32,494 nucleotides of DNA from Deltaproteobacteria bacterium (GTDB lineage: Bacteria; Desulfobacterota; Desulfobaccia; Desulfobaccales; 0-14-0-80-60-11), in contig JACQYN010000066.1 in the NCBI GenBank assembly GCA_016208235.1, positions 1-32,494 on the forward strand. Direction: 5' to 3'. The translations under genes and the position numbers were made by a program. Positions 1-32,494 of this stretch are shown piece after piece. Positions within the stretch are counted from its first letter, which is position 1. The number at the start of each line of letters is the position of its first letter. The notes below the pieces were generated by a model that searched no databases, had not been told where the DNA came from, and worked only from the letters and a program-made list of their open reading frames with translations.

Positions 1-7
1 AGAATGA

Positions 8-250
8 CCAGGACGTCAGAGAGTAACGCCTTGTAGAAGAAGCCGGGGAAAGGGCAAAAATACGGTTGATTGGCCGAGACAATCATATTGGGCACCCAAA
101 CCGATTGGCCGCAGGACCCTTCCGCCCTTCAGAACCCAACCCACTTGCCTTCGGGAATACCTGGCAGCGATCAAGGAGCTTCAACGATCCCCTCTCATTG
201 CCAAACTCCGGGCACTGGGGTGCTGCAAAGCTGGCAGACTCCGGCGGTAA
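8..250 (+). other. possible 3' end of a gene running into amrS (weak)
   Basis: A plus-strand frame is open from just after a stop at 5-7 to a stop at 248-250 and overlaps the 3' end of the minus-strand AmrS gene. Its last part reads protein-like (for example REYLAAIKELQ followed by SPLIAKLRALGCC), but I recognise no family. There is no convincing start or ribosome binding site inside the window. It may be the C-terminal end of a decayed gene or a chance open frame. Apart from this, bases 1-194 show nothing. Confidence 0.18.
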
Positions 251-1250
251 GGCGCTTAGCAGTGACGGTGAAGATGTGCCGGGAAATGATCTCCCGGCTG
301 CACCCCGGGCAAAAGGTATTTTCCCAGGTGTGGCCCGGCACATTCCCCAGATAGGGGAAGCATACGCCTGCGGCCCGGGCGAGTTGATAGGCTGCTTCCA
401 GCTGCTTCACCGGGGTGGCGGGAAGGTCAAGCAAGTGATACGCAGGGTGAAACCGGGTGAGATGCCAGGGGGTGCTTTTGCTCAAATCGCCGATGAGCCA
501 GTTAGCAATGCTCTGTAAAGTCGCTTCATCATCATTGACACCAGGAATAAGGTTGGTCACCACCTCCACCCACATACCCCAACGGCGCCTGGCCCGGACT
601 GCTGCCTGCCGGATGGCTTCGGGCTCTTTCAGGTGAGCCAAAACCTCGTAAGTCTGGGGATGGTAACCTTTGATATCAACCCGGTAAACATCCAGGTGGG
701 GACCCAGAGCATCCACCGCCTCCAGGGTCAGAGCCCCGTTGGTGACGATGTTGGTGAACAGGCCGGCCTGCCGGGCCAGGGGGGCGGTGTCCAGGATGTA
801 CTCCAGCCACAGGGCCGGCTCGTTGAAGGTCCAGGAGATTCCTACGGCTCCTTGACGGACCGCCAAGGCTACCAGTTCCTCAGGGCCGAGATACTGGGTG
901 TATTTGAGCTTTCGGTCCAGGTCGGCGTGGGCCAACTCCCAGTTCTGGCAGCCAGGGCAGCGAAAGTTGCAGCCCAAGCTCCCCAGGGAAAGCCACATGC
1001 TGCCTGGGAGGAAATGGAAGACCGGCTTCTTTTCTATGGGATTTAGAGACCAAGAAGCCACTCGTCCATAAATCAGGCTGTAAAGGCTGCCGTCCCGGTT
1101 TTCCCGGGTGCGGCACCACCCTCGGCCTCCCGGCGGAATAACGCAGCGCCGCAGGCAGGTGTGACAGCGCACTCGGCCATGGGAGAGTTTTTCAACCAAA
1201 AGGGCCGGATGGCCCTCCATAGGGGCTGCAAGGCTCGCAGTTAGGACCAT
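195..1250 (-). CDS. amrS: AmmeMemoRadiSam-type radical SAM enzyme (AmrS-like)
   Basis: A 351-residue cytoplasmic radical SAM protein related to pyruvate-formate-lyase activators and matching the AmrS branch. The radical SAM cluster motif CX3CX2C is Cys94/Cys98/Cys101 (GCNFRCPGCQNWE). An N-terminal cysteine set (C29, C32, C36, C46) precedes it, as in AmrS proteins, and more cysteines sit near the C-terminus (FCPGCSREI). GISWTFNEPALWLEY is the usual GG/NEP-type SAM-binding strand. The family is normally encoded near an AMMECR1 and a Memo-like protein; neither is in the window, so substrate and role are unknown. The start at 1250 lacks a clear Shine-Dalgarno; Met11 (1220) is an alternative. It is transcribed divergently from the next radical SAM gene with 64 bp between. 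Confidence 0.85.
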   Translation of the reverse strand: MVLTASLAAPMEGHPALLVEKLSHGRVRCHTCLRRCVIPPGGRGWCRTRENRDGSLYSLIYGRVASWSLNPIEKKPVFHFLPGSMWLSLGSLGCNFRCPGCQNWELAHADLDRKLKYTQYLGPEELVALAVRQGAVGISWTFNEPALWLEYILDTAPLARQAGLFTNIVTNGALTLEAVDALGPHLDVYRVDIKGYHPQTYEVLAHLKEPEAIRQAAVRARRRWGMWVEVVTNLIPGVNDDEATLQSIANWLIGDLSKSTPWHLTRFHPAYHLLDLPATPVKQLEAAYQLARAAGVCFPYLGNVPGHTWENTFCPGCSREIISRHIFTVTAKRLTAGVCQLCSTPVPGVWQ

Positions 1251-1314
1251 TTTGTCTGGGGTGTGTGGTGATTAAATATTAAGTTATATTTTATCTAAAA
1301 AGTATCTAAGAACA
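1251..1314. promoter_or_regulatory. divergent AT-rich promoter region between two radical SAM genes
   Basis: The 64-bp spacer between the two divergent starts is far more AT-rich than the flanking genes (runs such as TTAAATATTAAG and TATTTTATC). It must hold the start signals of both genes. I see no clear -35/-10 pair or operator, so the assignment rests on position and composition only. Confidence 0.35.
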
Positions 1315-2049
1315 ATGTACGATCCACTGGAGTTAGGCCGGCAGACAGCCAGGATTGTGTGCCGGGGGACCGCGCGCAAGTACTACCGTTTCCGGCCAGC
1401 CCGCTTTTATGGTGGTATCGCCACCGCCGACTGCTTAGGGTGCAACCTACGCTGCGCCTTTTGCTGGGCCTGGGAGCAGTTGCACCAGGTGCAAAAGTTG
1501 GGGCAGTTTTATGAGGCGAAGGAAGTGGCTGAGCGCCTCGCGGCCATCGCCCGGAAAAAGGGCTTTTCCCAGGTGCGCCTTAGTGGCAACGAGCCCACCC
1601 TGGGGATGACCCACCTGATAGAGGTTCTTCGCCATCTGCCCCAGGAGCTGGCTTTCATCCTGGAGACCAATGGCATCATCCTGGGTGCGGAAGCCCAGTG
1701 GGCCAAAGAACTGGCGGTCTTCCCGCAGGTATTCGCCCGGGTCAGTCTTAAAGGCTGTACTCCTGAGGAATTCTCGCACCTTACCGGAGCCGTTCCGGAA
1801 GGCTTCGCTCTCCAGCTCAAGGCCCTGGAGCACCTGCTCGCGGCCGGAATCGACTGCCATGCCGCAGTGATGGTAAGTTTCTCACCAGCGGAATCCCGGG
1901 AGAGACTGCGCCACCGCCTGGCCTCCATCCACCCGGCCCTGGGAGATTTCGAACAAGAGGAGCTCATCCTCTACCCCGCGGTGGCCGCGCGCCTGACCAA
2001 ACGAGGGCTGTCCTGCTTTAGCGGCTACCTTCCCGGCAGCTTGCCATAG
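1315..2049 (+). CDS. radical SAM protein of unknown substrate
   Basis: A 244-residue cytoplasmic radical SAM protein. The 4Fe-4S/SAM motif CX3CX2C is Cys43/Cys47/Cys50 (GCNLRCAFCW), followed by the SAM-binding strand around VRLSGNEPTLG (residues ~87-97) and a barrel strand ILETNG. It is short, with no SPASM or other C-terminal cysteine domain, so it resembles the single-domain activase-like group; substrate and partner cannot be read from sequence. It is divergent to the AmrS-like gene, which may mean shared control. Ribosome binding is weak (AAG just before ATG). Its 3' end converges on a BrxC-like remnant on the other strand, six bases or so beyond the stop. Confidence 0.82.
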   Translation: MYDPLELGRQTARIVCRGTARKYYRFRPARFYGGIATADCLGCNLRCAFCWAWEQLHQVQKLGQFYEAKEVAERLAAIARKKGFSQVRLSGNEPTLGMTHLIEVLRHLPQELAFILETNGIILGAEAQWAKELAVFPQVFARVSLKGCTPEEFSHLTGAVPEGFALQLKALEHLLAAGIDCHAAVMVSFSPAESRERLRHRLASIHPALGDFEQEELILYPAVAARLTKRGLSCFSGYLPGSLP

Positions 2050-2054
2050 ATTAA

Positions 2055-2581
2055 AAAAACCGGCCTTCCACAGGAAAAGAGTCTGACAACCGGTCGGCAA
2101 TCGGACCCGCTCGATTTTTTCTTCCGGAGCGAACAATTCCTGGACCCGCTTGATGACGCCATCCTTTATGGCCTCCACCACGAGGTGGGGCACAGACTTG
2201 GCGCCCTCTTTGATCACCAGGTTCAGGCCATGCTCGCCATCGTGAAAAACCGTAGGCAAGGCATTCAGATTGGCCGCGGTGAGAAATTCATTGGCTTCGG
2301 TCCCTTTCAGATGACGGATGCCCATTTCCAACTTGGGGTAGAGGTCGGGGATGACCCAGTCCAGGAGTCGGCCCAGGACCTCAGGGAGAGATTGCCCCAG
2401 AGAGGAGCCATCCCGCTGCACGCCCCGGAAAAACCCCGCTCCGGATTGCAGGGCTTCGGCCAGCTTCGTGCGCAGCTCCCGCTGATAACGGTCGCGGCGG
2501 ATTTTTTCCTCCATTAAACAGGAGGTCTCTTCTGGAGTAAGTTTTCCTTAGGGCGGCAAGACGCTCGTGCTCGGCCACCAT
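2055..2581 (-). pseudogene. remnant of a BREX BrxC/PglY-like ATPase (C-terminal region)
   Basis: On the minus strand a stretch of about 150 residues resembles, by my recollection of the family, the C-terminal region of the large BREX ATPase BrxC: VIPDLYPKLEMG, then LTAANLNALPTVFHDG and GLNLVIKEG. The best frame begins at 2514 with no ribosome binding site, and a second frame (2581 to ~2510, AEHERLAALRKTYSRRDLL) continues the coding character upstream, so a frameshift lies near 2515. Full-length BrxC exceeds 1000 residues and no other BREX gene is present. The open frame runs on antisense into the radical SAM gene, so the true remnant ends near 2055. I infer a dead defence-system fragment; the family call is moderate. 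Confidence 0.5.
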
Positions 2582-2875
2582 CTCTCTGGACGGATAGGGA
2601 TTTAGGCTGGGTTAATCAGGTAGACAGAAAGATACTGCTAATTTGTATAGTATATATTTTTAACATGGTCTATCCGGCAATCGAAGCAAAAAATGTTAAG
2701 GCCATTAAATCCATATATTTACAGTGGTTGCCGTATTTTCGCTCGTTTAAAGGACCTTCAAAGATTCTACCTTGCTCTGACTTCCTGGCAATTTCTCAAG
2801 TGAACATCGGCAAAGGCATGACCAGGACAGTTTTAAACCGACTTCCTACTGAGGGGCGCTTAAACTTTTTATCTT
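2582..2875. other. AT-rich spacer with no supported gene
   Basis: About 290 bases between the BrxC-like remnant and repeat copy A. A 70-codon plus-strand frame (2665-2877) exists but has no ribosome binding site, no recognisable motif and odd composition, so I do not call it. A stretch rich in TATA (2640-2665) is the only notable feature. Confidence 0.4.
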
Positions 2876-3015
2876 AACCGAGACCCAGCCCGGCTTGCAC
2901 TAAGGAAGAGGGAAAAGCTGAAATGTCTGGCGCGGTAAGGTACGCCAAATGGTTTCAAGGGGTTAGGTCATTCAGCCTAACCCCTCTCTTTTTGATTCCC
3001 CACTTTATTCCCCAC
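2876..3015 (+). repeat. dispersed repeat family, copy A (internally deleted), with twin ATTCCCCAC
   Basis: This stretch shares the order of elements seen at 4341-4474, 12256-12361 and 15003-15106: a leader AACCGAGxCCCA, then GGAA.AGCT, then TCTGGCGCGGTAAGG, then ACGCCAAA. Copy A lacks the middle segment (CAGAAAGTTCGAAAATCTTC and following) found in the others. It is followed by a GGGTTAG...CTAACCC hairpin and by two ATTCCCCAC 9-mers at 2995-3003 and 3007-3015, spaced 12 bases start to start. The same 9-mer pair with identical spacing follows copy D. I infer a relic of an integrative element end or attachment region. Confidence 0.55.
2959..2994 (+). terminator. intrinsic-terminator-like hairpin in repeat copy A
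   Basis: GGGGTTAGG (2959-2967) pairs perfectly with CCTAACCCC (2976-2984) over an 8-base loop and is followed by TCTCTTTTT. No intact gene lies just upstream on the plus strand, so it belongs to the repeat rather than to a present operon. Confidence 0.6.
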
Positions 3016-3088
3016 ATGCCATCCAAATTTGGCTCCCCAAACGGTCACCGAAGCCTGTCCAAACCAGCGGCCACAAAAAGGACAACGC

Positions 3089-4022
3089 CTATGGTCTTGG
3101 AGCTTTTTGCCCTGGCGGAGAAGATGAGGAAACCTGGACCTGGAAGACCGGTGGGTCTACCAGTTGGAAGGTGCCCGAGGCGATGCTGACGCGGCCCTGG
3201 GTCTTGGCGAACTCCTCCAGGATGCGGGAGAAGATGCGGTCCTTGATGCTGCGGCGCTTCTTGTAATCCACAATATAGCGCACCTTGAATTCGATCCAGT
3301 TGTCGGTGAAGACCATAGTCACCGCCGAGTCGATCAAGGAGGCGTCGATGAAGTATTTCTTGACCGCATCTTTCCAGGCCTTTTTGGCGTGGCCGACATA
3401 ATCGCCGACGATCTCATTGATCACGTCGTCCAGGATGCGGCGGGCCAGCTGGTGGTCGTCGCCGTGTTTCACGGGCACGGTGATTTCATCCCAGAGGAAG
3501 GGGAAGTCGGCGGAGTAGTTGATCACCGGCTCCTTGAAGATGGAGCTGTTGGGAATGCGGACGATGCGGCCGGTGAAGAGATCGGCCTCCACCCAGACGC
3601 CGCACTCCATGAGGGTGGTGCGCAGGACGCTGATGTCGATGACGTCGCCTCGGATGGCGCCCACCTGGATGCGGTCGCCGGGGGACATAGAGTCGACTGA
3701 AGGAGATGGCCAGCCAGCCGGCGCAGTTGACCAGGACCTCCTGGAAGACGAAGGCCGCCCCGGCCCCGGCCACCCCCAAGCCCACCACCAGCCCGGAGAG
3801 GACGTCCCGAAAGATGATGGCCAGAAAGAGGAAGACGGCGGCATAGCCCGCCAGGGAGAGAAACTTGTGGACGCGATAGCGGGTTTGGGGATCCTGGATA
3901 TCCCGGGCCAGGTAACGGTTCAGGAGGTACACCGCCAGGCGCGCCACCAACAACACCCCCAGGATCAGGAGGAGTTTGTCGACGGTGGGGTCAACAAGCC
4001 AGCGCCTCAAAAGATCTGGCAT
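3089..4022 (-). pseudogene. mscS: MscS-family mechanosensitive channel, frameshifted
   Basis: Two overlapping minus-strand frames together encode one small-conductance mechanosensitive channel of the inner membrane. The first (start 4022) gives two to three membrane segments and the Gly/Ala-rich pore helix VVGLGVAGAGAAFVFQEVL; the second carries the cytoplasmic MscS beta domain and the mixed C-terminal domain (PGDRIQVGAIRGDVIDI, then RIPNSSIFKEPVINYS). They meet at a run of five G at 3680-3684. Removing one base there restores SRLYVPGDRIQVG, the expected junction, and a protein of about 310 residues. The lesion is either a real inactivating insertion or a homopolymer sequencing error. The start at 4022 has only a weak AAGAGA upstream. 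Confidence 0.8.
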
Positions 4023-4105
4023 TGGATTCTCTTAAATTGGGGTGGCCTGTAATGAGAAACCATTATTTTGTGCGCCATCACCGCGGTCTTTACCAGCCCA
4101 TAAGA

Positions 4106-4220
4106 TTATCCCGCCCAGTGGATATGATTGAGATCTCGGTCCCAGTCATGGAGGTAAGCCTTGCCGGTGAGGGAGTCGATATGCATTACTGGAATCCATA
4201 GCATAGGTATTTCTCGTGCT
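4106..4220 (-). pseudogene. short protein fragment, unidentified
   Basis: A minus-strand frame ending at a stop at 4106-4108 reads MLWIPVMHIDSLTGKAYLHD and then WDRDLNHIHWAG. The codon use and residue mix look protein-like, but the frame is only about 35 codons, has no ribosome binding site and no family I recognise. I take it as the C-terminal scrap of a lost gene in the decayed spacer between mscS and cstA. Confidence 0.25.
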
Positions 4221-4340
4221 CAACAAAAAAGCGCCGGCAGCTTTCCGCTAACCGACGCCTCCCCTCCCGGTTGTCAGTGCCACAAGAGGTTATCCCGTGG
4301 CCCTGGTGGTTATGCCGCTTTTTTGCCCTTAGACGTGGAT

Positions 4341-4474
4341 TTAACCGAGTCCCAAACCAGCCTCTGTCAGTGAAGGAGGAAGCGCTAAAAAGTCCGGAGC
4401 GGTAAGACAGAAAGTTCGAAAATCTTCTATAAAGGGCGCCACGAAAAAATAACCCCTTGATATTTCAAGGGGTT
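4341..4474 (+). repeat. dispersed repeat family, copy B
   Basis: Best preserved copy with copy C. The leader TTAACCGAGTCCC (4341-) is followed by GGAGGAAGCGCTAAAAA, GTCCGGAGCGGTAAGACAG, then AAAGTTCGAAAATCTTC and TATAAAGGGCGCCAC (to about 4442), and by a perfect hairpin at 4451-4474. Copies C (12256-12361) and D (15003-15042) match the core with scattered changes. It does not code for a protein in any frame I trust, and no family name is known to me. Confidence 0.6.
4443..4474 (-). terminator. likely terminator of the usp-cstA operon
   Basis: AACCCCTTGA (4451-4460) and TCAAGGGGTT (4465-4474) form a perfect 10-bp stem with a 4-base loop. Read on the minus strand it is followed by ATTTTTTC (4443-4449), the layout of an intrinsic terminator about 160 bases downstream of the cstA stop codon. 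It is also the hairpin of repeat copy B, so the repeat may have been recruited as a terminator. Confidence 0.6.
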
Positions 4475-4636
4475 TTATATTGTTCCTATGGCGCTATGAA
4501 AACTGGGGAGTTCCGAACTAGGAGGCGGATTGACGACCGGCCAGCCAGCAGACCGAGGTATTCCAGGCCAACCGATGCCAGTCATCTCCCCGGTGAAAGC
4601 CTGTCGACCATCCAGCTCTTAAAAGTCGGCGCCCCC

Positions 4637-6448
4637 TTATTCCGGCGCCACCTCCAGCACCTGCTCGCCGTATTCGTCCAAAACCGGGGTTTTTACCTTC
4701 AGGAGTTCATACCATCTTTTAAACGCCCCGATAAAGACAATGACCATGAGAATCATGATGATCACGGATAAGGTCGCCAGCAGATACAGCTTTTTGGGAA
4801 GAAAGTTGGCGGTAACATTTTGGTATCCGGCGATCATGGTGATAAAGGCCATGATAATCCCCGGCACGGCGGTACACCAGGCGTATCGGGCCTTGTTCAT
4901 CCTAATGATCATGGTCGTACCGATGATGAGGCCGCTTGACGCCAAGAGCTGGTTGCTCATGCCAAACAGCGGCCAGATGGTGGAAATATCGCCGGTGTAA
5001 ACCAGATACCCCCAGGAGAACGTAAAGAGGAGACTGGTGATGATGATGCCGGGCACCCATCCCCGTTCCAGGAACTTGGGAATGAGTTTCCCAATCATTT
5101 CCTGGAGAAAGAACCGCCCGACCCGGGTGCCGGTATCCACCGCGGTCAGAATAAACACCGCCTCAAACATGATGGCGTAGTGGTACCAATAAGCCATTAA
5201 GCCTTTCATCACAGGGATGGAAGAGAAGATATAGGCCATGCCGACGGCGAGAGAAACAGCGCCGCCCGGCCTACCCGCCACCTGTTCCCCCACCGCCTGG
5301 GAAAGTTCGGGAAGATTAACCGGAGTCATACCCAGGTTCTGATAGACTGCCGGCAGGGTGTTAATGGCGAAGTAGTCTGCCGGAACCAAGACGCAGGCGG
5401 AAACCAGGGCCATAATGGCCACAAAGCCTTCCACCAGCATGGCGCCGTAGCCTACGAATAAAACATCTCGTTCATTACCGATCATCTTGGGGCTGGTGCC
5501 GGTGCCGATGATGGCATGGAATCCAGATATGGCGCCGCAAGCAATGGTGATAAAGACAAAGGGGAAAACCGCGCCGGGAATTATGGGGCCGCCCCCGCTG
5601 ACATACTTGGTGACCGGCTCCATCAGGAACTCCGGCCGCACCCAGATAATTCCCAGGGCCAGCATGACGACGGTCCCTATCTTAAGGTAGGTGGAGAGGT
5701 AATCCCGGGGGCAAAGGAGCAGCCAGACCGGCAGAGCCGAAGCGATAAAGCCATAGATCGGAATAATAACTGATATCTGTTTTTTGGATAAGGTGAAGAT
5801 GGCGGCCAGAGTGGGATGTGCCACCACATAAGGACCGGCAAACACCGCCGCCGCGAGCAGGACGACACCGATTATACTGGCGCCAAGCACGTCGTCATGC
5901 CGCCAGACATGCAGATAGATCCCCATCAAGAGGGCGATGGGCATGGTTGAAAATACCGTGAAAGTCCCCCAGGGACTGGCGAACATGGCGTTGACCACGG
6001 CGATGGAAAGACCCGCCAGGGTAAGAATGAGGATGAAGAGGATGGCTATGGAAGCCACGGTGCCAACGGTCTTGCCGATTTCGTTTTCGGCAATTTTTGC
6101 CAGGCTTTGACCTTTATGCCGGACCGAGGCAAAGAGGACGACCATGTCATGGACCGCGCCGGCGATTACCGCGCCGATTATGATCCACAGAGCGCCCGGC
6201 AGATATCCGAACTGGGCGGCCAGGACCGGCCCCAAAAGCGGGCCGGCCGCAGCGATGGCCGCGAAATGATGCCCAAAGAGCACATATTTATTGGTCTTGA
6301 CGTAATCAATGCCATCGGCCAGTTTCACCGCTGGCGTCAGCCTATCCACCTTCAGTCCCAGAACTTTGTTGGCGATGAATAAGCCGTAAAACCGGTAGCC
6401 GATGGCAAACACACACAACGAAACAAACACCAAGGTTAGAGCGTTCAT
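4637..6448 (-). CDS. cstA: CstA-family carbon starvation/pyruvate transporter
   Basis: A 603-residue inner-membrane protein of the CstA/BtsT family, whose characterised members import pyruvate or peptides in starved cells. Hydrophobic helices fill the chain; family signatures visible are TNKYVLFGHHFAAIAAAGPL, PGALWIIIGAVIAGAVHDM and SGFHAIIGTGTSPKMI. Length is on the short side (E. coli members are about 700 residues). The start at 6448 has a good AGGAGG about 8 bases upstream and lies 33 bp after a universal stress protein gene, so the two form an operon. In E. coli such transporters are controlled by LytS/LytTR-type systems sensing pyruvate, and one such pair lies 3 kb away here. I infer pyruvate or a related acid as the substrate. 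Confidence 0.92.
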   Translation of the reverse strand: MNALTLVFVSLCVFAIGYRFYGLFIANKVLGLKVDRLTPAVKLADGIDYVKTNKYVLFGHHFAAIAAAGPLLGPVLAAQFGYLPGALWIIIGAVIAGAVHDMVVLFASVRHKGQSLAKIAENEIGKTVGTVASIAILFILILTLAGLSIAVVNAMFASPWGTFTVFSTMPIALLMGIYLHVWRHDDVLGASIIGVVLLAAAVFAGPYVVAHPTLAAIFTLSKKQISVIIPIYGFIASALPVWLLLCPRDYLSTYLKIGTVVMLALGIIWVRPEFLMEPVTKYVSGGGPIIPGAVFPFVFITIACGAISGFHAIIGTGTSPKMIGNERDVLFVGYGAMLVEGFVAIMALVSACVLVPADYFAINTLPAVYQNLGMTPVNLPELSQAVGEQVAGRPGGAVSLAVGMAYIFSSIPVMKGLMAYWYHYAIMFEAVFILTAVDTGTRVGRFFLQEMIGKLIPKFLERGWVPGIIITSLLFTFSWGYLVYTGDISTIWPLFGMSNQLLASSGLIIGTTMIIRMNKARYAWCTAVPGIIMAFITMIAGYQNVTANFLPKKLYLLATLSVIIMILMVIVFIGAFKRWYELLKVKTPVLDEYGEQVLEVAPE

Positions 6449-6481
6449 TTACCCCATTCCTCCTTTATTGGCTAGAGCTAA

Positions 6482-6955
6482 CTAATGAGAAAGATAGTAG
6501 ATTTCACTTTTAAGGATAGGCGGTTTAGCTTCCAAGACCCGCAGTAGAAGCACCGGGACCGGGGCATGGCTGACAACTTTTTCGGCCACACTGCCCAGCA
6601 CCCAGGCTACCTCGCCGGCGCCATGCGTGCCCATGGCAATGAGGTCCACCTGGTGGTCCGCGGCATAGGCAATGATCTCCCGCGCCGGCATGCCTTGCTT
6701 ATAGACCCAGGTAACATTAATGCCTTTGGACTTCAAGGCGCTGGCGGTTTGCTTCAAATAGCTTACCGCCGGCAACTTGGCTATCGCCTCTTTCATGGCC
6801 TCTGGGGAAGACTCCTCGATCTCGCCTACCTCGGCAGAGCCCACGGTTATCAGAGTAAGCTGGGCGTCAAATGCTTTGGCCAGCCCTTCTACCTGCGGCA
6901 GGATCTTTGCCGCCAATTCCGAGCCATCCAACGGAACCAAGAGTTTTTTAAACAT
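6482..6955 (-). CDS. universal stress protein (UspA family)
   Basis: A 157-residue single-domain cytoplasmic UspA protein. The N-terminal strand KKLLVPLDGSELA with the conserved Asp is present, and so is the C-terminal nucleotide motif GTHGAGEVAWVLGS followed by VAEKVVSHAPVPVLLLR. The gap between GxxG and the GS pair is eight residues rather than the usual nine, so ATP binding may be altered. The start at 6955 has AGGAGG 6-7 bases upstream. It is the first gene of a unit with cstA 33 bp downstream; USP genes are often paired with membrane transporters and may bind or modulate them. Function beyond that cannot be read. Confidence 0.9.
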   Translation of the reverse strand: MFKKLLVPLDGSELAAKILPQVEGLAKAFDAQLTLITVGSAEVGEIEESSPEAMKEAIAKLPAVSYLKQTASALKSKGINVTWVYKQGMPAREIIAYAADHQVDLIAMGTHGAGEVAWVLGSVAEKVVSHAPVPVLLLRVLEAKPPILKSEIYYLSH

Positions 6956-7005
6956 GATATCCTCCTTCTAAACTGTTAACACATAATTAGGATGCAATGC
7001 TAGAG

Positions 7006-7060
7006 TTGCCGCCCCTGGACATCGGGGATATAATAGTAGTATTCAACAAAATAGGGGCGG
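7006..7060 (+). promoter_or_regulatory. sigma70-type promoter overlapping a long-spaced inverted repeat
   Basis: TTGCCG (7006-7011), 17 bases, then TATAAT (7029-7034) make a good plus-strand sigma70 promoter pointing at the BASS transporter gene. Around it CCGCCCCT (7009-7016) and AGGGGCGG (7053-7060) form an exact inverted repeat with 36 bases between. Being in the divergent usp/BASS control region, the repeat could be a regulator site for both directions; which regulator binds is unknown. Confidence 0.45.
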
Positions 7061-7074
7061 GTGGTATTTTTATC

Positions 7075-7102
7075 TTGACCTTTACTCTCCCCAATGTAAA
7101 AT
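7075..7102 (+). promoter_or_regulatory. sigma70-type promoter upstream of the BASS transporter
   Basis: TTGACC (7075-7080), a 16-base spacer and TAAAAT (7097-7102) in AT-rich DNA. It would give a leader of about 160 bases before the start at 7272. I see no strong hairpin or riboswitch-like pattern in that leader. Confidence 0.45.
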
Positions 7103-7271
7103 ATACATTATTGTGAGCCAGGGTCTTCGCTATGTCTTTCCAAATGTTCCCCGCATATTATCTTTAGTTCCTTTAACACCTTTCGTTACTTGAACTTATT
7201 GTAACACCATAAGTGGTTAAGAGGACTTTTTCTTTTAAAGAATATCAAGTAATATCTACTGGATTGCATTA

Positions 7272-8222
7272 ATGCTCAGAATTAAAGATATAGTTCTTTT
7301 GATAGTGGTCTTCAACAGCATGGCGGCAGGTGTTATCTGGCCCAATGAGGTCTGTAAGTTAGGCGCCTTCCTGCCATGGATCCTTATGGGTTTGCTTTTC
7401 TTGGCCTTCCTCAAGGTTTTTCCGTCCGCCATTTGGGATACCCTGCGACAATATCCCGTCAAGCTGGCCCTGTTAATCCTGACCAAGCTGATAATGTTGC
7501 CCTTAATAATCTATCCCTTGGTTATAAAACTTATCCCGGCCTACGCCCTGGGTCTACTCTTGTTGGCTGGGGTCTCTACCGGGTTGTCGGCCCCCTTCTT
7601 TACCGGTTTAGTAGGGGCCAACATTCCTCTGGTACTGGCCATGACGGTGGTTACCACTTTATTATTGCCCTTGACCCTGCCACTTATGGTCAAAGTCCTG
7701 GTTGGCAAGGAGCTGAATTTCGACCTGATGGGCCTGGCCGGACTCATGGCCACCATGATCTTCGTTCCGCTTCTGGCCTCCGGTTTCTCCCGGCGGTTGT
7801 TACCAAGGCTGTCAGCCTGGCTGGAGAAGCACTCTTACCCCCTATCCCTGGTCCTTTTCGCCGCCATGAACCTGGGCGCCTTTGGTCTCTATGCTCCTTT
7901 CTTAAAAGCCAACCAATCTCAGGTAGTTATCTCGATTCTGATTAGCTTTGGTTTAGGGGCCTTTCTGGCAACTTTTGGAGTGCTATTGTTCTGGTCCAGC
8001 CCGCCCCCGGAAAGGACCGCGGCGGCCGGTGCCTTGAGCTGGATTAATAACGTCCTCGTCATCGTTTTGGGCAATTATTTGAATGATCCCCTGACCTCGG
8101 TCTTGGCAGCCCTTTACTTGATTCCTTATTATGTCCTGATCATTCCCTTGAGCCATCTCAACGGGGGCTTGAGGAATCGAGGAGATTTTGGCAAGCCCCC
8201 TGTTAATGACTATAAAGAATAG
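7272..8222 (+). CDS. bile acid:sodium symporter-like (BASS/SBF fold) membrane transporter
   Basis: A 316-residue polytopic inner-membrane protein with about nine to ten hydrophobic helices, matching the bile-acid:sodium symporter (SBF/BASS) superfamily. The Gly/Ser-rich segment LLLAGVSTGLSAPFFTGLVGAN and the later AAGALSWINNVLVIVLGN correspond to the two unwound core helices. BASS members carry pyruvate, other organic acids or arsenite; here the neighbours (CstA, 2-hydroxyacid dehydrogenase, LytSR) favour a small organic acid, which is inference. The start at 7272 lacks a visible ribosome binding site; Met17 (7320) is an alternative but would cut the first helix. Its last 20 bases overlap the convergent FMN enzyme gene. 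Confidence 0.75.
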   Translation: MLRIKDIVLLIVVFNSMAAGVIWPNEVCKLGAFLPWILMGLLFLAFLKVFPSAIWDTLRQYPVKLALLILTKLIMLPLIIYPLVIKLIPAYALGLLLLAGVSTGLSAPFFTGLVGANIPLVLAMTVVTTLLLPLTLPLMVKVLVGKELNFDLMGLAGLMATMIFVPLLASGFSRRLLPRLSAWLEKHSYPLSLVLFAAMNLGAFGLYAPFLKANQSQVVISILISFGLGAFLATFGVLLFWSSPPPERTAAAGALSWINNVLVIVLGNYLNDPLTSVLAALYLIPYYVLIIPLSHLNGGLRNRGDFGKPPVNDYKE

Positions 8223-9222
8223 CTCGGGCCACCGTTTTGACATGCGCAGTTCCGGTCAAGAGCATCGCCTGAATAAGTTCGCCTTTCAATTTATTGAATA
8301 AAAAGGCCACCCCTTCCCGGCCGCCGCCCATGACCCCGATAACGAGCGGCCGGCCGACGAGAACCGCATCGGCCCCCAGGGCCAGGAGCTTGAGGACATC
8401 GCTGCCAGAACGCACCCCGCCGTCAGCAAAAATCAGCAGCCTGCCCTTGACTCGAGCCGCGATTGGGGGAAGAACCTCGGCCGCCCCAGGGGTGTGATCG
8501 AGCACCCGCCCCCCATGGTTGGAGACCACGATAGCGGCAGCGCCGGCCTCCAGGGCCATGTCCGCTTCCTCAGGGGTCATAATTCCCTTGAGGATAAAGG
8601 GAAGCCGCGTCGCCGCAAGCAGTTCTTTGATTTCCGGAAAGGTTTTGGGACCCACGGGTTGGCCTTTGAGGGCCATGGTAATCAGACCGGCCCCGTCTAT
8701 ATCCATGCCGACTGCCATGGCCTGGGCGGATTCGGCCGCCCTGATGTATTTGATGACGTCCCCCTGTTCCCGGGGTTTGATAAAAGGAATGCCCCGCCCA
8801 TTGTGGCTGGCGATGGCTTTCAGACCGCCGTGATACATTTCCGGAGCGGCGCCGTCGCCAGACATGCCCAGGGTACCGGCCAAAAGTGATCCAGCTACGA
8901 TTTCCTGGAGGAAATCCTCTTCAGAAAGTTTACCGCCCATATTGTACGAGACCCCGGTCATCGGCGCGGCCAGAATGGGCATCGAGAGCTTTTCCCCCCA
9001 AAGGTCGAAAGAGGTGTCCGGCACTTTTACCTCATGTAAGGTCCGCATATTAAAACGATAACTGCCCAGGGCTTCCAGGTTGGCCCGAAAAGCACTGCCA
9101 GTACCGACTCCCCCCATGCCTGGCACTTCGCCGGCACAGGCCCGGCCGTCGCAGACCGGGCAGACTCGGCAATAACCCTTTAATTTTTCTTTAGCGTTTT
9201 TTCTCAGTACCGCTAAATCCAT
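8203..9222 (-). CDS. FMN-dependent 2-hydroxyacid dehydrogenase/oxidase family protein
   Basis: A 339-residue TIM-barrel flavoprotein of the lactate oxidase/glycolate oxidase/LldD family. SNHGGRVLDH carries the catalytic His and Arg, and FADGGVRSGSDVLKLLALGADAVLVGRP binds the FMN phosphate. The N-terminus CRVCPVCDGRACAGEVPGMGG has a cysteine cluster typical of the anaerobic subfamily and absent from aerobic lactate oxidases. I chose ATG 9222, not the upstream frame start at 9276, because GGAG lies 8 bases before it and MDLAVLRKNAKEKL begins the family homology. It should turn a 2-hydroxyacid such as lactate into the 2-keto acid, with an unknown acceptor. It is encoded downstream of lytSR on the same strand, 192 bp away. 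Confidence 0.85.
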   Translation of the reverse strand: MDLAVLRKNAKEKLKGYCRVCPVCDGRACAGEVPGMGGVGTGSAFRANLEALGSYRFNMRTLHEVKVPDTSFDLWGEKLSMPILAAPMTGVSYNMGGKLSEEDFLQEIVAGSLLAGTLGMSGDGAAPEMYHGGLKAIASHNGRGIPFIKPREQGDVIKYIRAAESAQAMAVGMDIDGAGLITMALKGQPVGPKTFPEIKELLAATRLPFILKGIMTPEEADMALEAGAAAIVVSNHGGRVLDHTPGAAEVLPPIAARVKGRLLIFADGGVRSGSDVLKLLALGADAVLVGRPLVIGVMGGGREGVAFLFNKLKGELIQAMLLTGTAHVKTVARAILYSH

Positions 9223-9414
9223 GATTGTTCTCCATGGTGATGCATAATCCCAACAGATTCCCGAGGATAATCCCAAAAATGGGCCTTTTCTCGAAAGAGC
9301 GAATCTTCTTATTCCTTATCGTAATGATAAAATGGGCTTAAGGGGAGAGGAATGGAAAAATGGTCAGTGGGCGTTTTTGCGAGATGAGTGGTAGGATTGA
9401 ATGGTTAAATGGTT

Positions 9415-10155
9415 TTAGAGATGAAAGTGCTTTTTTAATTCCTTGGCCTTGTGTCGGCTCACCAGGATCTCGGTCCTTTCTTTATCATTCATAATCAGTT
9501 TGTAACTGCTATGAAACCAGGAGATGATTTCCACCACCTGATCGGCATTTATCAGTGAGCTCCGATGGGCTCTGATAAACCCGGAGCCGGCCAAAATATG
9601 TTCCAGTTCGTTGAGGGAAGACCTGGTGTGATATTTCCCCTCCAGGGTATGCACCCAAATGTCCCCCTCCACCGCCCTGGCAAAAACGATCTTTTCCGGT
9701 GACACCGGAAAGATCCGGTCTTTCTTATATAGAATAATCTTTTTGGCCCTATCAGCGGGTTCTCGTTTCTCAGCCGCGGGCTGCCTTTCCTGCAAGACTC
9801 GGGCGACCTTATCGATGGTTTTTTTCACCCTTTCCAGGGAGAAAGGTTTCAATAAATAGTCAAAGGCCTCCACTTCAAAAGCGCTTAAGGCATATTCCTC
9901 AAAGGCGGTGGCAAATACCAGGACGGGTTTCTCGGGCAATTCTGCCAGGAAGCGGGACAATTCCAGGCCGTTTACCCCGGGCATCTGAATATCCAGAAAG
10001 ACCAGGTGGGGTCTGGTTTCTCGAATGCCCTTAAGCCCCAAGGTGGCATTGGGGGCCTCGCCCACAATGTCAATCCTGTCTAACTGCTCCAGCAAATAGC
10101 GCAGCTCCCGGCGGGCCGGGGCTTCGTCATCGATGATAAAGATCTTCAGGACCAC
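9415..10155 (-). CDS. LytTR-family response regulator
   Basis: A 246-residue cytoplasmic response regulator. The receiver domain spans residues 1-120, with acidic pocket DDE (9-11), phospho-acceptor Asp55 (HLVFLDIQMPG) and the conserved Lys near 105 (YLLKPFSLE). A linker is followed by a LytTR DNA-binding domain (~142-246, FIRAHRSSLINADQVVEI). Translation starts at GTG 10153-10155, 3 bp after the sensor kinase stop, so the two are translationally coupled. LytTR regulators of this arrangement (BtsR, YpdB) activate CstA-like and other pyruvate-uptake transporters in enterobacteria; by analogy the usp-cstA and BASS promoters are its probable targets. No matching direct-repeat operator was identified by eye. 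Confidence 0.92.
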   Translation of the reverse strand: MVLKIFIIDDEAPARRELRYLLEQLDRIDIVGEAPNATLGLKGIRETRPHLVFLDIQMPGVNGLELSRFLAELPEKPVLVFATAFEEYALSAFEVEAFDYLLKPFSLERVKKTIDKVARVLQERQPAAEKREPADRAKKIILYKKDRIFPVSPEKIVFARAVEGDIWVHTLEGKYHTRSSLNELEHILAGSGFIRAHRSSLINADQVVEIISWFHSSYKLIMNDKERTEILVSRHKAKELKKHFHL

Positions 10156-10158
10156 GGT

Positions 10159-11853
10159 TCAAGCCAGCGGTATGGAAAAAGATACCATTGTCCCACGCTG
10201 CGGGGCGCTTTCAATGGTCAGGGCATGCTCGGCGCCGTAAAGCGCCACAAGCCGGGCATTGATATTTTTCAGGGCTATGCCGGCTCCTTTATGGGACTTA
10301 TCTTGTGGATTTCTGGAGAAAATTGAGTTGACCTGGGCCTGGGACATGCCGATGCCGTTATCCTGGACGAATATTTTCATGAAGCCGGCATCCTTATAGG
10401 CGCCGACAATGACTTCTCCCCCTTCTTCACGGGGAAGTATGCCGTGCTTTAAGGCATTTTCCACCAGCGGCTGGAGGATCAAGGGCGGGAGCTTATAATC
10501 CAGCAATTCTTCGTCAATCTCATAGTTGACCTTCACCCGGTCTTCAAATCTGGCCGTTTCTATGGCGATATAGGCCTGGCAATGCTCCAGTTCAGTGGCC
10601 AGGGGAACCTGGTCAAGGCCGGGATTGGTGTTCTTCCTCAGGAATTCCGCCAACTTCACCAGGAGGTCGGTGGCCATTTGGGGTTTGGTTCTGGTATAGC
10701 TGATAATGGTATTTATGGCGTTAAACAAGAAGTGCGGATTGATCTGGGCCTGAAGGGCCCGGATTTCCGCCTCTTTTGCCAGCTTGCGTTGGTTTTCCAC
10801 CTCGGACAACTCAAGTTGTTGAGAAAACAGGTGCGCCAGGCCGTCTGCCAGTTCCATATCCAGGGGGCTGATGGCTGTTCCCTTTATCCGATAAAGCTTT
10901 AAAGCACCTATGGCTCTGTCCCACTTCCGAAGAGGCACAATGATGGATGAGCTGAGTTGACAATGGTCATGGGAACAGCCTATCTCCGTTTTGGTCATCG
11001 GGACGCTGATACTGTCCTCGGCCAGGGCGGATTTGGTGGCGGCAGTCAAAATGGGATGCCCCGAAAGATGATGATCTTCGCCGATCCCTTGGTGAGCCAG
11101 AATATTGACCTTGTCGGTGAGAGCTACAGCATCCAGATCGGTCATCTCCAGAATAATTTGGGCGGTCTTGGCGGCGGAATGATGGTTGAGGCCGCTTCTT
11201 AAGATCGGCAGGGTTTTCAAGGCAATCCTAAGTGCGGTCTGGGCCTGATAAGCCCCCACCCGCTCCTGCTCCCGATAAACGGAATCCACCAGTTCCACGA
11301 AGACCGCCAGTCCTACAGCGTTGGCCACAATCATGGGCAAGGCGATCACTTGGACCAGGCCGAGGGCGGCCTCAAAAGGCTTGGCCACCAGGAGGATGAT
11401 GGCCATCTGCAGGATCTCCACCAAAACTCCGCAAGCCAGGGCCACCACGGCATCAAAGGGCCGCCGCTTAAGCCGATGATAAAGCAGACTGCCCAGGAAG
11501 CCTTCAGTCACGGTGGCCAGGCCGCAGGCCACCGCGGTAAAGCCGCCGATATCGATTAAAAAGCGATGGCCTCCGGCGATGATGCCGGCAAAAAGGCCAA
11601 CCAGAGGTCCTCCCAGGATGCCCCCGAGGGTAACCCCAATAACCCTGGAGTTGGCAATGGCGTTCTGGATGGGAATCCCCATGTAGGTGCCGGCTATGCC
11701 AATGGCCCCAAAGACCAGGGCCAGGATCACCTTTTCCCAGGCGGTGGCTTTGCCGAGGAGCAGCCTTTTGACCGCAGAAAGCCGCAGGGAAAAGATGAAA
11801 ATAATTGCCAGGATTCCCAGGCGTTCGAATAGCTTTACAAAAAGTTCAATCAT
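10159..11853 (-). CDS. LytS-type sensor histidine kinase (5TMR-LYT, GAF-like, HisKA_LytS)
   Basis: A 564-residue inner-membrane kinase. Residues 1-190 form a 5TMR_LYT sensor (helices with TYMGIPIQNAIANSRVIG). Residues ~205-345 form a GAF-like domain (AQIILEMTDLDAVALTD, then SSSIIVPLRKWDRAIGALKLY). The LytS kinase core has phospho-His374 in QINPHFLFNAIN, the N-box around Asn466 (QPLVENALKHG), and DNGIGM (498-503) and GAGIALKNI as ATP lid motifs. The architecture equals BtsS/YpdA, whose known ligand is extracellular pyruvate. It forms an operon with the LytTR regulator. The start at 11853 follows only a weak purine stretch. Sensing of pyruvate or a similar acid is inference from family and neighbours. 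Confidence 0.93.
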   Translation of the reverse strand: MIELFVKLFERLGILAIIFIFSLRLSAVKRLLLGKATAWEKVILALVFGAIGIAGTYMGIPIQNAIANSRVIGVTLGGILGGPLVGLFAGIIAGGHRFLIDIGGFTAVACGLATVTEGFLGSLLYHRLKRRPFDAVVALACGVLVEILQMAIILLVAKPFEAALGLVQVIALPMIVANAVGLAVFVELVDSVYREQERVGAYQAQTALRIALKTLPILRSGLNHHSAAKTAQIILEMTDLDAVALTDKVNILAHQGIGEDHHLSGHPILTAATKSALAEDSISVPMTKTEIGCSHDHCQLSSSIIVPLRKWDRAIGALKLYRIKGTAISPLDMELADGLAHLFSQQLELSEVENQRKLAKEAEIRALQAQINPHFLFNAINTIISYTRTKPQMATDLLVKLAEFLRKNTNPGLDQVPLATELEHCQAYIAIETARFEDRVKVNYEIDEELLDYKLPPLILQPLVENALKHGILPREEGGEVIVGAYKDAGFMKIFVQDNGIGMSQAQVNSIFSRNPQDKSHKGAGIALKNINARLVALYGAEHALTIESAPQRGTMVSFSIPLA

Positions 11854-12010
11854 TCTTGATTTCTAACAGGGGTAATAGCTTATGGCGAAGGGGCAAATCC
11901 TTACGGAATCTCTTGCTGATCAAATAATCATTAAACCTTAATAATCAAAGCCTGTCAATAATCCCAGGCTCATTAAGGCCATGGGGCACGTTTGACTATG
12001 GCCAAATTCT

Positions 12011-12245
12011 TCATGCCAATGCCTCCACGACTATACCCCTGGCTTCACTTTTACTAAGATAGAGCCGGTAGTTTTTGGTCGTAATCTCAACGAGGTCGCC
12101 CAGGGGCGCGATTGTTACCATTTCACTTCTTCCACTACCAGCGCGCCCATTTCCATAAAGCACCAGTTCATGGGGCCAAGACGCTGATGGCCTGGGGCCG
12201 CGAAGTTGGCTTCAAATTCTTGTATTTTACAGAGTGGTAGACCAG
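12011..12245 (-). pseudogene. two overlapping protein-like fragments, unidentified
   Basis: In the 1-kb gap upstream of the LytS gene, two minus-strand frames read like protein ends. One (about 12245 to 12119) ends RLGPMNWCFMEMGALVVEEV plus KW and stop. The other continues past it and ends at 12011-12013 with MVTIAPLGDLVEITTKNYRL and then YLSKSEARGIVVEALA. The second could start at an ATG overlapping the stop of the first. I recognise neither family and no ribosome binding site is visible. They are either two short relic genes or one frameshifted relic. The rest of 11854-12010 holds nothing I can support. Confidence 0.3.
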
Positions 12246-12255
12246 GCTAAGCCAG

Positions 12256-12361
12256 GGAATGGAAAGCTAAAAATATCCGGCGCGGTGAGGCAGAAAGTTC
12301 TAAAATCTTCAATAAAGGGATGCCAATGAAAATCAATGGGTTAGCTAATCACGGCTAACCC
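12256..12361 (+). repeat. dispersed repeat family, copy C
   Basis: Shares with copy B the order GGAA.AGCTAAAAA, TCCGGCGCGGTGAGGCAG, AAAGTTCTAAAATCTTC, AATAAAGGGATGCCAA (to about 12326), and with copy A the GGGTTAG...CTAACCC hairpin at 12338-12361. Present between relic gene fragments, like all four copies. Confidence 0.6.
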
Positions 12362-12374
12362 TTCTTTTTTTCTT
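12338..12374 (+). terminator. intrinsic-terminator-like hairpin in repeat copy C
   Basis: GGGTTAGC (12338-12345) pairs with GCTAACCC (12354-12361) over an 8-base loop and is followed by TTCTTTTTTTC. No intact plus-strand gene precedes it, as with copy A. Confidence 0.6.
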
Positions 12375-12439
12375 TCCAACTTGCTACACTTTCTAAGTAT
12401 GATCTCCGTCTGTCTCTATCAACCAGTTAATGCATTACC

Positions 12440-12541
12440 TCAACCTTCATCCCTATGGAATCCAATCCGGCGGCGCTTGGGTTCCGGAGGCGCCATCAAT
12501 TGGCGGATGGCATCGAAGACTACTTTGAACTGGGCATCGCC
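12440..12541 (-). pseudogene. C-terminal fragment of an ORF6N-domain (phage-type) protein
   Basis: A minus-strand frame ending at 12440 reads DAQFKVVFDAIRQLMAPPEP and then KRRRIGFHRDEG. That pattern (FxxVFDAIRQLMxPPxxPKRxIGF) is what I recall as the usual tail of ORF6N-domain proteins, found in phages and prophage-like islands next to DNA-binding anti-repressors. Everything upstream in the frame is unlike the family, so only about 34 codons survive. It suggests a former prophage or mobile island at this spot. The call is from memory of the motif. Confidence 0.45.
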
Positions 12542-12867
12542 CGTGGTGGTGGGCAAAGCAGGTTCCATAGATAGCAGCGTTCCATCAGCATCGTTTGGGC
12601 CAGGCGACCCTTTCATGTCACTGTTGCAAATATAAAGGATCGAGTTATAATAAAAAAGCATGTTGAAGCTGACGCGGTCAAAAAAGGTAGTTTAATTCGT
12701 ACCAGAGTCCCGTGACTTGCATAATAGTCTTTAAAACGTATAACCCAGGATAATGGTGAGGGAGTTAGCCGCGAGTATAATTTAATTAAGGTAAATAAAT
12801 ACTGTATACAAATTGACCTTAGATACAAATCTACTTTAGCCAGCACAAGTCAAGTCCGAGGAGTATT

Positions 12868-14739
12868 ATGCGTGGTTTTTTCAGCACCTTACGTTTTAGG
12901 ATTATTCTTATCGTATTCCTCTCTTTATTGCCTCTCCTGGGAATGATCCTTTATGTTAACTTTCAGCAACGCCGAGAAGCCGTTGCCGAAATGGAAGAAA
13001 ATCTACATCAACTTTCCCGTAATGTGTCAATGTTTCAGAAACGGGTCGAACGCGATGCCCACCAATTGCTAGCGGCCCTCTCACGCTTTCCGGAAGTGCG
13101 GCGGCGCGACCCCGCCGCTTCCTCGGCCCTCTTCGCTTTTCTCTTACAGAAGCATCCCCAATATCTTAACCTGGGCATCGCGGATTTACAGGGCAACATC
13201 TTTGCCAGTGGGCTCCCTTTACCTGGCCCGGTTAATTGTAGCGATAGAAGCTGGTTTCAAAAAGCCCTTAAAACTAAGGATTTTGCCCTAGGCCAATTAC
13301 AGATTGGCCGGATAACCAAGAAACTATCGCTGAATGGAGGCTACCCCGTCCACGATGAGGCTGGACAAGTGCAGGCGATAGTCTTTGCCGCATTGGACGT
13401 GGAATTAGACCGGCTGGCTGCCGAGGCCCGGCTTCCACATGGTTCGGTGGTTACTATTAGTGATTTCCACGGGACTATCATGGGGCGTTATCCGGACCCT
13501 ATGCCTTGGGTTGGTAAAACTATGCCCGACTCCATTGTCTCTGTTATGCAGCCGCAAGGCCAAGGCACGGTGCAAACCCTCGGCCTTGACGGCGTCTCGC
13601 GACTCCATGTTTTTACGCCCCTTGGCGAGATGCAGGAAGGGTTCGTCAGTGTTGATATCCCTGTGGAAGTCTTGTATGCGCAAGCAAATAAAATTTTATT
13701 CCGCAATTTAATCGCCTTATGCGGGGTAACCATTTTGGTGCTGCTCCTGGCCCGGTTTTCTGGCTATCTATTTGTGATGCGCCAGATAAATATTCTAGTT
13801 AACACTGCAGAGCGAATTACCGCAGGCGACCTGGGGGCGCGGACCGGTTTGACTGACAAAAGAGGGGAAATCAACCGGCTGGCCCAAGCCTTCGATAATA
13901 TGGCTGAAGTACTGGAGAATCGGGAAGCCGAACTGGAAAAACGGGTTCGGGAGCGCACGGCACAATTGGAGGCGACCTACAAGGAACTGGAAAAAACCAG
14001 CCAAGAGGTTCTGACCCTCAATCAGGAAATGGAAGCCCTGATCATGGAGCGCACCATGTCAGAAATGGCTTTAGGGATGGCGCATGGCATTCGCAATCCG
14101 CTCTTTGTCATTGGGGGTTTCAGTAATCGACTTCTCAAAAAGGCAACTCTCAACGAGCCTGCTAGAAATTGGGCGGCAGCCATTGTGGAAGAAGCAAAGC
14201 GTTTGGAACAGATGGTGCAGCGATTTGAGGCCCTAGCTCAAAGAAAAGAGGCTTTCTTTACCCAGGAGGATCTCAATGAAATTATCCGAGATGTCCTGGA
14301 CATGCTGCAATCCGAAATTAAGGGAAATGATATTCACTTGATAAAGGCGTTCCATCCCCAACCTATCATCGGACGCCTGAACAGGCACCTTATTAGGGTT
14401 GCCTTTACCCATTTGTTGCGCAACGCCATTGAAGCCACCGCGCCGGGTGGGGAAATCAAGGTCACGACCATAGCAGAAAGGGAGTTTGTTCTTTTAACGA
14501 TCCAGGACACAGGCAAGGGTATGTCGCCAGAGGTCGTGGAAAAGGTTTTCGAGCCCTTTTATACGACCGTAATCGGCGGCACTGGCCTGGGCATGGTCTT
14601 TATTCGCCAGATTGTGGATGAGCACCGGGGGTCTATCAATCTGGAAAGTCAGGTGGGCGTAGGGACGAAAGTAACCATCAGGCTCCCCCTCCGCTTTGAG
14701 GAGCCACCTCACCTCTCCATGCAAACTGTGGAACCTTAA
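12868..14739 (+). CDS. Cache-HAMP sensor histidine kinase without an adjacent response regulator
   Basis: A 623-residue inner-membrane sensor kinase. Membrane segments at ~8-30 and ~279-303 flank a periplasmic double-Cache-like domain (LNLGIADLQGNIFASG, SLNGGYPVHDEAGQVQAIVFAALD). Then come HAMP (~300-355), a coiled coil (~350-395), a HisKA helix with His406 in MAHGIRNPLFVIGG, and HATPase with Asn519, DTGKGM (547-552), FEPFYTT and GGTGLGM. The residue after the phospho-His is Gly rather than the usual Glu (AHEIRNP), which may reduce phosphatase or autokinase activity. Start ATG 12868 has GAGGAG 6 bases upstream. No response regulator follows, so the partner must lie elsewhere. It is bounded by decayed DNA on both sides. 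Confidence 0.93.
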   Translation: MRGFFSTLRFRIILIVFLSLLPLLGMILYVNFQQRREAVAEMEENLHQLSRNVSMFQKRVERDAHQLLAALSRFPEVRRRDPAASSALFAFLLQKHPQYLNLGIADLQGNIFASGLPLPGPVNCSDRSWFQKALKTKDFALGQLQIGRITKKLSLNGGYPVHDEAGQVQAIVFAALDVELDRLAAEARLPHGSVVTISDFHGTIMGRYPDPMPWVGKTMPDSIVSVMQPQGQGTVQTLGLDGVSRLHVFTPLGEMQEGFVSVDIPVEVLYAQANKILFRNLIALCGVTILVLLLARFSGYLFVMRQINILVNTAERITAGDLGARTGLTDKRGEINRLAQAFDNMAEVLENREAELEKRVRERTAQLEATYKELEKTSQEVLTLNQEMEALIMERTMSEMALGMAHGIRNPLFVIGGFSNRLLKKATLNEPARNWAAAIVEEAKRLEQMVQRFEALAQRKEAFFTQEDLNEIIRDVLDMLQSEIKGNDIHLIKAFHPQPIIGRLNRHLIRVAFTHLLRNAIEATAPGGEIKVTTIAEREFVLLTIQDTGKGMSPEVVEKVFEPFYTTVIGGTGLGMVFIRQIVDEHRGSINLESQVGVGTKVTIRLPLRFEEPPHLSMQTVEP

Positions 14740-14812
14740 CTCTAAATAAAAGAAAGGCGCAAAATGGCAGGTGAAATCCAGGGAAAGCCTTCAAAGACCA
14801 TGTGTCCTAATA

Positions 14813-14995
14813 TTAGTCTGAGATTATGCGGCAGCCCATGTCGGCGTATTTCACCGTCTCCGCGTCTTTGAAGATCTTGATGAGGGCGATGAACTTGTCG
14901 GGCCTGGCCATGGCCCAGGGCTCATGATGATTAACCGTGAGAAAGTTCTGCCAATCATGGATCGAAAAGGAGAAGATAGCTTGGAAATTCCCTTC
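14813..14995 (-). pseudogene. C-terminal protein fragment, unidentified
   Basis: A minus-strand frame ending at 14813-14815 encodes about 60 protein-like residues including FSFSIHDWQNFLTVNHHEPW, AMARPDKFIALIKIFKDAET and VKYADMGCRIISD. It breaks off where repeat copy D begins. There is no start or ribosome binding site. The layout is loosely like the last part of a polysaccharide-deacetylase-type protein, but I cannot support a family. It is best read as the tail of a gene cut by the repeat or by a deletion. Confidence 0.35.
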
Positions 14996-15002
14996 TTTTG
15001 TG

Positions 15003-15106
15003 GAGACAGAAAGTTCGAAAATCTTCTATGAAGGGACGCCAAATTATATCAATAAGTTATCCGAAATTAATTTTTTAGCAAAATCATTCCCCACGCTATT
15101 CCCCAC
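15003..15106 (+). repeat. dispersed repeat family, copy D, with twin ATTCCCCAC
   Basis: The core GAGACAG, AAAGTTCGAAAATCTTC, TATGAAGGGACGCCAAA (15003-15044) matches copies B and C. The 5' part (CGCGGT leader) and the hairpin are missing. About 40 bases later two ATTCCCCAC 9-mers lie at 15086-15094 and 15098-15106, the same 12-base spacing as behind copy A. Confidence 0.55.
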
Positions 15107-15180
15107 ACCTGGACCAATTCGCCCCTTCCGCTATCCTCATCAAGGACAAAATTATTGATGGAATTTTAAGGAGCATACCC

Positions 15181-15363
15181 ATGGAAGAGAGAGCTTGTGG
15201 CAGGTGCGATTTTTTCCATCCCAAGCCTGATGAAGTTTTTGAAACCGATGGAGAGTGGCAAAGCATGTGGATACCCTCAAAAATTGTTGAATTAGATTTC
15301 TTATCCTCTATAATGCTTTTAATTTCCCAAAAAGGAGGTGATTCCGGGTGTATCGGCCAATGA
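15181..15363 (+). CDS. small protein with CxxC, possibly a truncated zinc-binding protein
   Basis: A 60-codon frame with an excellent ribosome binding site (AAGGAG, 7 bases before ATG 15181). The start MEERACGRCDFFHPKPDEVF has a CGRC pair like small zinc-finger proteins, but there is no second cysteine pair: C57 is alone in the tail, and the part after residue ~30 is hydrophobic and unlike the start. I suspect an authentic 5' end joined to foreign sequence, in keeping with the damaged DNA around it. Function unknown. Confidence 0.4.
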   Translation: MEERACGRCDFFHPKPDEVFETDGEWQSMWIPSKIVELDFLSSIMLLISQKGGDSGCIGQ

Positions 15364-15460
15364 TTCCCATTAAGGTGAAATCCTGAAGCTCAGGCGACCG
15401 CGGAGCCTTGGCAAGGCTCTCGATACCCATTAGGCTGGAAAGGGACGGGGCGGATCACCT
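15332..15460 (+). ncRNA. possible structured RNA / leader element
   Basis: Nested complementarity is visible by eye. AGGTGATTC (15336-15344) pairs over nine contiguous positions (one G-U) with GGATCACCT (15452-15460). Inside it, GTATCG (15350-15355) pairs with CGATAC (15421-15426), and two tight hairpins follow: CCTGA/TCAGG (15382-15386/15390-15394) and GAGCCTT/AAGGCTC (15403-15409/15413-15419). The outer helix contains AAGGAGGTGAT (15332-15342), an 11-base complement of the 16S rRNA 3' end, so folding would hide a ribosome binding site. The frame from GTG 15348 behind that site stops after 12 codons at TGA 15384. I know no riboswitch family with this pattern; the RNA is a hypothesis. Confidence 0.35.
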
Positions 15461-15869
15461 GGGATCAGGGTTTGATTCTAGTTAGCTTTGCAAGAACTGC
15501 GTTCCCTCCTTTAAGGTAAAACCACCCCAAGTTTCCACCTCCCTGCAGTAGCTCCAGCCTGTTAGACCTGGATTCGATAATCGCCTGAATCTTTAGGTAT
15601 TTCTGCGTTTTCTCGCGCCTGGAAGGTTTTGGCGGCGTGGATGGGGCAAGATTGCCCGCATCGGCCGGCCAAGGCGTCCAGCGTTTCTCCGGACCGGTAT
15701 ATTTCGAGGCCTTGGACCTCATTTTCATAAATCTATTAACCCAATCCATGATCTACAGGTGAACCCATGAAATCGCAGAAGCAGGGAACCAATCCGGTGG
15801 GGACCGCCTGGCTGGACCAACGATCGGCTGCCGGTAATGCAGCCTGAAAAATTAACAGAAGGAGAAGAA
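15461..15869. other. spacer upstream of mvhD with no supported gene
   Basis: No intact gene. Two minus-strand frames are open: 15465-15749, and a fragment ending at 15562-15564 that reads EIYRSGETLDALAGRCGQSC in part. A plus-strand frame of 26 codons starts at 15767 ([20 protein letters not shown]). None has a ribosome binding site or a family I know, so I leave them uncalled. The last bases carry the mvhD ribosome binding site AAGGAG. Confidence 0.4.
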
Positions 15870-16305
15870 ATGAAAGAGCCAGAGTTTCCCAGAATACTGG
15901 GGATATGTTGCCGTTGGTGTTCGTATGCCGGGGCCGACCTGGCAGGCGCCATGCGTCTGCAATACCCCCACCGGGCGGGTGGACATTTTGCATATCCTCA
16001 AAGCCTTTGAATTAGGGTTCGACACGATATTCCTTTCCGGCTGTCACGAAGGAGACTGCCACTACCTGGCCGGTAATATCAGGGCCAAGAAGCGGGTCAA
16101 CAAATTGAAAAAAGACCTGGCGGCCATGGGCATCGAACCGGAGCGGCTGGAAATGTTCCACGTCAGCTCCGGAGAGGGTCCCAAATTTGCCGGGGTCTGC
16201 AAGGAAATGTACGAAAGGGCCCAGAAGCTGGGGCCCAACCCGGTGAATCGAGAAGCCCGGGCCGCCTGGCTGGCAACCCAGCCAAGGGCCGACATCGCGG
16301 TTTAG
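15870..16305 (+). pseudogene. mvhD: MvhD/FlpD-like hydrogenase iron-sulfur subunit, broken by a short deletion
   Basis: MvhD passes electrons from a hydrogenase or formate dehydrogenase to heterodisulfide-reductase-type HdrA through a 2Fe-2S centre. Two frames together give it. From ATG 15870 (AGAAGGAG upstream) the first reads [20 protein letters not shown], then [13 protein letters not shown]. The second, from about 15970, reads [20 protein letters not shown], then FLSGCHEGDCHYLAGN. In intact homologues QYP is followed by about ten residues ending in a conserved Cys before S/TGRVD; here they are missing and the frame changes inside AATACCCCCACC (15961-15972). I infer a deletion of about 28-31 bases. 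No hdrA is adjacent. Unless the read is wrong, the protein is not functional. Confidence 0.75.
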
Positions 16306-16318
16306 GAGGAGGGTTTTT

Positions 16319-16417
16319 ATGGGTTTTCGTACCACCCGCACCCCGGCCTGCGATCCGGTGGCCAAGATCCCGGAATTCAAAGTCTGCGCGGTGAAGGTGG
16401 AGAAATTGGCGGCATGA
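16319..16417 (+). CDS. short ORF of 32 residues with strong ribosome binding site
   Basis: ATG 16319 lies 8 bases after AGGAGG, 13 bases past the mvhD stop, and opens a 32-codon frame: MGFRTTRTPACDPVAKIPEF, then KVCAVKVEKLAA. The good ribosome binding site and operon position suggest it is the start of a real gene, either a tiny protein or a longer gene cut short by a deletion like its two neighbours. The family is unknown to me. Confidence 0.4.
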   Translation: MGFRTTRTPACDPVAKIPEFKVCAVKVEKLAA

Positions 16418-16494
16418 ATGGCTGTGGATAATCAGGCCAATGACTCGATAACCACCTGCAATCTGACCAGCAAACAGCAAGGAGGAGATAATTT

Positions 16495-17513
16495 ATGGGC
16501 ACTATAGACTTAAGCACTCTGGCCGAAAAGCGACAGAAGAGCATTTTTCGCGATATTCTCCCGGAATCCCACATGAATGCCTGTTTCACCTGCGGCACCT
16601 GCTCCGGCGGCTGCCCCCTGACCGGCATGGAGAGCACTAAAGACGAGGGTCTGGACTGCCGCAAGGCCATCCGCATGGCCGCGTTTGGACTGGACCAGGA
16701 GCTCATCGATTCCCGCTTCGTCTGGATCTGCACCGGCTGCCAGCGCTGCGAAATCGGCTGCCCCATGGGCGTCAAGCTGATTAAGGTCTGGGGCGCGGCC
16801 AAGGCGGCCCGGCCCCGGGAGCGGGTCCCCGGCGTGCTCCACAAGGGCGTGGACATGTGCCTCAGGACTGGGAACAACATGGGCATCCCCGAAGACGACT
16901 ACGTCACCCTATTGGAGGAATTGGGCGAGGAACTGGCCGAGGAGTGCTGCCCCGGCTTTATCACCCCGGTGGAGAAGGTGGGCGCGGACTACCTCCACTT
17001 CCAGAACTCCAAGGAGGCTTACGCCGAACCTGACGACATGAAGTGGTGGTGGAAAATCTTTTATGCCGCCAAGGCCGATTGGACCACTTCTTCCAAGAAC
17101 TGGGAATCGGTGGATTGGGCGCAGGCCGCATCGTCACCTGGCACGACTCCTGTAAACACGGCCGCTCGGCCTACATGACCTTCGGCGACGACTCCAACTT
17201 CGAGAAAGCCCGGAAGATTATCTCCTACTGCATTGATATGCAGAACTTCCGGGAGATGCCCCACAACCGCCTGGAAGCTTTCTGCTGCGGCGCGGGCGCG
17301 GGCAACTGGCCGGGCCCCTTTGAGAAGGAAAAGACGGAGCACGGCAGCTTCAAGGCCGAAGACATCCGGGCCACGGGCGCGGACCTGGTCATCGCCGGTT
17401 GCTCCAACTGCCGGGACCAGATCATGAAGAACCTGAAGCCTAAGTTCCAACTGGACATCGAAGTTAAGTACATCTGGGAGATGGTGGCCGACGCCCTGAT
17501 CCTGGAGGAATAA
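16495..17513 (+). pseudogene. HdrC/HdrB-like iron-sulfur electron-transfer protein with internal deletion
   Basis: A cytoplasmic Fe-S protein combining an HdrC-like ferredoxin domain and an HdrB/D-like CCG domain. The start at 16495 has AGGAGGAG 8 bases upstream. Two 4Fe-4S motifs are CFTCGTCSGGCP and CTGCQRCEIGCP. The first frame runs to KNWESVDW (about 17117); the other frame resumes at GRIVTWHDSCKHGRSAYMTF and gives one CCG motif, CCGAGAGNW ... CSNCRDQIMKNL, ending at 17513. Intact homologues, as I recall them, carry roughly 90-100 more residues in between, including a first cysteine set. I infer a deletion of about 300 bases with a frame change near 17110-17130. It sits behind the broken mvhD, so the electron-transfer unit appears dead. 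Confidence 0.75.
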
Positions 17514-17578
17514 GGACTGGGAATACCAGAACAAAAATGAGGCCAGCATAATTGCTTCGGCCAAAACCGGAGGTATAG

Positions 17579-18592
17579 ATGCGGAAATTAAGTTATTTGC
17601 TCGGTATTCTGTGGGTCCTACTGTTGGCGGAGATAGTCTGGGCCGCCGGTCAATCGGGTCTGGTTACAATGAACTTCGACATCTCGGCGCAGCCCGCTGG
17701 CGAAGAGGTAAGGCTCTGGATTCCCTACCCTGTATCAGATCAAGACCAACTCATTAGCGAGGTCAAGGTCACCGGAGACTTTAGAGCCTCCGCGGTCTAT
17801 ACCGACCCTGGGCATGGCAATCCCATTCTTTTTGCCTCATGGGACAAGGGGGCCAAGAGCCGTAAATTGACCTTATCTTTTCATGCCCAGCGTCAAGAGG
17901 TCCTGCGTCGTAATTTCCCCACCAAAGAAACCTGTTGGGACCCGGCCGATTACCAGGCTTATCTGAAAGCCACCAAGCTTGGGCCCATTGATGGCGAAGT
18001 CAAGAAACTGGCGAATACCATCACCAAGGGGCAGAACACGGTCCAAGCCAAAGCCAAGGCCATCTATGACTGGATCTGCCAAAACATGTACCGCGACCCA
18101 GATACCCGCGGCTGCGGTACGGGGGATGTCTGCGCGCTGCTGAAGAAACCCGGCGGCAAGTGCACTGATATCTCTTCGGTTTATGTCGCCCTCGCCCGGG
18201 CGGCAGGAGTGCCGGCCCGGGAAATCTTCGGCCTCCGTTTGGGTAAGAAGCCCGAGGAAGATATCACCCAATACCAGCATTGCTGGGCTGAATTTTACCT
18301 ACCCGGTTATGGCTGGGTGCCGGTGGACCCTGCCGATGTACGCAAAGCCATGCTGGTGGAGAAGTTACAGCCGAAAGACCCGAAGACCAGGGCCTATGAG
18401 GAGTATTTCTGGGGCGGCATTGATCAATACCGTATCAAACTTGCGGAGGGCCGGGATCTCATACTGAACCCACCGCAGAGCGGCGAAGCTCTCAACACCT
18501 TTGGCTATCCCTTTGCCCAGGTGGGGACCCGTACCCTTGATTGGCTGGAGCCGGCGACTTTCAAATACCAGTTTATCTGGAAGACGCAATGA
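17579..18592 (+). CDS. exported transglutaminase-like (TGc) protein
   Basis: A 337-residue protein with an N-terminal signal peptide (LSYLLGILWVLLLAEIVWAA, cleavage near residue 23), so periplasmic or surface-exposed. An N-terminal beta-rich domain (~25-110) precedes a transglutaminase-like cysteine-protease fold. The triad is visible as Cys195 (GGKCTDISSVYVALARAAGV), His234 (QHCWAEFYLPGYGWV) and Asp250 (PVDPADV). Such bacterial proteins are usually peptidases or amidases acting on peptides or cell wall; real substrate unknown. GGAGG lies 6 bases before ATG 17579. It stands between the broken hdr-like gene and the double-cubane reductase; codon use looks like the neighbours. Confidence 0.9.
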   Translation: MRKLSYLLGILWVLLLAEIVWAAGQSGLVTMNFDISAQPAGEEVRLWIPYPVSDQDQLISEVKVTGDFRASAVYTDPGHGNPILFASWDKGAKSRKLTLSFHAQRQEVLRRNFPTKETCWDPADYQAYLKATKLGPIDGEVKKLANTITKGQNTVQAKAKAIYDWICQNMYRDPDTRGCGTGDVCALLKKPGGKCTDISSVYVALARAAGVPAREIFGLRLGKKPEEDITQYQHCWAEFYLPGYGWVPVDPADVRKAMLVEKLQPKDPKTRAYEEYFWGGIDQYRIKLAEGRDLILNPPQSGEALNTFGYPFAQVGTRTLDWLEPATFKYQFIWKTQ

Positions 18593-18626
18593 GCATCCGG
18601 CAGAGAAGAAGCAAAGGATAAAAGAC

Positions 18627-18658
18627 ATCGTGGTTTTTCCAGACATTATAACCACGAT
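18627..18658 (+). other. perfect 9-bp inverted repeat between transglutaminase and reductase genes
   Basis: ATCGTGGTT (18627-18635) and AACCACGAT (18650-18658) form a perfect stem with a 14-base loop in the 143-bp gap. There is no U-run after it, so it is not a typical intrinsic terminator. It could be a factor-dependent terminator element, an mRNA-stabilising hairpin or an operator for the downstream unit. Confidence 0.45.
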
Positions 18659-18735
18659 CAGGTCAGGGGCATCGCCGCGTCTCTTCAGGCTTTATGCGAC
18701 CGACTCCCTGCCAACCATAAGAGGAGAGTGAATTT

Positions 18736-20010
18736 ATGCCAACCCCCTACGACGACATGTGGGAGAAACTCAACCTGGACCTGGCCGCCCATGAGGGCTT
18801 GCTGCAGGTCCTGGGCAAATTTTACGGAGACATCTACCTGACCCAGGAAGGCCGCCTCAAAGGCATGGAATACCTGGATTTCGTGCTGTCCGAGGTCCAC
18901 GGCCTACGCATCAAGGAACTCCAAGAGGCCAAGGCCCAAGGGCGCAAGGTCATCGGCACCTTTTGCGTCTTTGTACCGGAAGAGCTGGTGCTGGCCGCGG
19001 ACGCCGTCTGCGTGGGCCTGTGCGCCGGGGCCGAAATCGGCAAGGAAGCGGCGGAGAAGATTTTGCCCCGAAACACCTGTGCCTTGATTAAGTCCTTTGT
19101 GGGCTTTAAACTCTCCCGCCTCTGCCCCTTCATCGAGTCCTGCGACCTGGTGGTGGGGGAGACCACCTGCGACGGCAAGAAAAAAGCTTACGAAATCTTC
19201 GACGAGTACGCCCCGGTCTACGTCATGGAAATTCCCCAGATGAAGCAGACCTGCGACCGGGAGTTGTGGAAGGCGGAAGTCCGGCGCTTTAAAGAGAGAA
19301 TCGAAGAGGTTGCCGGCAAGGAGATTACCGCGGCCAGACTCAAAGAAGCCATCAAGCTGGGGAACCGCCGGCGGCGGGTGTTGCAACGTCTCAACCAACT
19401 CCGGACTGCGGTCCCCACCCCCATCTCCGGGCGGGACGTGCTGCTCATCAACCAGGTGAGCTTCTATGACGATCCGGTCCGCTTTACCGCCAAAATCGGG
19501 GAGCTGTGCGATGAACTGGAAAAGCGGGTGAAAGCCGGAGAAGGCGTCGTCCCGTCCGGGACCCCGCGGCTCATGCTCTCCGGCTGCCCCATGGCCGTGC
19601 CCAACTGGAAGCTTCCTTATATCGTGGAATCCTCCGGCGCGGTCATCATAGGCGAAGAGTCCTGTATCGGCACCAGGAATATCCGGGATTTGGTGGACGA
19701 ATCCGGCGACACCATGGAGGAGATGCTGGAGGCCCTGGTGGACCGTTACCTGCGTATTGACTGCGCCTGTTTCACCCCAAATAAGGAGCGGCTCCAAAAC
19801 ATCGTTTCCATGGCGAAGGATCTCCAGGTCAAGGGAGTGATCCATTTTGCCCTAAACTTCTGCCAGCCTTATGCCATCGAGGCCTTCAAGGTAGGCCGGG
19901 CCCTGGAAGCGGCGGGCATCCCCATGCTCAGCATCGAAACGGATTACAGCATGGAGGACGTGGAGCAGCTCAAGACCCGGGTAGAGGCCTTTTTGGAAAT
20001 GGTGCGTTAA
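18736..20010 (+). CDS. double-cubane-cluster 2-hydroxyacyl-CoA-dehydratase-family reductase
   Basis: A 424-residue cytoplasmic Fe-S protein of the HgdB/BcrB superfamily, in the single-subunit double-cubane-cluster (YjiM/DCCP-like) branch. Family landmarks are GTFCVFVPEELVLAADAVCV (Cys77, Cys92, plus Cys96), SRLCPFIESCDLVVGETTCDG (Cys130, 136, 145), SGCPMAVPNWK (Cys284) and GEESCIGTRN (Cys310). Characterised members carry an [8Fe-9S] double cubane and accept very low-potential electrons from an ATP-driven activator, reducing small molecules such as acetylene in vitro; the natural substrate is unknown. GAGGAGAG lies 9-10 bases before ATG 18736. The activator follows after one small gene, so the ATP-dependent pair is complete. 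Confidence 0.9.
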   Translation: MPTPYDDMWEKLNLDLAAHEGLLQVLGKFYGDIYLTQEGRLKGMEYLDFVLSEVHGLRIKELQEAKAQGRKVIGTFCVFVPEELVLAADAVCVGLCAGAEIGKEAAEKILPRNTCALIKSFVGFKLSRLCPFIESCDLVVGETTCDGKKKAYEIFDEYAPVYVMEIPQMKQTCDRELWKAEVRRFKERIEEVAGKEITAARLKEAIKLGNRRRRVLQRLNQLRTAVPTPISGRDVLLINQVSFYDDPVRFTAKIGELCDELEKRVKAGEGVVPSGTPRLMLSGCPMAVPNWKLPYIVESSGAVIIGEESCIGTRNIRDLVDESGDTMEEMLEALVDRYLRIDCACFTPNKERLQNIVSMAKDLQVKGVIHFALNFCQPYAIEAFKVGRALEAAGIPMLSIETDYSMEDVEQLKTRVEAFLEMVR

Positions 20011-20022
20011 GGTGGTTACTGC

Positions 20023-20259
20023 ATGACTTCTAACAAGGCCCCGATCATCCCTCTGCACCTCCACCCGGGATTCCAGGACCGGCACCGGGTGAATGAACTG
20101 AAAACCGCGCTGATGACGGAAAGCCTCGCTTTCGTCCAGGTGGCCCTGGACAATGCCGACGGACCTGGCGGCGCTTCACCCCGGGCGGTAAAAATCCTGG
20201 AACGGGCCTGTGCGCTTCTGGACGAAGCCCGGGATCGGCTGGTTCACGAGTTGTTATAA
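20023..20259 (+). CDS. 78-residue protein of unknown function between reductase and activator
   Basis: Encodes MTSNKAPIIPLHLHPGFQDR followed by mostly helical, charged sequence (RVNELKTALMTESLAFVQVA, ILERACALLDEARDRLVHEL). There is no membrane segment and a single Cys. It starts 12 bp after the reductase stop and ends 13 bp before the activator start, so it is in the operon. A weak AAGGTGG precedes the ATG by about 9 bases. No family is known to me. Position suggests an accessory or regulatory partner of the reductase/activator pair. Confidence 0.65.
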   Translation: MTSNKAPIIPLHLHPGFQDRHRVNELKTALMTESLAFVQVALDNADGPGGASPRAVKILERACALLDEARDRLVHELL

Positions 20260-20272
20260 TGGGTAAGAACCG

Positions 20273-21055
20273 GTGACGGCGAACAGTCCCCTGGTGGCGG
20301 GTATCGATATCGGCTCCCGCTCCATTGAGCTGGTTCTTCTCCAGGACGGCCAGGTGGTGCACTGGGACCTGCTCCCCACCACCTTCGATCCTCTGGGCCA
20401 ATGCCGGAGTTTGCTGGACCGGGTGCGGGCCGCCAGGATTGTGGCCACCGGCTACGGCAGGAAACTCCTGCTGGAAAATCTGGATCACCCCGAGATTGCC
20501 GCGATCACGGAGATTCAGGCCTACGCCCTGGGGGCCCGGCGCCTGTTTCCCGGAGTGCGCACCATCCTGGACATCGGCGGTCAGGACACCAAGGCCATTG
20601 CCCTGACCATGGACGGCACGGTGTCCAAGTTCGAAATGAACGACCGCTGCGCCGCGGGCACCGGGAAATTCCTGGAGTTCATGGCCGTGGCCCTGCAAGT
20701 GCCCCTGGAGAAATTCGGCGACTTCGCGTTGCAAGCCGACAGGCGCATCCAGATCAGCAGCATGTGCACCGTTTTCGCGGAGAGCGAGGCCACCAGCCTC
20801 ATGGCCCGGGGCGAAAGTCCGGCCAATATCGCCATGGGGCTGCACCTGGCCATCGTCTCCCGCACCCTGGCCATGCTGCGCCGGGTGGGGGTGACGCCGC
20901 CCGTGCTCTTCGCCGGTGGCGTGGCCCATAACCCTTGCATCAGAACCCTCTTGGAAGAAAGCCTGGGAGAATCCATTCAGGTTCCGGAACAGCCCGACTT
21001 GGTGGGCGCCCTGGGCGCGGCTCTTTATGGACAGAAACTCGTTGCCAATGAATGA
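20273..21055 (+). CDS. ASKHA-type ATPase activator of the double-cubane reductase (HgdC/YjiL family)
   Basis: A 260-residue cytoplasmic BadF/BadG/BcrA/BcrD-family ATPase, the usual length. ATP-binding ASKHA motifs are AGIDIGSRSIELVLL (phosphate 1), ILDIGGQDTKAI (phosphate 2) and LFAGGVAHNPCIRTLL (adenosine). Cys126 (NDRCAAGTGKFLE) and Cys165 (SSMCTVFAESE) match the two cysteines per subunit that bridge one 4Fe-4S cluster in the homodimer of HgdC. It hydrolyses ATP to push electrons to the partner reductase encoded 262 bp upstream. Translation starts at GTG 20273 without a strong ribosome binding site, possibly coupled to the preceding small gene. Its last 31 bases overlap the convergent TPR gene. 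Confidence 0.93.
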   Translation: MTANSPLVAGIDIGSRSIELVLLQDGQVVHWDLLPTTFDPLGQCRSLLDRVRAARIVATGYGRKLLLENLDHPEIAAITEIQAYALGARRLFPGVRTILDIGGQDTKAIALTMDGTVSKFEMNDRCAAGTGKFLEFMAVALQVPLEKFGDFALQADRRIQISSMCTVFAESEATSLMARGESPANIAMGLHLAIVSRTLAMLRRVGVTPPVLFAGGVAHNPCIRTLLEESLGESIQVPEQPDLVGALGAALYGQKLVANE

Positions 21056-21771
21056 GAAAATACCGTCTGGTCTTTTCCAATTCCTTGAGAGAGGTGGAAA
21101 GGCAGTTGGAAAAGACCTCTATGTCGCCTTTTCAAATCAGGGCAGTAATCTTCAATTTCAATTTGTTGATATCCAATGCTACCGGCGTACCGGCGATTTT
21201 TTCTGGTTGTCAGAGCCCGGAGCTCGGTTTGGAAATGGTTTTTAACCCCTGGGGGCAGCCCTGCATCTGCCAGGGCCTGCCGGTAAATTTTTTTGGCGGC
21301 TTCCGGTTTGGCCATTTTTTCATAGAGATCCCCCAAAAGGAAGTAAATATCGGCGCTGGCCGCGTTTTGCCGCACCTGGCCTTCTAAAACCGCAATTGCC
21401 TGGGGGAGATTCCCTTGTTGTCTTAAATAGAAAGCCAGCGTAAAAGTATACTTGGCATTTTCCGGCTGCCACTCATGGGCTTTTTGGCACCATGGGAGAG
21501 CTTCCGGGAGACGGTCTTTGGCCAGGAGAACCCCCAGATTATAGGCCGCTTCGGGGAACTGGGGGGCAGTCTTTAGGGCGGTGCGGAACGCGGCCTCAGC
21601 TTCCTTCAGTTTGCCCTGTTCAGCCAGGAGCAACCCCAGGTTAAAGTTGGCCGTGGCGTTATCTGGGAGCCGGTAGAATTTCTCGTGACACTCCCGGCAA
21701 CTGCTCGTGCCGACGTAGCCTTGGTCCCGGGGAGGTGAGGAGCCCGCCACGACTGGGGAAACCTCCTTCAT
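21025..21771 (-). CDS. TPR protein with a residual cytochrome c (CxxCH) N-terminus, apparently internally deleted
   Basis: From ATG 21771 the frame gives 248 residues. The start YVGTSSCRECHEKFYRL is the first haem site (CRECH) of the multihaem cytochrome/TPR proteins common in Desulfobacterota. It jumps directly to PDNATANFNLGLLLAEQG and four or so TPR units (residues ~38-190). In the family several hundred residues with more CxxCH motifs normally lie between, so an in-frame internal deletion is likely. The frame stays open upstream to 21849 and encodes a signal-like GLALAVIIAFFFWP, but no ATG, GTG or TTG precedes it, so the true start is unclear or lost; GTG 21750 has AAGGAGG in front. The last ~50 residues look non-family. 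If made, it would sit in the periplasm. Confidence 0.6.
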   Translation of the reverse strand: MKEVSPVVAGSSPPRDQGYVGTSSCRECHEKFYRLPDNATANFNLGLLLAEQGKLKEAEAAFRTALKTAPQFPEAAYNLGVLLAKDRLPEALPWCQKAHEWQPENAKYTFTLAFYLRQQGNLPQAIAVLEGQVRQNAASADIYFLLGDLYEKMAKPEAAKKIYRQALADAGLPPGVKNHFQTELRALTTRKNRRYAGSIGYQQIEIEDYCPDLKRRHRGLFQLPFHLSQGIGKDQTVFSHSLATSFCP

Positions 21772-21849
21772 TTCAGATCGTTGGGGCCAGAAAAAAAAGG
21801 CGATTATGACGGCGAGAGCCAGCCCGGCCCTTGACCTGCCTCCCTTTAT

Positions 21850-23382
21850 TTAACCGGAAAAGGAAGAAACACAAATTTTTTCAATGGCAGCCTTGATCTG
21901 GCAGGCTCTCCAGCCGAAATCGGTCAGGCAGGCGACGCCTTCCTTAATATAGGCCGCGTCATACGGGTCCCGCAAAAGATCAACCACCAACTCTTTGGCG
22001 GTATCTTGGATCGAATCTAAAAGTTTTTTATTGGAAGGATAAAGATGCGCGTCAAAGCAGAAAAGGATGGTCAGGTCCGAGTTTTTTGCCAGGTTCACGG
22101 CCTTTTGAATTTCTTCCTCCGCCGGCTCGATGGAGACAATTTGCATCTCCGGATTAAGACCAAATTTCCGAAACTCGTTGCGGACGAACTCCTTTTCCTG
22201 CAAAACTTCCTTTTCCACCATGATCTTGGAATCGAAAAAGGAAAATTGAGGAAAGATAACGCCGATTCTTTTTTCTCCGCTCTTTAGCGGCACTAGTCTT
22301 CTCTCATCTTGGATAACCTGGACGGATTCCCGGCAGATTCGGGCAGCCAGGATGGCGCCTTCTTTTTCAGCCGCGGGTTCTCCCCCCTCAAATCTTTTTT
22401 CCCTCTTTAATTTCAATCTCTTGATCCGTGCGGCACTCTCCTCCAGTTCTTGCAGGGGAAGCTGCTTGTTTCGGTAAGCCTCGAGAAGCTTATAAAAAAC
22501 CTCTTTCTGGGCCTGGAGGTCATGACAGACCAGAAGAATATCATGTCCTGCTTGCGCCGCTAAAATCCCCGCTTCTCCGATGGGGCAGATCGCGGAAATA
22601 GCGCCCATTTCCAGATCGTCGCTGGCAATGACCCCCTGGAAGTTGAGCTCTTTCCGGAGGTAATCGTAAATAATCCTCCTGGAAAAGGTGGCAATCTTCT
22701 TCGGACCAGGATCAAGTTGGGGATAGTAGGGATGCGAAGACATCACCAGATCGACTCCGGTATTAATCGCTTTCACGAAAGGCTGGAGATGCACCTCCTC
22801 CATCTCTTTCCAGGTGGATTGTATTACTGGCAGTCCCAGATGGGCGTCCATGGGTGCATGGCCCTTGCCGGGAAAATGCTTGGCGCAGGCTGAAATACCG
22901 TTCTTTTGCATGGCGGCAATCCGGGCCGCGCCCATCTCCGCCACCAATCGCCAATCTTTGCCGTAAGAGCGTATGCCGATATTCGGGCTATAAGCAGCGG
23001 TCAAGACATCGAGCACCGGCGCCAGATTCACGTCCAGCCCCAGCCTTCGCAGTTCTTTCGCCTCGATTTCCCCCTGCTTCCCGGCATAGGCGATGGTTCC
23101 GGTAGTCCCGACAGCCAGATTGTCCGGGAACACAGAAATGCCCTCCCGGAACATGATGACCCGCCCGCCTTCATGGTCTGCCGCCACCAGCAGTTTTCTG
23201 CCCAGAGCCTCTTCCAGGTCGGCAATGAGTTTTTTCATCTGCCGGGGAGTCTCAAAATTGATGCGGTAGAGAATCAGCCCGCCCGCGTGCAGCTCCTGAA
23301 AATGACGGACGATCTCCGGGGTGATCCTGGTTCCGGGAATGCCGATGACCAGCCGTTCGCCCACAAGTTCTTCTATTTTCAT
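21850..23382 (-). CDS. nagZ: glycoside hydrolase family 3 beta-N-acetylhexosaminidase (NagZ-like)
   Basis: A 510-residue protein without a signal peptide, so probably cytoplasmic like NagZ, which trims GlcNAc from muropeptides during cell-wall recycling. The GH3 TIM-barrel spans residues ~1-330: substrate motif KHFPGKGHAPMDAHLGLP (K168-H169, catalytic Asp/His dyad D179/H181) and nucleophile Asp in VIASDDLEMGA (residue 255/256). A C-terminal alpha/beta domain (~340-510) is present, as in two-domain Gram-positive-type NagZ. ATG 23382 has no clear ribosome binding site. The cytochrome/TPR gene follows on the same strand; the open upstream part of that frame touches the nagZ stop. The SSS transporter 1.3 kb away could supply sugars, but this is speculative. 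Confidence 0.88.
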   Translation of the reverse strand: MKIEELVGERLVIGIPGTRITPEIVRHFQELHAGGLILYRINFETPRQMKKLIADLEEALGRKLLVAADHEGGRVIMFREGISVFPDNLAVGTTGTIAYAGKQGEIEAKELRRLGLDVNLAPVLDVLTAAYSPNIGIRSYGKDWRLVAEMGAARIAAMQKNGISACAKHFPGKGHAPMDAHLGLPVIQSTWKEMEEVHLQPFVKAINTGVDLVMSSHPYYPQLDPGPKKIATFSRRIIYDYLRKELNFQGVIASDDLEMGAISAICPIGEAGILAAQAGHDILLVCHDLQAQKEVFYKLLEAYRNKQLPLQELEESAARIKRLKLKREKRFEGGEPAAEKEGAILAARICRESVQVIQDERRLVPLKSGEKRIGVIFPQFSFFDSKIMVEKEVLQEKEFVRNEFRKFGLNPEMQIVSIEPAEEEIQKAVNLAKNSDLTILFCFDAHLYPSNKKLLDSIQDTAKELVVDLLRDPYDAAYIKEGVACLTDFGWRACQIKAAIEKICVSSFSG

Positions 23383-23461
23383 ATAGATTTCATTTTATAT
23401 AGTGTCAGGTTCCATAAAAAGTGGGATATAAACCGAGCCCCTCTTGAATGCCAGGTATTTT

Positions 23462-23550
23462 AAGTCCCCCTTTTCTAAAGGGGGATTTAGGGGGATTATC
23501 AGGCGCTTATATAATCCCCCCTGCCCCCCTTTAGAAAAGGGGGGTATAAA
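23462..23550. repeat. G/C-run palindromic repeat (MITE/REP-like)
   Basis: Imperfect inverted repeat of two arms of about 37 bases: the left arm reads CCCCCTTTTCTAAAGGGGG then AGGGGGATTA, and the right arm (23512-23550) is its complement with a few changes. This CCCCCTTT..AAAGGGGG palindrome type is a familiar dispersed intergenic repeat in many bacterial genomes. It lies between nagZ and the alkD-like gene and carries no gene. Confidence 0.75.
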
Positions 23551-23656
23551 AGTCCATGATTAAATGTCTCGGTATTTAAAGAACGCCACACTATGTTTCA
23601 GGCGGCCACTGCCAAGGCCAGAGCCCTGCGCCGTTTAATGCCGACCTGCACTAAGA

Positions 23657-24364
23657 TCAGGCAACCGTGCCTTTCAGGTAAGCCTGTCTCCTGGCCTCGG
23701 GCAACCTCTCGATGGCATACCGGAGCATGGTGCGGGGCATATTCCGGTAGTGTGTCCGCAAAAAAGCGTCCGCCACCGTGGTCTCGCGTTTTTCCACCTC
23801 CCGCAGCATCCAGCCCACGGCCTTGTGGATCAAATCTTCCGGGTCGCCCAACAGGACGCGGGCAATCCTCAAGGTCTCGTCAAAGTCATTCTGCTTAATG
23901 AAGTGAAAGGTGGCGATGATGGCCATGCGCCGCTCCCACAAATTCCCGGAAGCGGCCAGCCGGGTCAGGGTGGAATTAGGTCGGTCTCCCAGGTAATGGC
24001 CCACCAGGTGCGGGGCGGAGGCATCCACCAGGTCCCAGTTATTGACAAATCGGGTGTGTTCCAGGTAAAAGCGGTGGATCTTATCTCTGACGACTTGGTC
24101 GCCTCGATAATAATGGCGCACCAGGATCAGCAAAGCCAGCAGCCGGTCTTCGTGAAAGGTGGATTGAAGCAAGCGTCCGGCTTCAGCCAGGGACAGGTCC
24201 TGATATTTTCTGGCCAATCCTCTCAAGATCGGGACGCTAATGCCCCGGAACCGGTCGCCCGCGCCATACTCACCCGGCCCGGTCTTAAAAAACCGTTGGA
24301 GAATGGCGACCCGCGAGGAATCTCCCAGGCTTTCAAGCTCGCTCTGGATGGCTGCGATCATCAT
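23657..24364 (-). CDS. alkD: AlkD-family DNA alkylation-repair glycosylase
   Basis: A 235-residue all-helical HEAT-like-repeat protein, the length of Bacillus AlkD (237). AlkD flips no base and removes N3- and N7-alkylpurines using Trp109, Asp113, Arg148 and Trp187; the corresponding residues here are Trp110 and Asp114 (NNWDLVDASAPHLVG), Arg146 (LWERRMAI) and Trp185 (HKAVGWMLRE). All catalytic positions are kept, so activity is likely. The start may be either Met1 or Met2 (24364/24361); no ribosome binding site is obvious. It stands alone between two palindromic repeats and shows no operon partner. Confidence 0.92.
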   Translation of the reverse strand: MMIAAIQSELESLGDSSRVAILQRFFKTGPGEYGAGDRFRGISVPILRGLARKYQDLSLAEAGRLLQSTFHEDRLLALLILVRHYYRGDQVVRDKIHRFYLEHTRFVNNWDLVDASAPHLVGHYLGDRPNSTLTRLAASGNLWERRMAIIATFHFIKQNDFDETLRIARVLLGDPEDLIHKAVGWMLREVEKRETTVADAFLRTHYRNMPRTMLRYAIERLPEARRQAYLKGTVA

Positions 24365-24499
24365 GGCGCGGCAGACCTCATAATCAGCTTTATATCGCCT
24401 TTATTATTCGGAGCGGAAAAGAAGTCACATCACTCCCACCCCGGCCCTCCCTTTCAAGGGCATAAGCCGAAGCCATAAGCGTTGACGTAAACAATATTT

Positions 24500-24584
24500 G
24501 TCATTCTGAACGGAGCGAAGCGGAGTGAAGAATCTCGCTTTTTCCATAACAACATTTGAGATTCTTCGCTGCGCTCAGAATGAC
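24500..24584. repeat. palindromic dispersed repeat (TCATTCTGA...GAAGAATCTC type)
   Basis: Left arm TCATTCTGAACGGAGCGAAG and on to GAAGAATCTC (24501-24536); right arm GAGATTCTTCGCTGCGCTCA then GAATGA (24558-24583), complementary apart from a 9-10 base insertion in the left arm. This is a widespread intergenic palindrome in bacterial genomes. It lies upstream of the SSS transporter and could form a large RNA hairpin. Confidence 0.75.
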
Positions 24585-24656
24585 AATGAGCCTTTTGTAA
24601 GGCATAATCCAGTTTAACCATGCAAAATATTTTTTGATACGATAGCTTTGTTCTCA

Positions 24657-26186
24657 ATGGAAATCCAAAACTTTTTATACCGCGGCAGCAGTCTCACCTG
24701 GCAGGATTATGCCGTTCTTTTATTGCTTCTCGTTCTTTTGATTTTTGTCGGCCTTTGGTTCGGTAGAGAAGAAAAATCCACGGCTGACTTTTTCCTGGGG
24801 GGGAGAAAAATCCCCTGGTGGGCGGCTTGTCTTTCCTTTGTGGCCACGGAAATCAGCGCGGTCACCCTGATCTCCGTGCCCGCGGTCGCTTATATGGAAA
24901 ACTGGGAATATGCCCAGTTTTTTATCGGCTCTTTTCTGGCCCGCCTCGTCATCGCCTTTCTGTTTATCCCGGCCTTTTACCGATATAACTGCACCTCCAT
25001 TTATGAATTTCTTAGACACCGTTTCGGACCGGAAACCCAAATCGCCGGCTCCCTCCTTTTTTTCATCACCCGTCTTTTGGCTTCCGGTGTCCGGCTGATG
25101 GTAGCTTCTTTGGCGGTGAGCGTCCTCATCGGCTGGCCCCTCATTCCCACTATCCTTCTTTTTTCTGTCATTTGCATTCTCTATATCGCCTGGGGCGGGA
25201 TCAAGGCGGTGGTTTGGACCAATGTGGTGCAAGCCCTGACCTTCACCATTGCGGGCGTGGTCGCCATCGCTTTCCTTCTCACCCGCATTGACGGAGGGGC
25301 CGCGGCCGTGGTCGCCATTGCCGGCGCGGCTGGAAAACTGCAAATCTTCAATTGGGGACCATCTCTGCCGGAATCAGGATTTCCAACATTCCTGAAGAGC
25401 CTGTTCACGGATCCCAATCTCTTGGTGCTGGCGACTTTAAATGGGTTTTTCGGCTCGATGGCGGCCTTCGGGACTGATCAGGAGCTCATGCAGAGACTTC
25501 TCACCGTGAAAACCAGAAAAGAAAGCCAGAAGACCATGCTTCTGACCCCCATCGGCAGTCTTCTGGTGATGCTCATCTTCCTCTTTATCGGCGCTTGCCT
25601 TTATGCCTTTTATGCCCAGAATCCCGGGGTGCCTTTGCCTGATAAATTGGACAAAATTTTCCCTCATTTTATCGAGCAGACGATGCCCCCCTTGATGCGC
25701 GGGCTGATGCTCGCAGCCATTGTCCTGGCGAGCATTGACTCGCCGTTAAGTTCCCTCACTTCTTCCTTTGTCACGGACATCTACCGTCCGGTGATTTTTA
25801 AGTCGGGAACCGAACGCCACTATCTCTTAATTTCCAGAATCTGCGTGGTGATTTTTGGCATTATCCTGGCGTTCATCGCCTACTTTTTCAGCCATTTTGA
25901 AAAATTCCTCTGGCTCGCTTTTAAAATCGGCGGGGTCACTTACGGCTCTTTACTGGGAGTCTTTCTCCTCGGCCTGCTCACCAAAACGCGCGGCAACCGG
26001 GTCAATGTCGTGGCCATGACTCTTTCCGCCCTGGGCATGCTGGTTCTTTTGATTCTCTCCGAGAAGCAAATATTCCCGCTGGGCTGGACCTGGCTTCTGT
26101 TGATCGGCACCTTTTTGACCTTTGCCACCGGTTGGCTTTTTGGCAAAAAAGAAGGGAGCCCAACTGACCTGCCCCCCCAAAACTGA
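24657..26186 (+). CDS. sodium:solute symporter (SSS family)
   Basis: About 509 residues with some 13 membrane helices. SSS landmarks are FLGGRKIPWWAACLSFVATEISAVTLISVPA (helices 2-3) and GSMAAFGTDQELMQRLLTVKTRKES, which resembles SGLT/sialic-acid-type members. It would take up a sugar, sugar acid or related solute with Na+ at the inner membrane; substrate not readable. I prefer ATG 24657; TTG 24648 in the same frame is the alternative, and neither has a visible ribosome binding site. Only 28 bp separate its stop from the convergent cyclase gene, with no terminator hairpin seen. nagZ is the only nearby sugar-related gene. Confidence 0.9.
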   Translation: MEIQNFLYRGSSLTWQDYAVLLLLLVLLIFVGLWFGREEKSTADFFLGGRKIPWWAACLSFVATEISAVTLISVPAVAYMENWEYAQFFIGSFLARLVIAFLFIPAFYRYNCTSIYEFLRHRFGPETQIAGSLLFFITRLLASGVRLMVASLAVSVLIGWPLIPTILLFSVICILYIAWGGIKAVVWTNVVQALTFTIAGVVAIAFLLTRIDGGAAAVVAIAGAAGKLQIFNWGPSLPESGFPTFLKSLFTDPNLLVLATLNGFFGSMAAFGTDQELMQRLLTVKTRKESQKTMLLTPIGSLLVMLIFLFIGACLYAFYAQNPGVPLPDKLDKIFPHFIEQTMPPLMRGLMLAAIVLASIDSPLSSLTSSFVTDIYRPVIFKSGTERHYLLISRICVVIFGIILAFIAYFFSHFEKFLWLAFKIGGVTYGSLLGVFLLGLLTKTRGNRVNVVAMTLSALGMLVLLILSEKQIFPLGWTWLLLIGTFLTFATGWLFGKKEGSPTDLPPQN

Positions 26187-26214
26187 TTCATCGGCAATCT
26201 TGACTGCCGCTGGC

Positions 26215-28215
26215 TTACTTACTTTCCAGCACATATACTCCCTGCCAGTCCGGCGGCGGCGGTTGCTGCTGGAAATGGAGGCAGCGCCCCAGGAACACCA
26301 CCGCGGCTTGATCATCCGGTTTCAGGCGCAGCACCGTCTGGAAATGGCCCAGGGCCTCCTGCCAGTCCTGCCGCTTATAAGCTTCCCGGCCGGCCGCAAA
26401 AATTTCCAGCCATTCGGGCCTGCCGCCACCGTGGCGCCGGCCCAGCAACTCATAGATGGTCACCGGTTGCTCCCGGCCTTTTACCTGAATCAGATCCACT
26501 TCCCGCACCAGCATGACCTCCTCCACCAGGCGGCAGGTAGAGTCGCTGAGCAAAATGGTGGTTCCATAGACTTTATTAGCCCCTTCCAGACGGGAGGCCA
26601 GATTCACCGTATCGCCGATGGCGGTATAGTTAAATAATTCCAGGGAGCCGATGTTGCCGGCAATCACCGGGCCGGAATGGAACCCCAGGCGGGCCCTGAG
26701 CGGCGGCAATCCCTGGGATAGCCACTCCCGCTGCAACTCCTCCATGCCGGCCTGCATCTCCAGGGCTGCTGCGCAAGCGTGCAGGGCATGATCGCTAAAA
26801 TGCACCGGCGCTCCCCACAGGGCCATTAGCGCGTCACCGATATACTTATCCATGGTGCCCCGGTGTTCCAGGATGATCCGGGTCATGGGGGTAAAATATT
26901 CGTTCAACACCTGGACCAGATCATGGGGGGGTATTCCTTCGGACAGAGAGGTAAACCCCTCCAGATCCGCGAAGAGAACGGTGACCTCCACCTCCTCCCC
27001 GCCCAACTCCAGGCGTTCGGGGTGGGCAATGATGGCCTCCACCAGGGCCGGGGAGATGTAACGCTTGAATGCCTGGCGCAGCCAGCGCTTTTCTTGGGCC
27101 TCGATTAGGTATTGGCTTAATACATTGCCGCCGTAAATCAGAGCCAGCCCACCGCAGATAAGAATCGGGGGCGCCCAATAATTCAGGTAAATAAACAGAC
27201 CCAAGGAAATCCCCAGCACCGCCAGGACTGAACCCGCCAGCACCGCCAGGCCCACCGGAGGAGAAAGCCGGACCAGGAGAAGGCTGAATTGTAGAAAGAC
27301 GGCCAGATACAAAAAAATCCTGGCCAGGCGCGGCAGTTCCCGCCCCCAACTACCCCGGAGGAGGGTGTGCATGACCTGGCCCTGGATTTCCACCCCGGCC
27401 ATGCGTAAGTTATCCCTGGCAAAGTAAGGGGTTAAAAAGGAATCGGCCTGGTCCTGGGGGGTAACCGAGGCCTCGAGCATGCGGCCCACCAGGACTATGC
27501 GGCCCCGAATTCGGGTGGCGGGGAGAGGATGCTGCTCATCCAGGACTTGGTAATAGGAAACGGTGTCAATACTTCGCTGCGGCCCGGTATAATCGATCAG
27601 CCCGGAAAGATCGGGCGGCAAGGCCATCTGGGGCCGGAAGTTTTTCACCGCCACCGCCGGTAGAGTCTCCTGGCCAAAGAGGCGGAGCCGAAAGTGGCGC
27701 ACCACCCCATCCGCGTCCGGGGTGATCATTGCCAGCCCCACCCCTCTGGCAGCCCGGCGAAAGGCCGCCAGCGGCTGCACCAGGATCTGCCGGGAAAAAC
27801 TGGGGTCCTGGGTGACGGACACGGTCTGGCCCAGGATGACATTACCCGCCTGGTCCAGGGACGCGGCGAAAAGCTGGTCATCTTCCGGGGTGGAGGAGTC
27901 GGCAAAAATGACGTCAAAGATAATCAGAGAGGCCCCGGCCGCGGCCAGGCGACGGATTAACTCGGCATGGAGGCGCCGGGGCCAGGGCCAGGGCCGGCGC
28001 AATTCCTGGAAGGAAGCCTCGTCGATGCCGACTATGAGCAACTCCGGCGGCGGGGGTTGGACGGAGCGCAGGCGGTAACCCAGATCTAGCCCCAGGTTTT
28101 CCAAGGCCTGTCCCAGGTTGGACAGGCTCAGGGGAGCCAGCAGGAGAAAGGTGAGCAGACCCACCAGTAGCCCCCGGCCCCGGGCCCCTTGCAGAAATTT
28201 AAAAATAGAGGGCAA
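26215..28215 (-). CDS. CHASE2 sensor - class IIIb adenylate cyclase - TPR protein
   Basis: A 666-residue inner-membrane cyclase. One N-terminal helix (~13-33), a periplasmic CHASE2 domain (~40-285), and three helices (~300-365) precede the class III cyclase domain (~405-590). Metal Asp417 (LFADLEGFTSLSE) and Asp461 (DKYIGDALMALWGAP) are present; Lys457 and Thr531 sit at the purine-recognition sites, the Lys/Thr pair of class IIIb, bicarbonate-responsive adenylate cyclases. Asn538 and Arg542 (GDTVNLASR) complete the site. A short TPR-like tail (~595-645) ends it. It starts at TTG 28215 inside the end of the FecR-barrel gene (17-bp overlap), with GGAGG about 13 bases upstream, so the two are translationally linked. 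Likely product is cAMP. Confidence 0.92.
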   Translation of the reverse strand: MPSIFKFLQGARGRGLLVGLLTFLLLAPLSLSNLGQALENLGLDLGYRLRSVQPPPPELLIVGIDEASFQELRRPWPWPRRLHAELIRRLAAAGASLIIFDVIFADSSTPEDDQLFAASLDQAGNVILGQTVSVTQDPSFSRQILVQPLAAFRRAARGVGLAMITPDADGVVRHFRLRLFGQETLPAVAVKNFRPQMALPPDLSGLIDYTGPQRSIDTVSYYQVLDEQHPLPATRIRGRIVLVGRMLEASVTPQDQADSFLTPYFARDNLRMAGVEIQGQVMHTLLRGSWGRELPRLARIFLYLAVFLQFSLLLVRLSPPVGLAVLAGSVLAVLGISLGLFIYLNYWAPPILICGGLALIYGGNVLSQYLIEAQEKRWLRQAFKRYISPALVEAIIAHPERLELGGEEVEVTVLFADLEGFTSLSEGIPPHDLVQVLNEYFTPMTRIILEHRGTMDKYIGDALMALWGAPVHFSDHALHACAAALEMQAGMEELQREWLSQGLPPLRARLGFHSGPVIAGNIGSLELFNYTAIGDTVNLASRLEGANKVYGTTILLSDSTCRLVEEVMLVREVDLIQVKGREQPVTIYELLGRRHGGGRPEWLEIFAAGREAYKRQDWQEALGHFQTVLRLKPDDQAAVVFLGRCLHFQQQPPPPDWQGVYVLESK

Positions 28216-31200
28216 ATTTGAACATTATCCTCCGCACCGGGAAAAAGGCGTCAAAGGTGACAAATTCTCTCTGGAAAAAGAAATGCCGGTTAAAGATATT
28301 GGACACTTCCAGTTGGGCCAGGCCCCGCTTTTGGGGGAATTCATAGCCGATGCGGGCATCCACCAGGCCGAAGAAGTTATCGTCACGATCCTTCAGGTGC
28401 TGGTCCACCAGGTAGGCGTTGATCCCGCCCTGCCAGCCGCTGCGGTGCAGAAAAGCCAATCCCAGTAACCCGAAGTATTCATTGAAATCCTGGGCCAGGG
28501 GTAGCAGGATGGGATTGGGATCAGGGACGAATCTCTTGGCGGACCCCCCCAACGTCAGACCCAAATAAGGGGTAAGGATGCGGTTCACAGTGAAGGAGGC
28601 CAGATATCTCTTCCAGGTCCACCAGACCCGGTTTTCCGCCAGGGTTTGATCGACTTCATACTGGGGGACCGAGAAGCGGTGGTGATTCAGGCGCAGAGTC
28701 GAAAAGGTCTTGGAGTTCCATTGGGCTTCCCAGGCAAAACCGGCTTCTCTGACGATGGCCCCGTCATCCACGTTGATGGCCCAGGGAAAGCTGGCAACTT
28801 CCACCGGGATCAGGGAGTTTGGCTGGATTAGATTATGGGTACTGAGGTGCTGCTGCAGGGCCAAACGCAACGTATGCTGAGAATTGATCTGGTAATTGAC
28901 GCCAAAGCGGGGGCTCCAGAGGGAGGTGGACAAGGGCGCGCCATAACCGACGCGGGAGTTTTTGCTATAATCCTTGAACACCCCCAACTCCAGCAACAGA
29001 TTGGGGAACAGGCGCCAGTAATCCAAGAGATAAAAAGAATAAGAGCGATCGGGCGGCTTAAAATCGTTGTTAATTTCCGCGGTCAAGAGGGGGATGCCTA
29101 GAAAGGAAAACAGCAGCATTTCATTGGTGCGGTACTTTAGATGGCCGGAGAGATAATCGAAACCGCCGATAAAGGTGTGATCCCCCAGGATAAGCTGCTT
29201 TTGCAATTGCACATTGAGCAGCTCCCGGTCGGCCCGGCGTTGGAACTGATCATCCAGGGTAATGGGGAACCCGAAGAAATCAAAGGTGGAAATGGTCCGG
29301 TTGAAGGAATGGTTTTCCGTGGGCATATAAGTAAAATAAGCCAGAAAGGTGGACGCGGGACTAAAGCGATGGGCATAACCCACCTCGTATTGCCGGGAGT
29401 GGAAAAATTGGCGAAACGAGGGGAGGTTCTGGTAACCGTAATCATTCAAGTTGCTGGTATCCCCGGCCTCCCGGTCCGCATAGGAAAACCCGGCGAACAG
29501 AGAGTCTTTCACTGTCGGCTCCCATTTGGCAAAACCTATGGGGATATAGGTGGTACTGTCGCCATTGCGAACACGGAAACCCCGATCATCCTGGTAACTC
29601 CCGAAGACGTCGAAAGCCAGCCCGGGCAGCCCGCCATACAGCTCCACGGAATGTTCCTGGATCGCCTTCCCCCCGCCCCAGGTGCCGATGCCCCCCTGGG
29701 CTTGCAGCCGGATATAGGGCATCTCGAACATGGGTGTATAGTCGTTGAATACGGTGAAGGTGTTCTGGTTGGCCGGGGACAGCAGGCGGTAAAGCAGTAA
29801 GGACGAGCCCGCGGAACCCAGCCGCTGCCGGGTGGCGGCAAAGGCGTTGGCCAAAAATAGTTGGGCGGAGCTATTGGTGGGATCGTTTTTTACCGCGGTC
29901 ACCGCCTTGCTGTAGGCCCAATCCCCCAGCCCCAACTGCGCAAAGGACCGGGCCAGATTGTAGTTGCGCACCGCCAGGTCCCGGTCCAACATGATCCGGG
30001 AACGGAATATGGCGTTATTGTCGTTTAAGGCGATGGAGCGGTTGATCTCCTCAATGGCTTCTCCCGGCCGGTTGAGGTCGGTGAGAGCAATACCCTTATA
30101 GAGGTAAGGGCTGGGGTCTTTGGGATCCAGGGTCTTGGCATAGTCATAGACCTCCAGGGCCATGTCAAAGGATCGCACCTGGTAGAGAGCCTTGCCCAAC
30201 GAGGTCTGATACAGGGATACCCGGGGGTCCAACAGAGTAGCGGTTAGCATCGAGGCCAGGCCCTGGTCGAAATCCCGGTGCCGGAAATGGTAGATTCCCA
30301 GCCCCAAATGGGGTTCTCCCAGCGCCGGATGGTTGCGCACCGCCCGGGAAAACAACAAAAAGGCCTGGGAATAATCCCGGTAACCCAGACGGATGAAACC
30401 GGCCAGGGTCAGGACTTCCCCGTCCTGGGGAGCCAGCCTGAGAGCGGCCCCAATGGTCTTCCAGGCCCGGTCCAGGTAATCGGAACCCAGCCAGATCTTC
30501 GCCAAATATACATAGGCGTCCACGAAGCGGGGATCCAAACTGAGGGCCTTTTCCAGATGCTGCTTGGCCGCGGGCAGGTCAAAGTAGGAAATGTTCACCA
30601 GGCCCATGGTGAGTTGGGCCACCGGGGATGCGGGGTTCTGGGCCAGGGCCTGGGCCGCGGCGTTCCGGGCCGCGGCTTTGCGATTTTGCACCAGGTAGAT
30701 CTGGCTCAGGAGGGCCCGGGGCAGGGCCATGGCGGGCGCCTGCTGGACCGCCGCCTCCAGCAGGGAGCGGGCTTCTTCCACTCTGCCCGCCAGGAGGTAG
30801 AAATAACCGGTCATGGTGGCCAAAAGAGGTGTGGGCTTGAGTTTTGCCCGGGCAGCCTGCATCAGTGCGTAAGCCCCGGTCACGTCTCCCAAACGGTAAC
30901 GAGCCAGGGCCAACCCGATAACGGCCCGGTCATCCGCCTGGCGCACCCGCCGGAAGTATCCCTCAGCTTTATCCAAGGCATGGGTTTGGAGACAGATCCA
31001 CCCTAATAGGGTCAGGGCCTGGTCATTTTGCGGCTCTAACTTCAGAGCGGCTTCGGCCTCTTGCTGGGCCTGCTCCAAGCGTCCCTGGTCGTACAGGCTC
31101 TCCCCCTGGACCACAGCCACAGCGGCGGCTGAGGGTCCCGGCGGCCTGGGCCTCTCTCCGGACGCGGATAGAGGCAAGTCCCGGTAACTGATGATGCCGG

Positions 31201-31876
31201 GATAATAGAGGGACCACTGCACCGCGTCCGCGGGCTGCACCAACACCCGCTTGGCGGGGGCTTGTCCAGGGCGGGCGAGGCCTTCTTCCCCGGGCTTCAG
31301 AAGTAGCTCCCCCAGGGAATTAAAGAGGCGTAGGCTGCCTTCCAGGAGGACCAGGCTGGTGGCGCCGTCCGCGGCCACCCGCAGGTTGAACTCGGTGCCG
31401 CGAATAGCCGCGGTGACCGCCGGGGTTTCCACGTCAAATAGAAATTTTTCGTTCTTATTGCGCAGCCAAATCTCACCCTGGGGCACTTCATAAAGACTGG
31501 GAGCCGCCTCTTTCAGGGCTGCCGGGGCCACCTCTCCCAGACGTAGACGGGGAGAGGGGGTCGCGCTTTTCAAGGTTATCAGGGTATTTTCATTGAGCTT
31601 GAGCTGGCTTTCATCCACGCAGAGGATCGCAGCCCGGGAAATCGCCCCCGTTTTTACCGTATCCCCGGCGAAGAGGTCCTGGTTAATCTGCGCGGGTGTC
31701 CAATCTTTTAACCCCCCCCGGCTTACCTCCACCTGTCCCTGAAAATAGACCAACTTCCCGGCCAGGGGAGGAGGGGTAGCGCCCACAGGCCCGGTCAGTC
31801 CTTCACAGCAGATAACTAAAAGGATAAAGAATAGAAATTTGGCGCCAGCTTTTAGGTGTCTGAGCTTAGGAATCAT
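28199..31876 (-). CDS. FecR domain - TPR array - outer-membrane beta-barrel protein
   Basis: A 1225-residue exported protein. Signal peptide ~1-33 (FLFFILLVICC... to VGA). A FecR-type domain (~45-175) includes GDTVKTGAISRAAIL and TPAVTAAIRGTEFNLRVAAD. A long TPR array (~250-720) follows, about a dozen helical repeats. The C-terminal ~500 residues are beta-rich with alternating aromatics and a terminal Phe (FALYF), as in outer-membrane barrels; parts resemble TonB-dependent-receptor strands (VSNIFNRHFFFQREF) but no plug domain is visible. ATG 31876 has AGGA 7-8 bases upstream. It is the first gene of a unit with the CHASE2 cyclase. The fusion suggests a periplasmic recognition/assembly scaffold tethered to the outer membrane; the role is not known to me. 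Confidence 0.85.
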   Translation of the reverse strand: MIPKLRHLKAGAKFLFFILLVICCEGLTGPVGATPPPLAGKLVYFQGQVEVSRGGLKDWTPAQINQDLFAGDTVKTGAISRAAILCVDESQLKLNENTLITLKSATPSPRLRLGEVAPAALKEAAPSLYEVPQGEIWLRNKNEKFLFDVETPAVTAAIRGTEFNLRVAADGATSLVLLEGSLRLFNSLGELLLKPGEEGLARPGQAPAKRVLVQPADAVQWSLYYPGIISYRDLPLSASGERPRPPGPSAAAVAVVQGESLYDQGRLEQAQQEAEAALKLEPQNDQALTLLGWICLQTHALDKAEGYFRRVRQADDRAVIGLALARYRLGDVTGAYALMQAARAKLKPTPLLATMTGYFYLLAGRVEEARSLLEAAVQQAPAMALPRALLSQIYLVQNRKAAARNAAAQALAQNPASPVAQLTMGLVNISYFDLPAAKQHLEKALSLDPRFVDAYVYLAKIWLGSDYLDRAWKTIGAALRLAPQDGEVLTLAGFIRLGYRDYSQAFLLFSRAVRNHPALGEPHLGLGIYHFRHRDFDQGLASMLTATLLDPRVSLYQTSLGKALYQVRSFDMALEVYDYAKTLDPKDPSPYLYKGIALTDLNRPGEAIEEINRSIALNDNNAIFRSRIMLDRDLAVRNYNLARSFAQLGLGDWAYSKAVTAVKNDPTNSSAQLFLANAFAATRQRLGSAGSSLLLYRLLSPANQNTFTVFNDYTPMFEMPYIRLQAQGGIGTWGGGKAIQEHSVELYGGLPGLAFDVFGSYQDDRGFRVRNGDSTTYIPIGFAKWEPTVKDSLFAGFSYADREAGDTSNLNDYGYQNLPSFRQFFHSRQYEVGYAHRFSPASTFLAYFTYMPTENHSFNRTISTFDFFGFPITLDDQFQRRADRELLNVQLQKQLILGDHTFIGGFDYLSGHLKYRTNEMLLFSFLGIPLLTAEINNDFKPPDRSYSFYLLDYWRLFPNLLLELGVFKDYSKNSRVGYGAPLSTSLWSPRFGVNYQINSQHTLRLALQQHLSTHNLIQPNSLIPVEVASFPWAINVDDGAIVREAGFAWEAQWNSKTFSTLRLNHHRFSVPQYEVDQTLAENRVWWTWKRYLASFTVNRILTPYLGLTLGGSAKRFVPDPNPILLPLAQDFNEYFGLLGLAFLHRSGWQGGINAYLVDQHLKDRDDNFFGLVDARIGYEFPQKRGLAQLEVSNIFNRHFFFQREFVTFDAFFPVRRIMFKFALYF

Positions 31877-31956
31877 CTTAGTTCCTGGGGTGTTGTGATT
31901 TTGACGCAGTGATTGCCTGATGGTTAGCCACGATTCATACTACAGGCGATTTAATT

Positions 31957-31974
31957 AAAAAAAAAAAAAAAAAA
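31957..31974. repeat. 18-base A homopolymer upstream of the FecR-barrel gene
   Basis: Eighteen consecutive A (T on the coding strand) lie 81 bases before the start at 31876, preceded by TTTAATT. It may act as an UP-like element or bent DNA, or as a slippage tract that varies expression; it is also a typical place for assembly error. Confidence 0.6.
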
Positions 31975-32034
31975 TTATGCCTTTCTCCAAGTTTATCATG
32001 GCATGGTGGTAAAAGTTCTCCGGGTGCCCCCTAG

Positions 32035-32107
32035 GAGCCGGATGAGCCGAGAGGCTCATGTCCGGTTCTGGGAGGGCGTGGTAGTGTAACTCCCCCACGC
32101 TACTCGA
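32035..32107 (+). mobile_element. group II intron fossil: domains V and VI only
   Basis: 32035-32068 is a textbook 34-nt domain V: it starts GAGCCGGA and ends TCCGGTTC, has the catalytic AGC triad at positions 2-4, a distal TGAGCC/GGCTCA stem, a GAGA (GNRA) tetraloop and a two-base TG bulge on the 3' side. Domain VI follows, with GCGTGG (32076-32081) pairing CCACGC (32095-32100), and an end near CTACTCGAC (32107), compatible with an AY 3' splice site. No reverse transcriptase gene and no domains I-IV are upstream (only ~55 bases of unclear sequence before the A tract region), so this is a 5'-truncated remnant. Confidence 0.85.
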
Positions 32108-32220
32108 CTCCGCCATTCTCACCCATACCCATCTGCTACGATAAATCTGGCATATTTCTCTTGGTTCGCCATGTTAGCGGCGCTGGCCTTGAGTTCTTGG
32201 ATTGTTTACCAAAAAGGAAT

Positions 32221-32250
32221 TTGGTAACGTAGAGCCTCAAATGCTATAAG
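32221..32250 (+). promoter_or_regulatory. possible sigma70 promoter for the gene at the window end
   Basis: TTGGTA (32221-32226), an 18-base spacer and TATAAG (32245-32250) in AT-rich DNA, 155 bases before the start at 32406. Between the intron fossil and 32405 I see no gene. Confidence 0.3.
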
Positions 32251-32405
32251 TTATGGTGACTATACATAATTTGTGGTATAAAATTGGACTACAAGAGTAA
32301 CCCATGGGAAAGTGGCTAATAGAAGTGCCAAAAACCACTTTGCTATTTTCGCAGCCAAGGCCCCTAACGATCCAAACTAATACCAAATTTTACAGGAATG
32401 AAATC

Positions 32406-32494
32406 ATGTCGATCAGTGCGCGACCATGGTTTTTATTTCTTCTCCTGCTGCTTTTTCTTATCCTGAGTCTCTCTGACATTTCCGCCGCCACCCC
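32406..32494 (+). CDS. N-terminus of an exported protein, cut by the window end
   Basis: ATG 32406, with AGGAA about 7-8 bases upstream, opens a frame that stays open to the window end: a short basic start (MSISARPW), a long hydrophobic core FLFLLLLLFLILSLS and a probable cleavage site DISAAT. It is a signal peptide of a secreted or envelope protein. Nothing of the mature protein is visible, so the function is unknown. Confidence 0.65.
   Translation, partial: MSISARPWFLFLLLLLFLILSLSDISAAT

Follow-up and report, generated by a model that had tools for sequence, protein, structure and literature searches.

Two overlapping genes of a Desulfobacca-like bacterium likely encode a transmembrane receptor-cyclase unit, in which a ligand from outside the cell would act through the TPR array and FecR domain of an outer-membrane protein on the CHASE2 sensor of an adenylate cyclase and, in this way, on cAMP. 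Both genes are located on the minus strand of the analyzed 32,494-nucleotide stretch of contig JACQYN010000066.1 (the window). Judged by homology and domain layout, the pair is an NsrA-CyaK-type unit, as its exported FecR-TPR-barrel protein is a homologue of NsrA and the overlapping gene encodes a CyaK homologue, a CHASE2 class III cyclase; this architecture is already known. The original prediction, based on the sequence alone, is supported in part: the envelope-to-cAMP pair, the barrel, and the conserved adjacency find support, while the supposed unusualness of the FecR-barrel fusion and a fixed stoichiometry of the two proteins do not.

The NsrA-type receptor gene (28199-31876) starts with ATG and encodes 1225 residues; it was characterized by ORF call, Pfam, AlphaFold2, Foldseek, and hhalign. 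ORF, hydropathy, Pfam, and structure model agree on the predicted layout of signal peptide, FecR domain, TPR array, and barrel. Residues 14-32 are hydrophobic, which fits the predicted signal peptide (approximately residues 1-33, 31778-31876, from hydropathy and sequence, cleavage site placed by eye), and hydropathy across the whole protein gave no second transmembrane segment. The FecR domain (residues 72-182, 31331-31663) scored over the Pfam cut-off (E 2e-10) and was also recovered by blind tblastn to NsrA. It is followed by a TPR superhelix of about 13 helix pairs (residues 250-699, 29780-31129), in which Pfam detected repeats from about residue 250 to about residue 640. Within the window protein, the C-terminal 500 residues gave no Pfam match. 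A group II intron domain V (32033-32108; Rfam RF00029, 58 bits) lies on the plus strand a short way upstream of the receptor gene and looks like an orphan relic, because the plus strand before it is taken by the opposite-strand receptor gene.

AlphaFold2, run on the mature receptor with an alignment with 65 relatives, gave a confident model (mean pLDDT 90.3, pTM 0.87), in which a beta-rich FecR domain precedes about 13 pairs of TPR helices and a barrel of 22 long strands, in line with the barrel that had been proposed for the C-terminus (residues 721-1225, 28202-29716). The best solved matches in Foldseek were TonB-dependent transporters, i.e., FptA (E 7.6e-16), FecA (2.2e-14), FoxA, and FhuE, and a sequence profile of the receptor barrel found FoxA and PqqU/YncD in the PDB. 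PF00593 was detected in 9 of 24 barrels of the receptor family, most members of which share a C-terminal aromatic residue; the window copy ends in ALYF. According to these results, the receptor C-terminus is a real outer-membrane barrel. Of the two hallmarks of TonB-dependent receptors, the 22-strand barrel is present and the N-terminal plug domain is missing: the Pfam scan of the receptor returned no plug, and in the AlphaFold2 model the TPRs run straight into the barrel. The fold is that of a TonB-receptor-like barrel in which the TPR array and FecR domain occupy the usual place of the plug.

The second gene (26215-28215), identified by ORF call, Pfam, and catalytic residues, starts with TTG and encodes a CHASE2 adenylate cyclase of 666 amino acids. 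One transmembrane helix is followed by the CHASE2 sensor (residues 22-304, 27304-28152; Pfam 4e-44), which takes in the end of this first helix, by three further transmembrane helices (residues 296-315, 319-344, and 351-384; 27064-27330), and by the class III cyclase domain (residues 410-588, 26452-26988; Guanylate_cyc, 3e-26). The short TPR-like tail (residues 601-650, 26266-26415), also predicted, matched Pfam TPRs weakly (606-650) and precedes a conserved PPxxWxGV motif. The assignment to class IIIb follows from the presence of the metal-binding Asp residues D417 and D461, the purine pair Lys457/Thr531, as predicted, and the transition-state pair N538/R542. The product is probably cAMP rather than cGMP. 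Solved folds nearest to the cyclase include CyaB of Pseudomonas and CyaC of Spirulina, the latter studied with bicarbonate. The genome from which the window derives has four CRP-type cNMP-binding genes.

When plasmids were searched blindly with the receptor (tblastn), the search led to nsrA on pSymB of Sinorhizobium meliloti (34% identity over residues 2-220), which overlaps the cyaK gene immediately downstream of it by 1 bp. The Pfam domains of NsrA (FecR and TPRs) and CyaK (CHASE2 and cyclase) match those of the window pair. Homology extends over the main domains, with 26% identity between receptor and NsrA in the FecR/TPR part (residues 5-588, E 4e-30), an hhalign probability of 98.5% between the two barrels (E 3.5e-15, 395 columns), and 36% identity between window cyclase and CyaK over 557 amino acids (E 1e-86). 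According to published work, NsrA is an outer-membrane receptor needed for activation of CyaK by signal 1 in S. meliloti; signal 1 is described there as peptidic, with the ribosomal protein uL2 as candidate, and the NsrA loops as acidic (PMC7529298, PMC13001267). This precedent, with its like layout and a barrel protein needed to activate the cyclase, speaks for the proposed envelope-to-cAMP pair. NsrA, with 1200 residues, shares signal peptide, FecR domain, TPRs, and C-terminal barrel with the window receptor, and an overlapping CHASE2 class III cyclase gene downstream. In contrast to the window cyclase, CyaK has no TPR match and carries Ser at the position of Thr531. S. meliloti, an alfalfa symbiont, is also another organism in another habitat than the window bacterium, and therefore a plant or uL2 ligand cannot be assumed for the window receptor.

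Fusion of a FecR domain to an outer-membrane barrel had been regarded as unusual, which is contradicted by relatives at 217 loci, by NsrA itself, and by published FecR-outer-membrane/TPR/CHASE2-cyclase clusters of Campylobacterota (PMC9239204). In these clusters, FecR and TPRs are described as encoded by different genes, and a phosphodiesterase also belongs to them (PMC9239204). The BiofilmReg operon of Burkholderia contaminans likewise places a FecR-domain protein beside a CHASE2 sensor; however, its FecR is joined to LysM, without a barrel, and its CHASE2 feeds a histidine kinase (PMC5192318). In magnetotactic bacteria, mtxA encodes an exported protein (with TPRs in some) and is followed by a CHASE2 adenylate cyclase gene, but the cited part of that report mentions neither FecR nor a barrel for mtxA (PMC4439547). 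The FecA-FecR-FecI system and TonB-dependent receptors share the 22-strand barrel fold and the FecR domain with the window unit, which differs by having no plug or sigma factor, by the fusion of FecR to the barrel, and by a cyclase as output. The receptor was rejected as a FecR anti-sigma regulator based on its signal peptide, the lack of a second transmembrane segment, the cyclase partner, and the lack of a sigma-factor gene among the ten neighbouring genes scanned.

The receptor stop codon (TAA) and the cyclase start codon (TTG) overlap by 17 bp (28199-28215), as predicted. No other standard start codon ahead of the first transmembrane helix of the cyclase is plausible, and the TTG recurs at three other loci (L112, L123, L128), which is partly forced, since it lies within codons fixed by the conserved barrel C-terminus. 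In relatives, the partner genes are sometimes convergent, reversed in order, split by other genes, or unlinked, and fixed stoichiometry is therefore not essential. The claim that the overlap implies it is not supported, for this reason and because of the constraint of the conserved last receptor codons on the TTG start; at most, the translational overlap gives co-expression.

Most likely, a signal would pass through the unit as follows. The receptor barrel would reside in the outer membrane, where its outer loops would bind an extracellular ligand or let it in; this ligand is most likely a peptide or a protein. The resulting change would be carried along the TPR rod and the FecR domain through the periplasm and reach CHASE2 in the inner-membrane cyclase, possibly by direct contact between FecR and CHASE2. 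CHASE2 would then alter, upward or downward, the cAMP output of the cyclase, which may be read by the CRP-type proteins of the cell. Removal of CHASE2 from the cyclase CyaD1 results in constitutive cAMP production (PMC5498481).

The barrel also bears on two other explanations of the receptor. TPR-barrel exporters of the Slam/PgaA type have barrels of 14 to 16 strands. The 22-strand barrel of the receptor, matching TonB-dependent receptors, does not fit this class, and we rejected such an identity, but kept as a rival mechanism that the protein mainly exports, in the manner of Slam or PgaA, a secreted protein or modified peptide, with FecR and CHASE2 reporting export load to cAMP. The TPR-plus-barrel layout of known exporters and the undetected plug domain are in accordance with export, as are the receptors of relatives that adjoin secreted-looking repeat proteins (NHL at L101; FG-GAP at L139, L142, and L146; PKD at L104) or radical-SAM/PqqD-like units. 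However, the ten neighbouring window genes scanned include no such cargo gene, and the studied homologue NsrA is a receptor for an external signal; we thus consider export unlikely as the main function. Proximity of the barrel fold to FptA, FecA, and FoxA, together with the FecR domain, could instead indicate a TonB-dependent importer whose cAMP signal informs the cell of nutrient uptake, by analogy with FecA-FecR and ferric citrate. This is very unlikely given that the plug is absent, that FecR forms part of the barrel protein rather than of an inner-membrane anti-sigma factor, and that the ten scanned neighbours comprise neither a sigma-factor nor a TonB gene.

The proposed receptor-cyclase unit is further supported by its distribution. 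A genome scan revealed 217 loci encoding receptor relatives, the best 80 of which belong to Desulfobacterota, Gammaproteobacteria, Nitrosospira, and Brocadia, and to MAGs labelled Nitrospirae, Methylomirabilota, Acidobacteria, Poribacteria, and Chlamydiae. Where at least 2.5 kb are available on each side of the receptor (41 loci), a CHASE2 gene lies within 4 kb in 28 cases (29 with L129 of Solidesulfovibrio alcoholivorans, which the ORF filter missed), and the predicted conservation of adjacency was found across Desulfobacterota and beyond. The cyclase is mostly downstream of the receptor in the close clade; in the distant clade, a cyclase of about 750 amino acids is mostly upstream. In 59 related genomes, 13 receptor-CHASE2 pairs within 4 kb were seen versus 0.35 expected, i.e., approximately 37 times chance. 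Partner cyclases were told apart by score (at least 475 bits for intact or majority-length copies versus at most 344 for other CHASE2 cyclases) and were present in 17 of the 18 receptor genomes and in none of the 41 others, with one mismatch in the 59 genomes. Within the family, the counts were 9/0/0/13 (in the same order, 17/1/0/41 for all 59 genomes), and distances of the partners correlate in the close clade (r 0.92, n 15) and the distant clade (r 0.44, n 26), although both co-occurrence and distance correlation are confounded and inflated by common descent. The strongest part of this evidence is the pattern within the window's own genus, in which three genomes have both genes and four have neither. 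Chance adjacency of two functionally unrelated genes, to which the roughly half of relatives' receptor genes not beside a CHASE2 cyclase might point, is extremely improbable and was rejected on this linkage and on presence and absence in step even within one genus; moreover, S. meliloti has the same pair with a published function.

Receptor and cyclase need not be exclusive partners. Allowing one extra linked pair, 14 of 28 receptor-family members in the relatives are not beside a CHASE2 cyclase (some are at contig ends), and the receptor may thus serve other partners. Conversely, FecR genes outside the NsrA-like set also occur within 5 kb of CHASE2 genes above chance (11 versus 0.78 expected; G008, G016, G036, G041, G044, G045, G046, G052), which suggests that the FecR-CHASE2 partnership may be wider than barrel receptors. 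Cyclases of the distant clade (L144-L187) retain the metal-binding Asp and the Asn/Arg residues and have lost the Lys/Thr purine pair. Not every partner therefore need make cAMP, and their substrate or activity may differ.

Some receptor loci of relatives deviate in gene content. At L104 (5798-10992; genome G056), two proteins share the receptor domains, one with FecR and TPRs (413 aa) and one with the barrel (668 aa). Their genes follow that of the CHASE2 cyclase, GAF and HD-domain genes flank the arrangement, and the locus also encodes a PKD protein; this split is a natural test of whether the receptor parts can work apart. Two tandem NHL beta-propeller proteins are encoded between receptor and cyclase at L101 (3180-6787). 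At L139, L142, and L146, receptors that lack a cyclase neighbour are followed by giant FG-GAP repeat proteins, the longest of 3088 aa. At L135 (11052-11201), a second receptor C-terminus (ending in MFKLALYF) persists as a relic between receptor and cyclase, which suggests tandem duplication and decay.

One radical-SAM family is tied to NsrA-like receptors of a single tree branch: all eight members in the 59 relatives, one of them a fragment, adjoin a receptor-family gene (L125 4490-8796, L127, L117, L121, L133, L134, L094, and L128). These loci often contain PqqD/RRE-like, partly secreted proteins, as in G018 (L125) with the order receptor, PqqD-like, PqqD-like, radical SAM, and CHASE2 cyclase; at L127, in the window's own genus, radical SAM, receptor, and cyclase follow in succession. 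PqqD-like proteins match PF05402 (4e-7 at L135, over the cut-off), and inspection by eye showed that some of them have Sec or Tat signals and a similar short C-terminus, for example DVDLNQMGGGGYKIPPR. Among 395 genomes of the phylum, further strong relatives of the radical-SAM family were limited to two tandem copies (G347, L222), which lie in a RiPP-like cluster that has no NsrA-like gene; in this wider search, the window genome (G000) gave just a weak generic match (97 bits versus >540 for intact members). The window genome has no member of that family, so the radical-SAM link does not explain the window unit, and we rejected the idea that a radical-SAM unit belongs to the window system. For the branch concerned, the adjacency points to a secreted, modified peptide that would be its ligand or cargo. 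It is possible, if rather doubtful, that this receptor branch serves specifically to sense (or export) a self-made, radical-SAM-modified secreted peptide with the CHASE2 cyclase as read-out, and that the window copy has lost the peptide unit or listens elsewhere. The PqqD/RRE-like proteins can, in that reading, carry possible Sec/Tat signals and short C-terminal 'IPP'-type ends. Our literature search found no report of FecR together with radical SAM and PqqD, and the lead looks new. If true, it would represent peptide signalling via a TonB-receptor-like barrel to cAMP, and the radical-SAM/RRE link would give candidate ligands.

How signals cross two membranes to a cytoplasmic second-messenger enzyme is poorly understood, with NsrA-CyaK as the studied example. 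The whole receptor, barrel included, belongs to a widespread family that is gained or lost in step with the cyclase, and this makes the relay from FecR/TPR to CHASE2 testable in other bacteria.
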